Assembly: GCF_030817355.1 (NCBI RefSeq)
Contig: NZ_JAUSZH010000001.1
Coordinates: forward strand, 6,644,501-6,708,500
Source of the DNA: Streptomyces sp. V1I1
Lineage (GTDB): Bacteria > Actinomycetota > Actinomycetes > Streptomycetales > Streptomycetaceae
Length of the DNA: 64,000 bases
Reading direction: 5' to 3'
Shown here: positions 1 through 64,000 of the stretch, piece after piece
How the letters are laid out: each line of letters starts with the position of its first letter
Position numbering within the stretch: the first letter of the stretch is position 1
Program-made: the position numbers and the translations under genes
The notes under the pieces: generated by a model
The model's input: the letters and a program-made list of their open reading frames with translations, nothing else
What the model was told of the DNA's origin: nothing
The model's database searches: none

Positions 1-74
1 GAGGGGCTCGGTCCACGTTGTGTTTCCAGTGAAGGCATTCCCGTGTTCGATCTCTGCATCCACGGAGCCTTCGC

Positions 75-938
75 ATGGCTGTGTCCACAGACACCATCCC
101 CGAATCATCCGCGGCCGGGCCGGCCAAGACCGACGCCGTGCAGCCGCGCATCGTGCCCGTACGCCGAACAGGCCAGTGGGCGGCGGCAGTTGTCGTACTG
201 CTGCTGCTCGCGGGCGCCGTCAGCTCCGTCGTACGCAACGACGCCTTCCAGTGGGACGTCGTCGGCGACTACTTCACCTCGGCCTCCGTACTGCGCGGCC
301 TCGGCCTCGCCCTCTGGCTGACCGCCGTCGTCATGGTGCTGGGCTTCGTGCTCGGCACGCTGCTCGCCGTGATGCGGCTGTCCGCCAACCCGGTGCTGCG
401 AAACGTCAGTTGGGGATACACCTGGCTGCTGCGCTCGACGCCGATCCTGGTCCAGCTACTGTTCTGGTTCAACATCGGCGCCCTCTACCCGCAGATCCTC
501 GGCGTCAAGACGGTCAATCTGCTGAGCCCGGTCACCATCGCGATCATCGGGCTCACGCTCCACGAGGCCGCGTACGCCGCCGAAGTGGTGCGCGGCGGCA
601 TCCTCTCCGTCGAGCGCGGACAGATCGAGGCCGCCGAGTCGCTCGGCCTCGGGCGCCTGCGCAGACTGCGCCGGATCGTGCTGCCGCAGGCCATGCGCTC
701 CATCGTGCCGCCCGCCGGGAACATGCTCATCGGCACCCTGAAGGGCAGCTCGATCGTCAGCGTGATCGCCGTACAGGACCTGCTCTACTCGGTGCAGCTC
801 GTCTACCACCGCACCTATCAGGTCGTGCCGCTGCTGCTCGTCGCCACCATCTGGTACGTCGTGGTGACCTCTCTGCTCAGCGTCGGCCAGCACTATGTCG
901 AGCGGTACTACGCGCGCGGCACGGCGGGTGCGCGATGA
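75..938 (+). CDS. Amino-acid-type ABC transporter permease
   Basis: Polar amino acid / organosulfur importer permease (HisM/GlnP family), 287 residues. Hydrophobic segments are visible near residues 36-52, 73-98, 115-135, 152-170 and 250-272, and the cytoplasmic EAA loop that docks on the ATPase is intact (about 185-208, EAAESLGLG...LPQAM). The ATG is preceded by GGAG 9 bases upstream. Its stop overlaps the next start (ATGA), so it is translationally coupled to the FAD protein. A partial second permease lies 1.9 kb downstream, but no ATP-binding subunit and no complete solute-binding protein exist in the window. The neighbouring flavin monooxygenases suggest uptake of an organosulfur or modified amino acid; substrate is inferred only from context. 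Confidence 0.85.
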   Translation: MAVSTDTIPESSAAGPAKTDAVQPRIVPVRRTGQWAAAVVVLLLLAGAVSSVVRNDAFQWDVVGDYFTSASVLRGLGLALWLTAVVMVLGFVLGTLLAVMRLSANPVLRNVSWGYTWLLRSTPILVQLLFWFNIGALYPQILGVKTVNLLSPVTIAIIGLTLHEAAYAAEVVRGGILSVERGQIEAAESLGLGRLRRLRRIVLPQAMRSIVPPAGNMLIGTLKGSSIVSVIAVQDLLYSVQLVYHRTYQVVPLLLVATIWYVVVTSLLSVGQHYVERYYARGTAGAR

Positions 939-2701
939 GACCGTCCATCGTCGTGATCGGAGCCGGTCCGCGGGGGACCGGATTCCTGGAGCGACTGGCC
1001 GCCAACGCCCCCGAGCAGTACGCCGATCTGCCCCTGGACATCCATCTGGTGGATCCGCATCCGCCCGGCGGCGGCCGGATCTGGCGCCACGAGCAGTCCC
1101 CGCTGCTCTGGATGAACTCCATGGCCGAGGACGTCACCATGTTCACCGACGACACGGTCGAGCAGCGGGGTCCGGTGCGGCCTGGCCCCACGCTCGCCGA
1201 GTGGGCCGGTCTCGACGGCCAGACCTTTCCCAGCAGGCAGCAGCAGGGGGCGTATCTGCGCTGGGTGTACGAGGAGGCGGTGGCTGCCCTGCCGCCGACC
1301 GTCACGGTGCACGAGCACCGGGCGACCGCCGTGCGCGTCGGCGGTCCGCGCGCAGGCCGCCAGCGCGTCTGGCTCGAAGGGCGTACGGAGCCGCTGACCG
1401 CCGATCTGGTGGTGCTCACCCTCGGCCACCTCGACGCCGAACTCGACGACGAGCAGCACGAGTTGGCCGACTTCGCACGGCGTCACACACTGCTCCATCT
1501 GCCGCCGGACTTCACCGCCGACAGCGACCTCGACGGGCTCCCCGCCGCTGAGCCCGTCATCGTCCGCGGCTTCGGACTGGCCTTCATCGATCTGATGGTG
1601 CTGCTCACCGAGGGTCGCGGCGGACGGTACGAGAACGGCGAATATGTGCCATCGGGCCGGGAGCCCGTCCTGTACGTCGGATCGCGGCGCGGTGTCCCGT
1701 ACCACTCCAAGATCGGTTACGGACCGCAGAGCGAACGGCCCCCGCTGCCACGCTTCTTCGGCCCCGCCCAGGTCGACGCGCTGCTCGGCGGACCCGTCGA
1801 CTTCCGCCGCGACGTATGGCCCCTCGTCGACAAAGAGCTCGGCTACGCCCACTACCACCGGCTCTTCACCGCCCACCCTGAGTCCACCGCGGTCAACTGG
1901 CCCGACTTCGAGGAGAAGTACGCAGCCGCCCAGGCCGGCAGCCCGGAGCTGCACACGCTGGTCGCCGCCTCCGTTCCCGACCCGGCCGACCGCCTCGACC
2001 TCGAAGCGCTCGACCACCCGCTCGACGGCGTGCGCTTCGGCTCGTACGACGCGCTCCAGGACGGGTTGCGCGGCTACATCACCGCCGACCTCGACCGCCG
2101 CCACGATCCCGCGCACAGCGAGGACCTCGCCGTCTTCCTCGGACTGCTCTCGGTCTACGGGCAGCTGATCCGGCTCGGCGACATAGGCGGCTGGTGGCAC
2201 GGGTTCTTCAACTATCTCGCATCCGGCCCGCCCGGCCCCCGGCTGCGCCAGCTCCTCGCCCTCTCCAGCGCCGGAATCGTCCGCTTCCTCGGCGCGGGCA
2301 TCACCGTCGAGGCCGACGAGAAGCGCGGCATCTTCCGGGCGGGCAGCGCCAGCGTGCCGGGGGAGTGGATCGAGGCGCGGGCTCTGGTCGAGGCCCGGCT
2401 GCCGGCGCCCTCGCTCGAGCGCACCCGCAGCCCTCTGCTGCGCGCGCTGTACGCGGACGGGGCCGCCGCGACCCCCACCGGACTGCTCTCGGTGGACCCC
2501 GAGGACGGCCGGGTGCTCGACCGCTCGGGCCGGCCGCATCCGCGCCGCTTCGCCCTCGGTCCGCACACCGCCGCCCGGGCGAGCGGAGCCTTCACCCGGC
2601 CGCGCACGGGAGGCCCGGCCTTCGCGCAGAACGACGCCACCGCGCGTACCGCGCTCGCCCTACTGCGTGACCTCTCGTGTCACAGCCGCCTCATCGCGTG
2701 A
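935..2701 (+). CDS. FAD/NAD(P)-binding protein
   Basis: Predicted flavoprotein of 588 residues with an N-terminal dinucleotide-binding signature G-A-G-P-R-G at residues 9-14, followed by HLVDPHPPGGGRIWR, which is typical of the NAD_binding_9 / FAD-NAD(P)-binding family. The ATG sits in an ATGA overlap with the upstream permease stop, which fixes the start; the same frame stays open for about 900 bases upstream but that part is antisense-like shadow of the permease. Family members sit beside luciferase-like monooxygenases and amino-acid ABC transporters, so a role in oxidising the imported compound or supplying reduced flavin is plausible. No specific substrate can be assigned. Confidence 0.8.
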   Translation: MRPSIVVIGAGPRGTGFLERLAANAPEQYADLPLDIHLVDPHPPGGGRIWRHEQSPLLWMNSMAEDVTMFTDDTVEQRGPVRPGPTLAEWAGLDGQTFPSRQQQGAYLRWVYEEAVAALPPTVTVHEHRATAVRVGGPRAGRQRVWLEGRTEPLTADLVVLTLGHLDAELDDEQHELADFARRHTLLHLPPDFTADSDLDGLPAAEPVIVRGFGLAFIDLMVLLTEGRGGRYENGEYVPSGREPVLYVGSRRGVPYHSKIGYGPQSERPPLPRFFGPAQVDALLGGPVDFRRDVWPLVDKELGYAHYHRLFTAHPESTAVNWPDFEEKYAAAQAGSPELHTLVAASVPDPADRLDLEALDHPLDGVRFGSYDALQDGLRGYITADLDRRHDPAHSEDLAVFLGLLSVYGQLIRLGDIGGWWHGFFNYLASGPPGPRLRQLLALSSAGIVRFLGAGITVEADEKRGIFRAGSASVPGEWIEARALVEARLPAPSLERTRSPLLRALYADGAAATPTGLLSVDPEDGRVLDRSGRPHPRRFALGPHTAARASGAFTRPRTGGPAFAQNDATARTALALLRDLSCHSRLIA

Positions 2702-2787
2702 TCGCGGACTCCGTTCTCGTACGCCCATCACCGAACATCACGGACCTCACGGAACATCGCGGACCTCACGGAACTCGAAGGAACCCC

Positions 2788-3327
2788 ATGTCGCTCACCA
2801 GCGATCCACCCAAGGCGGCCGTCGTCGCCACCGAGGACTACGGCGCGCTGAAGGTCGTGCCCGTACGCCACCCCTGGCGCTGGGTCGCCGTCGCCGCCAC
2901 CGCCGTACTCGTCGCGCAGTTCCTGCACGGACTGGCCACCAACCCCGCCTGGGAGTGGGACGTCTTCGCCCGCTTCTTCGCAGCGGAGACGATCCTCAAG
3001 GCGGTCTGGGTCAGCCTCCAGCTCACCTTCTACGGCACGGTGCTCGGCTTCGCCCTCGGCATCCTGCTCGCCTTCATGCGCCTGTCGGCCAGCCGCTTCC
3101 TCGTTTCGGTGGCCGTCGCCTACATCTGGGCGTTCCGCTCCATCCCGCTCATCGTGCAGCTGCTGTTCTGGTTCAACCTCGCCTATCTCTACAAGGAGCG
3201 GCAGTTCGGGATCCCCTTCGTCAAGGACGGCTCGTACGCCAAGGTGCTCAAGCGCTGGGGGCTCTCGAGCGAGGCGGTCCCGAAGGCGGAGATCAATCCG
3301 CCCGGCCTGCCCAAGCCCAAGAACTGA
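2788..3327 (+). pseudogene. Permease N-terminus fused by deletion to solute-binding-protein C-terminus
   Basis: An open frame of 179 residues with a GAAGGAA ribosome site. Residues 1-144 align well with the N-terminal half of an amino-acid ABC permease (paralogue of the first gene: FYGTVLGFALGILLAFMRLS and FRSIPLIVQLLFWFN match its segments). From residue about 145 the sequence changes to VKDGSYAKVLKRWGL...PPGLPKPKN, which is the usual C-terminal helix and tail of an extracellular amino-acid-binding protein, not of a permease. The EAA loop and the last membrane segments are missing. I infer an in-frame deletion that removed the permease C-terminus, the ATPase gene and most of the binding-protein gene. 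The product should not work as a permease. Confidence 0.7.
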
Positions 3328-3352
3328 CCAGCGCCAGAAAGGCACTTCTGCC

Positions 3353-4420
3353 ATGTCCGCCACCCGGCCTCTTCATCTGGCCGTCGCCCTCGACGGCCCG
3401 GCGCAGTACGACGCCGCGTACTACGTCGGCCTCGCCCGGCTCGCCGAGCGGGGCGCACTCGACTTCGTGACCCTGGGCGACTCCTTCGCCCGGCCCGGGC
3501 TCGACGCCCTCGCCGTGCTGTCGAGGGTCGCGCCCGTCACCGAACGGATCGGCCTGGTGCCGACCGTGACCACCACCCACACCGAGCCCTTCCATGTGTC
3601 CACGGCCGTGGCCACCCTCGACTGGGTGAGCCGCGGCCGGGCCGGCTGGCAGGTCGACGTGTCGACCACCGAGGCCGAGGCCCGGCTCTTCGGCCGCCGC
3701 CCGGCAGCGCCCGCCGACGCGGTGTGGCGGGAGGCCGCCGATGTCGCCGACGTCGCCGCCCGGCTGTGGGACAGCTGGGAGGACGACGCCGAGATACGCG
3801 ACATATCGACAGGGCGGTTCATCGACCGCGCCAAGCTGCACCACGTCGACTTCGAGGGCGGCACGTTCAGTGTGTGCGGCCCGTCGATCGTTCCCAGGCC
3901 GCCGCAGGGCCACCCAGTCACCGTCGTGGACGGCACGGGGGAGCCGGGCAGGGAAGCCGCCGCCCGGCACGCCGATGTCGTTCTCGTACGGGCGGGCGCA
4001 CCCGACCAGGCCGCCGCCCTCCGCGACGACATACGCCGGCGTGCCGAGGCACACGGCCGTGACCCGGACACGCTCCGGGTGCTGGTCTCGCTCGTCGTCG
4101 ACCTCGGCGAGAGCGAGTCCGCGCCGGAGCCCGGCCTCGACAGCGGCCCGCAGCTCGCCGGGGGCGGCCCGCACTACAGCGGCGGCCCGGTCGACCTTGC
4201 CGAGCTGATCACCCGGTGGCACGGTCAGGCGGCGGCGGACGGCTTCCATCTGGCGCCCATCGCACCCCACCGGGACCTGGAGCGGATCGTCAACGGCACG
4301 GTCGCGCTGCTCCAGCACCGCAGTCTGTTCCGCACCTTCTATCCGGGCGGCTCGCTCCGCGAGCACCTGGGCCTCGTCAGGCCCGCCAACCAGTACGCCC
4401 ACGCCGGGGGAACCACATGA
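3353..4420 (+). CDS. LLM class flavin-dependent oxidoreductase
   Basis: Luciferase-like monooxygenase of 355 residues, a TIM-barrel enzyme expected to use reduced FMN and oxygen. Family hallmarks include the N-terminal HLAVALDG strand, the EPFHVSTAVATLDWVSRGRAGWQV segment that packs on the flavin, and a C-terminal FRTFYPGGSLREHLGL motif shared with the next gene. AGAAAGG precedes the ATG. Its stop overlaps the start of the second LLM gene by 4 bases, so the two are likely made together, as in two-component desulfurisation or nitrilotriacetate-type systems. The real substrate is unknown. Confidence 0.85.
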   Translation: MSATRPLHLAVALDGPAQYDAAYYVGLARLAERGALDFVTLGDSFARPGLDALAVLSRVAPVTERIGLVPTVTTTHTEPFHVSTAVATLDWVSRGRAGWQVDVSTTEAEARLFGRRPAAPADAVWREAADVADVAARLWDSWEDDAEIRDISTGRFIDRAKLHHVDFEGGTFSVCGPSIVPRPPQGHPVTVVDGTGEPGREAAARHADVVLVRAGAPDQAAALRDDIRRRAEAHGRDPDTLRVLVSLVVDLGESESAPEPGLDSGPQLAGGGPHYSGGPVDLAELITRWHGQAAADGFHLAPIAPHRDLERIVNGTVALLQHRSLFRTFYPGGSLREHLGLVRPANQYAHAGGTT

Positions 4421-5718
4421 CCGCCGTACGCAAACAGATACACCTCGCCGCCCACTTCCCGGGCGTCAACAGCACCACCGTCTGGGCCGACCGCCACTCG
4501 AAGAGCCAGATCGACTTCTCCTCCTTCGAGCATCTCGCCCGCACCGCCGAACGCGGCCTGTTCGACTTCTTCTTCCTCGCCGAGGGGTTGCGGCTGCGTG
4601 AGCACAAGGGCGAGATCCACGACCTGGACGTGGTCGGCCGCCCCGAGTCGATCACAGTGCTGAACGCGCTCGCCGCCGTCACCGACCGACTCGGCCTCGC
4701 CGCCACCGTCAACGCCACTTTCAACGAGCCGTACGAACTGGCCCGCCGGCTTGCCTCCTTGGACCATCTCAGCGGCGGCCGCGCCGCCTGGAACGTCGTC
4801 ACCTCCTCCGACGCCTTCACCGGGGAGAACTTCCGGCGCGGCGGCTTCCTCGACCGGGCCGACCGCTATACGCGGGCCGCCGAGTTCGTCTCCGTCGCCC
4901 GCAGACTCTGGGACTCCTGGACGCCGACCGGGACAGCCCGCCCCTTCGCCCACAGCGGCCAACACTTCGAAGTAGAGGGCGAGTTCACGGTCCGGCGAGC
5001 GCCACAGGGCCACCCCGTCGTCATCCAGGCGGGCGACTCCGACGAGGGCCGGGAGTTCGCAGCGTCCGCCGCGGATGTGATCTTCACGAGGCACGGGACG
5101 CTGGAGGAGGGCCGCGCCTTCTACGCCGACGTCAAGCAGCGCCTCGCCCGCCACGGCCGCCGCCCGGGCGACCTCAAGGTGATGCCCGGTGTCACATTCG
5201 TCCTCGGCGACAGCGACGCCGAGGCGCAGGAGCGGGCCGCGGAGATCCGTCGCCGACAGGTCTCCCCGCAGAACGCGATCCTCGCCCTGGAGCTGGTCTG
5301 GGGCCGCGACCTCTCCTCGTACGACCCCGACGGGCCGCTCCCCGACATCGATCCGGATCCCGGCTCCGCGCTCGTCCAGGGCCGGGTGAGGCACGGCGAC
5401 CCCTTCGCTGTCGCCGCCAAGTGGCGTGCCCTGTCGGAGGCCAAGGGGCTGTCGATCCGGCAGACCGTCATCGAGACGACCAGCCGGCAGTCCTTCATCG
5501 GCACCGCGCGGAGCGTGGCCGCCGCGATGGACGAGTTCGTGTCGACGGACGCGGCCGACGGCTTCATCCTCGTCCCCCATCTCACCCCCGGTGGCCTCGA
5601 CGACTTCGTCGAGCAGGTCGTGCCGCTCCTCCAGGAGCGCGGGGCCTTCCGCACGGAGTACACCGGCACGACGCTGCGATCGCACCTCGGGCTCGCCGAG
5701 CCGGTGTGGAAAGGTTGA
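4417..5718 (+). CDS. NtaA/SnaA/DszA-type LLM monooxygenase
   Basis: 433-residue flavin-dependent monooxygenase. The GGRAAWNVVTSSD motif (residues 120-132) and the C-terminal RTEYTGTTLRSHLGL are diagnostic of the NtaA/SnaA/DszA/SoxA branch, which oxidises sulfur- or nitrogen-containing small molecules with FMNH2. The start is set by the ATGA overlap with the previous stop. Together with the smaller LLM enzyme, the FAD protein and the ABC transporter remains it forms one operon; such sets in other bacteria scavenge organosulfur compounds. A separate flavin reductase gene is not visible here, so reduced flavin must come from elsewhere. Confidence 0.85.
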   Translation: MTAVRKQIHLAAHFPGVNSTTVWADRHSKSQIDFSSFEHLARTAERGLFDFFFLAEGLRLREHKGEIHDLDVVGRPESITVLNALAAVTDRLGLAATVNATFNEPYELARRLASLDHLSGGRAAWNVVTSSDAFTGENFRRGGFLDRADRYTRAAEFVSVARRLWDSWTPTGTARPFAHSGQHFEVEGEFTVRRAPQGHPVVIQAGDSDEGREFAASAADVIFTRHGTLEEGRAFYADVKQRLARHGRRPGDLKVMPGVTFVLGDSDAEAQERAAEIRRRQVSPQNAILALELVWGRDLSSYDPDGPLPDIDPDPGSALVQGRVRHGDPFAVAAKWRALSEAKGLSIRQTVIETTSRQSFIGTARSVAAAMDEFVSTDAADGFILVPHLTPGGLDDFVEQVVPLLQERGAFRTEYTGTTLRSHLGLAEPVWKG

Positions 5719-5723
5719 TCACC

Positions 5724-6536
5724 ATGAGCACAGACGCCCACGCGGACGCAGACGCGGAAGCCGCGCAGGACTGGAGGAGCTGGCACGAGCACCGCACCGC
5801 GACAGTCTCGGCGCCGTACGGACCGTTGTCCCTCACCGGCACGCACTGGCTCTCGGACTACCCGGAAGGTCGAATTCCGGCCGTCCCGGGCCAGTGGCGC
5901 GATGACGGCGACGAAGTGGTGCTGTCCGCTGCCGCCGAGGACGGTCTGACCGTCGACGGACAGCCGCTGACCGGCGACGTCCGGCTGACGGCGGACCACG
6001 GCGCGATCCCCGACGCCCGGGTCGCGCACGGCGAGCGGCGCTTTGTCGTGCCGCGCCGCGAAGGCCTGTGGGCGGTACGGGACTTCGACCCGGACTCGCC
6101 GGCGCGCAAGGCCTTCCAGGGCATCGAGGCGACCGCGTACGACGCCCGCTGGACGCTGCCGGGGCGCTTTCGCCCGTACGAGGAACACCGCAGCGTACGG
6201 GTCGAGAACGCCGACGGGCGCGAGCGTGGCCTCGGCCTCGGTGGCGAGATCGTCTTCGAGATCGACGGCCAGGCGCGCACCCTCCAGGTCGCCGTCGAGC
6301 CGGACGGCTCGCTGTGGGCGGTCTTCGCCGATGCCACCAGCGGAAACAGTAGTTACCGCTTCCGGTTTCTGCGGCCCTCCGCACCGGCCGCGGACGGCAC
6401 GGTGACCGTCGACTTCAACCGTTCGCTGCTGCCGCCGTGCGCCTTCGCGGACCACTTCATCTGCCCCTTCCCGCCCCCTGGTAACACCCTGGAGGCCGGC
6501 GTCCCCGCGGGCGAACGGAACCTCCTGGGCGGCTGA
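5724..6536 (+). CDS. DUF1684 domain protein
   Basis: 270-residue protein of the DUF1684 family, recognised by WHEHR near the N-terminus, SLTGTHWLSD, the central RRF/REGLWAVRDFDPDSPAR region and the conserved C-terminal FNRSLLPPCAFADHFICPFPPPGN block. No signal peptide; probably cytoplasmic. It starts 5 bases after the LLM stop and closes the operon; an imperfect hairpin follows. The biochemical role of DUF1684 is not established; the conserved Asn, Cys, His and Phe positions in the last 50 residues suggest a binding or catalytic site. Association with the monooxygenase operon is the only functional clue. Confidence 0.8.
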   Translation: MSTDAHADADAEAAQDWRSWHEHRTATVSAPYGPLSLTGTHWLSDYPEGRIPAVPGQWRDDGDEVVLSAAAEDGLTVDGQPLTGDVRLTADHGAIPDARVAHGERRFVVPRREGLWAVRDFDPDSPARKAFQGIEATAYDARWTLPGRFRPYEEHRSVRVENADGRERGLGLGGEIVFEIDGQARTLQVAVEPDGSLWAVFADATSGNSSYRFRFLRPSAPAADGTVTVDFNRSLLPPCAFADHFICPFPPPGNTLEAGVPAGERNLLGG

Positions 6537-6559
6537 GCCGTCCTACCGGCCGGACAAGT

Positions 6560-6605
6560 ACGGCACGGCCCCGGCGGCCACCGAGCCACCGGGGCACTGT
6601 GCCGT
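6560..6605 (+). terminator. Imperfect hairpin after the monooxygenase operon
   Basis: An ACGGCAC...GTGCCGT inverted repeat with GC-rich arms begins 24 bases after the DUF1684 stop. There is no T tract, as is common for Streptomyces terminators. Confidence 0.45.
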
Positions 6606-6701
6606 GGGTGCGCGGAGCGGCCGAAAGGCGCCCTTGCGCGGCTAGTTGACGCCCCGAATACTCCCGAACAGCGCTTGTCAGGAGCACGGCTTGTCCGAAA
6701 A

Positions 6702-6729
6702 TCGAACGTGCTTCATCGAACGTGCTTCA
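6702..6729 (+). promoter_or_regulatory. Two tandem 14-bp copies upstream of sprB
   Basis: TCGAACGTGCTTCA is present twice head-to-tail with no gap, 66 bases before the sprB start. It could be an operator or lie in the 5' leader; no regulator is assigned. Confidence 0.4.
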
Positions 6730-6794
6730 TGGCTGCGCCTCACGGGCCCCGAACCCCACAACGGGCCCCCGATTCCCCTCTGGAGGAACGACAA

Positions 6795-7694
6795 GTGAGG
6801 ATCAAGCGCACCACCCCACGCAGTGGCACGGCGAGACGTACGCGTCTGCTCGCCGTCACCACTGGCCTGATCGCCGCCGCCGCGCTGGCCGTCCCCGCCG
6901 CCAACGCCAACCAGGCCCAGACCTTCAGCGCCAACCAGCTCACCGCCGCGAGCGACGCCGTACTCGACGCGGATGTGGCAGGTACCGCCTGGCACATCGA
7001 CAAGGCCGCGGGCACCCTGGTCGTCACGGCCGACAGCACCGTCTCCCAGGCCGAAATAGCCAAGATCAAGCAAGAGGCCGGGTCCAACGCCGGTGCGCTG
7101 CGCGTCGAGCGCACCCCCGGCACGTTCTCCAAGCTCATCTCCGGCGGCGACGCCATCTACGCCACCAGTTGGCGCTGCTCCCTCGGATTCAACGTCCGCA
7201 GCGGCAGCACCTACTACCTCCTGACCGCCGGCCACTGCACCGACGGCAACCCGCCCTGGTACACCAACTCCTCGCGCACCACGAGCATCGGTCCCACGGC
7301 CGGATCCAGCTTCCCAGGCAACGACTACGGCATCGTGAGGTACTCCAACACCTCGCTGTCCCACCCGGGCACCGTCGGCAGCCAGGACATCACCAGCGCA
7401 ACCAACGCCACGGTCGGCATGTCCGTCACCCGCCGCGGCTCCACCACGGGCACCCACAGCGGCTCCGTCACCGGTCTCAACGCCACGGTCAACTACGGTG
7501 GCGGCGACGTCGTCTACGGCATGATCCGCACCAACGTCTGCGCCGAGCCCGGCGACAGCGGCGGCCCGCTCTACTCCGGCAGCAGGGCCATCGGCCTGAC
7601 CTCCGGCGGCAGCGGCAACTGCTCCTCCGGCGGCACGACGTTCTTCCAGCCGGTCACCGAGGCGCTCAGCGCCTATGGAGTCAGCGTCTACTGA
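6795..7694 (+). CDS. sprB: Streptogrisin B precursor (secreted S1 protease)
   Basis: Chymotrypsin-fold serine protease made as a 299-residue preproprotein, the same length as streptogrisin B. Residues 1-38 form a signal peptide ([10 protein letters not shown]...VPAANA), 39-114 a propeptide that chaperones folding and is cleaved off, and the mature enzyme begins at ISGGDAIY (115). Catalytic triad: His147 in TAGHC, Asp177 in GNDYG, Ser255 in GDSGG; disulfide cysteines around each are present. GTG start with TGGAGGA 5 bases upstream. It acts outside the cell in protein breakdown. It stands alone between two hairpins. A second streptogrisin (D type) lies 12.5 kb away on the same strand. Confidence 0.95.
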
Positions 7695-7719
7695 CGCACC
7701 ACCTTCACGGTCGGCAGCA

Positions 7720-7757
7720 GTCGAGCCCTCGTCCGTATGACAGGACGGGGGCTCGAC
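7720..7757 (+). terminator. Stem-loop terminator after sprB
   Basis: Arms GTCGAGCCCTCGTCC and GGACGGGGGCTCGAC pair with one mismatch around an 8-base loop, starting 26 bases after the sprB stop. Confidence 0.7.
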
Positions 7758-7821
7758 GTCGCGTCCCCTTTTGAGAGGATGTCAGAGCGGTCGGGCATGG
7801 AGGGACGGGGAGTTGCGGTCA

Positions 7822-8307
7822 GTGAAACGCATTGGAGTGACCGGCCACCGAGGAATCCCTCCCGAGGCCTACGCCCATATCCGCGCCGGAATGCACGCCG
7901 TGCTCTGCGGCCACGACGGCTCGATGGAGGCCCTGTCCAGCCTCGCGGCCGGAGCCGATCAGCTCTTCGCAGACATCGCCCTGGCCTGCGGCGCGGAGCT
8001 GACCGTGGTCATCCCCAGCGGGAACTACGAGGACGGCTTCACGGCCCCCGACGAGCTGGCCCGCTACCAGCGCCTCAAGGGCCGGGCCACCCGGGAGATC
8101 AAGCTCGCCTTCCCGTACTCCACCGACGAGGCCTACTACGCGGCAGGCGCCTACATCGCCGACAACTGCGACCGCCTTCTGGCGGTCTGGGACGGCCGTC
8201 CCGCCCGTGGCTACGGCGGCACGGCCGACATCGTCCGCTACGCACGCGATCTCGGAAAGCCCGTGACGGTCATCTGGCGCGACGGCCTTGAGCGCCACTG
8301 GATCTGA
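7822..8307 (+). CDS. SLOG-type Rossmann-fold nucleotide-binding protein
   Basis: 161-residue protein of the DprA/LOG (SLOG) class, which binds nucleotides or nucleotide-derived signals. Visible hallmarks are the N-terminal strand and loop RIGVTGHRGI, the second loop SSLAAGADQLFA, and the C-terminal VWDGRPARGYGGTADIV, which corresponds to the G-G-T phosphate-binding turn of the superfamily. GTG start chosen because GGGGAG lies about 10 bases upstream and the conserved strand begins at once; an earlier TTG at 7771 is possible. Its end lies only 7 bases from the end of the convergent SLATT-domain gene. SLOG proteins paired with SLATT membrane proteins are predicted sensors in nucleotide-signalling conflict systems; function here is inference. 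Confidence 0.7.
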   Translation: MKRIGVTGHRGIPPEAYAHIRAGMHAVLCGHDGSMEALSSLAAGADQLFADIALACGAELTVVIPSGNYEDGFTAPDELARYQRLKGRATREIKLAFPYSTDEAYYAAGAYIADNCDRLLAVWDGRPARGYGGTADIVRYARDLGKPVTVIWRDGLERHWI

Positions 8308-8314
8308 TCGGCCA

Positions 8315-9247
8315 TCAACTCCGGTGTCTTACCAGCCAGTCGGTGTGCTGAGGCGACACGATGCGCTCGGTCTCGTACACCGCTGACGGCCACTCCACAT
8401 CGCTCACGGTGGTCTCCATCGCCGTATGCATCGCCGCGAGGTCCTCCTCCACCAGCGAGTGGGCCGCGATGAGAGGTTGATGACGGCGTATCTCGCTCCA
8501 CGCCAGACACGCGGCCGCCGCCGAGGACAACAGCCCTGCCATCTCGACGGATTCGGCGAGCGAGAAGGTACGCAGCAGCGCGAAGAGCAGCGCGAGCAGG
8601 GTGAGCAGCCCGATCGAGGCGGACCACAGGACGGTCGCGCGGCGGGATATCTCCTTGCGGCGGTGGTACCAGTTGCGCTGCTCGATCAGCCGGTCCCTGA
8701 CATACGTCTCCTTGCGGACGCTGAAGGCCTTGGCGCGCAGCAGCCGCATGGGTGTGGTGATCAGCTCCCCGGCCGCCACCTCCGGCACGCTCGGGCGCGG
8801 GTCCTGCCAGCCGACCTTGGTCAGTTCCCGCAGCCCTTCCTCCAGCCGCACGGTGAACAGCTCGTCCGCATCAGTGGAGTTGGAGTCGAAGGGTGCTCCA
8901 TGGACCGCGTAGCGCCAGCACATCGACTTGATGAACTCCGCTGCGGAGCGGTTGAGTTGCCAATGCGACTTTGCTCTGCGCCTCGATGAGCGGTAGCTGA
9001 GGATCAGCACCCAGGCATACGCCAACGCGCTGAGTGCGCCGGGGAGTTGGAAGGTGTCGCCGAGCTTCAGTGACGACGGCAGCGCCGCCAGGGCCGCGCC
9101 GACGACCAGTAGCAGCAGCTGGTAGCGGGTGGCGCCGACGGCCTCGCGCTGGCGCGAGATGGCTATCGCGTCCGTGTGGTGGAAGAGAACCGGCAGATCA
9201 GTGTTTCTGAAGACCATGCTTTGCAGTGGGCCGGGAAACACGGTCAT
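8315..9247 (-). CDS. SLATT/DUF4231-like membrane protein
   Basis: 310-residue protein with two membrane hairpins: residues about 40-85 (LLLLVVGAALAAL and LSALAYAWVLILSY) and about 210-260 (SIGLLTLLALLFALL and GLLSSAAAACLAW), with a soluble central region of roughly 120 residues. This layout matches the SLATT (SMODS/SLOG-associating two-TM) effector class, DUF4231 branch. Such proteins are predicted pore-forming or membrane-damaging effectors gated by nucleotide signals. The ATG was chosen over a GTG 30 bases upstream because AGGGG precedes it. Convergent with the SLOG gene and divergent from fxsA, across a 200-bp AT-richer gap. Confidence 0.65.
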   Translation of the reverse strand: MTVFPGPLQSMVFRNTDLPVLFHHTDAIAISRQREAVGATRYQLLLLVVGAALAALPSSLKLGDTFQLPGALSALAYAWVLILSYRSSRRRAKSHWQLNRSAAEFIKSMCWRYAVHGAPFDSNSTDADELFTVRLEEGLRELTKVGWQDPRPSVPEVAAGELITTPMRLLRAKAFSVRKETYVRDRLIEQRNWYHRRKEISRRATVLWSASIGLLTLLALLFALLRTFSLAESVEMAGLLSSAAAACLAWSEIRRHQPLIAAHSLVEEDLAAMHTAMETTVSDVEWPSAVYETERIVSPQHTDWLVRHRS

Positions 9248-9356
9248 GCGCACCCCTGTCTGCAGTTTTGTCTTCACTCTTTAGGCGGAATGGCTTGTTC
9301 CGTACTCTCCTGCGAGAATGCGATGCAACTCTTTTGTTCCGTCTCCACGTGCTGAG

Positions 9357-9384
9357 TTGCTGCGAGTGGCCATGAGAGTAAAGT
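9357..9384 (+). promoter_or_regulatory. Possible promoter for the fxs operon
   Basis: TTGCTG and TAAAGT hexamers separated by 16 bases lie 65 bases upstream of fxsA, in the AT-rich gap between the divergent SLATT and fxs genes. Pattern match only. Confidence 0.35.
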
Positions 9385-9448
9385 CGTGCCGCCGGCATCG
9401 CAACGGTGCGTGGTATCTGTGCTGGACACAACATCAAGGACGGCCCCC

Positions 9449-9613
9449 ATGACGTTTCAGACCTCCGCGTCCTTCGCGGCTGCGAAGAAGAACCGCGTTC
9501 CGCTGGCACAGATCGATGTGCGTAGCACCGATACCGCCAGGAAGCTGGCCCGCGTCCTTCCTGCCGCCGCCGATCGCACTCTGCGTGCTTCCACGTTCAA
9601 CTCGGCGCTCTAG
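9449..9613 (+). CDS. fxsA: FxSxx-COOH peptide (cyclophane RiPP precursor)
   Basis: 54-residue peptide ending in F-N-S-A-L, exactly the FxSxx-COOH signature of the family named for it. The N-terminal part (Lys/Arg-rich middle, RVPLAQIDVRS) is the expected leader, and the core is the last few residues. In this family the partner radical-SAM enzyme joins the Phe ring to the side chain two residues on, giving a three-residue cyclophane (known for the FxsB enzyme class; not shown here). Start fixed by AAGGA 8 bases upstream. It ends 9 bases before fxsB. The biological target of the mature peptide is unknown. Confidence 0.88.
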   Translation: MTFQTSASFAAAKKNRVPLAQIDVRSTDTARKLARVLPAAADRTLRASTFNSAL

Positions 9614-9622
9614 ACTGGCGGA

Positions 9623-11830
9623 ATGACTGGACCCCCGGTCCCATTCCGCGAGATCGTATTGAAGGTTCACAGCAGATGTGATCTTGCATGTGACCATTGC
9701 TATATCTATGAACACGCTGATCAGAGCTGGCGTACCCGCCCAAAGGCAATCTCTGACGATGCGATTTCCTGGACAGCTCTGCGACTGGCCGAGCATGCCA
9801 AGAGTCATGCCCTGCCCTCCGTGTCAGTGATCCTGCACGGAGGGGAGCCTCTTCTGGCAGGACCCGCACGACTGCGACGTATCTGCGAGGAGCTGACCGC
9901 AGCCCTCGACGGAGTGGCCGAGCTCGACCTTCGGATCCATACGAACGGCTTACAGCTCTCCGCGCGCTACCTGGACCTCTTCAGCGAGTACAACGTCCGG
10001 GTCGGGATCTCCCTCGACGGCGACCGAAGCGCGAACGACCGCCATCGCCGCTTCGCGGACGGACGCACCAGCCATCCGCTGGTCCTCAGGGCCGTCGAAC
10101 TGCTCCGGCAGGAGCGCTACCGCCACCTCTATCTCGGCCTTCTCTGCACGATCGACGTGGCCAACGACCCGATCGCCGTGTATGACGCGCTCACCGAGCT
10201 GGACCCTCCCCTCATCGACTTCCTGCTCCCGCACGCCACCTGGGACGACCCGCCGGCCCGCCCCGACGGCTCACCCACCGCGTACGCCGACTGGATCCTC
10301 GCCGTCTTCGACCGCTGGGAGGCGCAGGGCAGAAACGTGCCGGTACGGCTCTTCGAATCCGTGCTCTCCACGCTCGGCGGCGGCCCCAGCCTCACCGAAT
10401 CCCTCGGCCTCGCCCCCACCGACCTCGTCGTCGTCGAGACCGACGGGACCCTGGAGCAGGTCGACTCGCTCAAAAGCGCCTACGAAGGCGCGGCAGCCAC
10501 CGGATTCGACGTCTTCACGCACCCCTTCGACGACGTCGCCGCCCACCCCGGCGTCAGGGCGCGCCAGCTGGGCCTCGCGGGAGTCAGCGAGACGTGCCGG
10601 CAGTGTCCGGTCGTACGGTCGTGCGGCGGCGGGCTCTACACCCACCGCTACAGCTCCGGCAACGGCTTCGACAACACCTCCGTCTACTGCACCGACCTCG
10701 AGGCGCTGATCCGGGGCATCGAGCAGCGCACGGCCCCCTCGACGGTGTCCCCCGCGGTCACGGACCCGGGCGTGCTGATGGCCGAGCACCAGGACCTGAC
10801 CCGCACACTGCTCGCCGAGCTCCATCAGGAGCTCGACGGGCGGGGCGGCGAGAAGTGGGACGAGGTCTGGCAGCTGGCAGGCGCCCTGGAGGGGCACGCC
10901 GATGTGCTCGACGCGGTGTTCGGCCATCCGTACACCTACACCTGGCTGCAGGACACGCTGGCCGCGCTGCGGACGGGGCGGCCGGAGGCGGTCCCACTCG
11001 CGCTCCGGCTGGCGTCGTACCTCGCCGCGGCGGTCGTACGGGGCGGGCTCGACCTCCCCGTCCGGATGCCGTACCGGGACGGCAGGCTCTGGCTCCCCAC
11101 GCTCGGAGAACTGCGGCTGACCGGTCCCGGAGAGCCGGGCGAGGCCGAGGTGCGCCTGGCCGAGAAGGGCTTCCAGGTGCGGGTGGACGGACGTGCGCCG
11201 GTGCACGTACGCACCGACGAGGAGAGCGACGGCTGGCGGCCCGTGCGCACGCTCGGCGGCGACGGGGCGCCCGCACTGCGGCTCGACGACCTCGACCCGT
11301 ACCGCAACTGCTTCGGCGTCCCCGTACGGGAGCGGCTCGGCGCGGGCGAAGTAGCCGACTGGAGCGAGCGGCTGGCCGTGGCCTGGGAGCTGCTGCGGCA
11401 GGCCGCACCCGAACAGGCCACGGAGGCCGCGGACTGTCTCACCACCCTGACGCCGCTGGTCTCGGGAGAGCCGTCACTGGGCCGGCACGGCTACGGTGCG
11501 CTGGCGATCGCGCTGCCCGACAGCCCCGAAGAGCTGGCGCCCGCGCTGCTGCGCGGATTCAGGCGGGCGAAGCTGCACGCGCTGGTCGAGGTCACGGATC
11601 TCTATGCACAGGACGGCTGGTGGCGCCATCCGGCGCCCTGGCAGGACGAGCCCGTTGCGGCGTCCGAGCTGCTGGCCGGCGCGTACGAACGAGTGGGCCT
11701 CGCGGCCTTCGAACCGGCCGGCGCCGACCACGCCGAGCGCGCCCTGGAAACCCTGGAGCGCGCGGCGGAGCTGACCGCCGGCGGGCGGCGCCTGCTGGAC
11801 GAGCTCTGGAAAGAGGCCGGCCGTGGCTGA
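9623..11830 (+). CDS. fxsB: FxsB radical SAM/SPASM maturase with degenerate hydroxylase-like extension
   Basis: 735-residue peptide-modifying enzyme. Radical-SAM cluster Cys19-x3-Cys23-x2-Cys26 (CDLACDHC) reduces SAM; HGGEPLL follows at about 72. A SPASM auxiliary-cluster region starts at Cys325 (CRQCPVVRSCGGG) with a later Cys in NTSVYCTDL. Residues from about 385 to the end form a second domain resembling the alpha-ketoglutarate HExxH-type peptide beta-hydroxylase often fused to FxsB, but the motif position reads RGFRR (644-648) before AKLHAL, so the metal ligands are lost. This is the inactivated-extension form of FxsB. It is translationally coupled to the AAC(3)-like gene by an 8-base overlap. 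Confidence 0.9.
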   Translation: MTGPPVPFREIVLKVHSRCDLACDHCYIYEHADQSWRTRPKAISDDAISWTALRLAEHAKSHALPSVSVILHGGEPLLAGPARLRRICEELTAALDGVAELDLRIHTNGLQLSARYLDLFSEYNVRVGISLDGDRSANDRHRRFADGRTSHPLVLRAVELLRQERYRHLYLGLLCTIDVANDPIAVYDALTELDPPLIDFLLPHATWDDPPARPDGSPTAYADWILAVFDRWEAQGRNVPVRLFESVLSTLGGGPSLTESLGLAPTDLVVVETDGTLEQVDSLKSAYEGAAATGFDVFTHPFDDVAAHPGVRARQLGLAGVSETCRQCPVVRSCGGGLYTHRYSSGNGFDNTSVYCTDLEALIRGIEQRTAPSTVSPAVTDPGVLMAEHQDLTRTLLAELHQELDGRGGEKWDEVWQLAGALEGHADVLDAVFGHPYTYTWLQDTLAALRTGRPEAVPLALRLASYLAAAVVRGGLDLPVRMPYRDGRLWLPTLGELRLTGPGEPGEAEVRLAEKGFQVRVDGRAPVHVRTDEESDGWRPVRTLGGDGAPALRLDDLDPYRNCFGVPVRERLGAGEVADWSERLAVAWELLRQAAPEQATEAADCLTTLTPLVSGEPSLGRHGYGALAIALPDSPEELAPALLRGFRRAKLHALVEVTDLYAQDGWWRHPAPWQDEPVAASELLAGAYERVGLAAFEPAGADHAERALETLERAAELTAGGRRLLDELWKEAGRG

Positions 11831-12599
11831 GGGCGGGCGCGGCCGCGGGCTGGCCCAAACGCTGCGCGGGCTGGGCGTACAGGACGGCATGACGCTGCTC
11901 GTCCATGCCTCCCTGCGCGCCACCGGGCTGCGCGCCGACACCGTCCGCGACGCGCTGCTGGACGTGCTGGGCGCGGACGGCACACTGGTGTTGCCCGCGT
12001 TCACCATGGAGAACTCCGACACGTCCCACTCGTACCTGGCCCGGGTGCGCGGGATGACACCCGAGCAGGCGGCGGCCTTCCGGGCGGAAATGCCGGCCTT
12101 CGACGCCGCGGCCAGCCCGAGTCAGGGGATGGGCCGGTTGGCCGAGTCCGTGCGCACCGCCGAGGGGGCCGTGCGCAGTAACCATCCGCAGACCTCTTTC
12201 ACGGCGCTGGGGCGGCGGGCAGCGGAACTCCTCTCCCCGCATCCGCTGACTTCCCATCTTGGCGAGGACTCACCGCTCGGCGCTCTCTACCGGGCGCGGG
12301 CACAGGTGTTGATGATCAATGTGGATTTCGCCGTCTGCACCGCATTCCATCTCGCCGAATATCGCACCGGATCGCCTCTGCGCACCTACCGTTGTGTGGT
12401 GCAGCGACCTGGCGGGGGTAAGAAATGGACGGAGTACGAGGACGTCGACCTGGACGACAGCGATTTCGACGCGATCGGCGCCGCCTTCAGTTGGGGCATG
12501 GAACAGAAGGGACAACTGGGAGGAAGGTCCGCAAGGTTGTTCTCGATCAAGGACGCGGTCGACCATGCGGAGAGCTGGATGACCGAAAAGCGGTGTTGA
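11823..12599 (+). CDS. AAC(3) family N-acetyltransferase-like protein
   Basis: 258 residues with AAC(3)-fold landmarks: LLVHASLRATG near the N-terminus, GTLVLPAFTM, the SNHPQTSFTALG segment and HLGEDSPLGALY that line the acyl-CoA and acceptor pocket. Classical members acetylate the 3-amino group of aminoglycosides, yet this gene is embedded in the fxs operon, overlapping fxsB by 8 bases, so a tailoring step on the FxsA peptide or another operon product is an alternative. GTG start. Resistance activity cannot be read from sequence. Confidence 0.8.
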   Translation: MAEGGRGRGLAQTLRGLGVQDGMTLLVHASLRATGLRADTVRDALLDVLGADGTLVLPAFTMENSDTSHSYLARVRGMTPEQAAAFRAEMPAFDAAASPSQGMGRLAESVRTAEGAVRSNHPQTSFTALGRRAAELLSPHPLTSHLGEDSPLGALYRARAQVLMINVDFAVCTAFHLAEYRTGSPLRTYRCVVQRPGGGKKWTEYEDVDLDDSDFDAIGAAFSWGMEQKGQLGGRSARLFSIKDAVDHAESWMTEKRC

Positions 12600-12711
12600 C
12601 TGACTGAACGTCGGGGAGATGGAGTGTGTCGGGCTCCGGAATGATTAATTCGCTCGCATCTCTCATCGATGCCGGGTGCCGGGGCGGGCGTTCGCACAGG
12701 ACGGGGGTCGT

Positions 12712-14052
12712 GTGGCAGATTTAGCGCAGCGAGCGGCGGACCATCGGCCGTACTTCTTTCTCAGTTATGCGCACACGCCGCGGTACGGGGCCGGGGGCCC
12801 CGACCCGGACATGTGGGTGGAGCGGCTCTTCCGCGATCTGTGCGGCCATGTAATGGCCATGACCGATCTGCCGGCCGGTGCTCCAGCAGGGTTCATGGAC
12901 CGGGAGATCCGCTCGGGGGAGGGCTGGTCGGAGCGTCTGGGTGAAGTACTGGCCACCTGCCGGGTGTTCGTGCCCCTGTTCTCGCCGCGGTACTTCGCCA
13001 GCGAGATGTGCGGCAAGGAGTGGTACGCCTTCGCCCAGCGGGCGATCTACCACCAGGCCAAGAGCAACAGGCCCGCGGAGGCGATAGTGCCCGCGCTGTG
13101 GGTGCCGATGCCGCCGGAGCAACTTCCGGGCCCTGCCGAGCGGTTGCAGTTCAACCACCGGGCCTTCGGCGACCGCTACGTCACCGACGGCCTCTACGGG
13201 CTGATCAAACTCCGGATATTCGCAGAGGAGTACGAGGCCGCCGTCTATGAACTCGCCAAACGCATTGTCAGCGTCGCCGACACTACGCGCGTCGGCTCGG
13301 GCAGCCCCGTCGACTACCGGCAGGCGCCCAGCGCCTTCGGCAAGCCCACCGGCGGCCCCCGCCCGATGCATGTGACCGTCGCCGCGCCCACCAGTCACGA
13401 GCTGCCCGAAGGCCGCACACCCGACTACTACGGCAAGCAGTCCCAGGACTGGAATCCGTACCACCCGGACTCGGCACGGCCGTTGGCGTACGTGGCCCAG
13501 GACCTGGTGCGCTCGCTCAACTACCAGGCGACGGTCTCCTCGTTCGACCATGAGTCGCCGCCCGATCTGAGCCAGCCACCCACCCGGCCCGAGATACTTC
13601 TCGTCGACCGCTGGGCGCTGGAGGACGAGGACCGGCGCCAGCGGCTCGCCGACTTCGACGCGGAGCCGCGCCCCTGGGTGAGCGTCGTCGTCCCCTGGAA
13701 CCGCGACGACCCGCAGAGCCGGGTGTCCGAGGCCGAGCTGGTCCAGAAGCTGGAGCGCACGATGCCCCACCAGATGCGCCAGGGCCGCGCCGCCTGCCGG
13801 GCCGCTGCCAGAGGCGTGCTCAGCATGGAGGCATTCGGCCAGATCCTGCCCCAAGTGGTGGAGTCGGCTGCCCAGGAGTATCTGCGGCACGCCGAGGTCT
13901 TCCCGCCCGCGGCGCCTCCGCCTCCCGGAGCCCGCTCTTCCGAACGGCCCAGGCTCCGCGGCCCGATGGCCGAGTACGGCACCACCCACTACGTCCCGAA
14001 CACGCGTGACATCGCCCCCGATGCGGAGGACACGGATGACGGCCAGTCGTGA
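12712..14052 (+). CDS. fxsC: TIR-like protein FxsC
   Basis: 446-residue protein of the FxsC family. The N-terminus PYFFLSYAHTPR is the TIR-like strand and loop; MDREIRSGEGWSERL and CRVFVPLFSPRYFASEMCGKEW continue the TIR/SEFIR-like fold to about residue 140, followed by a C-terminal half that starts near LAYVAQDLVRSLNYQ and looks like a second alpha/beta domain (WVSVVVPWNRDD). GTG at 12712 is preferred because the conserved sequence begins there; GTG at 12676 would add 12 residues. The 3' end overlaps fxsT by 17 bases. TIR domains often cleave NAD or serve as scaffolds in immunity; whether the catalytic Glu is present was not established. Confidence 0.85.
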   Translation: MADLAQRAADHRPYFFLSYAHTPRYGAGGPDPDMWVERLFRDLCGHVMAMTDLPAGAPAGFMDREIRSGEGWSERLGEVLATCRVFVPLFSPRYFASEMCGKEWYAFAQRAIYHQAKSNRPAEAIVPALWVPMPPEQLPGPAERLQFNHRAFGDRYVTDGLYGLIKLRIFAEEYEAAVYELAKRIVSVADTTRVGSGSPVDYRQAPSAFGKPTGGPRPMHVTVAAPTSHELPEGRTPDYYGKQSQDWNPYHPDSARPLAYVAQDLVRSLNYQATVSSFDHESPPDLSQPPTRPEILLVDRWALEDEDRRQRLADFDAEPRPWVSVVVPWNRDDPQSRVSEAELVQKLERTMPHQMRQGRAACRAAARGVLSMEAFGQILPQVVESAAQEYLRHAEVFPPAAPPPPGARSSERPRLRGPMAEYGTTHYVPNTRDIAPDAEDTDDGQS

Positions 14053-17000
14053 CGGACGCATCGTCACCTTCTATTCGTACAAGGGAGGTACGGGCCGCAC
14101 GATGGCCCTGGCCAACACGGCCTGGATACTCGCCGCGAACGGCAAGCGGGTCCTGGCAGTCGACTGGGACCTGGAAGCGCCCGGCCTGCACCGCTTCTTC
14201 CACCCCTTCCTCGACCCCTCCACGCTCGGCGCCACCACCGGGGTCATCGATCTGATCACCGAGTACGCCTGGGCCGCGACCAGCCCCGAGCCGCGCCGCG
14301 ACGACTGGCATCTCGACTACGCGCGCATCCAGCCGCACGCCGTCTCCCTCACCCCCGAGAGCCTCGGCTGGGAGTTTCCCGACGGCGGCACACTCGACTT
14401 CGTCTCCGCGGGCAAGCAGAACCGCGAGTATTCGGCGACCGTCTCCACCTTCGACTGGGACAACTTCTACGACCGGCTAGGCGGCGGCCATTTCTTCGAC
14501 GCGCTGCGTGAGGACATGAAGGCCAACTACGACTACGTCCTCATCGACAGCCGTACCGGCCTGAGCGACATCGCCGACATCTGCACCGTCCATCTGCCCG
14601 ACATCCTCGTCGACTGCTTCACCCTCAGCGACCAGTCCATCGACGGCGCAGCCTCGGTGGCCCGGCAGATCGACGAGCGGTACGGCGGCCGGGGCATCCG
14701 GATCTTCCCGGTCCCGATGCGTATCGACGAGGGCGAGAAGGAGAAGGCTGACGCCGGACGCGCGCTGGCCCGGCTGAAGTTCGACCGCTTCCCCACCGGC
14801 CTCGCCGGGGAGGACCTCACCGCCTACTGGGGCGCGGTGGAGATTCCGTACCGGCCCTACTACGCCTATGAGGAAACCCTCGCCACCTTCGGTGACGAAG
14901 CGGGCCTGACCAACTCCCTGCTCTCCGCCTTCGAACGGCTCACCGCCGTCATCACCGACCAGCGGATCACCTCGATGCCCGCCATCGGCGAAGAGGTCAG
15001 GCTCCGGATCAGGGATGCCTTCACCCGCCGCCGGCCCGCCCTGCCCGCCGACCTCTTCCTCAGCTATGTCGCCGAGAACCGCATGTGGGCCGACTGGGTG
15101 GAGTCCCTGCTCACCAGGGCCGGCTTCCGGGTCGTGCCACGCGACGTCTCGGTCGAACGGGACTCGGCCGACCCGGACGAACTCGCCGCGGAGAACGCCG
15201 CCCGCACCGTGGTGCTCCTGTCCACCGCATATCTCAAGTCCGCCCGCGCGGTGGAGCTCTGGTCGCGGGCCGCGGCCGAGGACCCCGGCGGCGGCAGGCA
15301 CCATCTGCTGCCGATCCGGGTCGGCGACGTCCGGCTCACCACCCCGTACATCGACCGCAACCCGGTGGACCTCTTCCGGCTCGACGAGGTGCACGCCACC
15401 ACCGCGCTGCTGCGCGCGCTGGACCGCCCGGTCCAGCTCCACGACAGCGCCTCGCCGGGGCCGCGCTTCCCCGGGACCGTGCCGAAGATCTGGAACGCGC
15501 CGCCCCGCAACTCCGGCTTCACCGGACGCTCGGTGGTGCTGGAGCGGATGCGCGACCAGCTCGGCGGCGGAATGGCGGTGGCCGCGGTGCTGCCCCAGCC
15601 ACAGACCCTGTACGGACTCGGCGGCGTCGGCAAGACCCAGGTTGCCCTGGAGTACGTCCACCGCTTCATGGCCGACTACGACCTGGTGTGGTGGATCTCC
15701 TCCGAGCAGCCCGACGACGTGGTTGCCGGACTCGCCGAACTGGCCGTCCGGCTCGGCGCCCAGGGCGGCGAGGACATGGCGGCCGCCTCGCAGGAGGCCA
15801 TCGACCTGCTGCGGCGCGGAGTGCCGTCCTCCCGCTGGCTGCTGGTGTTCGACAACGCCGACGACCCCGAGCAGCTCAAGCGGTTCTTCCCCCCGCAGGG
15901 GCCCGGGCACATCCTGGTCACCTCCAGGAACCAGACCTGGTCGCAGTACGGGGACGCGCTGCCGGTCGACGTATTCCTGCGCGAGGAGTCCATCGAGCAC
16001 CTCCAGCGGCGGGCCCGCGGGCTGAGCATCGAGGACGCCGACCAGGTCGCCACCGCCGTCGGCGACCTGCCGCTCGCCGTCGAACAGGCCGCGGCCTGGA
16101 TCGCGGAGACCGCCACACCCGTCGCCGCGTATCTGGAACAGCTCAAGGAACAGGCCGCAAGCGTCCTCGCGCTCAACCAGCCCCCCGGCTATCCCGAGCC
16201 GGTCGCCGCGACCTGGAACGTCTCCATCGAACGGCTCAAGGAGCGCTCGCCCGCCGCGGTGCGCCTCCTCCAGCTCTGCGCCTTCTTCGCCCCCGAGCCG
16301 ATTTCCGCGAACCTCCTCTACAGCAAGGAGATGATCGAAGCGCTCAAGCCGTACGACTCCTCGCTGCAGGAGAAGCTGGTGCTCGGCCGGGTCATCCGGG
16401 AGATCGGCCGGTTCGCGCTGGCCAAGGTCGACCAGGTCTCCAACAGCATCCAGGTGCACCGACTGGTGCAGGCGGTCATCCGGGCCCAGCTGACCGAACA
16501 GGAGCAGCAGGACGCGCGGCACGCCGTCCACCGGGTCCTCGCGGGCGCCCGGCCCGACGACGACGAGCCGATCGACAACCCCGAGACGTGGCCGCGGTTC
16601 GCCAGCATCTGGCCGCACCTCGGCACCTCAGAGGCCAGGTTCTGCAAGGAGCCCGAGACGCGCCGGCTGATGATCGACCGGGTGCGCTATCTGTGGAAGC
16701 GCGGCGACCTGAACGCGGCGTACACGCTCGCCGACGAACTGCGCGAGATCTGGCGCGAGATGCTGGGCAATGACGATCTGCAGTATCTCTACCTCCGCTT
16801 CCACCTCTCCAACATCCTTCGCTCGCAAGGCCGTTATGTGGAGGCCAAGGAGCTGGACGAGGTGACCCTGGAGCGTCAGCAGGCGGTGCTGGGTACCTCC
16901 CATCCGCATACGTACATGACCACCAGCGGTCTCGCGATGGACCTTGGCACCCTCGGCCAGTACGGCAGGGCGATGGAGCTGGCGACCGAAGCGCACGAGG

Positions 17001-17977
17001 GATTCAGCCAGATCTTCCACGAATCCCATCCGCGTACGCTCGCTGCCGCCAACAACCTGGCGCTGAATCTGCGCATGGTCGGCCAGTACGCGCGAGCCCG
17101 CGAGATCGACCAGGAGGTCTTCGACCGGCGCACCGAAGTACTCGGCACGGAGCATCCGTACACCCTCTCCTCGGCCATGAACCTCGCCCGTGACCTGCGG
17201 GAGGTCGGACGGTACGAGGACTCTGCCGCGCTGCTCAGCCGGACGTACGAGCTCTACAAGGAGCAGCTCGGCAGGACCTTCCCGGGCACGCTGGCGGCGG
17301 CCAAGAGCCTCGCCGTCTCGCTGCGCAGGGCCGGGCGGATCGAGGACGCGCGGCGGCTGACGACAGCCACCCGCAACCGCTATCGAGCCAAGTACACATC
17401 GGCCAACCCGGACTCGCTCGCCTGCGATCTGAATCTGGCGGCCGACCTGTTCGCGGCAGGGGAGCCGGTCGCGGCGCGGGATCTGGCGCAGGAAGTCGTC
17501 GACCAGTACATCAGGGTGCCGGGGGAGCGGCACCCGTACACCCTCGCCGCCGTCAACAACCTGGGCATCTTCCAGTGGGGCTGTGGCGCTCCGGAGGCCG
17601 CGGAACAGCTGCTGGTGAAGGCGTCCAGGACGATGCGGGAGGTCCTGGGCGAGAACCATCCGCACGCCCTGTACAGCACCATCAACCTCGCCAACGCGCT
17701 TGCGGATCTGGGTGGTCTGGAGGAGGCGCTGGAGATCGAGCAGCGGACCGTGAGCCGACTGCGCGAGGTACTGGGCTCGCACCATCCCGAGGTGCTCGGC
17801 ATCGTCTCCAACATGTCCGTCACGCTCGGCCTGCTCGGCCGCAAGGACGAGGCGGCGCATGTGCGGGCGGAAACTGTGGTGGAGCTGCAGCGACTGCTCG
17901 GTGAGGAGCATGCGCTGACAAGGATCGCGCGGGACGAGCGCAGGGTGCACCGCGATCTGGAGCCGCTTTCCGTCTGA
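14036..17977 (+). CDS. fxsT: FxSxx-COOH system tetratricopeptide repeat protein
   Basis: A 1313-residue multidomain protein. Order: MinD/ParA-like ATPase with deviant Walker A KGGTGRT (16-22) and VLAVDWDLEAPGL; a TIR-like domain from about 337 (LFLSYVAENRMWADWVESLL); an NB-ARC/STAND NTPase with GLGGVGKT (about 526-533), LLVFDNADDPEQL as Walker B and DLPLAVEQAA as the GLPLA-type motif; and a C-terminal array of about ten TPR units from roughly 880 on, each with H-P-x-T and NNLA/MNLA signatures of the kinesin-light-chain type. This is the plan of a STAND sensor: TPRs recognise, NB-ARC switches, TIR signals. GCGGAGGA precedes the ATG. Last gene of the fxs operon. Confidence 0.9.
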   Translation: MTASRDGRIVTFYSYKGGTGRTMALANTAWILAANGKRVLAVDWDLEAPGLHRFFHPFLDPSTLGATTGVIDLITEYAWAATSPEPRRDDWHLDYARIQPHAVSLTPESLGWEFPDGGTLDFVSAGKQNREYSATVSTFDWDNFYDRLGGGHFFDALREDMKANYDYVLIDSRTGLSDIADICTVHLPDILVDCFTLSDQSIDGAASVARQIDERYGGRGIRIFPVPMRIDEGEKEKADAGRALARLKFDRFPTGLAGEDLTAYWGAVEIPYRPYYAYEETLATFGDEAGLTNSLLSAFERLTAVITDQRITSMPAIGEEVRLRIRDAFTRRRPALPADLFLSYVAENRMWADWVESLLTRAGFRVVPRDVSVERDSADPDELAAENAARTVVLLSTAYLKSARAVELWSRAAAEDPGGGRHHLLPIRVGDVRLTTPYIDRNPVDLFRLDEVHATTALLRALDRPVQLHDSASPGPRFPGTVPKIWNAPPRNSGFTGRSVVLERMRDQLGGGMAVAAVLPQPQTLYGLGGVGKTQVALEYVHRFMADYDLVWWISSEQPDDVVAGLAELAVRLGAQGGEDMAAASQEAIDLLRRGVPSSRWLLVFDNADDPEQLKRFFPPQGPGHILVTSRNQTWSQYGDALPVDVFLREESIEHLQRRARGLSIEDADQVATAVGDLPLAVEQAAAWIAETATPVAAYLEQLKEQAASVLALNQPPGYPEPVAATWNVSIERLKERSPAAVRLLQLCAFFAPEPISANLLYSKEMIEALKPYDSSLQEKLVLGRVIREIGRFALAKVDQVSNSIQVHRLVQAVIRAQLTEQEQQDARHAVHRVLAGARPDDDEPIDNPETWPRFASIWPHLGTSEARFCKEPETRRLMIDRVRYLWKRGDLNAAYTLADELREIWREMLGNDDLQYLYLRFHLSNILRSQGRYVEAKELDEVTLERQQAVLGTSHPHTYMTTSGLAMDLGTLGQYGRAMELATEAHEGFSQIFHESHPRTLAAANNLALNLRMVGQYARAREIDQEVFDRRTEVLGTEHPYTLSSAMNLARDLREVGRYEDSAALLSRTYELYKEQLGRTFPGTLAAAKSLAVSLRRAGRIEDARRLTTATRNRYRAKYTSANPDSLACDLNLAADLFAAGEPVAARDLAQEVVDQYIRVPGERHPYTLAAVNNLGIFQWGCGAPEAAEQLLVKASRTMREVLGENHPHALYSTINLANALADLGGLEEALEIEQRTVSRLREVLGSHHPEVLGIVSNMSVTLGLLGRKDEAAHVRAETVVELQRLLGEEHALTRIARDERRVHRDLEPLSV

Positions 17978-18028
17978 CCCTGGGGCTCCGCCCCAGACCC
18001 CGCGCCTCAATCGCCGGCGGGGCTGGAC

Positions 18029-18072
18029 TTTCCCGCCGGTCGGCCTGAACTTTCAGGCCGACCGGCGGGAAA
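18029..18072. terminator. Strong bidirectional stem-loop between convergent genes
   Basis: A perfect 20-bp inverted repeat (TTTCCCGCCGG...CCGGCGGGAAA) around a 4-base loop lies between fxsT and the convergent hydrolase. A smaller hairpin TGGGGC/GCCCCA sits at 17981-17995, right after the fxsT stop. Confidence 0.8.
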
Positions 18073-18081
18073 TCAAGCCCG

Positions 18082-18112
18082 TGGGGGTCCCCCCGGACGA
18101 AGTCTGGGGGAG
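18082..18112. repeat. Dispersed Streptomyces palindromic repeat, copy 1
   Basis: A 31-bp copy of the TGGGGGTCCCCC-CGGAC-GAA-GTCTGGGGGA element; at least four related copies occur in this window (37182, 59376, 59480, 63675). Confidence 0.7.
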
Positions 18113-18153
18113 ATTGAGGACGAACCGGCTACCGGGCGGCCCCGGTCACCCCG

Positions 18154-19080
18154 TCACCTCTCGAGCAGCCACGTCAAGATCCGCGGCAACGCATGCAGCG
18201 CGTCGAAGTGCGCGGCGGTCGGTTCGAGTACGGTCGTCGCGCCCGGGATGCGCTGCGCCAGCCAGCGGGAGTGGCCCACGGGTGAGAAGACGTCCTTCTC
18301 GCCGTGCCAGAGCATCACCGGGCCCTTGATGTCGGCGGGGTCGAAGCCCCAGGGGCTGCAGAAGGCGAGTGCGTCGTCGATCCAGCCGTACGCGGAACTA
18401 CGCAGCGCCTCCTGGTAGTTGCGAAGCAGCATGGACCTGACACCCGCGTCCGACACCACCATCCGGTCGGATTCGGTCAGCTCCCTGCGCAGATCGTCGA
18501 GCAGCCGGATCGGGTCCTTCCTGATCTCGGCGGAGCGCAGGATGAACCGCTCGGTCAGCCCTGCCGGGTCGTCCGACGCGCTGGTGTACTCCAGGACATT
18601 GGACGCGGCCATGCCCTCGAACCAGTCGAGTCCGTCGGCGTCCCTGGGCGCGAGCGTCACCAGAGCGGCGGTACGGGTGATCCGCTCCGGCATCAGGGCC
18701 GCACAGGCCAGCGCGTGCGGTGCGCCGCCCGAGCGGCCCACCACGGCGAACCGCTCCAGGCCGAGCTCGTCGGCGATCGCCCGTACGTCCTGGGCGACAT
18801 CGGCGACGCTGCGTCCCGCCAGCCGGTCCGAACCGCCGTAGCCGGGGCGGTCGTACGCGATCAGCTGTGTGCCGCGCTGGTACAGCACCATGCCGCGCGG
18901 CGCCGGGCCCAGCCTGCTGCCGGGGGTGCCGTGCAGCAGGAACACCGGTCTGCCGTGCGGATCGCCCAGCCGTTCCACCATCAGATGCCGCCCGTCCGCC
19001 GTGCGCATCCGACGTCGCACTCCCGAGCCCCCTTCGTCGTAAGTGCCCCGTGCAGGCATGTGAGCCTTGGCATTCCCCAC
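18154..19080 (-). CDS. Alpha/beta hydrolase
   Basis: 308-residue (301 from the second start) serine hydrolase of the alpha/beta fold. Oxyanion loop FLLHGTPGS, AYDRPGYGGSD strand, nucleophile elbow G-R-S-G-G (VVGRSGGAPHAL), acid in HGEKDVFSP and catalytic His in AAHFDAL near the end. No signal peptide, so cytoplasmic; the substrate (ester, epoxide or lactone) is not readable. The frame opens with GTG at 19080; ATG at 19059, with AAGG just upstream, is an equally good start. It is convergent with fxsT and divergent from the SPFH gene. Confidence 0.85.
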   Translation of the reverse strand: MGNAKAHMPARGTYDEGGSGVRRRMRTADGRHLMVERLGDPHGRPVFLLHGTPGSRLGPAPRGMVLYQRGTQLIAYDRPGYGGSDRLAGRSVADVAQDVRAIADELGLERFAVVGRSGGAPHALACAALMPERITRTAALVTLAPRDADGLDWFEGMAASNVLEYTSASDDPAGLTERFILRSAEIRKDPIRLLDDLRRELTESDRMVVSDAGVRSMLLRNYQEALRSSAYGWIDDALAFCSPWGFDPADIKGPVMLWHGEKDVFSPVGHSRWLAQRIPGATTVLEPTAAHFDALHALPRILTWLLER

Positions 19081-19194
19081 CGGTTCGATGATTACCCATC
19101 AGGGCCCTCACCGGGACTGCCTTTGTAGTCATTTGGGGGTTACCGTCGAAGAGGTACGTGCAGGCGCGTCCACATCGCACCCCAGGGGGCCGTG

Positions 19195-20007
19195 ATGGTT
19201 GAGGCACTGGTGACGGCCGGCGTGGCCGTCGCGTCCGCGGGCGTCGTCTATGTGATGGCGGCGGCCCGGGTGGTCAAGCAGTACGAGCGGGGTGTGGTCT
19301 TCCGGCTCGGAAGGCTCAAGTCCTCGGTACGCGGCCCGGGTCTCACGCTGATCGTGCCGTTCGTGGACCGGCTTCGTAAGGTCAATCTGCAGATCGTGAC
19401 CATGCCGGTGCCCGCGCAGGACGGCATCACGCGGGACAACGTGACGGTGCGGGTCGACGCGGTGATCTATTTCAAGGTCGTCGACGCCGCCGATGCCGTG
19501 GTGCAGGTGGAGGATTACCGGTTCGCGGTCTCGCAGATGGCGCAGACGTCGTTGCGGTCGATCATCGGCAAGAGCGATCTGGACGATCTGCTGTCGAATC
19601 GCGAAAAGCTCAATCAGGGGCTGGAGTTGATGATCGACAGTCCGGCGATCGGCTGGGGCGTGCAGATCGACCGGGTGGAGATCAAGGACGTCTCACTGCC
19701 GGAGACGATGAAGCGGTCGATGGCGCGGCAGGCGGAGGCGGACCGTGAGCGGCGGGCCCGCGTCATCAACGCGGACGCGGAGTTGCAGGCCTCGAAGAAG
19801 CTGGCGGAGGCGGCCGGGGTGATGTCGGAGCAGCCCGCGGCGCTTCAGCTGCGGCTGCTCCAGACCGTGGTAGCCGTCGCCGCGGAGAAGAACTCCACCC
19901 TGGTGCTGCCCTTCCCGGTGGAGCTGCTGCGCTTCCTGGAACGGGCCCAGCAGCCGCTGCCGCCCGCGGAGCCCGGTCCCGCGGAAGCGAAAACAGGACA
20001 GGACTAG
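19195..20007 (+). CDS. SPFH/band 7 slipin-type membrane protein
   Basis: 270-residue stomatin/slipin homologue. One N-terminal membrane segment (residues 2-26) is followed by the SPFH core: QYERGVVFRLGRL, GPGLTLIVPFVD, QDGITRDNVTVRVDAVIYFKVVD, then a helical region with ARQAEADRERRARVINADAE that forms coiled coils for oligomerisation. Such proteins scaffold membrane microdomains and often regulate nearby proteases or channels. No NfeD partner is adjacent. CAGGGGG precedes ATG 19195; GTG at 19192 would add one residue. Confidence 0.9.
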   Translation: MVEALVTAGVAVASAGVVYVMAAARVVKQYERGVVFRLGRLKSSVRGPGLTLIVPFVDRLRKVNLQIVTMPVPAQDGITRDNVTVRVDAVIYFKVVDAADAVVQVEDYRFAVSQMAQTSLRSIIGKSDLDDLLSNREKLNQGLELMIDSPAIGWGVQIDRVEIKDVSLPETMKRSMARQAEADRERRARVINADAELQASKKLAEAAGVMSEQPAALQLRLLQTVVAVAAEKNSTLVLPFPVELLRFLERAQQPLPPAEPGPAEAKTGQD

Positions 20008-20226
20008 TCCTTACGCGCTGCCCATGGCCTGGTTGCACGCGGTGTTCGCAAACGAAACCGACCAGTGGGGACGCTTTCTGTGAAGGCACTGTGAACGCAC
20101 CCGCGTTGTCGTGTGCGCGTCCTGAAGTCGACCTTGTGTGCTACCGATCGGTATCGGAATAGTGGGCGCCCCATCCTCCGTGTCCTGGCACCCCACTTGC
20201 CCGGACACGGCCCCCACAGGAGGTCG

Positions 20227-21315
20227 ATGTTGAAGCACCGACGCATGCCCAAAAGGAAAGCGGCGATCGCAGGCGGCGCGGTCGTCGCGCTGGTAGCCGC
20301 GGGCCTCACCTTCCAGAGTGCGAACGCCAGTGACGACACTGACCAGTTCGTCGCCAAGACGCTGTCCGCGGTAGCGGCCGGAAACCTTGCTTCCACCCTC
20401 AGCAAGGATCTGGGCACCGACGCGGCCGGTACGTACTACGACGCCGACACGAAGGCCCTCGTGGTGAACGTCGTCGACGAGACGGCCGCCGAGACCGTGC
20501 GCAAGGCGGGCGGCAAGGCCAGAATCGTGGAGAACACCCTCGCCGAGCTGAAGACCGCCCGGCAGACCCTCACCGTCAAGGCGACCATCCCCGGCACCTC
20601 CTGGGCCGTCGACCCGGTCACCAACAGGGTCGTCGTCACCGCCGACCGTACGGTCAAGGGTGCGGCGTGGGACAAGCTCAGCCAGGTCGTCAAGGGCCTT
20701 GGCGGCAAGGCCGAACTGAAGAAGTCCGCCGGGGAGTTCAAGCCCCTGATCGCGGGCGGCGACGCCATCCACTCCGGCGGCGGACGCTGTTCGCTCGGCT
20801 TCAACGTGGTCAAGGACGGCGAGCCGCACTTCATCACCGCCGGACACTGCGGGCAGGCCGGCAGCGAGTGGTCCGACTCGGCGGGCGGCCCGGCGATCGG
20901 CTCGATGGTCGACTCGCAGTTCCCCGAGAACGACTTTGCGCTCGTCAAGTACAGCGGCAGCACCGAGCACCCGAGCGAGGTCAACCTCTACAACGGCAGC
21001 TCGCAGGCGATCACCAAGGCGGGTGAGGCGACCGTCGGCATGCAGGTGCAGCGCAGTGGCTCCACCACCCAGGTGCACGACGGTGAGGTCACCGGGCTCG
21101 ACGCCACCGTGAACTACGGCAACGGCGACATCGTCAACGGTCTCATCCAGACCACGGTCTGCGCCGAGCCGGGCGACAGCGGCGGCTCGCTCTTCGCGGG
21201 CGACACCGCGATCGGTCTGACCTCGGGCGGCAGCGGTGACTGCTCCTCGGGTGGCGAGACCTTCTTCCAGCCGGTGCCGGAAGCACTGAGCGCGTTCGGA
21301 GCCGAGATCGGCTGA
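20227..21315 (+). CDS. sprD: Streptogrisin D precursor (secreted S1 protease)
   Basis: 362-residue precursor. Signal peptide 1-34 (AAIAGGAVVALVAAGLTF...ANA), a long propeptide to 174 (KARIVENTLAELK, KPL), mature protease from IAGGDAIH (175), 188 residues as in streptogrisin D. Triad His207 (TAGHC), Asp236 (ENDFA), Ser318 (GDSGG). The ATG is chosen because AGGAGG lies 3 bases upstream and the signal peptide follows. The frame is also open upstream, from GTG 20113, and that part resembles the N-terminus I remember for S. griseus streptogrisin D, so a longer start cannot be ruled out. A terminator with a T run follows. Confidence 0.92.
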   Translation: MLKHRRMPKRKAAIAGGAVVALVAAGLTFQSANASDDTDQFVAKTLSAVAAGNLASTLSKDLGTDAAGTYYDADTKALVVNVVDETAAETVRKAGGKARIVENTLAELKTARQTLTVKATIPGTSWAVDPVTNRVVVTADRTVKGAAWDKLSQVVKGLGGKAELKKSAGEFKPLIAGGDAIHSGGGRCSLGFNVVKDGEPHFITAGHCGQAGSEWSDSAGGPAIGSMVDSQFPENDFALVKYSGSTEHPSEVNLYNGSSQAITKAGEATVGMQVQRSGSTTQVHDGEVTGLDATVNYGNGDIVNGLIQTTVCAEPGDSGGSLFAGDTAIGLTSGGSGDCSSGGETFFQPVPEALSAFGAEIG

Positions 21316-21335
21316 CGGCTCCCTCGTCTCTTTCC

Positions 21336-21384
21336 GGTCCGGCCCGCCCATGGAGAGCTCCATGGCGGGCCGGACCTCTTTTTT
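21336..21384 (+). terminator. Rho-independent terminator of sprD
   Basis: A GGTCCGGCCCGCC...GGCGGGCCGGACC stem (about 19 bp, one bulge) is followed by TCTTTTTT, an unusually canonical terminator for this GC content. Confidence 0.9.
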
Positions 21385-21465
21385 ACGTCCTTGATCGCGC
21401 CGAAGAAGCCTTGTGCCCGGTGTTCACGCAGGTGGGGCGGGGTCGAATGGCTGATGCGCGACGTG

Positions 21466-21481
21466 TCGCACGAATGTTCGA
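21466..21481 (+). promoter_or_regulatory. LexA (SOS) box upstream of dnaE2
   Basis: TCGCACGAATGTTCGA matches the actinobacterial SOS consensus TCGAAC-N4-GTTCGA at 11 of 12 fixed positions and ends 50 bases before the dnaE2 start. It predicts damage-inducible control of dnaE2 and the overlapping Y-family gene. Confidence 0.65.
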
Positions 21482-21531
21482 AACTTGGTCTATGGTGGAG
21501 GTGGGGGAGGTGAGACGGACTGATCCAGGAG

Positions 21532-24500
21532 GTGCGGGTGCCCGGGTTCACGCATCTGCACACCGTTTCCGGGTTCTCCCTGCGATACGGGGCCTCGCAC
21601 CCGGAGCGGCTTGCCGAGTGCGCCGCCGAGCGAGGCATGGACGCCCTCGCGCTGACCGACCGCGACACCGTCGCGGGCACGGTCCGCTTCGCGAAGGCCT
21701 GCGCCGAGGCCGGAGTGCGGCCGCTGTTCGGGGTGGGCCTCGCGGTCGGTGAGCGGGCGCGCAAGGAGGGGCCCACCGAGCGGCGGCGTACCCCGGTGCG
21801 CGGCGGCGCGTTCGTGGACGAGTCCGCTCCCCGTACGGTCTTCCTCGCCCGGTCCCGCGAGGGCTGGGCCGAGCTCTGCCGACTGGTGACCGCCGCCCAC
21901 GCGGCGGACGACGGCAGCCCGCTGCTGTCCTGGGACGACAACCACGGCGAGGGGCTGACCGCGCTGCTCGGCCCCACCTCCGAGATCGGCCGGGCGCTGT
22001 CCGCCGGCCGTCCCGACCGCGCGGCGAAGCTGCTCGTGCCCTGGCAGGAGCGCTACGGCGACCGGCTGCGCCTGGAAGTCGTGCACCACGGCCTCATGGG
22101 CACCGGACCCGGCTCGCTGCGGCACGCCGCCCGCACCCTCGGCTTCGCCGCCGAACAGGGCGTGCGGGCCGTGCTCACCAATGCCGTCCGGTACGCCGAC
22201 CCGGGGCAGGGTCCGGTCGCCGACGTCCTCGACGCCGCCCGCCGGCTCGTACCCATAGACCCGCGCAAGGGCCTCGACAGCGGGGAGCGCTGGCTCAAGG
22301 AACCGGCCGAGATGGCCCGTACCGCCGAGCGGGTCGCCGAGGCCGCAGGCTTCCGGCGCGACACCGCACACCGGCTGCTCGCCATGACGGAGGAGACGGC
22401 GGCCGAGTGCCTGGTCGACGCCGAGGACGATCTGGGGATCGGCGCCGTCCACTTCCCGGAGCCGCATCTGGTCGGCGCCGGGCGCCGCACCCCGCAGCGG
22501 GTGCTCGCCTCCCGCGCCGCCGCCGCAATGGTGCTGCGCGGCTACGACGGCCGCCGTGAGTACTGGGAGCGGATGCACCACGAGCTGGACATCATCGCGT
22601 ACTACGGCTACGCCTCGTACTTCCTGACGGTCGCCCAAGTCGTCGACGACGTGAAGAAGATGGGCATCAGGGTCGCGGCGCGCGGCTCCGGCGCCGGCTC
22701 GCTCGTCAACCATCTCCTCGGCATCGCGCACGCCGACCCCGTCGAGCACGGGCTGCTGATGGAGCGCTTCCTCTCCACCCGGCGCTCCGTGCTGCCCGAC
22801 ATCGACATCGATGTGGAGTCCGCCCGCCGGCTCGAGGTCTACCGCGCGATCATCGGCCGCTTCGGCGAGGAGCGGGTCGCGACCGTCGCCATGCCCGAGA
22901 CCTACCGGGTGCGCCATGCGGTACGGGACGTGGGCGCCGCGCTCTCCATGGACCCCGCCGAGATCGACAGGATCGCCAAGTCCTTCCCGCACATCCGCGC
23001 CCGCGACGCGCGCGCCGCCATGGAGGAGCTGCCCGAACTGCGCCAACTGGCAGGGGAGCTTCAGCGGGAAGGGGACAAGTACGGACGGCTGTGGGAGCTG
23101 GTCGAGGCGCTGGACGCGCTGCCGCGCGGCGTCGCCATGCACCCGTGCGGGGTGCTGCTCTCGGACGCCACGCTCCTCGCGCGTACGCCGGTGGTGCCCA
23201 CCAGCGGCGAGAGCTTCCCCATGTCGCAGTTCGACAAGGACGACGTGCAGGACCTCGGGCTGCTCAAGCTCGACGTCCTGGGGGTGCGGATGCAGTCGGC
23301 GATGGCGCACGCGGTCGCCGAGCTGCGGCGGGCGACGGGGGAGGAGCTCGACCTTGACGACCCGGAGCAGGTGGAGCCGGACGACCCGGCGACGTATCAA
23401 CTCATCAAGTCCACCGAGACACTGGGCTGCTTCCAGATCGAGTCGCCGGGCCAGCGCGACCTGGTCGGCCGGCTGCAGCCTTCCACCTTTGGTGACCTGG
23501 TCGTCGACATCTCGCTCTTACAGGCCGGGGCCGGTCGCCGCCGACATGGTGCGGCCGTTCATCGAGGCCAGACACGGCCGGACGCCCGTCCGGTATCCGC
23601 ATCCGGATCTGGAGGGGCCGCTGAAGGAGACGTACGGAGTGGTCGTCTTCCATGAGCAGATCATCGAGATGGTGAACATCATGACCGGCTGCGGCCGGGG
23701 TGAGGCCGACCGGGTGCGACGCGGACTCTCCCACCCCGAGTCGCAGGGGAAGATCAAGGTCTGGTTCGCGCAGCACGCGGAGGCCAGGGGGTACGGACCC
23801 GAAGTGATCGCCCGTACCTGGGAGATCATCGAAGCCTTCGGCTCGTACGGCTTCTGCAAGGCGCACGCGGTGGCCTTCGCGGTGCCGACGTACCAGTCGG
23901 CGTGGCTCAAGGCGCACCACCCGGCGGCCTTCTACGCCGGGCTGCTCACGCACGACCCGGGAATGTACCCGAAGCGGCTGCTGCTGGCGGACGCGCGGCG
24001 GCGCGGGGTGCCGGTGCTGCCGCTGGATGTGAACCGGTCGGCGGCCGCCCATCGAATCGAACTGGTGTCCGGTACTCCTGATCGGTGGGGGCTGCGGCTC
24101 GCCCTCTCGGACGTTCATGGCATCAGCGAGGCCGAGACCGCGCGGATCGAGGCCGGGCAGCCCTACTCCTCGCTGCTGGATTTCTGGCAGCGGGCCCGTC
24201 CCGGGCGTCCGGTCGCCGAACGGCTCGCCCAGGTGGGCGCGTTGGACGCCTTCGGCGCGAACCGCCGCGACCTGCTGCTGCACCTCGCCGAACTCCACCG
24301 CGGGCAGCGCGGTCCGGGATCCGGTTCGCGGGCGGGCTCGGGGCCGTACGGCAGTCAACTCCCCCTGGGCGACGGGCAGAAGACCGCCCCGGTCGGACTC
24401 CCCGACCTCGGCGACGCGGAACGCCTCAGCGCCGAGCTCGGCGTCCTCGGTATGGACGCGTCCCGCCATCTGATGGGGGATCACCATGCCTTCCTCAAAG

Positions 24501-25018
24501 AGCTCGGAGTGGTCTCGGCGCAGCGGCTGCGCGCGGCACGGCACGGGCAGACGGTGCTGGTCGCGGGCGCGAAGGCGGCCACCCAGACACCGCCGATCAG
24601 GTCCGGCAAGAGGGTCATCTTCACCACGCTCGACGACGGTACGGGCCTGGTCGACCTCGCCTTCTTCGACGACAGCCACGCCGCGTGCGCGCACACCGTC
24701 TTCCACTCCTGGCTGCTGCTGGTACGCGGGGTGGTGCAGCGGCGCGGGCCGCGCAGCCTCAGCGTGGTCGGCGCGGCGGCCTGGAATCTGGCGGAGCTGG
24801 TGGAGCTGCGGCGTACGGGCGGGCTCGACGCGGTCGCGGCGCGGCTTGCGGAAGTCCCGGAGAAGGAGGGGCCGGCCGAGGCTCCGGCGGACAGTGGCCG
24901 GCGGATCCAGCTGTCGACGGGCTATGAGCTGAACCCCTGGGCGGACCTCCAGCCGCCGGGTGAGGGGACCCCGACCGGACGGAAGTTGTGGCACCAGAGT
25001 CCGGGGAGCGCGGGATGA
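21532..25018 (+). pseudogene. dnaE2: Error-prone DNA polymerase DnaE2, frameshifted
   Basis: Alpha-subunit-type polymerase for translesion synthesis. PHP domain at the N-terminus (FTHLHTVSGFS, ALTDRDT), polymerase core with GSGAGSLVNHLLGI and the catalytic PDIDIDVES, then FQIESPGQR, YGVVVFHEQ, YGFCKAHAVAF and a C-terminal OB domain. The frame breaks at 23520: an extra A turns the expected SLFRPGPVAADM into SLLQAGAG and the first frame stops at 23655. Removing that A restores one 1161-residue protein. Not a homopolymer, so either a real mutation or a base-call error. GTG start after CCAGGAG; LexA-like box 50 bases upstream; ATGA overlap with the next gene. Confidence 0.88.
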
Positions 25019-25995
25019 TCCTCTACGTACGCTTCCGACTGGCCCCGGCGCTTGAGACGGGCGGGGTCGAGGCGGCGCTGCCCGCGCTGCTCGGCCTGGC
25101 CGAGGACATCAGCCCCGTCGTGCAGGCGCTCCCGCCCGACGCCGCGCTCATCGATGTCCAGGGCGCCGAACGGTACTTCGAGCGGGACGCGGCCCAGCTC
25201 GCCGCGCTGCTGCGGGTGCGGGCGCTCGCGCACTGCGGGGTGGACTGCGCGATCGGTGCGGGCCCGAGCCCGATGCTGGCCAGGATGGCGGCGCGGGAGG
25301 CCGTGCCCGGGACGACCCTGGTGGTGACGGACGACGAGACGGCCGGGTTCCTGGCCGACAAGCCGGTCGCCGCGCTGGACGGCGTCGGGACGGCGACGGC
25401 CCGCACGCTGTGCGCGTACGGCCTCGACTGCGTCGGCCGCGTGGCCGAAGCGCCGCTCGCCGTGCTCCAGCGGATCGTCGGCGCGAAGGCCGGGCGCGAG
25501 CTGTGGGAGCGGGCGCGCGGCATCGACCGTACGACTGTCGTTCCGAACGCCGCCGCACGCTCGATCGCCGCCGAACGGGCTTTCAACCGGGATGAGTTGG
25601 ACCCCGTACGGCACCGCACGGCGCTGCTCTCGATCGCCGAGGAACTGGGGCTGAGGATGCGCGCCGAGGGCCAGGTGTGCCGCTCCCTTACCCTCACCGT
25701 GCGGTACGCCGACCGGTCCACGACCACGCGGGCGCGCACCCTGCGCGAGCCGACCGCCCACTCCGCGGCGCTCACCGGTGTCGCGTACCGGATCCATGAG
25801 TCGCTCGGCCTGCAGCGTGCCCGGGTGCGGAGCCTGTCGCTGCGCGCCGAGGACCTGACGCCGGTCGAACGGGCGGCCCGGCAGCTGACGTTCGACCCGG
25901 CGGACGAGCGGGCGCGCAGGATCGAGGCGGTGGCGGACCGGGCGCGGGCGAAGTTCGGGCCGCGGGCGGTGGTTCCGGGCTCACTCGCCGCATAG
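25015..25995 (+). CDS. Y-family DNA polymerase-like protein (ImuB-like)
   Basis: 326 residues. The region GVDCAIGAGPSPMLARMAAREA and GVGTATARTLCAYGLDCVGRVA are the finger and thumb helix-hairpin-helix parts of Y-family polymerases, and the C-terminal RAERAFNRDELDPVR...RSLTLTVRYAD is the little-finger domain. The usual N-terminal D-x-D-x-FFASVE metal motif is absent (it begins MILYVRFRLAPALE) and the second catalytic S-x-D-E motif reads ALIDVQGAERYF, so it is probably inactive and acts as an ImuB-like adaptor recruiting DnaE2. It overlaps dnaE2 by 4 bases (ATGA) and shares its SOS promoter. No imuA homologue is next to it. Confidence 0.75.
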   Translation: MILYVRFRLAPALETGGVEAALPALLGLAEDISPVVQALPPDAALIDVQGAERYFERDAAQLAALLRVRALAHCGVDCAIGAGPSPMLARMAAREAVPGTTLVVTDDETAGFLADKPVAALDGVGTATARTLCAYGLDCVGRVAEAPLAVLQRIVGAKAGRELWERARGIDRTTVVPNAAARSIAAERAFNRDELDPVRHRTALLSIAEELGLRMRAEGQVCRSLTLTVRYADRSTTTRARTLREPTAHSAALTGVAYRIHESLGLQRARVRSLSLRAEDLTPVERAARQLTFDPADERARRIEAVADRARAKFGPRAVVPGSLAA

Positions 25996-26023
25996 CGCCT
26001 ATGTGTTGACCAGGGGTCAGTTT

Positions 26024-26065
26024 TTACCGGCGCGTAACTTCCAATCTTTCTTTACTCGTGCGTAA
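26024..26065 (+). promoter_or_regulatory. Paired palindromic operator upstream of lipase
   Basis: Two 14-bp near-palindromes, TTACCGGCGCGTAA and TTACTCGTGCGTAA, agree at 11 of 14 positions and start 28 bases apart, 62 bases before the lipase ATG. The TTAC/GTAA ends suggest a TetR-type regulator of lipid metabolism, not identified in the window. Confidence 0.5.
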
Positions 26066-26127
26066 GTTGGCTTGAGCACCACAAATCCAGCCATCGCTAC
26101 TCCCTTGAGCCGCAAGGAGATTGCCCG

Positions 26128-26985
26128 ATGCTGCCCTGGAAACGTGCCCTCAGACCGGTCGCCGCCCTGCTGTTGGCCGTGTCTGTCGCCCTCACACCTG
26201 CCGTCGCGAACGCCGACCCAGCGCCCCGCAGCGGCTGGAACAACTACTCCTGCAAACCATCCGCCGCCCACCCCCGCCCCGTCGTCCTCGTCCACGGAAC
26301 CTTAGGGAACTCCGTCGACAACTGGCTCGCCCTCGCCCCGTACCTGGTCAGACGCGGCTACTGCGTCTTCTCCCTCGACTACGGGCAGCTCCCCGGCGTG
26401 CCCTTCTTCCACGGCCTCGGCCCGATCGACAACTCGGCCGAGCAACTCGACACGTACGTCGACAAGGTGCTCGCCGCGACCGGCGCATCCGAAGTGGACC
26501 TCGTCGGCCACTCCCAGGGCGGCATGATGCCGCGCCACTACCTCAAGTTCCTGGGCGGGGCCGACAAGGTGAACGCGCTGATCGGCCTCGCACCCGACAA
26601 CCACGGCACCACGCTGAACGGCCTTACCAAGCTGCTGCCGTACTTCCCGGGCGCCGAGGATCTGCTCAGCGCCGCCACTCCGGGGCTGGCCGACCAGATG
26701 GCCGGCTCCGCCTTCCTCACCAAGCTCAACGCGGGCGGCGACACCGTGCCCGGCGTGCGCTACACGGTCATCGCCACTCGCTACGACGAGGTGGTCACGC
26801 CGTACCGCTCGCAGTACCTGGCAGGTCCGGGCGTACAGAATGTGCTGCTCCAGGCCCTGTGCGCGGTCGACCTGTCGGAGCATGTGGCGATAGGGCTGTT
26901 CGACCGGATCGCGTACCACGAGGTGACGAACGCACTGGATCCGGCGCATGCGACGCCGACGACGTGCGCGTCGGTATTCGACTGA
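26128..26985 (+). CDS. Secreted lipase/esterase
   Basis: 285-residue triacylglycerol lipase-like protein of the class 2 / PGAP1-like alpha/beta fold. Signal peptide 1-29 ends at VANA-D; oxyanion loop LVHGTLGN, nucleophile Ser129 in GHSQGG, acid in ATRYDEVVTPY, His in LSEHVAIG. A Cys pair (residues 42 and 79) and two more near the C-terminus suggest secreted disulfides. AAGGAG lies 8 bases before the ATG. Two matching palindromes upstream suggest dedicated control. A symmetrical terminator separates it from the convergent LPMO gene. Confidence 0.9.
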   Translation: MLPWKRALRPVAALLLAVSVALTPAVANADPAPRSGWNNYSCKPSAAHPRPVVLVHGTLGNSVDNWLALAPYLVRRGYCVFSLDYGQLPGVPFFHGLGPIDNSAEQLDTYVDKVLAATGASEVDLVGHSQGGMMPRHYLKFLGGADKVNALIGLAPDNHGTTLNGLTKLLPYFPGAEDLLSAATPGLADQMAGSAFLTKLNAGGDTVPGVRYTVIATRYDEVVTPYRSQYLAGPGVQNVLLQALCAVDLSEHVAIGLFDRIAYHEVTNALDPAHATPTTCASVFD

Positions 26986-26996
26986 GAAAAGCGCAA

Positions 26997-27032
26997 CTGC
27001 GGCCCGCTCCCTTTCGGGGGAGCGGGCCGCAG
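26997..27032. terminator. Bidirectional terminator between lipase and LPMO genes
   Basis: Perfect 15-bp arms CTGCGGCCCGCTCCC and GGGAGCGGGCCGCAG around a 6-base loop, 12 bases after the lipase stop and 23 bases from the end of the convergent gene. Confidence 0.85.
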
Positions 27033-27054
27033 CCCTGCCTCTTCGTCGTATACG

Positions 27055-28066
27055 TCAGCGGCTGTGACGCCCGCCGGCGGTCGCCCTGCGGCGGGCGGTG
27101 CCGAACATCGCCGCGGCGCCGATGGCGAGGGCGGCGGCGCCGCCGATCGCCATGTACGGGGTGTTGCCGTCGCCGCCGGTCTCGGCGAGGTTGTCGCCGG
27201 CGGGGTTCGGGGCGGCGGCGGGCTTGGCGACGCTGTTCGCTTCGGGAGCGTTGTTGCCGGCGTTGTTGTCGGCAGGCTTCTCGGCAGGCTTGTCGGCCGC
27301 AGCTGCGTCGGTCGCCTCCGCGTGATCGCCACCGTGGCCACCGTGATCGACGGTGGACTTGTCCGCGCCGTCCGCGATGTCCTCCTCGGAGGGTGCGGAG
27401 GCGGTCGGGGCGGGCGCACCGCCGCCGTTGTCCTGCCCGAAGACCACGTCGGAGCAGGTGTAGAAGGCCTCGGGAGAGTCCGAGCGCTGCCAGATCGAGT
27501 AGATGAGGTGCCGGCCGGACTTGTTCGGGACGACGCCGTCGAAGACGTACTCACCGTTCTGCAGCGTGGGGTTGGTGACCTTCGCGAACGGCTTCTCTTC
27601 CAGGTCCGACCACTTGAGGGGCTTGGTGGGGTCGTAGCCGTCCTTGGTGAGGTACAGCTCGAAGGAACCCTTGTGCGGGGCGGTCGCCTTGTAGCGGAAG
27701 GTGCGGTTGCCGGACGCGAGCTTGGAGGACGGCCAGTCGGCGCGGGGCAGGTCGAGCCCCTTGTACTTGTCGCGGCCGGCGCTGCACAGCTTTCCGTCCG
27801 GGATCAACTGCTGGTGGTTTCCGGCGGCGTTGGCGATGTTGACTTCGTTCCAGTCGTAGAAGGCCTGCGTACCGCTGGCCGCGACCGCCGCCTTGCACGC
27901 CGCCGAATCCGGACTCTCCGGGCCCCTCGGCGAAGCAGGCGGACACCCGGCTGACCGGGTCCGTCATCGACCCGTGCGCGACGGCCGGCGCGGCAGCCAG
28001 ACCGGCGAGCGCGAGCGGCGCGAACCCGAGGGCGGCGACCGAGGTGACCTTACGGCGAGCGGTCAT
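27055..28066 (-). pseudogene. Surface-anchored lytic polysaccharide monooxygenase (AA10), frameshifted
   Basis: Chitin/cellulose-active AA10 copper enzyme with a wall anchor. Signal peptide 1-30 ends so that His31 (AHGSMTDPVSRVSACF) would be the mature N-terminal copper ligand. After ACFAEGP the frame is lost: a run of four C on the plus strand (27923-27926) has one base too many; with one removed, the protein continues as ESPDSAACKAAVAAS... into LIPDGKLCSAGRDKYKGLDLP and the C-terminal KSGRHLIYSIWQRSDSPEAFY. An Ala/Pro/His-rich linker then leads to LAETG, a membrane segment and RRR, a sortase E sorting signal. AGGAG precedes the ATG. The homopolymer makes a sequencing error quite possible. 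Confidence 0.85.
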
Positions 28067-28271
28067 GGTGACGTACTCCTTCAAGAGCGGCATATGGGGG
28101 GTCCCGAGGCAGGCTCGAACTGGCGGCGCGGCCCCCCGTAGGACCACAGCGCCGACCGCTCGAACCGGCCCCGGCGATCAGCAAGCTAGCCGCTCGCAAC
28201 CGCGAAATCGCCTGCTGGGAGGGGGTGATGGCGATCCTTATGCTCGCTTTAAGGCGGGGGTAAGAGGGCGC

Positions 28272-28436
28272 TCAGGAAGTTGGGTCGTGCGCGCTTGTCC
28301 AGCGGCGGAACGGGGATCGGCTCTCCATCACCGTCCGGGTGCGATCGCCTGAGGCCGTTCGTTCGAACACCTCGATCGGGGTGGACAGGTGGAAGGGGAT
28401 GACTCCGTCCAGGGCGAGGACAGCCACGGTACGCAT
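28272..28436 (-). pseudogene. N-terminal remnant of a GlxA-family regulator
   Basis: A 54-codon frame that begins MRTVAVLALDGVIPFHLSTP followed by IEVFERT, the start of the DJ-1/PfpI-like domain in GlxA-family AraC regulators. After about 30 codons the similarity stops and the rest of the gene, including the AraC DNA-binding domain, is gone. A shifted frame over the same bases reads PIPVPPLDKRARP, which may belong to another gene end joined here. Confidence 0.5.
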
Positions 28437-28501
28437 GGCGCAAGCATCACCGTGACCGTCCTGATGATCGTCCGCCCCGGATCCACCACAGGAGCCTGAT
28501 C

Positions 28502-28771
28502 ATGAACCGACCGAGCAGACTCCTCCGGGTCACCGCCTCCCTCGAACTTGCCTCCCTGGCAGTCCTGCTGGCCAATGTCAGCGTGCTGCACCTGCAAGCC
28601 GTCGCCTCAGCGATCGGCCCCCTGCACGGCTGCGCATATCTGATCGTCATCATCGCGACGGCCCGCGAGGCAGGCCCGGACCGGACGGCCACCGCACTCT
28701 CGGCCGTCCCCGGCATCGGGGGCATGCTCGCCCTGCGGCGGCTCGCCACGAGGTACGCGCGGCCGGCCTGA
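28502..28771 (+). CDS. Small DUF3817-like integral membrane protein
   Basis: 89 residues with three hydrophobic stretches (9-30, 38-54 and 66-78). The pattern LRVTASLELASLAVLLANV...IGPLHGCAYLIVII resembles the DUF3817 family, whose H-G in the second segment is conserved. AGGAG lies 8 bases before the ATG. Function unknown. It stands alone between the GlxA remnant and the convergent deazaflavin-type gene. Confidence 0.7.
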   Translation: MNRPSRLLRVTASLELASLAVLLANVSVLHLQAVASAIGPLHGCAYLIVIIATAREAGPDRTATALSAVPGIGGMLALRRLATRYARPA

Positions 28772-28990
28772 CCGGCCTGCTTAGGGCCACATCCCCGTGC
28801 CCGAGCGACGGCCGCCCCTTTGGGCGGAGGCCGCCCGCGCTACAGTCACCAGGGGCGGCTCGCGGATGGCTACCAGGTCCTGCGGATCGCCGAGAGCTGC
28901 GCGGCCGAGGAGCCGGCGGGCGTGCGGTATCCGCAGGGTGAGGGAGCGCGGTGACGGGCCGGCGCCGCACCGCCCTCCTGCGGTCACCCG

Positions 28991-29926
28991 TCAGGTGGTG
29001 GCGCTTTCCGCCGTGTCGGGTACCGGCAGTGCCGGGGGCCACGGGATCTCCGCCAGCACGGGAAGTAGCGACTCCTCCTCGTAGTCGAGGTGCGCCGTCA
29101 GTTCCTGCGACATCCGGTCCAGCTCGGTGCGGAAACGCCGCGGGTCAGCGGTGCTGATGTCGGCCAGCAGGGCGAGGAGTTCGCCCTGGACACGGGTGAC
29201 CGTCCGGTGTTCGTCGCGGAGCCGGTCGATGGCGTCGCGCAGGTGGGGGTGGTAGCTCGCGATCGCGGGGAACAGGTGCCCGTCCTCGCTGGTGTGGTGG
29301 AACTCCAGGGACTGGCAGAACGCGAGGCAGTGCTGCCGGATCTGCAGGCCGAGCCCTGGCGCCGGCGGTTCGTCGGAGCCGTGGTGGGCCGCCTGCGCGG
29401 CGAAGTGGGCGTCGGCCTCGGCGCGCACGTGCCGCAACTGCGAGCGCAGCCAGGTGTGGACCTCTATCAGCTTGTCGGCGAGGTTGTTGACCTCGCGGGG
29501 ACCTGCCCCTTCCTCGGGCTCGGCCCGCTCCAGCGCCACGACCGGCAGGGCTCGGGTGGTCCGGGTCTGGTAGTCGCCGTATCCGGGCACCGCGCGCACC
29601 ACGTGCGCGAACAGCCGCTCGCGCCGAGCGCCCTCGGCGGGGACGGCGATCGCTGCGAACGACTCGGTGCCGATCTCCACCTGCACCTGGGGATGGGCGA
29701 GCACGTTGTGGTACCAGGCGGGATGACTTGGCGCGCCGAGGTTGGACCCGACGACCAGCAGGAGGTCGCCGTCACGGACGTAGCCGAGGGGAGTGGTGTG
29801 CTGTTTCCCCGACTTCGCGCCGGTGGTGGTCAGCAGAAGGAGGTCGCCGCCCTCGAAGGGACCACCGACCTTTCCTTCGTTGGCGCGGAACTCCTCGATG
29901 ACGGATTGGTTGAAGGACGTGGGCAT
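28991..29926 (-). CDS. Ddn-like nitroreductase fused to hemerythrin domain
   Basis: 311-residue fusion. Residues 1-135 (FNQSVIEEFRANEGKVGG, LLLLTTTGAKSGK, TTPLGYVRDGD, HPAWYHNVLAHPQVQVEIG) are a complete deazaflavin F420-dependent Ddn/nitroreductase domain. After a short linker, residues about 150-300 form a four-helix hemerythrin-like domain with the iron-ligand pattern H-x-W..., EFHHTSEDGHLFP, DEHRTV and HLDYEEESLLP. The two parts suggest a redox enzyme with a di-iron oxygen- or NO-sensing module. The ATG was chosen where Ddn homology starts; the ribosome site is weak. The frame stays open for 70 codons upstream without similarity. Confidence 0.85.
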   Translation of the reverse strand: MPTSFNQSVIEEFRANEGKVGGPFEGGDLLLLTTTGAKSGKQHTTPLGYVRDGDLLLVVGSNLGAPSHPAWYHNVLAHPQVQVEIGTESFAAIAVPAEGARRERLFAHVVRAVPGYGDYQTRTTRALPVVALERAEPEEGAGPREVNNLADKLIEVHTWLRSQLRHVRAEADAHFAAQAAHHGSDEPPAPGLGLQIRQHCLAFCQSLEFHHTSEDGHLFPAIASYHPHLRDAIDRLRDEHRTVTRVQGELLALLADISTADPRRFRTELDRMSQELTAHLDYEEESLLPVLAEIPWPPALPVPDTAESATT

Positions 29927-30201
29927 ACGGTGTCGAATCTCCAGGTGAAGAGTGCGTGGTCCGCGGTGACGGTGGATGACCGCGGTGATGGTGGATGACA
30001 GTGATGCGCGCAGCGCGTGGTGACCGCGCGCGAGCCCTCGCCCGGAGACGGACATCGATAGTCGATCGAGCACGCGGAGCCGTGGAGCAGTGGACGGTCG
30101 CCGGGATGCGGCGGCCGTCGGAGGCTCGGGAGGCAAGGCGTACAGACGTCACACGGCGGTGCAGGACACCGCGGACGACAAGGGACGACGCGCGGACGCG
30201 T

Positions 30202-30600
30202 TTACGTCAGGCGCAGATCGCTGAGTGTGAACTCATGGCATGGCCCCTTGGTGAATGGTGTCCGCCCGATCACCGGCCTGCCCACTGCTCTTTGGCCGGT
30301 GTCACGCGACACGCGCACCATTACAACCAGCCGGTAGTCGCCTGTCAATGCGGAAGAACGCGCGCGGACGCGGTTCGCTGGCCTGCGGTCGCGGGGGGTG
30401 TGGCAGCCGTGCACCGACCGCCGCAGCGGCTGGACTGCCTTCCTCAGCGTGAGGTCGACCTCCGGTGCGGGTGCCGTACAACCGGCGACCACCCCGGCCA
30501 GGACCGCGCACGCCCCCGCACCCCGAATCAGCCGACCTTGGCCTCGTAGATGAGGATCTCGGTGCCGGACACCTCTTCGCCGTCGTCGGGAGCCGCCCAC
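30202..30600 (-). CDS. Possible short lipoprotein
   Basis: The frame contains a lipoprotein-like signal, RGAGACAVLAGVVAGC, with an acceptable lipobox VAGC followed by TAPAPEVDLTL, and ends FTKGPCHEFTLSDLRLT. No good start codon is present just before the signal; the only in-frame start (GTG at 30600) lies inside the tail of the neighbouring DUF6454 gene. It may therefore be a damaged gene that lost its start. The 275 bases between it and the Ddn-like gene hold nothing I can recognise. Confidence 0.3.
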   Translation of the reverse strand: MGGSRRRRRGVRHRDPHLRGQGRLIRGAGACAVLAGVVAGCTAPAPEVDLTLRKAVQPLRRSVHGCHTPRDRRPANRVRARSSALTGDYRLVVMVRVSRDTGQRAVGRPVIGRTPFTKGPCHEFTLSDLRLT

Positions 30601-31332
30601 ATCCGCAGCTTGCTGCCCTCCGCCTCACAGCATCAGCTCACGCTTGGTGTACGCGCAGTCCTGGTAGTCCACGAAGTGGCTGGAGTTGGCCGAGTGGGCC
30701 AGTTGCCTGCCCTTGCCGCTCCAGGTGTAGAACTCCCGGGATCCCCACGTCACTCCGTGCAGCTCGCCGGTCCTGGGATCGGGCACGATGCCGCCGACGT
30801 GGTCAGCGACCTGGAACTCTTCATGCACCTCGAGGGTGGCCAGGTCGATCCGGTAGACGATCGAGTGGCTGTACGGCCGGTACTCCGCGACCGGAACCCA
30901 CAGCGACGTCCCATCGGCGTCGATTCCGCCAGGGTGGTAGGCGTCTCCTTCTCCGAGGACGATGTCCTTCAGCAGGTTGCCCTTCAGGTCGAGCACGAAG
31001 ACATGCCCGCGGCCCTTGCCCGGCGTCCGGTCGTACCCGTCGACCGGCTGCGGGTACTTCAGCGGCGGCTCGATGATCTCCACGCTGGACAGGAAGAGCC
31101 GGTCCCCGACACGGGCGAAGCCCTGCGGGTGATGGGTTGGGAAGTTCAGCTTGATCCGCTCGGCCAGATTCCACTGTGTCGATCGGTTCAGCTCGGAGAC
31201 CGCTTCGACCAGCGGCGCGTTCTTGGGGGACTGGGCCGTACCTACGGCTGGAGTGGTGGTCACTGCCACCGCCGCTGCTGCCAGCACGGCTCCGGCCAGG
31301 ACAGCGCCGTGGAACTTGTTGACGGATCTCAT
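30528..31332 (-). pseudogene. Secreted DUF6454 protein with internal deletion
   Basis: Starts MRSVNKFHG with GGAGG 7 bases upstream, a signal peptide, then a beta-propeller-like body (HHPQGFARVGDRLFLSSVEI, GHVFVLDLKGNLL, YHPGGIDADG, GGIVPDPRTGELHGVTWGSR). After YTKRELML the frame meets TGA at 30625, but a second frame just after it reads EAEGSKLRMWAAPDDGEEVS and TEILIYEAKVG-stop, the normal C-terminus of this family. A deletion of roughly 50 codons with frame loss therefore joins the two parts. Extracellular, function unknown, probably inactive. Confidence 0.7.
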
Positions 31333-31452
31333 CGGACGGCCTCCAGACGCAATTGGGAACTTCGTCTTCCGCATGTCTACGGTCGGTCGGCAGCCGAGCC
31401 GTGACTAATCCCACCGGGCGGGTGACCTGAAACCGAATATCCGGTCGAAGGC

Positions 31453-31500
31453 GGCGGGCATGAAGGCGGGCATGAAGGCGGGCATGAAGGCGGGCATGAA
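31453..31500. repeat. 12-bp tandem repeat, four perfect copies
   Basis: GGCGGGCATGAA is repeated four times without a mismatch. On the minus strand it encodes (F-M-P-A)4. Perfect copies suggest recent slippage expansion. Confidence 0.85.
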
Positions 31501-31753
31501 GACGCAGACGATCTCGGCGGCGTCCACCGGGGAGACCGGGGCGAACAGGCCTCCGAGCACGGCCAGGCCCAGGCCGAGATGGCTGTCGGTCAGGGAGACG
31601 CCGTCGGTCCACGCTGCGAGTGGTTGCCGCGGCCAACGAGGCCTGCGCGGCACTCGGCCGAACGGCTTTCCCGAACGAGTGAGACGGCGGTTTCCGGGGG
31701 CGGGCCCGTCAGGCCGGGCGGCGTCGCGCGCGCGGACGCGCGGCGTAGGGGCA

Positions 31754-31790
31754 GGAGTACGGTCAGGAGTACGGGCGGGAGTACAGGGGC
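31754..31790. repeat. Degenerate 12-bp tandem repeat
   Basis: Three units of the form AGGAGTACGGTC / AGGAGTACGGGC / GGGAGTACAGGG lie upstream of the methyltransferase gene. Confidence 0.6.
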
Positions 31791-31870
31791 AGGCGGCCGG
31801 GGAAGCGTGTCATCTCCCGCGTGGTTAGCATCCGCGCAGGGGCAGCCCACGGATGGCACGGGAGGCCGTC

Positions 31871-32677
31871 ATGCACAAGACACCCGCTCCGCGGCTGTCG
31901 AGGAACCGTTCACGGCTGGGGCACAAGGTGCGCTACGCGCTGCGGCATCCCCAGCGCGTGCTCCCGTACCTGCGACGGGCGAGCCGGGACGGCTGGCTCC
32001 GGTTCCGGCACCGCGGGAGTCACATCGCGTACTACCGGGCGGTGATGGCGTCGGACACGGCGAGGAGTCCGGAGGCGGCGGTCGGCGGCGGCCCGTCGCA
32101 CGACCGCTGGCTGGCCATCGGACAGCTGCAGTACGACTACCTGGTGCGACACGGCCTGAATCCGCAGGACCGGATGCTGGAGATCGGGTGCGGCAACCTG
32201 CGGGCCGGGTGGCGGTTCATCGAGCATTTGGAGCCCGGCCATTACGTCGGCATCGACATCTCGCCCGACATCCTCATCGAGGCCAAGAAGACCCTGGTCC
32301 AGTACGGCCTCCAGGACAAGATGCCGTACCTGACACCCGTCGACGACCTGACGCTGGACTTCCTTCCCGATGCCTGGTTCACGGTGGTGCACGCGCACAG
32401 CGTGTTCTCGCACTCACCGCTGGAGGTCATCGACGAATGCCTCTCGCACGTCGGACGGGTGCTGGCCCCCGGCGGCTTCTTCGACTTCACCTACGACCGC
32501 ACCGAAGGCAGCGAGCACCAGGTGCTTGGCGAGGACTTCTACTACCGCACGGAGACGATGATCCGGCTGGCCGAGAAGCACGGTCTCGTCGCCTGCTTCA
32601 TGGACGACTGGGAGCGACTGCCGCACGGCCAGTCGAAGCTCCGGGTCAGCCATCCCACGCCCGACCGGGTCACCTGA
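31871..32677 (+). CDS. Class I SAM-dependent methyltransferase
   Basis: 268 residues. SAM-binding motif I LEIGCGNLRAG at 103-113, motif II GIDISPDIL, then VHAHSVFSHSPLEVIDECL and LAPGGFFDFTYD, the post-motif region of methyltransferases that act in cell-wall or small-molecule tailoring. A basic N-terminal region of about 50 residues (HKVRYALRHPQRVLPYLRR) may bind membrane or nucleic acid. GGGAGG lies 5 bases before ATG 31871; an ATG at 31853 has no such site. Monocistronic; substrate not predictable. Confidence 0.85.
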   Translation: MHKTPAPRLSRNRSRLGHKVRYALRHPQRVLPYLRRASRDGWLRFRHRGSHIAYYRAVMASDTARSPEAAVGGGPSHDRWLAIGQLQYDYLVRHGLNPQDRMLEIGCGNLRAGWRFIEHLEPGHYVGIDISPDILIEAKKTLVQYGLQDKMPYLTPVDDLTLDFLPDAWFTVVHAHSVFSHSPLEVIDECLSHVGRVLAPGGFFDFTYDRTEGSEHQVLGEDFYYRTETMIRLAEKHGLVACFMDDWERLPHGQSKLRVSHPTPDRVT

Positions 32678-32729
32678 CCCGACCGTGCCCGACCGTGTCA
32701 CCTGCCTGACCCGACCGCGGCCAGGCCGT

Positions 32730-33176
32730 TCAGCGGGAGGCGAGGCTGGTGCGCGCTGCCGCCATGAAGGTGGCCTTGGGCGTCTCGAGGTGCTCGTTCA
32801 CCCCGGCGTCGCCGATGTCTCGCCACACTGCCTGGTTGAGCGCACGGCCGTAGACGTGGACGGGGTCCTGCACGGCCTCGTCGCAGAGCAGCATGAGCGT
32901 CCGCTCCGCGGTCCACAGCGCGGTCATCATGGGCTGGGTCTGTGTCATCCAGCCTTCCTCGTCGTCACCCCACGGTTCGGGACGGCGATAGGCGGCTCGT
33001 TCGGCCGCCTGGGCGCACGCGATGAAGTCCTTGATCGCCTGCAACTGCTCTGCCCGGCGAGCCTCTGCGGTGGCGGCAGCCTGCTTCCGTTCTTCCGTTC
33101 TCTCGGCGGACCGCTGGGTGGCGCGCTGTGCGAACGCCGTCAGCCCACTGCCGAGCACAACACCACTGAGCGACAA
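32730..33176 (-). CDS. Hypothetical protein with N-terminal membrane/coiled region
   Basis: 148 residues, starting at TTG by default: LSGVVLGSGLTAFAQRATQR is a probable membrane segment, followed by a charged coiled-coil (ERTEERKQAAATAEARRAEQ) and a helical body (QLQAIKDFIACAQAAERAAYRR). The hydrophobic sequence extends upstream in frame (GGGIAVAGELWASVLSL) without any start codon, and a hexanucleotide repeat sits where the start would be expected, so the 5' end may be damaged or the start non-standard. No family recognised. Confidence 0.6.
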   Translation of the reverse strand: MSLSGVVLGSGLTAFAQRATQRSAERTEERKQAAATAEARRAEQLQAIKDFIACAQAAERAAYRRPEPWGDDEEGWMTQTQPMMTALWTAERTLMLLCDEAVQDPVHVYGRALNQAVWRDIGDAGVNEHLETPKATFMAAARTSLASR

Positions 33177-33240
33177 GACCGATGCCCAGAGTTCCCCAGC
33201 GACTGCGATGCCCCCTCCAAGACTTCCTGCCCATGAGCGT

Positions 33241-33270
33241 GGACATGGACATGGACTTAGACATGGACAT
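33241..33270. repeat. Hexanucleotide tandem repeat
   Basis: Five units GGACAT/GGACAT/GGACTT/AGACAT/GGACAT between the hypothetical gene and the response regulator. Confidence 0.8.
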
Positions 33271-33326
33271 GCTCTCGCATGTGATGCGAGGGACCACTCG
33301 GCGGCTCAGGCCCGCCCCGAGCCACC

Positions 33327-34013
33327 TCAGCCGATCCGCCGGTACCGCCGCTCCGGCCGCCCCGTCCCCCCGTACCGCAGCGTCACCTCCACCCGCCCCG
33401 TCTCCGCGAAGTACTCCAGGTACCGGCGCGCGCTGACCCTGGACAGGGAGCCCGCCTCCGCGCACTCCGAGGCCGACAGGTCCTCGCCCGGGTGCTCCCG
33501 AAGGATCCGTTCCACCAGTTCCGCGGTGTGGGCCGCCAGGCCCTTGGGGAGTTCGCGCGACCCCGGCGGGCGGGTGCCGAAGATCTGGTCGACGTCCTCC
33601 TGGCGGGCCTCGCCCAGCCGGTCGAAGCGGGAGCGGAGCGAGGCCACATGCCGCAGCTGTTCCTGGAGCGCCGCCTGGGTGAAGGGCTTGATCAGGTAGT
33701 GGAGGGCGCCCGCGCGCAGTGCCGCCCGCACTAGGCCCGCATCCCGCGCGGCCGTGATGAACAGGGCGTCCACGGAAGCACGTCCGTCGCGCTCCTCCGT
33801 CGCACGCAGCTCCCGCAGCACGCTGATCCCGTCCATGTCGGGCAGATAGATGTCCAGCAGTACGAGATCCGGCCGAAGCCGCTCGGCCGCGCGCAGCGCT
33901 TCGGCGCCGCTGTGGGCCACCCCGACGACCGTGAAGCCCTCCGTCGCGGACACATAGCGGCTGTGCAGCTTGGCGACCATGAAGTCGTCGTCCACCACCA
34001 GCACACTCGTCAC
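33327..34013 (-). CDS. CitB/DcuR-type response regulator
   Basis: 228 residues. Receiver domain with acidic pocket VVDDD (7-10), phosphoacceptor Asp54 in LVLLDIYLPDMDG, and the LIKPF lysine near 104; C-terminal winged-helix output domain (LSASECAEAGSLSRVSARRYLEYFAETGRV) of the CitT/DcuR class. These regulators respond to citrate or other di/tricarboxylates with a DcuS/CitA sensor kinase. It is transcribed divergently from tctCBA, 131 bases away, and surely controls it. No histidine kinase gene flanks it, which is unusual for the class. Confidence 0.9.
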   Translation of the reverse strand: MTSVLVVDDDFMVAKLHSRYVSATEGFTVVGVAHSGAEALRAAERLRPDLVLLDIYLPDMDGISVLRELRATEERDGRASVDALFITAARDAGLVRAALRAGALHYLIKPFTQAALQEQLRHVASLRSRFDRLGEARQEDVDQIFGTRPPGSRELPKGLAAHTAELVERILREHPGEDLSASECAEAGSLSRVSARRYLEYFAETGRVEVTLRYGGTGRPERRYRRIG

Positions 34014-34030
34014 GCCGACACGCTAGGCCG

Positions 34031-34048
34031 CGACCACAACGACCACAA
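34031..34048. promoter_or_regulatory. Direct repeat in the regulator/tctC divergent region
   Basis: CGACCACAA occurs twice in tandem, 18 bases upstream of the response-regulator start and about 100 bases upstream of tctC. A candidate binding site for the response regulator. Confidence 0.4.
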
Positions 34049-34144
34049 CGTCCGTTGATTCCGGAAGAGAGACAGCTTCTTAACGCGCAGGCAACATGTG
34101 GGCCACTTCACACGTTCCTTACTCTCCTTCGAAAGGCGGCTCGC

Positions 34145-35128
34145 GTGCGATTGCGCACTCCCCTCGCCCTGCTCGGGGCGGCGTTGCTGGTGCTCGTGGG
34201 GCCGCCGCTGCTCACCGCAGGCAGCGGTTCCGACACCGGTACGCAGATCCCCGGCCTGCGCTTCATGGTCCCCAATACGCCCGGCGGCGGCTATGACATC
34301 ACCGCCCGTACGGCCGCCAAGAACGCCGAGGACGCCGAGCTCACCCACAACATCGAGGTGTTCAACCTGCCGGGCGCCGGCGGCACCGTCGGTCTGGCCC
34401 GTCTCGTCGGCGAGCACGGCAACGGCAGGCTCGCCATGTCCATGGGCCTCGGCGTCGTCGGCGCCGTACACACCAACAAGTCGCCCAAGACCCTCGCCGA
34501 CACCACCCCGATCGCCCGGCTCACCGAGGAGCAGGACATCGTGGTCGTCAGCAAGGACTCCCCGTACAAGACCATCCAGGATCTGCTCGCGGCCTGGAAG
34601 AAGAACCCCGGCAAGCTGCCGGTCGGCGGTGGGTCGTCGCCCGGCGGCCCCGACCACCTCGCGCCCATGCTGATGGCGCAGGCCGCCGGGATCGCGCCCA
34701 AGACCGTCAACTACATCCCCTTCGACGGCGGCGGCGAGCTCCTCGCCTCCATCCTCGGCAACAAGGTCGCCTTCGGCGTCTCCGGCGTCGGCGAGTACCT
34801 CGACCAGATCAAGTCGGGCGAGCTCCGGCTGCTCGCGGTCACCGGCCCCGAGCGGGTCCCGGGCCTCGACGCCCCCACCCTGCGCGAGGCCGGACTCGAC
34901 ACCGACTTCACCAACTGGCGCGGCGTCGTCGCCCCTCCCGGCCTCTCCGACGCCGAGCGCGACAAGCTCATCGGTCTCCTCGAGAAGCTGCACGACTCCC
35001 CCCAGTGGAAGGAGTCGCTGAAGAAGAACGGCTGGGACGACGCCTTCCTCACCGGCGACAAGTTCGGTGACTTCCTCGACGAGCAGGACAAGAGCGTGGA
35101 CTCGGTGCTGAAGGAGCTCGGGCTGTGA
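34145..35128 (+). CDS. tctC: Tripartite tricarboxylate transporter substrate-binding protein TctC
   Basis: 327 residues, GTG start with GAAAGG about 9 bases upstream. Signal segment 1-25 (RLRTPLALLGAALLVLVGPPLL), then the Bug/TctC fold: LRFMVPNTPGGGYDITART, FNLPGAGGTVGLARL, GGSSPGGPDHLAPML, FDGGGELLASILGNKVAFGVSGVGEY, GVVAPPGLSDAERD. The membrane-bound form binds citrate or a related acid outside the cell and delivers it to TctAB. There is no lipobox Cys, so it may stay anchored by its N-terminal helix. First gene of tctCBA; stop overlaps tctB start (GTGA). Confidence 0.92.
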   Translation: MRLRTPLALLGAALLVLVGPPLLTAGSGSDTGTQIPGLRFMVPNTPGGGYDITARTAAKNAEDAELTHNIEVFNLPGAGGTVGLARLVGEHGNGRLAMSMGLGVVGAVHTNKSPKTLADTTPIARLTEEQDIVVVSKDSPYKTIQDLLAAWKKNPGKLPVGGGSSPGGPDHLAPMLMAQAAGIAPKTVNYIPFDGGGELLASILGNKVAFGVSGVGEYLDQIKSGELRLLAVTGPERVPGLDAPTLREAGLDTDFTNWRGVVAPPGLSDAERDKLIGLLEKLHDSPQWKESLKKNGWDDAFLTGDKFGDFLDEQDKSVDSVLKELGL

Positions 35129-35670
35129 CGACAGAGACGGAAGCAGAGACCGAAACCCCCGCCCCGCGCCGCTCCTGGCAGGAATGGCTGCGCGAGTACT
35201 CCGAACTCGGCGTCAGCGCCCTGCTGTTCGTCATCGGCGTGCTCGTCCTGACGGACGCGCTGACGATGGACGTCGACATCGCACAGCGCGGGCCCATCGG
35301 GCCCAAGACTGTCCCCGTCGTCGTCGGCATCGGCCTGCTGCTCGTCGCCGTACTGCTCGCCGTCGACGTACTGCGCGGCGGCCGCGGCGAGGCCGAGGGC
35401 GGCGAGGACATCGACCTCAGCGAGCCGAGCGACTGGCGTACGGTGCTGCTCCTCGCGGGCGTCTTCCTCGCCTTCGCCGTGCTCATAGGCCCGGTCGGCT
35501 TCCCGATCGCCGGAGCCCTGCTCTTCTGGGGCGCGGCCTTCGCACTCGGCAGCCGCCACCTCCACCGCGACCCGCTGATCGCCGCGGTCCTCTCCCTGGT
35601 CACCTACTTCGTCTTCAACAACCTGCTCGGTGTTCCGCTGCCGGGTGGCCCGCTGATGGGAGTGCTTTAG
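35125..35670 (+). CDS. tctB: Tripartite tricarboxylate transporter small subunit TctB
   Basis: 181 residues with four membrane segments (about 30-46, 65-82, 110-140 as a pair, 150-172), the usual size and shape of the TctB subunit. A charged loop (GEAEGGEDIDLSEPSDW) separates the halves. GTG start overlaps the tctC stop by 4 bases. TctB stabilises the TctA permease in secondary uptake of tricarboxylates; it has no catalytic motif of its own. Confidence 0.9.
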   Translation: MTTETEAETETPAPRRSWQEWLREYSELGVSALLFVIGVLVLTDALTMDVDIAQRGPIGPKTVPVVVGIGLLLVAVLLAVDVLRGGRGEAEGGEDIDLSEPSDWRTVLLLAGVFLAFAVLIGPVGFPIAGALLFWGAAFALGSRHLHRDPLIAAVLSLVTYFVFNNLLGVPLPGGPLMGVL

Positions 35671-35673
35671 CCG

Positions 35674-37170
35674 ATGGACTCTCTCAACTCACTCCTCGAC
35701 GGCTTCGGCACCGCGCTGACCCCGGTCAATCTGCTCTGGGCGGCGATAGGCGTGCTGCTCGGCACCGCGATCGGCGTACTGCCCGGAATCGGCCCCGCGA
35801 TGGCGGTGGCGCTGCTGCTGCCGGTGACGTACGGCCTTGAACCCACCGGCGCGTTCATCATGTTCGCCGGCATCTACTACGGAGCGATGTTCGGCGGCTC
35901 CACCACATCGATCCTGCTCAACACCCCCGGTGAGAGCGCGGCCGTGGTCGCCGCCCTCGAAGGCAATCCGATGGCGAAAGCCGGACGTGGCGCACAAGCC
36001 CTCGCGGCCGCCGCCGTCGGTCACTTCGCCGGCGGCATGATCGGCACCATCCTGCTGGTCGTGCTCGCCCCGACCGTCGCCGAACTGGCCGTCGACATCG
36101 GCGCGCCCGACTACTTCGCGATCATGGTCCTGGCCTTTATCGCGGTGACGTCCGTACTTGGTTCGTCGCGTATTCGCGGGCTGGCGTCCCTGCTGATCGG
36201 GCTCACCCTCGGGCTCGTCGGCCTGGACCAGATGACGGGCCAGCAGCGGCTCACCTTCGGCTCGCTCCAGCTCGCCGACGGCATCGACGTCGTCATCGTC
36301 GCGGTCGGTCTCTTCGCGATCGGCGAGGCGCTGTGGGTGGCGGCCCATCTGCGGCGCAGCAGCGGCGAACCCATCCCGGTCGGCCGGCCCTGGCTCGGCA
36401 AGTCCGACGTCAGGCGCACCTGGAAGTCCTGGCTGCGCGGGCCCGTCATCGGCTTCCCGTTCGGCGCGATCCCGGCCGGCGGCGCGGAGATCCCGACGTT
36501 CCTGTCGTACGTCACCGAGAAGCGGCTGTCCAAGCACAAGGAGGAGTTCGGAAAGGGAGCCATCGAAGGTGTGGCGGGGCCGGAGTCGGCGGCCTCGGCG
36601 TCGGCCGCGGGCACGCTGGTCTCGATGCTGACGCTCGGTCTGCCGACGACCGCCGTCGCGGCCGTGATGCTGGCCGCCTTCCAGCAGTACGGAATCCAGC
36701 CCGGGCCGCTGCTGTTCGAGCGCGAGCCGGACCTGGTGTGGGGCCTGATCGCCTCGCTCTTCGTCGGCATGGTGCTGCTGCTCGCGCTGAACCTGCCGCT
36801 GGCGCCGGTCTGGGCGAAGCTGCTGCGCATCCCGCGCCCGTACCTCTACGCCGGAATCATGTTCTTCGCCGCGGTCGGCGCGTACGCGGTCGGTGGCGAG
36901 GCGCTCGACCTGGTGATCCTGCTGATCATCGGTCTGATCGGCTTCGGTATGCGGCGGTACGGACTTCCCGTGCTGCCGGCGGTGATCGGCGTCATCCTCG
37001 GTCCGGCCGCGGAGCAGCAGCTGCGCCGTGCTCTCCAGATCAGTGACGGAAGCGTGACCGGCCTGTTCAACACGCCGTTCTCGGTGACGGTGTACGCCGT
37101 GATCGTGGTCCTGCTGGCCTGGCCCTGGCTGAAGAAGCTGATCACGCGCCGCCGTAACGTATCGGCATGA
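35674..37170 (+). CDS. tctA: Tripartite tricarboxylate transporter permease TctA
   Basis: 498-residue permease with about twelve membrane segments. The signature block [20 protein letters not shown] (26-45) with [14 protein letters not shown], and its second copy-like region [20 protein letters not shown] and [21 protein letters not shown], define TctA. Uses the ion gradient to import the acid presented by TctC. ATG 3 bases after the tctB stop. Ends with a basic tail ([12 protein letters not shown]) overlapping the GNAT gene. Confidence 0.95.
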
Positions 37171-37643
37171 CCCATGACATCCTCCCCCTACCTTCGGTGG
37201 GGGGACCCCCAGCCGTCGCCGCCGACGTGCCCGCCGTCAAAGCGGTGACCGACGCGGCGTACCACCGCTACATCGAGCGCATCGGGCGCCGCCCCGTGCC
37301 GATGGACGCGGACCACGCCGCGGATGTGGCGGCCGGCAGGGTGTATGTCACCGGGGATCCGGTGGTGGGAGTCCTGGTCCTCGTCCCGCACGAGGACCAT
37401 CTCTTGCTCGAGTCGATCGCGGTCCACCCCGACGCCCACGGGCGCGGGGTGGGCCGCCGCCTGCTGGAGTTCGTCGACGAGCACGCGCGGGAGCTGGGCC
37501 TCTTCGAGGTGCGGCTCTACGCGAACGCGCTGATGTGGGAGAACCAGAAGATCTACCCACGGTTCGGATACGAGCTCGTGGAGCGCCGCGTGGAAGGCCC
37601 GTACGACCGCTTCCACTACCGCAAGTCGCTCGCCCACTACTGA
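37167..37643 (+). CDS. GNAT N-acetyltransferase with repeat-derived N-terminus
   Basis: 158 residues. The GNAT core runs from about residue 20 ([21 protein letters not shown]) through the acetyl-CoA loop [19 protein letters not shown] (V-x-P-x-x-x-G-x-G-x-x-L) to [13 protein letters not shown]. The first 16 codons coincide with a copy of the dispersed palindromic repeat, so the N-terminus was probably replaced or extended by it while keeping the frame. Start overlaps tctA stop (ATGA). It may acetylate an amine, possibly unrelated to tricarboxylate uptake. Confidence 0.85.
37182..37211. repeat. Dispersed palindromic repeat, copy 2, inside a coding region
   Basis: CTCCCCCTACCTTCGGTGGG continues as GGGACCCCCA: the reverse complement of the element at 63675 with small changes in the loop. 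It lies within codons 6-15 of the GNAT gene. Confidence 0.7.
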
Positions 37644-38135
37644 CTAACCGGTGTGAGCGAGCAGCGCCGTCAACTTGCCCTCGCGGGCAAGAAGTTCGAG
37701 CTCGTCCAGGGCCCGTACGGCCTGCCAGGCCGCCGCCGGGTCCGCCTCCCGCAGGCCGCTCGCCTCGAACTCGTCCTCGTCCAGGCGCAGCACCGACGAA
37801 GCGTCCTCCGACACCCACAGATCCAGGTCCAGGTCCTCGACGGTCAGCTTGTCGCCGTCGAGGACGGCGGGGCGGGTGATGTCGCAGTACCAGCCCTTGA
37901 GCGCGCCGTCGCCGGTACGGACCTCCTTCACCGCGTACCAGCGGTCCCGCCAGTAGTGCTCGGTGAACACATCGCCGCTCTCGAAGCGTACGAAGCCGAA
38001 ATCGCGCGCACCCTCGCCCGCCCACGGCGCGCGGACCACCAGATGGGTGCCGTCGTCCGCGAGCAGCTCGGCGGCGTAGCGGATCTTGGTCCGGCCTGCC
38101 TTGACCAGGACCACCTCAACCGAGCGTGCGGACAT
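37644..38135 (-). CDS. DUF402 domain protein
   Basis: 163 residues of the DUF402 family (FomD/Ntdp-like fold; some members hydrolyse nucleoside di/triphosphates or release nucleoside phosphates). Conserved pieces are RFESGDVFTEHYWRDRWYAVKEV, GWYCDITRPAVLDGDKLTVEDLDLDLWV and the acidic LRLDEDEFEASGL, with several Asp residues that would bind metal. GGAGG precedes the ATG. Overlaps the upstream GNAT gene by 20 bases, so the two form an operon. Exact substrate unknown. Confidence 0.85.
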   Translation of the reverse strand: MSARSVEVVLVKAGRTKIRYAAELLADDGTHLVVRAPWAGEGARDFGFVRFESGDVFTEHYWRDRWYAVKEVRTGDGALKGWYCDITRPAVLDGDKLTVEDLDLDLWVSEDASSVLRLDEDEFEASGLREADPAAAWQAVRALDELELLAREGKLTALLAHTG

Positions 38136-39045
38136 GACGTACCTCCGTCGCGCAGATCTCGTAACCGAACCATTTGTTGATGGCCAGCATGGGGCCATTG
38201 TCGGCGTCATTGCTGGTGAACGCGTCCGTGTAGCCCGCCGCGCGGGCGCGGCGCAGCGAGTCCGTCTTGGCGAGCTTCGCAAAGCCCCGCCCGCGGTGGG
38301 CGCGCAGCGTGCCTGTCATGCCGGACATATAGCGGGTGCCGCCGTCCGACTGTGCGGCGGTGAAGGCCGCGACCTCGCCGTCCACCAGCACGACCGTGGT
38401 GAGCTCACGGTCCAGCAGCGGGTTGTTCCAGGTGTGGCGGATCCAGTCGTCGTAGTCGTCGAAGTCCATGCTGATGTCGCTGGGCTCGTCCGAGGTGGCC
38501 TCGGCGTCGGCCTGGAACACCGGCCGCGGATCGGCCTCGAAGTCCGCGGCGGTACGCAGCTCGACGCCCGCGGGCAGCTCCGGCAGCGGGGGCAGCGTGC
38601 CGTTCGCCAGGTCAAGACGCTGGAAGTGGGCTGGGCGGGTGGGCCGGTAACCGCGCTTCTCGGCGAAGGCCCGGGACTCGGGGGTGTCCATCACCCAGGC
38701 GTACACGTTCGCCGCGCCTTCGGCCGCCAGATGCTCCTCGGCGGTGCGGAGCAGCAGCGACCCCGCTCCATGGCCGCGGTGGTCGGGGTGGATCTGGGGG
38801 GTGGCGTACGACTGGCCGGGCTCAACGCTGTCGTACGCCATGCCGACGTGGGCCGTGCCGACGATCTCGCCGTCGATCTCGGCGATCAACAGCCGGTACT
38901 TCTTGGCGGGGTTGGCGGTCCGCACGCCGAAGAGGATGGACGCGGGGGTCGTCACCTCGAAGGGTATGGCGGCACGGCGGGCCCGGGCCACGGCTTGGGC
39001 GTCCTTGGCATCATGGGCACGGAAGTCACGGACGATCACGGTCAT
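38116..39045 (-). CDS. Double-domain GNAT acetyltransferase
   Basis: 309 residues with two tandem GNAT domains. The first has ATPQIHPDHRGHGAGSLLLRTAEE as its acetyl-CoA loop (about 80-103) and the second SGMTGTLRAHRGRGFAKLAKTDSL (about 243-266), followed by TSNDADNGPMLAINKWFGYE. This arrangement is shared with mycothiol-synthase-like and other two-domain GNATs, where one site may be inactive. Divergent from the GntR gene 82 bases away; operon with DUF402. Substrate unknown. Confidence 0.85.
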   Translation of the reverse strand: MTVIVRDFRAHDAKDAQAVARARRAAIPFEVTTPASILFGVRTANPAKKYRLLIAEIDGEIVGTAHVGMAYDSVEPGQSYATPQIHPDHRGHGAGSLLLRTAEEHLAAEGAANVYAWVMDTPESRAFAEKRGYRPTRPAHFQRLDLANGTLPPLPELPAGVELRTAADFEADPRPVFQADAEATSDEPSDISMDFDDYDDWIRHTWNNPLLDRELTTVVLVDGEVAAFTAAQSDGGTRYMSGMTGTLRAHRGRGFAKLAKTDSLRRARAAGYTDAFTSNDADNGPMLAINKWFGYEICATEVRHVRTLG

Positions 39046-39127
39046 GGGGCGGCACGTTACGCGCGGGCCCGGCGCGGCCGCCCCCCATTTTCCGGCGGCC
39101 CGCCGGGCGGTGGGGGACAATCGGGCC

Positions 39128-39502
39128 GTGACCTTGAAGATCGTCATTGACACGGACTCGGCGACCGCGCCGTACGAACAGCTGCGCGCCCAGATCTCGA
39201 CGCAGGCTCGCGCGGGCCGGCTGCCCGTCGGCTACAAGCTGCCGACTGTACGGGGGCTCGCCGAGGAACTGGGGCTCGCGGCCAACACGGTGGCCAAGGC
39301 GTACCGCGCGCTCGAGTCGGACGGGGTGATCGAGACGCGCGGCCGCAACGGCACCTTCGTCGCCGCGGCGGGTGATGCGGCCGAGCGGCAGGCGGCTACG
39401 GCCGCGGCGGCCTATGCCGAGCAGGCGCATCGGCTCGGCCTCACGCGTGCCGACGCGCTGTCGGCGGTGCAGGACGCGTTGCGCGCGGCATACGGGAGCT
39501 GA
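39128..39502 (+). CDS. Short GntR-family (YtrA-type) regulator
   Basis: 124 residues: a winged helix (APYEQLRAQISTQARAGRLP, KLPTVRGLAEELGLAANTVAKAYRALESDGVIETRGRNGTFV) and a short helical tail of about 45 residues for dimerisation, the plan of the YtrA subfamily. These usually repress nearby transporter or their own genes; no ABC transporter follows it here. GTG start preceded by GGGGGA. Divergent from the double GNAT gene, which is a possible target. Confidence 0.9.
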   Translation: MTLKIVIDTDSATAPYEQLRAQISTQARAGRLPVGYKLPTVRGLAEELGLAANTVAKAYRALESDGVIETRGRNGTFVAAAGDAAERQAATAAAAYAEQAHRLGLTRADALSAVQDALRAAYGS

Positions 39503-39579
39503 CGCCTGGGGCCTTTCGCCACAGGCGACCTTCGGCCGCATGTCCTCAAACACCGGACAGGCTTGATTTCCCGGATTTC

Positions 39580-40674
39580 TCAGAGGTACAGGCCCGCGTC
39601 CGGTCCGTCGTTCTGCGCCGGCACCGAGGCCGGGCTGTGGCCGCGGCGCAGGGCGTACAGCTCCGCAAGTGTCGCGCCCTCGCGGCCCACGCCCTCCTCA
39701 GTGCCGAGCCAGTTCACCGACTCATTGCGGGTCAGCGCGCCCACCTCGATACGGGCCAGGCAGCGGCCCGGGCGGACCACCGCGGGGTGGAGGCGTTCCA
39801 GGTCCTCGTTGGTCGTCACGCCCACCAGGACGTTGCGGCCCTGGCCCAGCAGGCCGTCCGTGAGGTTGAGCAGCCGGGACAGCGCCTGGCCCGCCGTGTG
39901 CTTGGCCTCGCCGCGGATCAGCTCGTCGCAGTCCTCCAGCAGAAGCAGCCGCCAGCGGCCCTTCGACGTGCCCTCGTCCTCGCCGATCGCGATGTCCATC
40001 AGATAGCCGACGTCGTTGAACAGCCGCTCCGGGTCCAGTACGCAGTCGACCTGGCACCAGTCCCGCCAGGAGCGGGCCAGCGTGCGCAGCGCCGAGGTCT
40101 TCCCGGTGCCGGGCGGGCCGTGCAGCAGGAGCAGCCGGCCAGCGATGTCGTCCGGCGTCACCTTCATCAACCGGTCCATCGCATCGGCCACCGGCGCCGT
40201 GTAGTTGGGCCGGACCTCCTCCCAGGTCCCCGCGGCGATCTGGCGTGTGGTGCGATGCGGACCGCGCCGCGGCGACACGTACCAAAAGCCCATGGTGACG
40301 TTCTCCGGCTGCGGTTCCGGCTCGTCGTGGGCGCCGTCCGTCGCCTGCCCCAGGACCTTCTCCGCGAGCTCGGAGGTGACGGCGGTGACCGTGATGTCCG
40401 CGCCGCGGTTCCAGCGGGAGACGAGCAGCGTCCAGCCCTCGCCCTCGGCGAGTATGGCGCTGCGGTCGTCGTCGCGCGCGGAGCGCAGCACGGACGCCGC
40501 CGGCGGCAGCAGCGTGGCCCCCGGCTTGACGCGGTCGATGGTGGAGCTGTGGGAGTACGGCTGCTCGCCCGTCGCGAAACGGCCGAGGAACAGCGCGTCG
40601 ACGACGTCCGAAGGTGAATCGCTGTCGTCGACGTTGAGCCGGATCGGCAGAGCGTCCTGAGGCTTGGCAGACAT
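39580..40674 (-). CDS. AAA family ATPase (DUF5925-type N-terminus)
   Basis: 364 residues. Residues 1-150 are a Streptomyces-specific N-terminal domain (DSPSDVVDALFLGRFATGEQPYS); the AAA core follows with Walker A GPPGTGKT (186-193), Walker B LLLLEDCDEL, sensor 1 VGVTTNEDLERLHPAVVRPGRC and the arginine-rich second region of homology. It would act as a hexameric ATPase, perhaps remodelling a protein partner. No adjacent protease or MoxR/vWA partner. Monocistronic; function unknown. Confidence 0.85.
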   Translation of the reverse strand: MSAKPQDALPIRLNVDDSDSPSDVVDALFLGRFATGEQPYSHSSTIDRVKPGATLLPPAASVLRSARDDDRSAILAEGEGWTLLVSRWNRGADITVTAVTSELAEKVLGQATDGAHDEPEPQPENVTMGFWYVSPRRGPHRTTRQIAAGTWEEVRPNYTAPVADAMDRLMKVTPDDIAGRLLLLHGPPGTGKTSALRTLARSWRDWCQVDCVLDPERLFNDVGYLMDIAIGEDEGTSKGRWRLLLLEDCDELIRGEAKHTAGQALSRLLNLTDGLLGQGRNVLVGVTTNEDLERLHPAVVRPGRCLARIEVGALTRNESVNWLGTEEGVGREGATLAELYALRRGHSPASVPAQNDGPDAGLYL

Positions 40675-40754
40675 GCGCCCATGATCTGGCACGGGACCGC
40701 CGCGCGCACGGTGTTTTGACCGGTGACGCGCCCGGCGCGCGACCGGCTCGCCCG

Positions 40755-41555
40755 TCAACCCCCGCCCCGGCGGATCAGCCCGGCGGCCCGGCGAACCCCG
40801 CGCACCAGGGCGTAGCCCTTGGTGAGCGCACGGTCCTTGGCGAAGTTCCGCGGGATCGAGAGGCCTTCGACCAGCCGCTCGAACTCCTCGATGCCGGTGG
40901 CGCGCCGCACGGTCACCCGCTGCAGGGCGTACGGCCCCTGCCGGGGCAGGGCGAGGCCGTTTCCCACGGCGAGCGACTGTGCGAAGCCCGCCGCCCGGAC
41001 CGTACGCCGCACCCGGCGGCTGGAGTAGCCGTACGGATACGCGAAGGAGAACGGCACAGCGCCCAGTTCGTCCGCGATGATGTCCCGGCAGCGGACCGTC
41101 TCGTACCAAAGCCGGTCGTCGTCGAGCTGGTCGAGCTGCGGATGGGTGTGCGTGTGCCCGCCGATCTCCGTGCCCGCGGCGGCCAGTTCACGCACCTGGT
41201 CCCAGTCGAGCATGGTGTCGAGCGCGCCGCCCTCGTCGTGCGCGCCGCGCAGCCAGCCCGTGGAGACGAAGAGCGTCGACGCGAAGCCGTGCTTGGCGAG
41301 GACGGGGAGAGCGTGCCGGTGCACGCCCTCGTAGCCGTCGTCGAACGTGATCAGCACCGGCTGCCGTGGCAACGGCCGTCCGCCCGCCCGCCAGGCGTTC
41401 CCCAGCTGTGCGGTGGTCAGCGGAGTGAACCCGCGCTCGCCGAGCAGCTCCATCTGCTCGGCGAAGGCGTCGGGCGAGACGGACAGTCCGTACGTGGCCT
41501 TGGCCGGCCGGTGTCCGACGGCGTGATACATCAGGATGGGGACAGGCCGGTTCAC
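40755..41555 (-). CDS. Polysaccharide deacetylase (NodB domain)
   Basis: 266 residues of carbohydrate esterase family 4. Motif 1 TFDDGYEG gives the catalytic base and metal Asp; motif 2 GGHTHTHPQL gives the two metal His; later PFSFAYPYGYS is motif 3 (R/P-x-P-Y-G). It removes N-acetyl groups from a surface glycan. GTG start inside GTGA overlapping the glycosyltransferase stop, with AGGAGG upstream, so it is the last gene of a three-gene glycan operon. No signal peptide is obvious, so the site of action is uncertain. Confidence 0.9.
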   Translation of the reverse strand: MNRPVPILMYHAVGHRPAKATYGLSVSPDAFAEQMELLGERGFTPLTTAQLGNAWRAGGRPLPRQPVLITFDDGYEGVHRHALPVLAKHGFASTLFVSTGWLRGAHDEGGALDTMLDWDQVRELAAAGTEIGGHTHTHPQLDQLDDDRLWYETVRCRDIIADELGAVPFSFAYPYGYSSRRVRRTVRAAGFAQSLAVGNGLALPRQGPYALQRVTVRRATGIEEFERLVEGLSIPRNFAKDRALTKGYALVRGVRRAAGLIRRGGG

Positions 41556-42586
41556 CCGGATGTACCTCCTGTGCTCGGCGCGGCCGCGATCGGTCCTGAC
41601 GAGAATGTCGTCCCGCCCCCACGCGCCCGCACGCTCCCCACCACGTAGCCGCCCGCCGCCGCAGCCACGCCGGTGACGATCGCGCCCGCCCGCCCCGCGC
41701 CGCCCCGGCGGCCGAGCACCGCGTCGCGCAACCCGCGTACGACTCCGGCCGGGAGCACCCGGGTGGTGTAACGGCGCTCCGACTCCAGGCCCTTGTCCGC
41801 GCCGACGCTCCGGGCCACGAGCGCCTTGGACAGGCCCTCGGCATACGCGCGGGTGCGGAAATACGCGAACCGTTCCCGCGCGGCCGGGACCTTGTGGTGG
41901 ATCACCGCGCGGTCGTCGATGAGCAGCACGGCGTCGGGCAGCGCCTCGGCGAGCCGGATGCACAGCTCGGTCTCCTCGCAGCCCAGCGGCCGTTTGTCGC
42001 CGTCGCGCCCGATCCCCGTGGCGAAGCCGCCCGACGCGTCGAACGCGCTGCGCCGGAACGACGCGTTACCGCCCAGCACATTGCGCACCCGCACTTTGCC
42101 GGGCGGCAGGCCGCGGTACGTACAGCCGACGACCCAGTCGAACTCCTCGGGGAACCAGACCGGCCTGCGCCCGGACGCCCAGGCGGCCATGGTCCGCCCT
42201 CCGACAGCCATCACTCGCCTGTCGTCGTACCCCTCGGCGAAGTACCGCAGCCAGTCGCGCTCGGCCACCGCGTCGTCGTCGAGGAAGGCCACGAACTCGC
42301 CGCGGGCCGCCGCGATTCCGGTGTTGCGGCCCGCGGAGAGGCCGCGGGGGCCCGCATTCGCGAGCACCCGCACCTTCTCCCCGTCCGCCGCGCTCTCACT
42401 CTGCTCGCCGTACTCCTTGTACTCCTTGGCAAGCCGGTCGAGCAGCGCCGGATTGTGGTCGACCACGAGCAGCGTCTCCAGGGCCGGCAGTGACTGCCGC
42501 CGTACGGAGTCGACGGCCGCGAGGATGTCCTCCCAGCGGTCCTCCGTATAGGCGCAGATCACCACGGAGAAGCGCCGATCGCTCAA
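41552..42586 (-). CDS. Family 2 glycosyltransferase, TTG start
   Basis: 344 residues, GT-A fold: FSVVICAYTEDRW at the N-terminus, SAGRNTGIAAARGEFVAFLDDDAV with the metal-binding D-D-D, and GGNASFRRSAFDASGGF...CEETELCIRL as the acceptor-side motif with the catalytic E-E. The C-terminus carries a hydrophobic stretch (AIVTGVAAAAGGYVVGSV) that could anchor it. The start is TTG after GGGGAGGGG, overlapping the upstream stop as TTGA. Operon middle gene; likely transfers a sugar during exopolysaccharide or glycolipid synthesis. Confidence 0.88.
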   Translation of the reverse strand: MSDRRFSVVICAYTEDRWEDILAAVDSVRRQSLPALETLLVVDHNPALLDRLAKEYKEYGEQSESAADGEKVRVLANAGPRGLSAGRNTGIAAARGEFVAFLDDDAVAERDWLRYFAEGYDDRRVMAVGGRTMAAWASGRRPVWFPEEFDWVVGCTYRGLPPGKVRVRNVLGGNASFRRSAFDASGGFATGIGRDGDKRPLGCEETELCIRLAEALPDAVLLIDDRAVIHHKVPAARERFAYFRTRAYAEGLSKALVARSVGADKGLESERRYTTRVLPAGVVRGLRDAVLGRRGGAGRAGAIVTGVAAAAGGYVVGSVRARGGGTTFSSGPIAAAPSTGGTSG

Positions 42587-43512
42587 GACGCCCCTCCCCG
42601 CGGGATCCCGATGCTCAGCGCCGCCGGACGGCGACGCGCGGCTCTGCTCACGCCCTTCTCCTTGAGGATCACTCTGAGGACACGCAACCCGTCCCGGACG
42701 GCTCGAAGGTTGCTGACGCCGTGGATGCGCAGGTACTCGTGGCTGGGGACCTCCTGCACCCGCAGTCCCGCCTTGACCACCCTGATGTTCATCAGGGTCT
42801 CGATCTCGAAGCCGGTGCAGTCCAGGGTGATCCTGTCCAGGCAGTGCTTCCAGAAGGCGTTGTAGCCGTAGCAGAGGTCGGTGTAACGGGCCCCGAACTT
42901 GGCGTTGACGACGGTGCAGAGAACCCAGTTGCCGAGCTTGCGGATCGGGGTCATGTCGTCGGTGCCGCCGCCGTTGGCGAAGCGGGAGCCCTTGGCGAAG
43001 TCGGCGCCCGAGACGAGTGCCGAGACGTACGACACGATCTCCTGGCCGTCCGCCGAGCCATCCGCGTCGACCATCACGATGATGTCGCCGGTGCAGGCGG
43101 CGAATCCGCTGATGAGGGCATCCCCTTTGCCCTTGCCGACCTGCTTGACGACCTTGACGTCCGGCCACAGCTCGCGGGCGACCTGGACGGTGTTGTCGCT
43201 GGAATTCCCGTCGACCAGGACGACTTCATGAATCCAGTCGGGCAGGGTCTTGAAGACGTACGGAAGATTTTCCGCCTCATTCATGGCGGGGATCACGACG
43301 CTCACCGGCGGAGTGATCGCGAGATGTGAGGAGATCGGCCGGTACGCAGCGGCTATTCGGCCGGCTCCCTGCGCTTGTGATCCGGCGCCTGCTGAGTGGG
43401 CAGCCGCGGATTGTGTGGCTGAATCCCCGGTTGATTCGGCGGTGTTGCCATGGTGCGACGGTGCAATGAACGGATCTTGCCCCGGAGCGGCCGGGTGCAG
43501 GACTGAGCTCAT
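42583..43512 (-). CDS. Family 2 glycosyltransferase (DPM1/DPG-synthase type)
   Basis: 309 residues. An unusual Ala/Ser/Gln-rich N-terminal extension of about 70 residues precedes the catalytic core: PPVSVVIPAMNEAENLPYVF, VDGNSSDNTVQVARELWPDV, KGKGDALISGF and GDIIVMVDADGSADGQEI (D-x-D). Region DLCYGYNAFWKHCLD and CTGFEIETLMNIRVVKAGLRVQEVP resemble polyprenyl-phosphate sugar transferases. ATG chosen after AGGGAAG; the frame is open further upstream but in non-coding-looking sequence. First gene of the glycan operon, probably making a lipid-linked sugar donor or glucosyl-carrier. Confidence 0.87.
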   Translation of the reverse strand: MSSVLHPAAPGQDPFIAPSHHGNTAESTGDSATQSAAAHSAGAGSQAQGAGRIAAAYRPISSHLAITPPVSVVIPAMNEAENLPYVFKTLPDWIHEVVLVDGNSSDNTVQVARELWPDVKVVKQVGKGKGDALISGFAACTGDIIVMVDADGSADGQEIVSYVSALVSGADFAKGSRFANGGGTDDMTPIRKLGNWVLCTVVNAKFGARYTDLCYGYNAFWKHCLDRITLDCTGFEIETLMNIRVVKAGLRVQEVPSHEYLRIHGVSNLRAVRDGLRVLRVILKEKGVSRAARRRPAALSIGIPRGGAS

Positions 43513-43871
43513 GAGTCTGACTTCCCTCTCTACCGGTGGACTGCCCGCCCCCGGGCAGTCCGGATGAGTTTCCGGTTCGAAAGGGGGGTTGTTCTCACCC
43601 CGGCCATGACGGCATAGCACTCCGTACTTGGTGGGTGAGCTGGCAAAACTGGCCGCGCGGCGTACGGCTCGGATTGAGCGCGAAAACCGAGCACGGCACC
43701 CCCCTACCGCGCCCCGCTCCGGATCCATCGCGACGCCTGAGCCCTCCCCTAGAGCCGCTTTGCATGATGGACCGTTGCGGGTGGATGTACGACGGTATTG
43801 ATGATTAGGACTGTATGGCAAGACCTGGAACGGGGACTCACTTTTTTACTTTTTTGATACCGATTCGGTGG
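43513..43871. other. Intergenic stretch upstream of the glycan operon
   Basis: No gene seen. The sequence is notably AT-richer than its surroundings toward 43790-43870 and holds two T6 runs (CTTTTTTAC and ACTTTTTTGA near 43842-43857) just past the end of the convergently arranged small membrane gene. It should hold the promoter of the glycosyltransferase operon. Confidence 0.5.
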
Positions 43872-44315
43872 TCAGATACGGAAGCGTCCCGATCGGATTC
43901 TCTTGATCCTTTTCATCAACCGGTCTACCGGATCGATGTGTTCCGCATTCCGGATACGCCGTACCGGTGTCCAGAGGAAGAGAAGAGCGGTGATCACGGC
44001 GATTGTCGTAATCCCGCCATTGGCCGTCAGGACCCGTGGCGACGACAGGGATTGGGCGATGAGCAGATCGATGGCCACCGCGCCGGTCGCGGCCACGGCG
44101 GCACGCGCGGCCGGCTCCAGCCGGTGAAGTACGGCGGCCAGGCCTCCGGCCGGCCCCGCGAACAGGAAGAAGAGGATGAACGGCGCGCGCAGCGGCGATT
44201 GGGCGCCGGTGAGCGTCAGTGCGACTCCGACCCCCGAGATGGCGGACGCGACGCCCGCGAGAGCCGGCAGTAGATCCGTCCGGACTGCGGACGGCTTGTC
44301 CTTGATCATCTGCAT
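43872..44315 (-). CDS. Small integral membrane protein, unknown
   Basis: 147 residues with three to four hydrophobic segments (about 15-38, 44-60, 72-92, 100-116) and a strongly basic C-terminus (RLMKRIKRIRSGRFRI). Start MQMIKDKPSAVRTDLL with a GGGG-containing leader upstream. No family recognised. The same strand as the glycan operon, but separated by 359 bases. Confidence 0.65.
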   Translation of the reverse strand: MQMIKDKPSAVRTDLLPALAGVASAISGVGVALTLTGAQSPLRAPFILFFLFAGPAGGLAAVLHRLEPAARAAVAATGAVAIDLLIAQSLSSPRVLTANGGITTIAVITALLFLWTPVRRIRNAEHIDPVDRLMKRIKRIRSGRFRI

Positions 44316-44485
44316 GACGGACTTTGCCCCCCGGTGCCGGTTTCCGAGTCTCAATGCTGGGCAGTCGGCGACGCTCCGTCAAGAAGCCAGATGTCCTCAC
44401 CGAATCTTCTTGGCATGGACACTTCCGGTGAAGTATGGGCCTTGCTACGACAGTTGTGGCAGAGATCCTGCTAAAGGGAGGTTCC

Positions 44486-45295
44486 ATGAAACTGTCCCGA
44501 ATCGCGGCATTCTCATCCTCACTCCTCCTCGGCGCCGTTCTCGCTCTCACCGGAGCCGGCCAGGCACAGGCCTCGGACACCGCCCTGGCACTGGACTATG
44601 TCGCCCTCGGCGACTCGTACTCATCGGGCGTCGGGGCCGGCAGCTACGACAGCGGCAGCGGCAACTGCAAGCGCAGCAGCCGTGCCTTCCCCAGGCTCTG
44701 GGCGGCCTCGCATTCACCCTCGTCGTTCGCGTTCACCGCTTGCTCGGGCGCTCGTACGGGTGATGTCACAGCCGGTCAGCTCGCCCCCCTCAGCTCCGCG
44801 ACCGACCTCGTATCCATCACTGTCGGAGGCAATGACGCGGGCTTCGCCGACGTCATGACCACCTGCGTCCTGCAGTCCGAGTCCACCTGCATCAACCGCA
44901 TCAACCAGGCGAAGAGCTACGTCGATTCGACCCTGCCGGGCAAGCTCGACTCCGTGTACTCGGCCATCAGATCCAAGGCTCCGGCGGCCCAGGTCGTCGT
45001 CCTCGGCTACCCACGCTTCTACAAGCTCAGCGGCAGTTGCGCCGCCGGGCTGAGCGAGAACGAACGGGCCGCGATCAACGGCGCGGCCGACTACCTCAAC
45101 GTCGCCACCGCGAAGCGCGCGGCCGACCACGGCTACGACTTCGCGGACGTCACCCCCGCCTTCACCGGACACGAGATCTGCTCCGGGTCGGCCTGGCTGC
45201 ACAGCGTCAACTGGCTCAACATCGGCGAGTCCTACCACCCCACCGCCTCCGGACAGTCCGGCGGCTACCTGTCGGTGTTCACCTCGCACGCCTGA
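44486..45295 (+). CDS. Secreted SGNH/GDSL esterase
   Basis: 269 residues, AAAGGGAGG before the ATG. Signal peptide 1-29 (LLLGAVLALTGAGQAQA). SGNH blocks: GDSYSSG with nucleophile Ser44, block II Gly in ACSGARTGDV, block III GGNDAGF, and block V YHPTASG with the catalytic His. Six Cys would form three disulfides, as in Streptomyces esterase/lipase relatives. Acts outside the cell on acyl or suberin-type esters. Its last 17 bases overlap the end of the convergent kinase gene. Confidence 0.93.
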   Translation: MKLSRIAAFSSSLLLGAVLALTGAGQAQASDTALALDYVALGDSYSSGVGAGSYDSGSGNCKRSSRAFPRLWAASHSPSSFAFTACSGARTGDVTAGQLAPLSSATDLVSITVGGNDAGFADVMTTCVLQSESTCINRINQAKSYVDSTLPGKLDSVYSAIRSKAPAAQVVVLGYPRFYKLSGSCAAGLSENERAAINGAADYLNVATAKRAADHGYDFADVTPAFTGHEICSGSAWLHSVNWLNIGESYHPTASGQSGGYLSVFTSHA

Positions 45296-46985
45296 ACACG
45301 GAACTCGCCGCGCTCGCAGTGTTCGCGACGCTCGGTGTGTTCGGTGTGTTCGCGGCGTCCGGTGTGTAGGAGCTCTCGTCCGTCGGGAGCTCCTGCTCGC
45401 AGGTGACCGAGAAGTCGATCCAATTCGAGCGCACCTCGACCGGGCTCCGGACCTCCACCCGGATCCGGTCGTGGTGCGTCTCGTTCGCCTTGTACGTCAG
45501 CTCGGTGTGGCTGACCTGTTTCTGCTTCGGGCCCCCGGCCGCGAAGTGCAGCGTCTTCCAGCCGGAGCCGGAGCTCTCGCCACTCTTGGTCGCCCAGCGG
45601 TAGTCGACAGCCGCCGGGGTGCGGCCGACCGTGATCGTCGCCCGGAAGGCCGGAGCCTCCGCTTCCGGTGGCGGGCAGGCGCCCGAGTAACTGCCGTGCA
45701 CGGTCTCGACGTACACCTTCACGGTCTGCGGCGGCGTGACTGTACCGCCATTGCCCGCGCCGTTGCCGCCGTCGTCGCCCCCGCCGTCGCCTCCGTCGGT
45801 CGTGCCGCCGTCCGTCCCTCCGCCCGGGGCGGACGCCGTACTGCCCGTGCTTGCGCTCGAAGTCCCCGACGCAGGGACCGAGCCGCCGCCGTTGTCGTCC
45901 CGGCCGCCCTGGTCCTTGCCCTTGTTGACCAGCGCCCAGGCCAGTCCGCCGACCGCGAGCAGCAGGATGGCCACCCCGGCGACCAGCACCATCGCTGCCC
46001 GCCGCGCGCGTTCCGGCGGTACACCGGTCGTGGCCGTGGTGGCCGTACCGGGCACGGGATGCGGCACGAACGGGGTCGGGGGAGTGGCGGGGGTGGGGGA
46101 CGCGGCCGAGACGGTGGGGCTGTACGGGCCGGGCGGCGGCGGAACGGTACGCGCGCCGCCGCCCGCGCCGATGACCCGCAGTTGATGCTCGGCCTCCTCC
46201 GCCGAGAGCCGTTCCGCCGGATCCTTGCGCAGCAGCCCCGCGAGTACCGGCGCCAGCGCACCGGCCCTGCGCGGCGGCGGCAGTTCCTCGTCGACGACGG
46301 CCCGCAGCGTGTTCAGCGGGGTGTCCTGGCGGAACGGGGTGTTGCCCTCGACCGCGGCGTACAGCAGCACCCCGAGCGACCACAGATCCGACTCCGGCCC
46401 CGGTGTACGCCCCAGCGCCCGCTCGGGGGCGAGGAATTCGGGGGAGCCGATCAGTTCGCCGGTCATGGTGAGGTTGGAGGTCCCCTCGACCGTGGCGATG
46501 CCGAAGTCGGTGAGCACTACGCGGCCGTCATTGGCGATGAGTACGTTCCCCGGCTTCACATCCCGGTGCAGTACGCCCGCCTCGTGCGCGGCGCGCAGAG
46601 CGGCGAGGATCTCCGCTCCGATGTACGCGACGCGTTGCGGGGGCAAGGGCCCTTCCGCGTCCAGCACATCGGAGAGCGCCAGGCCGCGCACCAGCTCCAT
46701 CACGATCCAGGGCCGGCCGTCCTCGGTCGCCACGTCGTAGACGGTCACCACATTGCGGTGCGAGATCCGGCCCGCGGCCCACGCCTCCCGCTCCAGACGC
46801 GCGTACAGCCGCTGCTCGTCCGTAGTGCCGAGAGCGGCGGGGGCGCGCACCTCCTTGACCGCCACCTCGCGGGCCAGCAGTTCGTCGCGGGCGCGCCACA
46901 CCACGCCCATCCCGCCCTCGCCCAAGGGGCTCAGCAGTCGGTAGCGTCCCGCGACCAGCCGCTCATCGCCCGGCACTTCGCTCAC
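45279..46985 (-). CDS. Transmembrane Ser/Thr protein kinase
   Basis: 568 residues. Kinase domain 15-275: glycine loop GEGGMG (22-27), Lys44 (VAVKEV), HRDVKPGN with Asp142, TDFGIA with Asp160, and SPEFLAPE as the activation end. A Pro/Thr-rich linker, one membrane segment (330-353) and a Gly/Asp-rich spacer lead to an extracellular domain (VKVYVETVHGSYSGACPPPEAEAPAF...VTCEQELP) of unknown ligand, not PASTA. The tail AANTPNTPSVANTASAAS is low-complexity. GTG start. Likely a wall or stress sensor. Confidence 0.92.
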   Translation of the reverse strand: MSEVPGDERLVAGRYRLLSPLGEGGMGVVWRARDELLAREVAVKEVRAPAALGTTDEQRLYARLEREAWAAGRISHRNVVTVYDVATEDGRPWIVMELVRGLALSDVLDAEGPLPPQRVAYIGAEILAALRAAHEAGVLHRDVKPGNVLIANDGRVVLTDFGIATVEGTSNLTMTGELIGSPEFLAPERALGRTPGPESDLWSLGVLLYAAVEGNTPFRQDTPLNTLRAVVDEELPPPRRAGALAPVLAGLLRKDPAERLSAEEAEHQLRVIGAGGGARTVPPPPGPYSPTVSAASPTPATPPTPFVPHPVPGTATTATTGVPPERARRAAMVLVAGVAILLLAVGGLAWALVNKGKDQGGRDDNGGGSVPASGTSSASTGSTASAPGGGTDGGTTDGGDGGGDDGGNGAGNGGTVTPPQTVKVYVETVHGSYSGACPPPEAEAPAFRATITVGRTPAAVDYRWATKSGESSGSGWKTLHFAAGGPKQKQVSHTELTYKANETHHDRIRVEVRSPVEVRSNWIDFSVTCEQELPTDESSYTPDAANTPNTPSVANTASAASSVFRRAR

Positions 46986-47027
46986 AGCGAGCCCCCATCG
47001 GTAGCAGAGCAACTACCCCAAGTTAGC

Positions 47028-48575
47028 TCACGCAAGAGCTGTTGCCGCCCCCTTGAGCGCCAATCCGCATCCGAGGGCGAGGACGATGCAGGCCGTGCCC
47101 AGCGGCATCGCGCGCTGCGCGGCGGAGAAGACCCGTCCCTTGCGGCGGCTCCGGTCGGCCAGCAGGCGGGCGGCGCGATCACCGAGGCGGACCGCGGCGA
47201 AGCCTGCGACGGCGAGAGTGAGGGCGAGCCCGACGCCGTAGGCAATGACGAGCAGCAGACCGAACCAGGCCCGCCCGAGCGCGGCGGCGCCGACGAGCAC
47301 GACGACGGCGGACGGACTGGGGACGAGTCCGCCGGCAAAGCCGAGCAGGAGGGTTGAACGGACGCCCAGGGGGCGGTGGTCGTGGCTGTGCGAGTGCGCA
47401 TGGCCGTGGGAGTGGCCGTGATCGTGCCCGTGCCCGTGCCCGTGGCTGTCGTCGTGGCTGTCGTCGTGGCCGTGGGAGTGACCGTGGCTGTGCCCATGCC
47501 CATGGCTGTGCCCATGCACATCGCCCCGGTTTCTCCACGCCCTGCGTACCAGCACCGCTCCCGCCACCGCCACCAGCGCCCCGCTCGCGACGCCCAGCCA
47601 CGCCACCACCGACGGTGCGGCCGCCGAGCCCAGCGCGATCAGGCCGCCGAGCGCGAACACTCCGAGCGTGTGCGTGATCGTGACCGATGCTCCCAGCGAG
47701 AGGACGTCGCGCAGGGAGTTGCGACCGCCCGCCGCCGCGGCGGCTGCCATCACGGTCTTGCCGTGACCCGGCGCGAGTGCGTGCAGCGCGCCGAGCAGCA
47801 CCGCCGTCGCCAGTGCCAGCGCGGCGAATCCCGCGGTCAGTTCACGCCGGGACACCAGCCCGGTCAGCGCCTGCGTCCAGCGGTCGGTCCCGCGCGGCAG
47901 CACGGAGGCCGGGGGCGCGGCCGCCTCCGACCGGTCCGCCGCCGGCGCCCCGCCGGGAGTGACCGAAAGGCCGGCCGTCCTGCGGTCCAGCGGTGAGGAG
48001 AGCTGCCCTTCCGGGTACCGCGCCAGCCGCTGGGATGCCGACGCCTTGGGTACGTCGGACGAGGTGAGCGTCATCCGGTCGCCGCCGGCCGTGATCTCCC
48101 GCCAGCCCGGCCCCTGGCCGCCGCCCGCCGCACGGAAGGCGATCGTCTGCCGCCCGTCGGGCAGTTCGGCCGTCAGCCTGCACTCGACGCGGAGCGTCGG
48201 CAGCCCGGCCTGCCCGGGGCGTACCTCCGCGTGGCCCGCGCCGGGCGTGAGCGGAACCACGCGGCGTCCGACCACGACCTTGGTGTCCCGCGCCGCGTCA
48301 CCGCAGCGGACCTGAGCCCACTCGGACAGTTCACCGGTGGACATCTCGCGGTCGCCGTCCCGGTCGATCTTCGAACGCGCCTGGGCGGCCGGTATCTCCG
48401 CCAGATCCTCGACATGGTCGACGCTCAGCCGGCCGGGCGAGACGAGGAGCCCGTCGTAACGGTTGACCGTGAAGTTCCCCAGGGGATGCGCGGCGGCCGT
48501 CCCCGCGGGCAGCACGGCGAGCGCCGCCCCGGCGACGAGGACCGCCGCGCCGACGGCGGTCGTACGCCTCTTCAT
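47028..48575 (-). CDS. HoxN/NicO-like nickel/cobalt transporter with His-rich loop
   Basis: 515 residues. N-terminal signal peptide and a 220-residue extracellular part (HPLGNFTVNRYDGLLVSPGRL at the start, with DRDGDREMS as an EF-hand-like loop), then six to seven membrane segments. The motif LLGALHALAPGHGKTVMAA is typical of the NicO/HoxN (UreH-like) class, and a loop of about 45 residues after VHGHSHGHGHSHGH is almost pure His/Asp/Gly/Ser, a metal sink. Exports or imports Ni, Co or another transition metal. Overlaps the TPR gene (ATGA). GGAGG upstream. Confidence 0.88.
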   Translation of the reverse strand: MKRRTTAVGAAVLVAGAALAVLPAGTAAAHPLGNFTVNRYDGLLVSPGRLSVDHVEDLAEIPAAQARSKIDRDGDREMSTGELSEWAQVRCGDAARDTKVVVGRRVVPLTPGAGHAEVRPGQAGLPTLRVECRLTAELPDGRQTIAFRAAGGGQGPGWREITAGGDRMTLTSSDVPKASASQRLARYPEGQLSSPLDRRTAGLSVTPGGAPAADRSEAAAPPASVLPRGTDRWTQALTGLVSRRELTAGFAALALATAVLLGALHALAPGHGKTVMAAAAAAGGRNSLRDVLSLGASVTITHTLGVFALGGLIALGSAAAPSVVAWLGVASGALVAVAGAVLVRRAWRNRGDVHGHSHGHGHSHGHSHGHDDSHDDSHGHGHGHDHGHSHGHAHSHSHDHRPLGVRSTLLLGFAGGLVPSPSAVVVLVGAAALGRAWFGLLLVIAYGVGLALTLAVAGFAAVRLGDRAARLLADRSRRKGRVFSAAQRAMPLGTACIVLALGCGLALKGAATALA

Positions 48576-49924
48576 GACGCCTCCAGAGCCTGCAGCGCGG
48601 TCCGCGCCGCGCGTGAACCGGTGGGGGAGAAGCCGGGGTTGATCTTCAGGGCGGTGGCCAGCGAACCGCGGGCCGCCGCTGTCCTGCCCGCAGCGCGTTC
48701 GATCATGCCGCGGTGGTAGAGGAACACGGCGTTGCGGCAGCCGGTCGGTGCGGACGTCCCCACGTACGAAAGGGCCTCCGCGGAACGGCCGTTGACGTGC
48801 AGGGCCCAGGCGAGCGCGTCCGCCGTGTGCACGGTGCGGCGCTTGCGCCACTCGGCGCGTGCGGCGTCCAGGGCCTGGGCCCGGTCACCGTGGTCGGCCA
48901 GCGCGAGAGCCGTGTCCAGGTCGGTGTCCACGCCATTGGCGCGGGCCAACTCGGTCCAGGTGCCGATGAGTTCGTACTGGGCACGGGCATCGGCCTTGCG
49001 CCCACCGGCCTCGTACAGCTCACCGAGGGCCACCAGCTGTCCGGGCAGCGGCAGCCGGTTCACCACCGCTTCGAGCCCGGACACGGCGGCCTTGGTGTCC
49101 CCGCGAGCGGCCTGCGTGCGGGCACGGCCCTCGAGCGCGGGCAGATACGCCGGGTCCGCCTCCAGTGCGGTCGCAAAGTGCCGCAGGGCCATGGCGTACG
49201 CACCCTGGCTCCACTCCAGCTGGCCCAGAGCAGTCGCCACATACGCCGTGTCACCGGGGGAGGAGGCCGACTCCAGCGCCTGTCCGAGCACCCGGCGGGC
49301 TCCCGCGATGTCGCCGCGCAGCTCCAGTACGTACGCATAGCGCGTGAAGACGGGAATACCGGGGCGGCGGCGGTCGGCCTCCTCGGCCGCCGCCAACGCC
49401 TTTGGATAGCTGCCCAGTTCGACGAGGGCGTCGATCCGGGAGGCCAGTGCCCGCTCGCCGTACGGATTGACCTTCAGCGCCGCCTCCGCCTCCCGCAGCG
49501 CGCCGCGGAAGTCGTGCCGCGCCGCCGCGAGCGCGGCACGACCCGCGAGTGCCGCGTCATTGCCCTGCGGCTGGAGAGCCAGTGAACGGGCGAGCGCCTT
49601 GTCCGCCTGCGGGTACCGGGTCGGGTCGCCGCCGGTCCTGGCCTGCTCGACATAGGCGGCGCCCAGCGCCGCCCACCCCCGGGCGTCCTTGGGCTGCGCC
49701 CGCAGATGCGCCTGGAGGCCGGTGACCCCGCGGCCGAGGTCACCGGTGCCGATCCGGTCGAACGGCGCGTCCGCCACGGGGGCTGCGGTGCGGGCCGCCG
49801 GGGGCTCCTGGTCCCCCCGGCCGGCCACGACAGCACCCGCGGTGAGCGCGACGGCCATCACGCCGGCGGGAAGGAGGATTCCCCAGCGCCGGGCGCCCGC
49901 CCCTGATTCCCTTCGCAGGGACAT
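48572..49924 (-). CDS. Tetratricopeptide repeat protein
   Basis: 450 residues. Residues 13-35 are a membrane or signal segment (WGILLPAGVMAVALTAGAVVAG), followed by about nine TPR helices pairs (for example GWAALGAAYVEQARTGG, ALAGRAALAAARHDFRGALREAEAAL and the last RGSLATALKINPGFSP). A protein-interaction scaffold outside the membrane. It lies between DUF4331 and the metal transporter, coupled to the latter by a 4-base overlap; this trio recurs in actinomycetes and probably works together in metal or envelope handling, though no function is proven. Confidence 0.85.
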   Translation of the reverse strand: MSLRRESGAGARRWGILLPAGVMAVALTAGAVVAGRGDQEPPAARTAAPVADAPFDRIGTGDLGRGVTGLQAHLRAQPKDARGWAALGAAYVEQARTGGDPTRYPQADKALARSLALQPQGNDAALAGRAALAAARHDFRGALREAEAALKVNPYGERALASRIDALVELGSYPKALAAAEEADRRRPGIPVFTRYAYVLELRGDIAGARRVLGQALESASSPGDTAYVATALGQLEWSQGAYAMALRHFATALEADPAYLPALEGRARTQAARGDTKAAVSGLEAVVNRLPLPGQLVALGELYEAGGRKADARAQYELIGTWTELARANGVDTDLDTALALADHGDRAQALDAARAEWRKRRTVHTADALAWALHVNGRSAEALSYVGTSAPTGCRNAVFLYHRGMIERAAGRTAAARGSLATALKINPGFSPTGSRAARTALQALEAS

Positions 49925-49947
49925 GTGTCTTGCCCTTTCCGCTCGTA

Positions 49948-50020
49948 GATGCGTACGGCCAGATGCGTACGGCCAGCTGCGTACGGCTCAGATGCGTACG
50001 GCTCAGATGCGTACGGCTCA
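49948..50020. repeat. 14/15-bp tandem repeat between DUF4331 and TPR genes
   Basis: Five units of the form GATGCGTACGGC(T)CA fill the gap between the two genes; the last unit supplies the DUF4331 stop codon. Units differ by single bases and one inserted T. Confidence 0.85.
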
Positions 50021-51553
50021 GCTGTACGGATTCCGTCGCCGCATCCGCCACCAGTTGAGGCCCAGGGCGACGAGCAGTACCCCCGCGCCCGCGGCGACCG
50101 CGGATGCGATCAGCGTGGTGCTGGTGGCGTCACTGTTGGAGGCGGCAGACGACGCGCCACCGGAGAGCAGATTGCCCTGGGCGTCCTTGGTGCCGCCTTC
50201 CTTGGCGAGCGGCCCCCGGGAGCCGGCCGTCGGGAGTGCCACGTACGGGAAGGCCTTGCCGAACTTCTGGTCGTTCTCGTTGACCGCGTCGCCCAAGTCG
50301 TTCTTCTGGCCGAGGAGTTCGCCCTCGACGACCTGGAGCGCGATGTCCAGCACGTCGTCCGTCAGCCGCCGCCCGTTGGGGAATCCGGCGTTGTCGCCGT
50401 CCAGCACGCCCAGCCTCTTGGGCTCGGCACTCGGCTGGATTGAGGTGTTGAGCCGCAGCATCTCCGCGGGACGGACTTGCGGCGGCTTGTTGAGCTTGTC
50501 GACCCCGGTCAGGAACACCGAGACCAGGTCGTTGCGCGGTTCGGCCGGGGCCTTGATCTTGTAGATGCCCTCGATCAGCTTCGGCAGTTCCGGCTTGGTG
50601 ACGAAGTTCAGGAAGTCACCGTCGTTCCAGGGGGCGGACGCGTTGAACTTGTCCTTGTCCTTCACGGGTATGACGACCTCGTTGACCAGCGGCATACCGA
50701 GCCGGGACACCTGGGTCCAGTGACCGCTCGCACTCTTGCGCTGGGTGGTCGACCAGATGCCGACGATCGGCTGCTCCTCCGACTCCTGGATGTACGCGGT
50801 CGGCACCTGCAGGGCGATGGAGTTGACGCTGTAGCCCTTGAGCGTGTCGTTGCCGACCTCGGAGAGATTGCCGCCGTAGAGCAGGTCGAAGACGCGCAGG
50901 TCGAGGAAGAAGGGATCGTCCGCCTGGCCCGCGAACGCCATGGAGCCGCCCGGGAGGTGCTTGACCGCCTGGTCGCGCAGGGCCTGGTAGTCCGGCATGG
51001 ACGCCTTGCCCACGTTCGACGGTGCCACCGGCAGATCGTCGGCGATCTTTGTGCTGTGCTTCACATGCTGGTTCTTCAGCCTCAGCAGATCGATGTCGTA
51101 CGTCTGCGTGATGTTGAGGTCCGGGTCGTCGAGGGAGGTGACGGCGCCGGTGTTGAAAAGGAACGTATTGCCGTTCTTGACGTGGTCCTTGAAGGTCCAC
51201 CGGTAGATCAGGTCGCCCTGGGCGTCGCCGTCACTGTCGATGTGGATGTCGTACTGGGCGTCGTCGGCGAACTTGAAGAAGTTCGGGCCGCCGGCCGGCT
51301 CCTGGAACGGCAGCACGTTGGCGACGAGCGTGGTGGTGTCCGGCTTGTCGGGGCTGACGAACGCGTACACGTCCGTGTTGTCGTACTGCGGCTGCCCGGA
51401 GATCAGCGGGGCCTCGCGGTGGCTGGAAGCCTCGGCCGTGCCCGGCTCCAGCCCGGTCACACCGGAAGCCACGAGCGTCCCGGCGGCCAGCGCGACGCAG
51501 GTAAGAGCGGCGAGCCTCCTGGGCCCCCGCCCGCTGCTGCTCATTGCGGTCAT
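50018..51553 (-). CDS. DUF4331 secreted/anchored protein
   Basis: 511 residues. Signal peptide about 1-42, then the DUF4331 start SSHREAPLISGQPQYDNTDVYAFVSPD, which defines the family, and the body with FFKFADDAQYDIHIDSDGDAQGDLIYRW and NPADPFFLDLRVFDLLYGG-like segments. A C-terminal membrane helix (LIASAVAAGAGVLLVALGLNWW) with RMRRRN ends it, so it is anchored on the outside. DUF4331 proteins occur with metal transporters; function unproven. First gene of the operon with the TPR protein and the HoxN-like transporter. Confidence 0.9.
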   Translation of the reverse strand: MTAMSSSGRGPRRLAALTCVALAAGTLVASGVTGLEPGTAEASSHREAPLISGQPQYDNTDVYAFVSPDKPDTTTLVANVLPFQEPAGGPNFFKFADDAQYDIHIDSDGDAQGDLIYRWTFKDHVKNGNTFLFNTGAVTSLDDPDLNITQTYDIDLLRLKNQHVKHSTKIADDLPVAPSNVGKASMPDYQALRDQAVKHLPGGSMAFAGQADDPFFLDLRVFDLLYGGNLSEVGNDTLKGYSVNSIALQVPTAYIQESEEQPIVGIWSTTQRKSASGHWTQVSRLGMPLVNEVVIPVKDKDKFNASAPWNDGDFLNFVTKPELPKLIEGIYKIKAPAEPRNDLVSVFLTGVDKLNKPPQVRPAEMLRLNTSIQPSAEPKRLGVLDGDNAGFPNGRRLTDDVLDIALQVVEGELLGQKNDLGDAVNENDQKFGKAFPYVALPTAGSRGPLAKEGGTKDAQGNLLSGGASSAASNSDATSTTLIASAVAAGAGVLLVALGLNWWRMRRRNPYS

Positions 51554-51812
51554 CGAATCCGTCCTTCGCGAGTGCTGGTCTTGCTTCGATGCAAGCCATT
51601 CGGTGCGGAGGGCTGTTCGGATTGGTCGGGAGTCCGGGAAAGTTTTTCCTGACGCACTGTCCAACTCGCCCTGGAATCACGTGGATTCGGTGAGTAGTCG
51701 TCAACTCGCGTACGGGTGTGGTGAATCCTGTGACCGGAATACACGAGTGTCACCGCGGGACGATAGGGTTAACCTGCCCGGACCGGGTGCCCTCGTACGG
51801 GTGGGGAGTGAC

Positions 51813-52076
51813 ATGGAACAGATAACGGTGCGCAGCAGGGCGCGAGTGCCTGCAATCACGTGTGGGAGCAGTGCGACCAGCACGCGTCTCGACCGACATC
51901 TCTCGGTGCTCGGCGGCCCTGCCGTCCCGCAGGGTGAGTCGGCCGAGGCGACGTCGTTGATGCGCGAGCTCACCTCACGCGATGTCGCGCACACCCGCAA
52001 GAGCAAGAGCGCGCGTGTCTCGCTCTTCGCGCCGCTCCGGCGGCTGCGTCGCTCACTGTTCGGCAGCCGCGGCTGA
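51813..52076 (+). CDS. Small conserved-looking basic protein, unknown
   Basis: 87 residues, ATG after GGGGAG. It is rich in Ser, Arg and Leu, with a basic C-terminal helix (KSKSARVSLFAPLRRLRRSL). No membrane segment and no known family. Divergent from DUF4331 by about 260 bases. Codon use follows the genome, which supports a real gene, but nothing shows its role. Confidence 0.6.
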   Translation: MEQITVRSRARVPAITCGSSATSTRLDRHLSVLGGPAVPQGESAEATSLMRELTSRDVAHTRKSKSARVSLFAPLRRLRRSLFGSRG

Positions 52077-52112
52077 CCGACCCCCAGGACGTTCTCTCCT
52101 ACGCGAACGCGC

Positions 52113-53306
52113 TCAGGCGACCACACCGTCCCGGCGCAGCGCCGCTGTCCCCTCATCCGTCATTCCCAGGGCCTTCAGCAGCGCATCGGTGTGCTCGCCG
52201 AGTGCGGGAACCGCGCCCATCCGCGCCTCCGGTCCGCCCGGCAGGGTGATCGGCGGCAGCAGCGCACGCAGCGGCCCGACCGGTGAGTCCACCTCCCGCC
52301 AGCGGTCCCGCGCGGCGAGCTGAGGATGCCCGGCCACATCCGTCACGCTGTTGAGCCGGGCGCACGCGATTCCCGCCGCCTCCAGCCGACTGATCGCCTC
52401 CCGTGTGTCGAGGCGGGCCAGCGCCTCGGCCACCACCGCATCGGTCTTCTCCCGGTTCGCCGTACGGGCCGTGTTGGTCGCGAAGACCGGATCGCCCCCC
52501 AACTCGGGCCGCCCGAGTACCTGGTCGGCCAGCCGCCGCCACTCCCGGTCGTTCTGCACCGACAGCAGAACCTGCCCGCCGTCCGCCGTCGTGTAGGCGT
52601 CGTACGGCGAGATGACGGCGTGCGCGACCCCCGTGCGCGCCGGGGTTTCACCCCCATGCATCCCGTAGTGCAGCGGATGCCCCATCCACTCCGCCAGCGA
52701 CTCCAGCATCGAGACCTCCACAGCGCCGCCGACGCCCGTGGTCCCGCGCCGCAGCAGCGCCGCCAGCACCCCCGAGAAGGCGTACATCGCCGCCGCGATG
52801 TCGGCCGCCGGAATGCCCGCCTTGACGGGCTGCTCCGCGGTCCCGGTCACCGACACGAGGCCCGCCTCGCACTGCACGAGCATGTCGTACGCGCGCTTGT
52901 GGGCGTACGGCCCCTCCGCGCCGTATCCGGAGATGTCCACGGCGATCAGCCGCGGGTGCGCGGCGCACAGAGTTTCCGCGTCCAGACCGAGCCGGGCGGC
53001 CGCGCCCTGGGCGAGGTTCTGCACGAACACATCGGCGTCCGCGACGAGTTGACGCACGATCTCCAGGCCCCGCGGGTCCTTCAGATCGACGGCGATGGAC
53101 TCCTTGCCGCGGTTGCACCAGACGAAATGCGAGGCGAGCCCGCGGGCGGCGGTGTCGTAGCCGCGCGCGAAGTCGCCGCCGTCGGGGCGCTCGATCTTGA
53201 TGACGCGGGCGCCGAGATCGGCGAGCTGGCGCGTGGCGAAGGGCGCCGAGACGGCCTGCTCGACGGCGACGACCGTGATCCCGTCGAGGGGGAGAGGGTG
53301 GCTCAT
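52113..53306 (-). CDS. Family III CoA transferase (CaiB/BaiF)
   Basis: 397 residues. LPLDGITVVAVEQAVSAPFATRQLADLGARVIKIERPDGGD is the family start; NRGKESIAVDLKDPRG, LVQNLA/QNLAQGAAARLGLD and AYDMLVQCEAGLVSVTG contain the catalytic Asp region (Y-D-M). These enzymes move CoA between carboxylic acids, for example in carnitine, oxalate or aromatic-acid metabolism. Monocistronic here, with 168 bases to the divergent DMFase-like gene. Substrate not predictable. Confidence 0.92.
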   Translation of the reverse strand: MSHPLPLDGITVVAVEQAVSAPFATRQLADLGARVIKIERPDGGDFARGYDTAARGLASHFVWCNRGKESIAVDLKDPRGLEIVRQLVADADVFVQNLAQGAAARLGLDAETLCAAHPRLIAVDISGYGAEGPYAHKRAYDMLVQCEAGLVSVTGTAEQPVKAGIPAADIAAAMYAFSGVLAALLRRGTTGVGGAVEVSMLESLAEWMGHPLHYGMHGGETPARTGVAHAVISPYDAYTTADGGQVLLSVQNDREWRRLADQVLGRPELGGDPVFATNTARTANREKTDAVVAEALARLDTREAISRLEAAGIACARLNSVTDVAGHPQLAARDRWREVDSPVGPLRALLPPITLPGGPEARMGAVPALGEHTDALLKALGMTDEGTAALRRDGVVA

Positions 53307-53474
53307 GAGCCGTGCCTATCGTGTACGTACCACCTTTGTCATCCCCTGGACCGCTTACCGGCCGTTCTGTGCGAAGCGGCGTAGGGCGTGTCCGATGGAT
53401 CGGATCGCGCCCGTGCCGTGATCTTCTGGCTGACACAGCAACGTACGCGGATCCAGTTCGGCCGAGGGGATGCG

Positions 53475-55091
53475 ATGACGCAGCGTGAGGTATCGGACGA
53501 GGCGGGGTACCCGGGGTGGTTCGGGCGCAGGCGGGTGCTGGGGCTGGCCGCAGCCACGTTCGTGTCGTCGCAGCCGTGGCTCGGTACGGAATCGGCCGCG
53601 CAGCCCGGCGCGGTACCCGGTGGCCGGCCCGGGGACGTGCCGGAGGAGTCCGGGCTCGATGTGCGTGCCGAGAACTCCCGGCCGGGAGCTCGTGACTGGC
53701 GGATCACCCGGGCGGGTGCGGCTGGTGCCATTCAAGGCTTCGCCGAGCGCGTCAGTGTGCGCTCGGGGGAGGTCGTCGCGCTGCGCGTGTCGACGACGGC
53801 TGCGGCCTACACCGTTTCTGCGTACAGGATGGGCTGGTACGGCGGAGCGAGGGCTCGTCTCGTCTGGAGCTCGGGCCTATTGCCGGGGGTGCTTCAGCCT
53901 CCGGCGCTGCTCGATGCCGACACGCGGATGGCGCGTGCCGACTGGCGGCGGACGGCGGAAGTGGACACCTCGGGCTGGCCGGAGGGCTGCTACCTGCTGC
54001 GGCTGGACGCCGAGGACGGCCGGGGGCAGAGGTTCGTACCGCTCACGATCCGGTCTTCTTCCGCAGCCGGCCGTGTGGTGGTGGTCAATTCGGTCGCCAC
54101 CTGGCAGGCGTACAACCGGTGGGGTGGCGCCGACCTGTACAAGGGCACGACCGGCAAGAAGGGTTCGCGATCCCTCGCGGTGTCATTCGACCGTCCCTAC
54201 TCGGGCGGTCATGGGGCCGGCCAGTACCTCGTCTACGAGGCGCCGTTGGTCGCGCTGGCCGAGCGGACAGGGCTTCCGCTGGCGTACGCCACGGGAGTGG
54301 ACGTGGCCCGTGAGCCGCGGTTCCTGGGCGAGGCCGTGGCCATGCTCTCGCTCGGGCACGACGAGTACTGGAGTCCCGAGCAGCGGCGGCACGTGGCCTC
54401 GGCGCGCGACGGGGGTATGAACCTGGCCGTGCTCGGGGCCAACTGCTGCTACCGGCGTGTCCGCTTCGAGCCGTCCGCCGTGGGAGCGGACCGGATCGTG
54501 GTCTGCTACAAGGGCGACTACGCCAAGGACCCCGGGTTCCAGCGCGGGTGCCCTCCGACGAACGACTACCGGCGAATGCCCGCACCCGAGCCCGAGAGTT
54601 CCCTGCTCGGGGTCATCTACGACGGCTACCCGGTGGACGCGCCGTTCGTGGTGTCCCATCCGGATCACTGGCTGCTGGAGGGCACCGGGGTGCGGCTGGG
54701 CGACTCCTTCCCTCACCTGGTGGGCGTCGAGTACGACCGGGTGAACCCGGCTCATCCCACGCCTCGGCCGATCGAGATCCTGGCGCATTCGCCGGTGGTG
54801 TGCAAAGGACGCCCCTCGTACGCCGACATGGCCTACTGCTCCCTGCCCGGCGGGGCGGGCGTCTTCGCCACGGGCACGATGCGCTGGGTCGAGGCGCTGG
54901 AGGCGACCGGCCCGGGCGGGGGCAAGGCGAATCACGGACTGGACGAGCGGGCCGGGAACTTCACCCGTACCGTGACGGCCAACGTCCTGCGGGCGTTCGC
55001 GCAGGGGCCGGCGGGGGACGCGAGACCCGCGCATGACAATCTGGCCGATTCCTTCGCCCCTCACAACGCCCGTCACAGCAGGGCGAACTGA
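53475..55091 (+). CDS. N,N-dimethylformamidase beta-subunit-like secreted protein
   Basis: 538 residues. N-terminal GRRRVLGLAAATFVSSQ resembles a twin-arginine signal. The body has the DMFase large-subunit-like fold: SAYRMGWYGGARARLVW, VDTSGWPEGCYLLRLDAED, VVVNSVATWQAYNRWGGADLY, SFDRPYSGG, SLGHDEYWSPEQRRHVASARDGGMNLAVLGANCCYRRVRFE and LPGGAGVFATGTMRWVEAL. Several conserved His, Tyr, Glu may form the metal site. Likely an exported hydrolase of unknown substrate. ATG at 53475 chosen; GTG 53388 would add 29 residues. Overlaps the convergent gene by 19 bases. Confidence 0.85.
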   Translation: MTQREVSDEAGYPGWFGRRRVLGLAAATFVSSQPWLGTESAAQPGAVPGGRPGDVPEESGLDVRAENSRPGARDWRITRAGAAGAIQGFAERVSVRSGEVVALRVSTTAAAYTVSAYRMGWYGGARARLVWSSGLLPGVLQPPALLDADTRMARADWRRTAEVDTSGWPEGCYLLRLDAEDGRGQRFVPLTIRSSSAAGRVVVVNSVATWQAYNRWGGADLYKGTTGKKGSRSLAVSFDRPYSGGHGAGQYLVYEAPLVALAERTGLPLAYATGVDVAREPRFLGEAVAMLSLGHDEYWSPEQRRHVASARDGGMNLAVLGANCCYRRVRFEPSAVGADRIVVCYKGDYAKDPGFQRGCPPTNDYRRMPAPEPESSLLGVIYDGYPVDAPFVVSHPDHWLLEGTGVRLGDSFPHLVGVEYDRVNPAHPTPRPIEILAHSPVVCKGRPSYADMAYCSLPGGAGVFATGTMRWVEALEATGPGGGKANHGLDERAGNFTRTVTANVLRAFAQGPAGDARPAHDNLADSFAPHNARHSRAN

Positions 55092-56233
55092 CCCTCCGGC
55101 CCTTCCTCATGATGGTCGAGTACGGAGGCGGGCCGCCGGGTTACGTCGCTCGGCGGCAGAACACCAGGGAGCTCGGTGCTCTCCATCCCCTTCAACTCCT
55201 GCTTCTGGAGCCGGAGTTGACCCAGCAATGCCAGCACGGTGATCAGTTCCAGCAGCTCGGAGGTCCACTCCTGCGGCCACACCGCGGGCCGGATCGCCTC
55301 CAGCGTCCCGGGCTCGGCCTCGGCGGTACGGCGCTCGAACCAGAGCTCCAGCACGCGTACGCCACCCACCTCGAAGTCCCAGGCGGCCGCGGGCACGGGT
55401 GAGATCCGGCCGGTCCCGAGGCTGAGCACCTCCTCCTCGGCGTCGTACGCGATCGCGTCGGGCCGGGCGGGCACGGCGGCCCTCACATACGGCCGCCGAC
55501 CGCCCGGCAGCCGGGGCCGCTCGCCGCCCCGGGCCCCGCGCAGCTGGACCTCCATCATCCGCCGCCCCAACTCCACACCGCTCACCCACACGTGGGGGTC
55601 GGCGGGCAGCGGCACCACGCATCCCGCTGCCGACGTCTCGGCGGCCGCGACGATCCAGGCAACGACGTCGTCGGTCTCGACCTCGCGTCCGTACCGGCTC
55701 CCCAGGGCGGACAGCAGCCCGGGCGCGAGATTGGGCTCGACGCCACCGGGCCGCCGGTAGAGCGGACGAATCCGCCCGGGCCTTCCCGCGGGCGAGCGCC
55801 CGTCCGGCAACAGGGCGGAGACGACCACGGCAGGCCCCGACGCGTCGGCCACCCACCCTTGCTCGACGACAAACACCTGCCGCTCATCGGCGACCCGCCA
55901 CAACTCGGGCCGGGCGGAGTCGATGAGCCGGTGGTCGGGAATCAGCCACTGCTCGTCGAAGGCCCCGTGCAGCACCCGCACCGGCGCGGGACACCGCCCG
56001 TCCTCCCGGACGAACCTGCCCGTCCCGCTGGTCTGCCCGGGCAACTGGGCAACGGCACTGCGCGGCGTACGGGCCCGAGTGCACCCGAACAAGGCATCGC
56101 GCTCGACGCCCTCAACGCGCACAAGAGCATCCCACCGGGCCTTGAGAGAGCCCGCATCCGGGGCCATCACCCAGGCCCGCCCCAGCCGCAATGGGGGGAC
56201 GCCCCATGGCATGAGCTCGTCCAGCATCGGCAT
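55073..56233 (-). CDS. Type ISP restriction-modification C-terminal specificity-like protein
   Basis: 386 residues. The sequence MPWGVPPLRLGRAWVMAPD, SGTGRF, FDEQWLIPDHRLIDSARPELWRVADERQVFVVEQ and AWDFEVGGVRVLELWFERR matches what I know as the C-terminal specificity domain of ISP-type restriction enzymes; Streptomyces carry such proteins alone. No helicase, nuclease or methyltransferase motif (no NPPY) is present and no partner gene is near, so it is not a complete restriction system. Family assignment from memory, moderate certainty. A 15-bp tandem repeat sits right upstream. Confidence 0.6.
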   Translation of the reverse strand: MPMLDELMPWGVPPLRLGRAWVMAPDAGSLKARWDALVRVEGVERDALFGCTRARTPRSAVAQLPGQTSGTGRFVREDGRCPAPVRVLHGAFDEQWLIPDHRLIDSARPELWRVADERQVFVVEQGWVADASGPAVVVSALLPDGRSPAGRPGRIRPLYRRPGGVEPNLAPGLLSALGSRYGREVETDDVVAWIVAAAETSAAGCVVPLPADPHVWVSGVELGRRMMEVQLRGARGGERPRLPGGRRPYVRAAVPARPDAIAYDAEEEVLSLGTGRISPVPAAAWDFEVGGVRVLELWFERRTAEAEPGTLEAIRPAVWPQEWTSELLELITVLALLGQLRLQKQELKGMESTELPGVLPPSDVTRRPASVLDHHEEGPEGQFALL

Positions 56234-56310
56234 GCCGAAATGCTAACCGGGGGCCCGGAGGCCCGTCCCGGGCCCACCCCGAGACCCGCACCGCGGACGA
56301 CTCGCCCACG

Positions 56311-56385
56311 GACGCCCGTACCGCAGACGCCCGTACCACGGACGCCCGTACCGCCGAGGCCCGTACCACGGACGCCCGTCCCCCG
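56311..56385. repeat. 15-bp tandem repeat upstream of the ISP-like gene
   Basis: Five 15-bp units of the form GACGCCCGTACCACG with alternating variants at the last three bases, between the GntR gene and the ISP-like gene; shoulders on both sides look like decayed units. Confidence 0.85.
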
Positions 56386-56409
56386 AGGCCCGCACCCCCG
56401 ACCGGACGG

Positions 56410-57159
56410 TCACTCCGCGTCGACCGTCACCGAGAACGAGAACCGGTCCCCCCTGTACCGAATCCGTGCCACATCCACCACCCGCCCGCCCTCGTCGTAC
56501 GTCACCCCCGTGTAATGCAGGATCGGGCTCAGCAACGGCACCCTCAGCAGCTCCGCCGTCGGCGGGTCCGCCAGCCGGGCCTCCACCGTGTCCGTGATTC
56601 TGCTGATCCGCACCCCCAGCGAATCGCGCAGCACCTTCGTCATCGGCCAGCGCTCCAGATCCGCGACGTCCAGCCCCGCCGCCACATCCGGGTGCACCGC
56701 GTTCTCCGCCCAGTTGGTCGGCTCACCGCTATCGCCGTCGCAGCGCAGCCGCCGGTACGTCACGACCTCGGCCACGTCGGGGAAGTACTCCGCGAGGTCG
56801 CCCCGCACCGTCTCGGGCCCGTGCCCCAGGATCGTCGTCCGCTCGCCCGACTGCTGGGCCACGATCGCGTCGATCGAGCCCAGCAGCCGCCTCGGCGCGC
56901 CCCGCCGCGCCCCCGGCTCGATGAAGGTGCCGCGCCGCCGGTGCCTGCTGATCAGGCCCTCCTCCTCCAGCTCCTTGAGGGCCTGGCGCATGGTCAGCAC
57001 GCTGACGCCGTAGTGCGCGGCGAGCTGCTCCTCGGTCGGCAGCCGCAGCGACGCCTCGGGCGCTCGGCCCAGTATGGAGGCGCGCAGGGACTGCGAGACC
57101 TGGTACCACAGCGGCAGTTTGCGGTTCAGGACCAGCGAGTCGGGGGCAAAGGCGGTCAC
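56410..57159 (-). CDS. GntR/HutC-family regulator with UTRA domain
   Basis: 249 residues. Winged helix 12-80 (LPTEEQLAAHYGVSVLTMRQALKELEEEGLISRHRRRGTFIE), then a UTRA ligand-binding domain from about 95 (ETVRGDLAEYFPDV, RLADPPTAELLRVPLLSPILHY). GTG start with GGAG about 7 bases upstream. It ends the operon that begins at hmgA, 13 bases downstream of its stop, so it probably regulates homogentisate/tyrosine breakdown. Confidence 0.9.
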   Translation of the reverse strand: MTAFAPDSLVLNRKLPLWYQVSQSLRASILGRAPEASLRLPTEEQLAAHYGVSVLTMRQALKELEEEGLISRHRRRGTFIEPGARRGAPRRLLGSIDAIVAQQSGERTTILGHGPETVRGDLAEYFPDVAEVVTYRRLRCDGDSGEPTNWAENAVHPDVAAGLDVADLERWPMTKVLRDSLGVRISRITDTVEARLADPPTAELLRVPLLSPILHYTGVTYDEGGRVVDVARIRYRGDRFSFSVTVDAE

Positions 57160-57172
57160 GGGGTACTCCGTA

Positions 57173-58516
57173 CTACGACCGGAAGTGGCGCTCAAGACCC
57201 TGCCACACGTCGTCGTACCCCTTCTGCAGATGGTCGGCGTTCGCCGCCTGCGCGGTCGCCGTCATCGGCCAGCGCGTCTCGAACATGAACGCAAGCCCGT
57301 CGTCGATCTTCTGCGGCTTCAGCTCGGCGGCGCTGGCGCGGTCGAAGGTCTCCCGGTCGGGGCCGTGCGCGGACATCATGTTGTGCAGCGAACCGCCCCC
57401 CGGCACGAAGCCTTCGGCCTTGGCGTCGTACGCGCCCTCGATCAGGCCCATGTACTCGCTCATCACATTGCGGTGGAAGTACGGCGGCCGGAAGGTGTCC
57501 TCGCCGACCAGCCAGCGCGGCGCGAAGACCACGAAGTCGACCCCGGCCAGGCCCGGGGTGTCGCTCGGCGACGTCAGCACGGTGAAGATCGACGGGTCCG
57601 GGTGGTCGTACGAGATCGTCCCGATCACATTGAAGCGGCGCAGGTCGTAGACGTACGGAACATGATTGCCGTGCCAGGCGACGACATCGAGCGGCGAGTG
57701 GTCGTAGGTCGCGGCCCAGAGGTTCCCGCAGAACTTGTTCACGACCTCGACCGGACGCTCCACGTCCTCGTACGCGGCCTCGGGCGCGAGGAAGTCCCGG
57801 GCGTTGGCGAGGCCGTTCGCGCCGATCGGCCCGAGGTCGGGGAGCTGGAAGGGCTGCCCGTAGTTCTCGCAGACATAGCCGCGGGCGGTCGGGCTCTGCC
57901 CGCCATCAGGCACAGCGGCGAGCAGCTCGACCCGGAAGCGGACGCCGCGCGGGATCAGCGCCACCTCGCCGGGCCGGGCGGCGAGCAGCCCCAGCTCCGT
58001 GCGGAGCAGCAGGCCGCCGCTCTCGGGCACGATCAGCAGCTCGCCGTCCGAGTCGCTGAACACCCGGTCGGTCATGGAGGCGTTGGCGTGGTAGAGGTGC
58101 ACGGCCATGCCGGTGCGCTGGCTCGCGTCGCCGTTGCCTCCGAGCGTCCACAGACCGGCCAGCCAGTCTGTGCCGGGCGCGGGCTCCGGCAGGGGGTTCC
58201 AGCGGAGCCGGTTGGGGTCGGGGACGGACTCGGCGAAGGGCGCGCTGCGTACGCCGCCGTTGCCGATGCGGACGAACGGCGGATGGGCGGCCGACGGGCG
58301 GATCCGGTACAGCCAGGAGCGGCGGTTGTGGGCGCGCGGCTCGGTGAACGCGCTGCCGCTCAGCTGTTCCGCGTACAGCCCGAGCGGTGCCCGCTGCGGT
58401 GAGTTGCGCCCGTGCGGAAGTGCGCCCGGCACGGCCTCCGAGCTGTGCTCATTGCCGAAGCCGGGCGAGTACCCAAGGCCTTCGGCGGTCTTGCGCGCCT
58501 GCTCGATGCCGCTCAT
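57173..58516 (-). CDS. hmgA: Homogentisate 1,2-dioxygenase
   Basis: 447 residues, full length. It opens the homogentisate ring to maleylacetoacetate in tyrosine/phenylalanine breakdown. Recognised by [27 protein letters not shown] at the N-terminus, [24 protein letters not shown], and the active-site region [16 protein letters not shown] with the iron-binding His and Glu followed by [18 protein letters not shown]. No frame breaks. Divergent from the TetR gene across 80 bases holding an inverted repeat. The later pathway genes (maleylacetoacetate isomerase, fumarylacetoacetase) are not in the window. Confidence 0.95.
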
Positions 58517-58538
58517 CGTCCGCTCCCGGTGCTGAAGG

Positions 58539-58562
58539 ATTCCTATGTATAACCGTAGGATT
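58539..58562. promoter_or_regulatory. Inverted repeat between hmgA and TetR gene
   Basis: ATTCCTA and TAGGATT flank a 10-base AT-rich spacer in the divergent region, 23 bases before hmgA. A candidate operator; the inner arms TCCTA/TAGGA are perfect. Confidence 0.45.
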
Positions 58563-58595
58563 GCGGGACCGCCCCGTCAACGGCAACAGGGCGGC

Positions 58596-59213
58596 ATGAT
58601 GTACCGCGTGTCTCCAGCCCATCTCCGCCGTACGCCCGTGCAGCAGCGCAGCGCCGAGCGGCTCGCCCGGATCCTGGACGCCTGTGCCGAACTCCTCGAC
58701 GAGACCGGTTACGAGGAGCTGTCCACCCGCGCGGTGGCTGCCAGGGCCGGCGTCCCCATCGGTTCCGTCTACCGCTTCTTCGGCAATAAGCGTGCCCTCG
58801 CCGACGCTCTCGCCCACCGCAATCTGGACAGTTACGCCGAGCGGATCAGCGGCCGTATCGCCTCGCTCGGCGCGGGCGACTGGCGCGGCGCCCTCGATGC
58901 CGTACTGGACGAGTACCTGGCGATGAAGCGCACCGTCCCCGGCTTCGCGCTGATCGACTTCGGCTACCGGATCCCGATGGGCGCGCCTGCGGTCGGAGCG
59001 AACCATCAGGTGGCCGACCGCCTCGCCGCGCTGCTCGCGGGCCATCTGGGCCGCGGCGTCGACGAGGAACTGCGCCGGGCGGTGCTGGTCTCGGTCGAGG
59101 CGGCGGACGCGCTGCTGCAACTCGCCTTTCGGGTGGAGCCGGCGGGGGACGAGGGGATCGTCGCGGAGACGCGGGAGCTGTTGCGGGCGTATCTCGGACG
59201 GGTCCTCGATTAG
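58596..59213 (+). CDS. TetR-family transcriptional regulator
   Basis: 205 residues. N-terminal helix-turn-helix: RILDACAELLDETGYEELSTRAVAARAGVPIGSVYRFFGNKRALADAL (about 20-68), then an all-helical ligand domain with WRGALDAVLDEYLAMKRTVPGFALIDFG. The ATG at 58596 follows a short GGCGGC leader; an upstream ATG at 58545 falls inside the inverted repeat and is unlikely. It sits between hmgA (divergent) and a molybdopterin oxidoreductase (same strand, after 416 bases); either could be its target. Confidence 0.92.
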   Translation: MMYRVSPAHLRRTPVQQRSAERLARILDACAELLDETGYEELSTRAVAARAGVPIGSVYRFFGNKRALADALAHRNLDSYAERISGRIASLGAGDWRGALDAVLDEYLAMKRTVPGFALIDFGYRIPMGAPAVGANHQVADRLAALLAGHLGRGVDEELRRAVLVSVEAADALLQLAFRVEPAGDEGIVAETRELLRAYLGRVLD

Positions 59214-59218
59214 GCGGG

Positions 59219-59566
59219 TGCCGGGGTGGGGGCGGGGGTCGCCTGCGGCGGACTTGCCCCCTACCCGCCCCTTCCCGAACTGGGGGCAAGCCCCCAGACC
59301 CCGGTACGCCCTTCGGGCGTTGTCCTCAATCGCCGGACGGGCTTGATTTCCCGACGGGGCGAAATTCAAGCCTCGTGGGGTCCCCCGGACGAAGTCTGGG
59401 GGAGTTTGAGGCGCGGGGCTTGGGGCGGAGCCCCAAAATCAGCCCCTCCGGCGTTTGAGGAGCGGGGTCTGGGGCGGAGCCCCGACGAAGTCTGGGGGAG
59501 ATTGAGGCGCGGGGGCCGGGGCGGAGCCCCGGTTACGGGAAGACTGCTCGTACCCCTCCCCTCCGT
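59219..59566. other. Intergenic stretch rich in palindromic repeats
   Basis: No gene. Contains two copies of the dispersed palindromic element (59376-59404 and a shorter one at 59480-59500), each followed by TTGAGGCGCGGGG-type sequence, and several GGGGCGGAGCCCC hairpins. It terminates the TetR transcript and precedes the palindromic operator of the next gene. Confidence 0.7.
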
Positions 59567-59584
59567 GCATACCGGTCGGTATGC
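59567..59584. promoter_or_regulatory. Perfect TetR-type palindrome upstream of molybdopterin oxidoreductase
   Basis: GCATACCGGTCGGTATGC is a perfect 8-2-8 palindrome with the ATACCG/CGGTAT core typical of TetR-family operators; it lies 45 bases before the ATG of the next gene. Confidence 0.65.
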
Positions 59585-59629
59585 TCGACTCTGAACCGCG
59601 CGCCACCGCCGTCGCCCCGGGGAGGGCCC

Positions 59630-61843
59630 ATGTCCCACACAGCTGCCACCCGTACCGCATTGCGCATCTGTCCCCTTTGTGAGGCCACCTGCGGACTGAC
59701 CCTCACCATCGAGGGCACCCGCGTCACCCGCGCCCGCGGTGACCGCGACGACATATTCAGCAAGGGCTTCATCTGCCCCAAGGGTGCGTCCTTCGGGGAG
59801 CTCGACGCCGACCCCGACCGGCTGCGCGCCCCCCTCGTACGCAAGAACGGCGAGCTCCAGGAGACCAGTTGGGAGGAGGCCTTCGACGTGGTCGCGGCCC
59901 GGATCAGGCCGCTGATCGAGGAGCACGGACCGAATGCCGTGGGCGTCCTCCTCGGCAATCCCAATGTCCACACCATGGCCGGCGCGCTCTATCCGCCCGT
60001 ACTGCTCTCGCTGCTGCGTACCCGCAATCTCTTCACCGCCAGCACCCTGGACCAGATGCCGAAGCATGTCTCCAGCGGGCTGCTCTTCGGTGACCCCGTC
60101 GCCATCCCCGTCCCTGACCTGGACCGCACCGACCATCTGCTGCTCCTCGGCGCCAACCCCTTCGACTCCAACGGCAGCCTGTGCACCGCGGCCGACTTCC
60201 CGGGCAAGCTCAAGGCGCTGCGCCGGCGCGGCGGCACGCTGACCGTCGTCGACCCGCGACGCACCCGCACCGCGCAGCTCGCCGACCGGCACATCGCCAT
60301 CCGGCCCGGCGCCGACGCCCTGCTGCTCGCCGCCATCGCCCAGACCCTCTTTGAGGAGAAGCTCGCCGACCTCGGAACGCTCGAAGCGCATGTCGAGGGA
60401 GTGGCTGAAGTCGCCGAAGCGGTAAGGGAGTTCACGCCCGAAGCGGTCGCTGCCGCCTGCGACATGGGCGCCGAGGAGATCCGTACGATCGCCCGCGAGC
60501 TCGCCGCCGCGCCCACCGCCGCCGTGTACGGACGCGTCGGCAGCAGCACCGTGGAGTACGGCACCCTCACCAATTGGCTGGTTGACGTCCTCAATGTGCT
60601 CACCGGCAACCTCGACCGCCCCGGCGGCGCGCTCTTCCCGCTCTCCGCCACCGACCGCGCACCCCGCCCCGCCGCCCCCGGCAAGGGCTTCGCCCTCGGC
60701 CGCTGGACGAGCAGGGTCAGCGGCCACCCCGAGGCCAAGAGTGAACTGCCCATGGCCGCGCTCGCCGAGGAGATCGACACCCCCGGGGACGGGCGGATCC
60801 GCGCGGTGATCTCGCTCGCCGCCAACCCGGTGCTCTCCGCGCCCGACGGTGACCGGCTCGACCACGCGCTGGCCGGACTCGACTTCATGGTCAGCGTCGA
60901 CCCGTACCTCAACGAGACCTCGCGCCACGCGGACGTGCTGCTGCCCCCGCCGCCGCCCTCCCAGAGCGCGCACTTCGACTTCGCCTTCAACGCCTTCGCC
61001 GTACACAACCAGGCCCGCTACAGCCCGGCGGTCGTCCCCCTGGAGGAGGGCCGCCTCGGCGAGTGCGAGATCCAGGCCCGTCTGGTGCTCGCCGTCGGCG
61101 GCATGCATGGCGCGGACCCGGGCGCCGTCGACGACATGGTCATCGAGCGCACCCTCACCAAGGCCGTCGCCGATCCGCACTCCCCGGTCCACGGCCATGA
61201 CGTGAAGGAGCTGACCGCGCAGCTCACCGGCCACAGCGGGCCGGAGCGGCGACTGGACATGATGCTGCGCCTCGGCCCGTACGACCTCACCCTCGACAAG
61301 CTCCTGGAGCACCCGCACGGCATCGACCTCGGCCCGCTTCAGCCCCGGATCCCGCAGGTCCTCAAGACCCGCAGCGGACGCGTCGAGCTGCTGCCGGAGC
61401 CCATCGCCGCCGATCTGCCGAGGCTGCGGCGCGCCCTGGAAGAGCGGCCCGCCGCCCTCGTCCTCGTCGGCCGCCGCCATCTGCGCTCCAACAACAGCTG
61501 GATGCACAACGTCGCCACGCTCAACGGCGGCTCCAACCGCTGCACTCTTCAGGTCCACCCGGCCGATGCGGCCCGGCTCGGTCTTGAGGACGGCGCCCAG
61601 GTCCGTATCACGGCGGACGGAGGGGAGCTCGAAGCGCCGGTGGAGATCACCGACGCCGTACGGACCGGAGTGGTGAGCCTGCCGCACGGCTGGGGACACA
61701 GCCGGCCGGGCACCCGGATGTCGGTGGCCGCCGCGCGCCCCGGAGTCAATGTCAATCAGCTGCTCGACGGCTCTCGGCTCGACCCGCTGTCCGGCACCGC
61801 CGTGCTCAACGGCTTCCCCGTCGAACTATCACCTACGCGATGA
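59630..61843 (+). CDS. Molybdopterin-dependent oxidoreductase
   Basis: 737 residues, DMSO-reductase/formate-dehydrogenase superfamily. Iron-sulfur cluster Cys14, Cys17, Cys21, Cys49 (CPLCEATC...FICPKG). The MGD-binding sections are clear: RTRNLFTASTLDQMPK, LLLLGANPFDSNG, TVVDPRRTRTAQLADRHIAIRPGADALLLAAI, SLAANPVLSAPDGDRLDHAL, and the C-terminal LRSNNSWMHN, HPADAARLGLEDGAQVRI. Cofactor residue position (after SSTVEYG) was not assigned, so the substrate is open. No signal peptide; cytoplasmic. Monocistronic with a TetR-type palindrome before it. Confidence 0.9.
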   Translation: MSHTAATRTALRICPLCEATCGLTLTIEGTRVTRARGDRDDIFSKGFICPKGASFGELDADPDRLRAPLVRKNGELQETSWEEAFDVVAARIRPLIEEHGPNAVGVLLGNPNVHTMAGALYPPVLLSLLRTRNLFTASTLDQMPKHVSSGLLFGDPVAIPVPDLDRTDHLLLLGANPFDSNGSLCTAADFPGKLKALRRRGGTLTVVDPRRTRTAQLADRHIAIRPGADALLLAAIAQTLFEEKLADLGTLEAHVEGVAEVAEAVREFTPEAVAAACDMGAEEIRTIARELAAAPTAAVYGRVGSSTVEYGTLTNWLVDVLNVLTGNLDRPGGALFPLSATDRAPRPAAPGKGFALGRWTSRVSGHPEAKSELPMAALAEEIDTPGDGRIRAVISLAANPVLSAPDGDRLDHALAGLDFMVSVDPYLNETSRHADVLLPPPPPSQSAHFDFAFNAFAVHNQARYSPAVVPLEEGRLGECEIQARLVLAVGGMHGADPGAVDDMVIERTLTKAVADPHSPVHGHDVKELTAQLTGHSGPERRLDMMLRLGPYDLTLDKLLEHPHGIDLGPLQPRIPQVLKTRSGRVELLPEPIAADLPRLRRALEERPAALVLVGRRHLRSNNSWMHNVATLNGGSNRCTLQVHPADAARLGLEDGAQVRITADGGELEAPVEITDAVRTGVVSLPHGWGHSRPGTRMSVAAARPGVNVNQLLDGSRLDPLSGTAVLNGFPVELSPTR

Positions 61844-61954
61844 CCTGGGGTTTTGCTCGTATTGCTCACGCGTCAACATCTTGTTAACGACCTTTGGCGC
61901 GACCTAACGTCATCCGAACCGCCGATCCGGTGGGAGTTCAAGGGTGAACGTTAG

Positions 61955-63361
61955 GTGTCCCAAATGCTGACAATCCTCGGCTTCGTCATGATTGCGACCT
62001 TCCTGGTCCTGATCATGATGAAGAAGATGTCGCCGATCGCGGCGCTGGTCCTCATCCCAGCCCTCTTCTGCGTATTCGTGGGAAAGGGCGCGAACCTCGG
62101 CGACTACGTCATCGAAGGGGTCGGCACGCTCGCCCCCACCGCGGCGATGCTGATGTTCGCGATCGTCTACTTCGGCGTGATGATCGACGTGGGGCTGTTC
62201 GACCCGATCGTCCGCGGAATTCTGCGCTTCTGTAAGGCGGATCCGCTGCGCGTCGTGGTCGGTACGGCGGTGCTGGCCGCGATCGTCTCTCTCGACGGCG
62301 ACGGCTCCACCACCTTCATGATCACCGTCTCGGCGATGTATCCGCTCTACAAGCGCCTCAAGATGAGCCTGGTCGTGATGACCGGCGTCGCCGCCATGGC
62401 CAACGGCGTGATGAACACCCTCCCCTGGGGCGGCCCCACCGCCCGTGCGGCGACCGCGCTGAAGGTGGATGCGGGCGACGTCTTCGTCCCGATGATCCCG
62501 GCGCTCGGCGTCGGACTGCTCTTCGTCTTCGTCCTCTCCTACGTGCTGGGCCGGCGCGAGCGCAAGCGCCTGGGCGTCCTCACGCTCGACGAGGTGCTGG
62601 AGCCGGAGACCGAGACGGTGCTGGTCAAGGCGGGTGGCGGCGACAGTGAGGGGCGAGCCGCCTCCGGAACTGCCGGTTCTGGTGCGGACGTTCCCCAGCA
62701 GGATGAAGACGACGAGGGCTTCCAGGGCCTTGACCCGAACCGCGCGACCCTGCGCCCCAAGCTGTACTGGTTCAACGCGGCACTCACCGTCACTCTCCTC
62801 ACCGCAATGATCATGGAATGGCTGCCGATCCCGGTGCTGTTCCTGCTCGGCGCCGCGCTCGCCCTGACGGTCAACTATCCGAAGATGACCGACCAAAGGG
62901 CGAGGATCGCCGCCCATGCCGAGAACGTCTTGAATGTCGCCGGCATGGTCTTCGCCGCCGCCGTCTTCACCGGAGTCCTCACCGGCACCGGCATGGTCAA
63001 GCACATGGCTGACTGGCTCGTCGGCGCCATCCCCGAGGGGATGGGCCCGCACATGGCGCTCGTCACCGGCGTCCTGAGCATCCCGCTCACCTACTTCATG
63101 TCGAACGACGGTTTCTACTTCGGTGTCCTGCCGGTCCTTGCCGAGGCGGGCGCCGCACACGGCGTCTCCTCGCTGGAGATCGCCCGCGCCTCGCTCACCG
63201 GCCAGGTCCTGCACATGTCGAGTCCGCTCGTTCCCGCGGTGTACGTCCTGGTCGGCATGGCCAAGGTCGAATTCGGCGACCACACAAGGTTTGTCGTCAA
63301 GTGGGCCGCACTGACCTCGCTCATCGTGCTCGGTTCCGGAATCCTCTTCGGCATCATCTGA
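61955..63361 (+). CDS. CitMHS-family citrate/metal transporter
   Basis: 468 residues, about eleven membrane segments. Family features: MMKKMSPIAALVLIPALF, FGVMIDVGLFDPIVRGIL, SLDGDGSTTFMITVSAMYPLYK, ANGVMNTLPWGGPTARAA, LNVAGMVFAAAVFTGVLTGTGM and SNDGFYFGVLPVLAEAG. It takes up citrate complexed with a divalent metal ion. A hydrophilic Asp/Glu/Gly-rich loop (about 220-260) breaks the two halves. GTG start after AAGGGTG; ATG at 61964 possible. Second tricarboxylate uptake route in this window besides tctCBA. Stop overlaps the next start (TGATG). Confidence 0.92.
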   Translation: MSQMLTILGFVMIATFLVLIMMKKMSPIAALVLIPALFCVFVGKGANLGDYVIEGVGTLAPTAAMLMFAIVYFGVMIDVGLFDPIVRGILRFCKADPLRVVVGTAVLAAIVSLDGDGSTTFMITVSAMYPLYKRLKMSLVVMTGVAAMANGVMNTLPWGGPTARAATALKVDAGDVFVPMIPALGVGLLFVFVLSYVLGRRERKRLGVLTLDEVLEPETETVLVKAGGGDSEGRAASGTAGSGADVPQQDEDDEGFQGLDPNRATLRPKLYWFNAALTVTLLTAMIMEWLPIPVLFLLGAALALTVNYPKMTDQRARIAAHAENVLNVAGMVFAAAVFTGVLTGTGMVKHMADWLVGAIPEGMGPHMALVTGVLSIPLTYFMSNDGFYFGVLPVLAEAGAAHGVSSLEIARASLTGQVLHMSSPLVPAVYVLVGMAKVEFGDHTRFVVKWAALTSLIVLGSGILFGII

Positions 63362-64000
63362 TGCCTTCCAGCGGCTGGCTGCTGCGCCTCGTCATCGCCT
63401 TCGGCTTCGCGCAGGCGGCGGTGTCGATGGGGCGGCCGGCCGTCTCCTACCGGGCGCTGGCCCTGGGCGCGGACGAGCGCGCGATCGGTGTGATCGCCGG
63501 TGTGTACGCGCTGCTTCCCCTGTTCGCCGCCGTACCGCTGGGGCGCAAGACGGACCACGGGCGGTGTGCACCCTGCTGCCCATCGGCGTCGTCCTGATCT
63601 CCGGCGGGTGTGCCCTCAGCGGTTCGGCGGTCTCGCTCTTCGCCATGGCGGCCTGGAGCGGGGAGCGAAGCGAATGGGGGTCCCCCCGGCCGAAGGCTGG
63701 GGGAGGGCCTCGGCCATCTCTGCTTCGTCATCGGCGCGCAGTCGATCGTCGCCCGTCAGCCCGTACCCGCCGAACAGGACCGCAACTTCGGCCACTTCAC
63801 CATCGGCGCCTCGCTCGGCCAGCTCGTCGGACCGATCGCGGCGGGGGGTGATCGGCGGCGCCATGGCCGGTACGAGCGCACTCGCCCTGGTCGTCTCGGC
63901 GGCCGTCGCGGCCGTCTCCTTCACCTCGCTGTGGCGCATCGAAAGCCGTACGGACGCACCCGCGGCCCGCGACAGAAAGCCGAAGGTCCCCGTCCACCGC
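63361..64000 (+). pseudogene. MFS transporter with several frame breaks, runs off window
   Basis: Starts MPSSGWLLRLVIAFGFAQAA...YALLPLFAAVPLGRKTDHGR, a normal MFS N-terminus. Three lesions follow. Near 63570 one base is missing (the next frame reads LLPIGVVLISGGCAL); at about 63660-63705 a 46-bp palindromic repeat is inserted and again shifts the frame (GLGHLCFVIGAQSIVARQ continues after it); at 63843-63848 a run of six G has one too many before VIGGAMAGTSALALVVSAAVAAV. The protein is still readable in pieces to the window edge. Overlaps the CitMHS stop. Confidence 0.8.
63660..63705. repeat. Dispersed palindromic repeat inserted in the MFS gene, copy 5
   Basis: A GGGAGCGAAGCGAA leader plus the 31-bp palindromic core (63675-63705) interrupts conserved MFS sequence; the insert of 46 bases is not a multiple of three. 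Confidence 0.75.

What the first reader, a model, noticed from the sequence alone, without database searches (positions are those of the whole stretch)
7822..17977. SLOG/SLATT pair next to a complete FxSxx-COOH system: a candidate composite signalling/defence island
Seen: a SLOG-like gene and a SLATT-like membrane gene converge with 7 bases between them; 200 bases on, divergently, lies a full fxs operon with peptide, maturase, acetyltransferase, TIR-like FxsC and MinD/TIR/NB-ARC/TPR FxsT, five genes tightly coupled. Known: SLOG-SLATT pairs are predicted nucleotide-signal conflict effectors, and TIR/STAND/TPR proteins are recurrent immune sensors; the FxSxx-COOH system was defined by comparative genomics but has no established function. 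Inference: the FxsA cyclophane peptide is a guarded or signalling molecule read by FxsT, with the SLOG/SLATT pair as a linked second branch.
Basis: partly seen in the sequence, partly recalled or inferred. Interest (0 to 1): 0.78.

Follow-up and report, generated by a model that had tools for sequence, protein, structure and literature searches.

The report
Peptide system with membrane-effector gene pair
A bacterial peptide system of unknown purpose (FxSxx-COOH) is repeatedly found together with a nucleotide-sensor gene and a membrane-effector gene, in Streptomyces and in a second bacterial family, which suggests a signal-triggered membrane-damage response and makes the system's function testable.

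The parts
7822..8307 (+). SLOG gene (YpsA-like fold), 161 aa; proposed messenger reader or processor
8315..9277 (-). tandem SLATT (SLATT_3 + SLATT_1) membrane protein, 320 aa; proposed effector
   Evidence: NF033610 179 bits and NF033634 96 bits; four hydrophobic segments; model pLDDT 80.6; single copy in the genome
9374..9409 (+). conserved block upstream of fxsA (GAGAGTAAAGTCGTGCCGCC ... GCAACGGTGC), probable promoter or operator
   Evidence: aligned in 12 rows; GTAAAGT[CT]G 71-97 bp before fxsA in 12 of the 29 loci L091-L119; one occurrence in the genome
9449..9613 (+). fxsA precursor peptide, 54 aa, C-terminus FNSAL
   Evidence: TIGR04268 44.5 bits (cut-off 28)
9623..11830 (+). fxsB radical SAM/SPASM maturase with inactivated HExxH extension
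   Evidence: TIGR04269 591 bits, NF040587 465 bits
11823..12599 (+). AAC(3)-like N-acetyltransferase, optional member (found in 22 of 80 loci)
   Evidence: PF02522 240 bits; below NF033082 cut-off
12676..14052 (+). fxsC, TIR-like protein; proposed messenger-making enzyme
   Evidence: NF040588 236 bits, TIGR04276 227 bits; putative catalytic Glu kept in 40 of 40 rows of SLATT-bearing loci, 15 of 18 others
14006..17977 (+). fxsT, MinD-like/TIR/NB-ARC/TPR STAND protein; proposed sensor; likely start 14036
   Evidence: NF040586 1049 bits; Pfam TIR_2, NB-ARC, TPR; PADLOC candidate PDC-M28B
18154..19080 (-). alpha/beta-hydrolase (abH), constant neighbour of long-form fxs, possible further member
   Evidence: PF00561 73 bits; within 12 kb of 48 of 58 long FxsB rows in the genus sample; beside fxs in 9 of 11 second-family SLATT-fxs loci

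Best explanation
The locus is one functional unit: an FxSxx-COOH system together with its effector pair. Shown: the genes, their conserved linkage, at least two separate unions of SLATT (with SLOG) and fxs, and coupling of the same SLATT family to TIR genes elsewhere. Inferred: FxsB (perhaps with the acetyltransferase and abH) matures the FxsA peptide; the STAND protein FxsT monitors that peptide or another cue and engages FxsC; the FxsC TIR domain turns NAD+ into an ADP-ribose-type messenger; the YpsA-like SLOG protein binds or processes that messenger; the SLATT protein then permeabilises the membrane and stops or kills the cell. In outline it works like Thoeris (TIR signal, SLOG reader, toxic effector), with reader and effector on separate proteins and a modified peptide at the input.
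For: Linkage: 39 of 40 SLATT orthologues within 7.8 kb of FxsB and 40 of 40 with SLOG convergent in 150 genus genomes; 78 of 80 public loci have FxsA and FxsB. It survives inversion of the fxs operon (8 loci, L112-L119) and a move to short-form fxs (L122, L199, L200). A second family: 11 of 13 SLATT loci adjoin fxs, four of them as SLOG>SLATT>fxs on one strand; one origin of fxs-linked SLATTs is rejected, AU p 9.8e-6. SLATT relatives without fxs: TIR gene nearby in 9 of 21 loci, ThsB_TIR adjacent in three, and SLATT-TIR-SLOG in L329. FxsC Glu 40 of 40. SLOG fold. A SLATT gene is required for DRT10 phage defence (passages of PMC12632851). SIR2-SLOG ThsA is activated by cADPR isomers (abstract start of PMC11204291 in a search listing).
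Confidence: 0.48

Rival explanations
1. Same machinery, other purpose and other SLOG role: the system is a developmental or stress cell-death or membrane-signalling programme rather than phage defence, and SLOG destroys the messenger or restrains SLATT (antidote) instead of activating it.
For: Fixed chromosomal address in most Streptomyces loci, no phage match and only about 26% identity plasmid matches, no PADLOC match in 10 flanking genes. SLOG is transcribed against SLATT, not with it, in all 40 genus loci, which fits opposed expression. PMC9503650 passages suggest some SLOG domains degrade ADPR-type signals.
Against: SLATT is kept without detected SLOG in 3 of 13 second-family loci, awkward for a strict antidote. 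SLOG and SLATT are co-directional in the second family.
Confidence: 0.25
2. SLATT (with SLOG) is the self-protection or export partner of the FxsA peptide, and the TIR/STAND parts regulate peptide production.
For: SLATT is a membrane protein next to a peptide-maturation operon; divergent promoters share a conserved upstream region.
Against: Many fxs loci lack the pair; the same SLATT family occurs with TIR genes and no peptide genes found nearby.
Confidence: 0.1
3. Hitchhiking: SLOG/SLATT merely sits beside fxs in an old conserved synteny block, with no functional link.
For: Most Streptomyces loci share one address with S1 protease and abH too, so the 39 linked loci are few independent events; abH is also constantly present.
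Against: Linkage survives operon inversion and transfer to short-form fxs without abH, and recurs in another family with a separate SLATT lineage and other gene orders. In genus genomes without a long FxsB, SLATT orthologues occur in 2 of 99, and both of those adjoin a short or contig-cut FxsB.
Confidence: 0.07

Closest known systems
Stand-alone FxSxx-COOH peptide system (NCBIfam TIGR04268, TIGR04269, TIGR04276, NF040586-NF040588; PMC7159879 section 24)
   Same: FxsA, FxsB, FxsC and FxsT all match their curated models; AP-ATPase with TIR, TPR and MinD-like domain as in section 24 of PMC7159879.
   Different: Conserved SLOG/SLATT pair and abH neighbour, not mentioned in that section or in the passages seen.
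Thoeris (ThsB TIR + ThsA)
   Same: Works like it in outline: TIR domain, SLOG domain and toxic effector in one locus; ThsB_TIR genes sit next to relatives of this SLATT in L204, L205, L206.
   Different: No ThsA; FxsC and FxsT do not match ThsB_TIR; SLOG stands alone; effector is SLATT; modified peptide and STAND protein at the input.
TIR-SLATT gene pairs (phage examples in PMC9503650, passages)
   Same: TIR gene next to a SLATT gene.
   Different: Here SLATT is a tandem SLATT_3-SLATT_1 protein with a SLOG partner and the fxs operon.
DRT10 (PMC12632851, passages)
   Same: SLATT protein as required component of a tested defence system.
   Different: Input is a reverse transcriptase and ncRNA; none here.
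vWA-MoxR-VMAP ternary systems with FxSxx peptide (PMC7159879)
   Same: FxSxx peptide, radical SAM, TIR/AP-ATPase; a SLATT relative sits in a vWA/TIR/tubulin-like row in L201.
   Different: No vWA, MoxR or VMAP match among the proteins of this locus.

Membership tests
FxSxx-COOH system | FxsA, FxsB, FxsC and FxsT match curated NCBIfam models | tested here: met
   All above cut-off
FxSxx-COOH system | cyclophane formed on FxsA | not testable with these tools
   needs expression and mass spectrometry
SLATT family | SLATT domain profile | tested here: met
   NF033610 and NF033634 above cut-off, PF18184 and PF18181 above cut-off
SLATT family | membrane pore or permeabilisation | not testable with these tools
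   only hydrophobic segments predicted
SLOG superfamily | SLOG fold | tested here: met
SLOG superfamily | nucleotide binding or cleavage | not testable with these tools
   invariant GHR and GGT stretches seen only
Thoeris | ThsB-type TIR domain in the locus | tested here: not met
   FxsC and FxsT match TIR_2, not ThsB_TIR
Thoeris | ThsA effector (SIR2-SLOG or macro) | tested here: not met
   no SIR2 or macro match in the proteins of the locus
CBASS | CD-NTase (SMODS) enzyme | tested here: not met
   no such match among the proteins of the locus and two neighbours
vWA-MoxR-VMAP ternary system | vWA, MoxR AAA+ and VMAP genes | tested here: not met
   no vWA or MoxR match in the locus proteins; VMAP has no dedicated search here

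The most novel reading that the evidence does not exclude
FxSxx-COOH loci are a peptide-licensed bacterial immune system: the cyclophane FxsA peptide is a guarded internal token read by the NLR-like FxsT; loss or alteration of the token makes FxsC produce a TIR messenger, and a free-standing SLOG reader opens a SLATT pore. It would be a RiPP-gated, Thoeris-like pathway, with SLOG/SLATT recruited at least twice as an exchangeable effector module.
Probability: 0.25. Interest if true: 0.92.

Novelty: new variant of a known kind. Interest (0 to 1): 0.72.

Why it matters
FxSxx-COOH systems are common (FxsB over its cut-off in 93 of 150 genomes of this genus), yet I found no tested function in the papers searched. 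A SLOG/SLATT pair recruited at least twice, from a SLATT family that elsewhere keeps company with TIR genes, gives a concrete predicted output (messenger-gated membrane damage), a concrete enzyme to assay (FxsC) and a concrete genetic test (does deleting slog-slatt suppress fxs-dependent effects). If true it ties modified peptides to TIR immunity in bacteria.

Tried and rejected
Defence island: 10 of the 49 other called genes of the window were tested and none matched PADLOC. Flanks are two S1 proteases, two luciferase-like monooxygenases, an SPFH protein, DnaE-like and ImuB-like polymerases, a lipase-like protein and two proteins without a match. Not supported here; the other 39 genes were not tested.

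Mobile element: no match in the phage collection; 24 plasmid records match SLATT, none over 80% of its length, and the 10 listed are at 25-27% identity. Not supported.

Replacement effectors in fxs loci without the pair: the upstream genes tested are AMP ligase, MaoC, XdhC, CoxG, P450, EamA, dioxygenase-like, CitG and DsbH-like. No alternative effector seen; not exhaustive.

Link between loss of the HExxH extension and the pair: of SLATT-bearing loci long FxsB (all of the genus) have lost it, one (L198, second family) keeps it and four are short or cut; loci without SLATT: 11 kept, 10 lost, 4 short or cut. In the second family 10 of 10 SLATT-linked FxsB keep it. So the loss does not explain the pair.

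Conserved fxsA upstream block: found in 12 of the 29 loci L091-L119, so it marks a subclade and is not general. The single genome match at one mismatch or fewer is not remarkable, since the reversed control pattern gave three.

Sequence search for solved relatives of SLOG and SLATT gave nothing useful. SLATT fold searches gave no match at E 0.001 or better, which is no evidence of a new fold.

In print or not: searches showed no paper that links SLOG/SLATT to fxs; the survey that I recall as naming SLATT (2015) is not held, so an earlier mention is not excluded.

Limits of the counts. L218-L297 are the best 80 of 180 loci and overlap the genus sample. In the second family a 62-residue fragment at 56% (G516) was left out of the 13. 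The group in the AU test was named after an earlier tree, and long branches are present. Thirteen near-copies were left out of the tree, and one search used 51 chosen rows. Neighbours of the 21 non-fxs SLATT loci were scanned for selected ORFs only; L338 had none scanned. Gene calls come from a simple GC-frame script.

Full report

Is the pair linked to fxs? In 150 genus genomes (at least 90% complete), SLATT matched in 45, SLOG in 83, and FxsB over its cut-off in 93. Of 46 SLATT rows compared, 40 are orthologue-like (44-100% identity). All 40 have the SLOG gene on the opposite strand beside them, with a gap of at most 216 bp in 38 and 1.5 and 4.0 kb in two. 39 of 40 lie within 7.8 kb of FxsB, 31 upstream and divergent and 8 downstream; the exception is G055, where the long FxsB lies 463 kb away. 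None of the 6 remote SLATT rows (29-32%) is near either. By genome: long FxsB (open frame of 700 aa or more) and SLATT together in 38, long FxsB only in 13, SLATT only in 2, neither in 97 (shared descent makes any p-value too small). In the best 80 of 180 public loci, 80 of 80 have SLOG opposite and 78 of 80 have FxsA and FxsB; L244 and L257 keep SLOG, SLATT and an AAC(3)-like gene without fxs.

Shared descent alone does not explain it. Most genus loci share one address, S1 protease - SLOG - SLATT - fxs - abH, so these are not independent events. But in 8 loci (L112-L119) the fxs operon is inverted inside that frame, so that SLATT lies 3' of fxsT. In L122, L199 and L200 the pair, still convergent, sits beside short-form fxs without abH, whose FxsT are far off in the tree, while their SLATTs fall inside the fxs-linked SLATT clade. 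Mapped on the FxsT tree, SLATT presence needs 5 changes against 17.5 in shuffles. One member of the main clade (L132) has lost the pair.

A second union. A class-wide sample (344 genomes) gave SLATT in 20 and FxsB over its cut-off in 73. In 200 genomes of that family SLATT matched in 24. Of 13 full-length matches at 56% identity or more, 11 adjoin fxs (10 with FxsB, L327 with FxsC and FxsT only), L324 is cut by a contig end, and L329 has no fxs. SLOG is found (40 bits or more) in 10 of the 13. Layouts: SLOG>SLATT>fxs co-directional in 4, SLATT>fxs without detected SLOG in 2, divergent from fxs in 5, one of them without detected SLOG. Lower-identity SLATTs of that family (L335-L342) show no fxs. 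On the SLATT tree the two fxs-linked groups lie apart and the nearest relatives of the second group are TIR-linked (L329, L335, L210); holding all fxs-linked rows together is rejected (AU p 9.8e-6).

What this SLATT family does elsewhere. For 21 SLATT relatives without an FxsB neighbour (L201-L212, L329, L335-L342) selected neighbouring genes were scanned. Nine have a TIR domain over a Pfam cut-off in a nearby gene: ThsB_TIR next door in L204, L205 and L206; TIR in L201, L208, L210 (one gene away), L212 and L335; and L329 reads SLATT, TIR protein, SLOG. Three have NACHT proteins (L209, L341, L342). Nine showed neither, although L207 has a SLOG gene and L203 and L336 weak deoxyribosyltransferase-like matches below cut-off.

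Which TIR could be active? FxsC keeps the Glu of its CxKEW motif in 40 of 40 rows from SLATT-bearing loci and 15 of 18 others. At the matching place FxsT has D in 15 and E in 14 of 41 linked rows, and no common residue in 23 others. FxsT keeps KGGxGRT in 41 of 41 and the NB-ARC P-loop in 40 of 41 linked rows. That this Glu is the NADase residue is recalled, not from a call.

SLATT itself: predicted all-helical (pLDDT 80.6), four hydrophobic segments, no solved relative found. In DRT10 deletion of the SLATT gene abolishes phage defence (passages of PMC12632851). Phage TIR-SLATT neighbours are described, with SLATT predicted to be an ADPR-derivative-regulated membrane effector (passages of PMC9503650).

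Mechanism. Shown: genes, SLOG fold, linkage, two unions, TIR company of the SLATT family. Inferred: FxsB modifies FxsA; FxsT senses; FxsC makes an ADPR-type messenger; SLOG reads or destroys it; SLATT acts on the membrane. SLATT looks the more essential of the pair, since three second-family fxs loci keep it without a detected SLOG. The pair is an addition to fxs, not a condition of it.

A further neighbour. abH matches at E 1e-80 or better in 54 of 150 genus genomes; 49 of 61 rows lie within 12 kb of FxsB, and 48 of 58 long FxsB rows have it near, 12 of these without SLATT. It adjoins fxs in 9 of 11 second-family SLATT-fxs loci and in all 5 fxs loci L213-L217. It may be a further component.

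Literature. PMC7159879 section 24 (read whole; other passages) describes stand-alone FxSxx systems with an AP-ATPase and an inactive MinD-like domain and predicts that the peptide is a toxin or signal; in the passages seen SLATT is mentioned only for GAP1 GTPase systems. No paper that I saw links SLOG/SLATT with fxs, but the 2015 survey is not held.

Verdict. The mechanism is inferred, and phage defence is one of several possible uses.

Noticed in passing
window 18154-19080: Alpha/beta-hydrolase gene (abH) convergent with fxsT; near 48 of 58 long FxsB rows in the genus sample and beside fxs in other families, with or without SLOG/SLATT. Possible unrecognised fxs component.
   Followed up: partly
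window 9374-9409: Conserved block upstream of fxsA, GAGAGTAAAGTCGTGCCGCC followed by an imperfect inverted repeat ending GGTGC; in 12 of 29 loci L091-L119.
   Followed up: partly
L329:7278-10821: Free-standing row SLATT, 687-aa TIR protein, SLOG in a genome of the second family, without fxs.
   Followed up: partly
L204:9417-11043, L205:9397-10780, L206:8739-10171: Tandem SLATT gene next to a ThsB_TIR gene in three other families: looks like a Thoeris-like pair with SLATT in place of ThsA.
   Followed up: partly
L201:238-16858: Row of vWA, FxsC-like, MinD/TIR FxsT-like, SLATT, vWA and tubulin-like genes.
   Followed up: partly
L244:7371-11594 and L257:8965-11456: SLOG and SLATT kept with an AAC(3)-like gene but without fxs in two Streptomyces.
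   Followed up: no
window 21532-25995: DnaE-like polymerase frame that ends at 23655 with its finger domain cut (77 of 166 positions), followed by an ImuB-like polymerase; a longer DnaE frame (1164 aa) is seen in L257. Possible frame break, not examined.
   Followed up: no
window genome G000:C1:7500174-7501265 (L143) and 3055297-3056385 (L149): Two more FxsB genes over the cut-off in the same genome, without SLATT.
   Followed up: partly
window 9623-11830: FxsB of genus SLATT loci has lost the HExxH motif (37 of 37 long forms), while second-family SLATT-linked FxsB keep it (10 of 10).
   Followed up: partly
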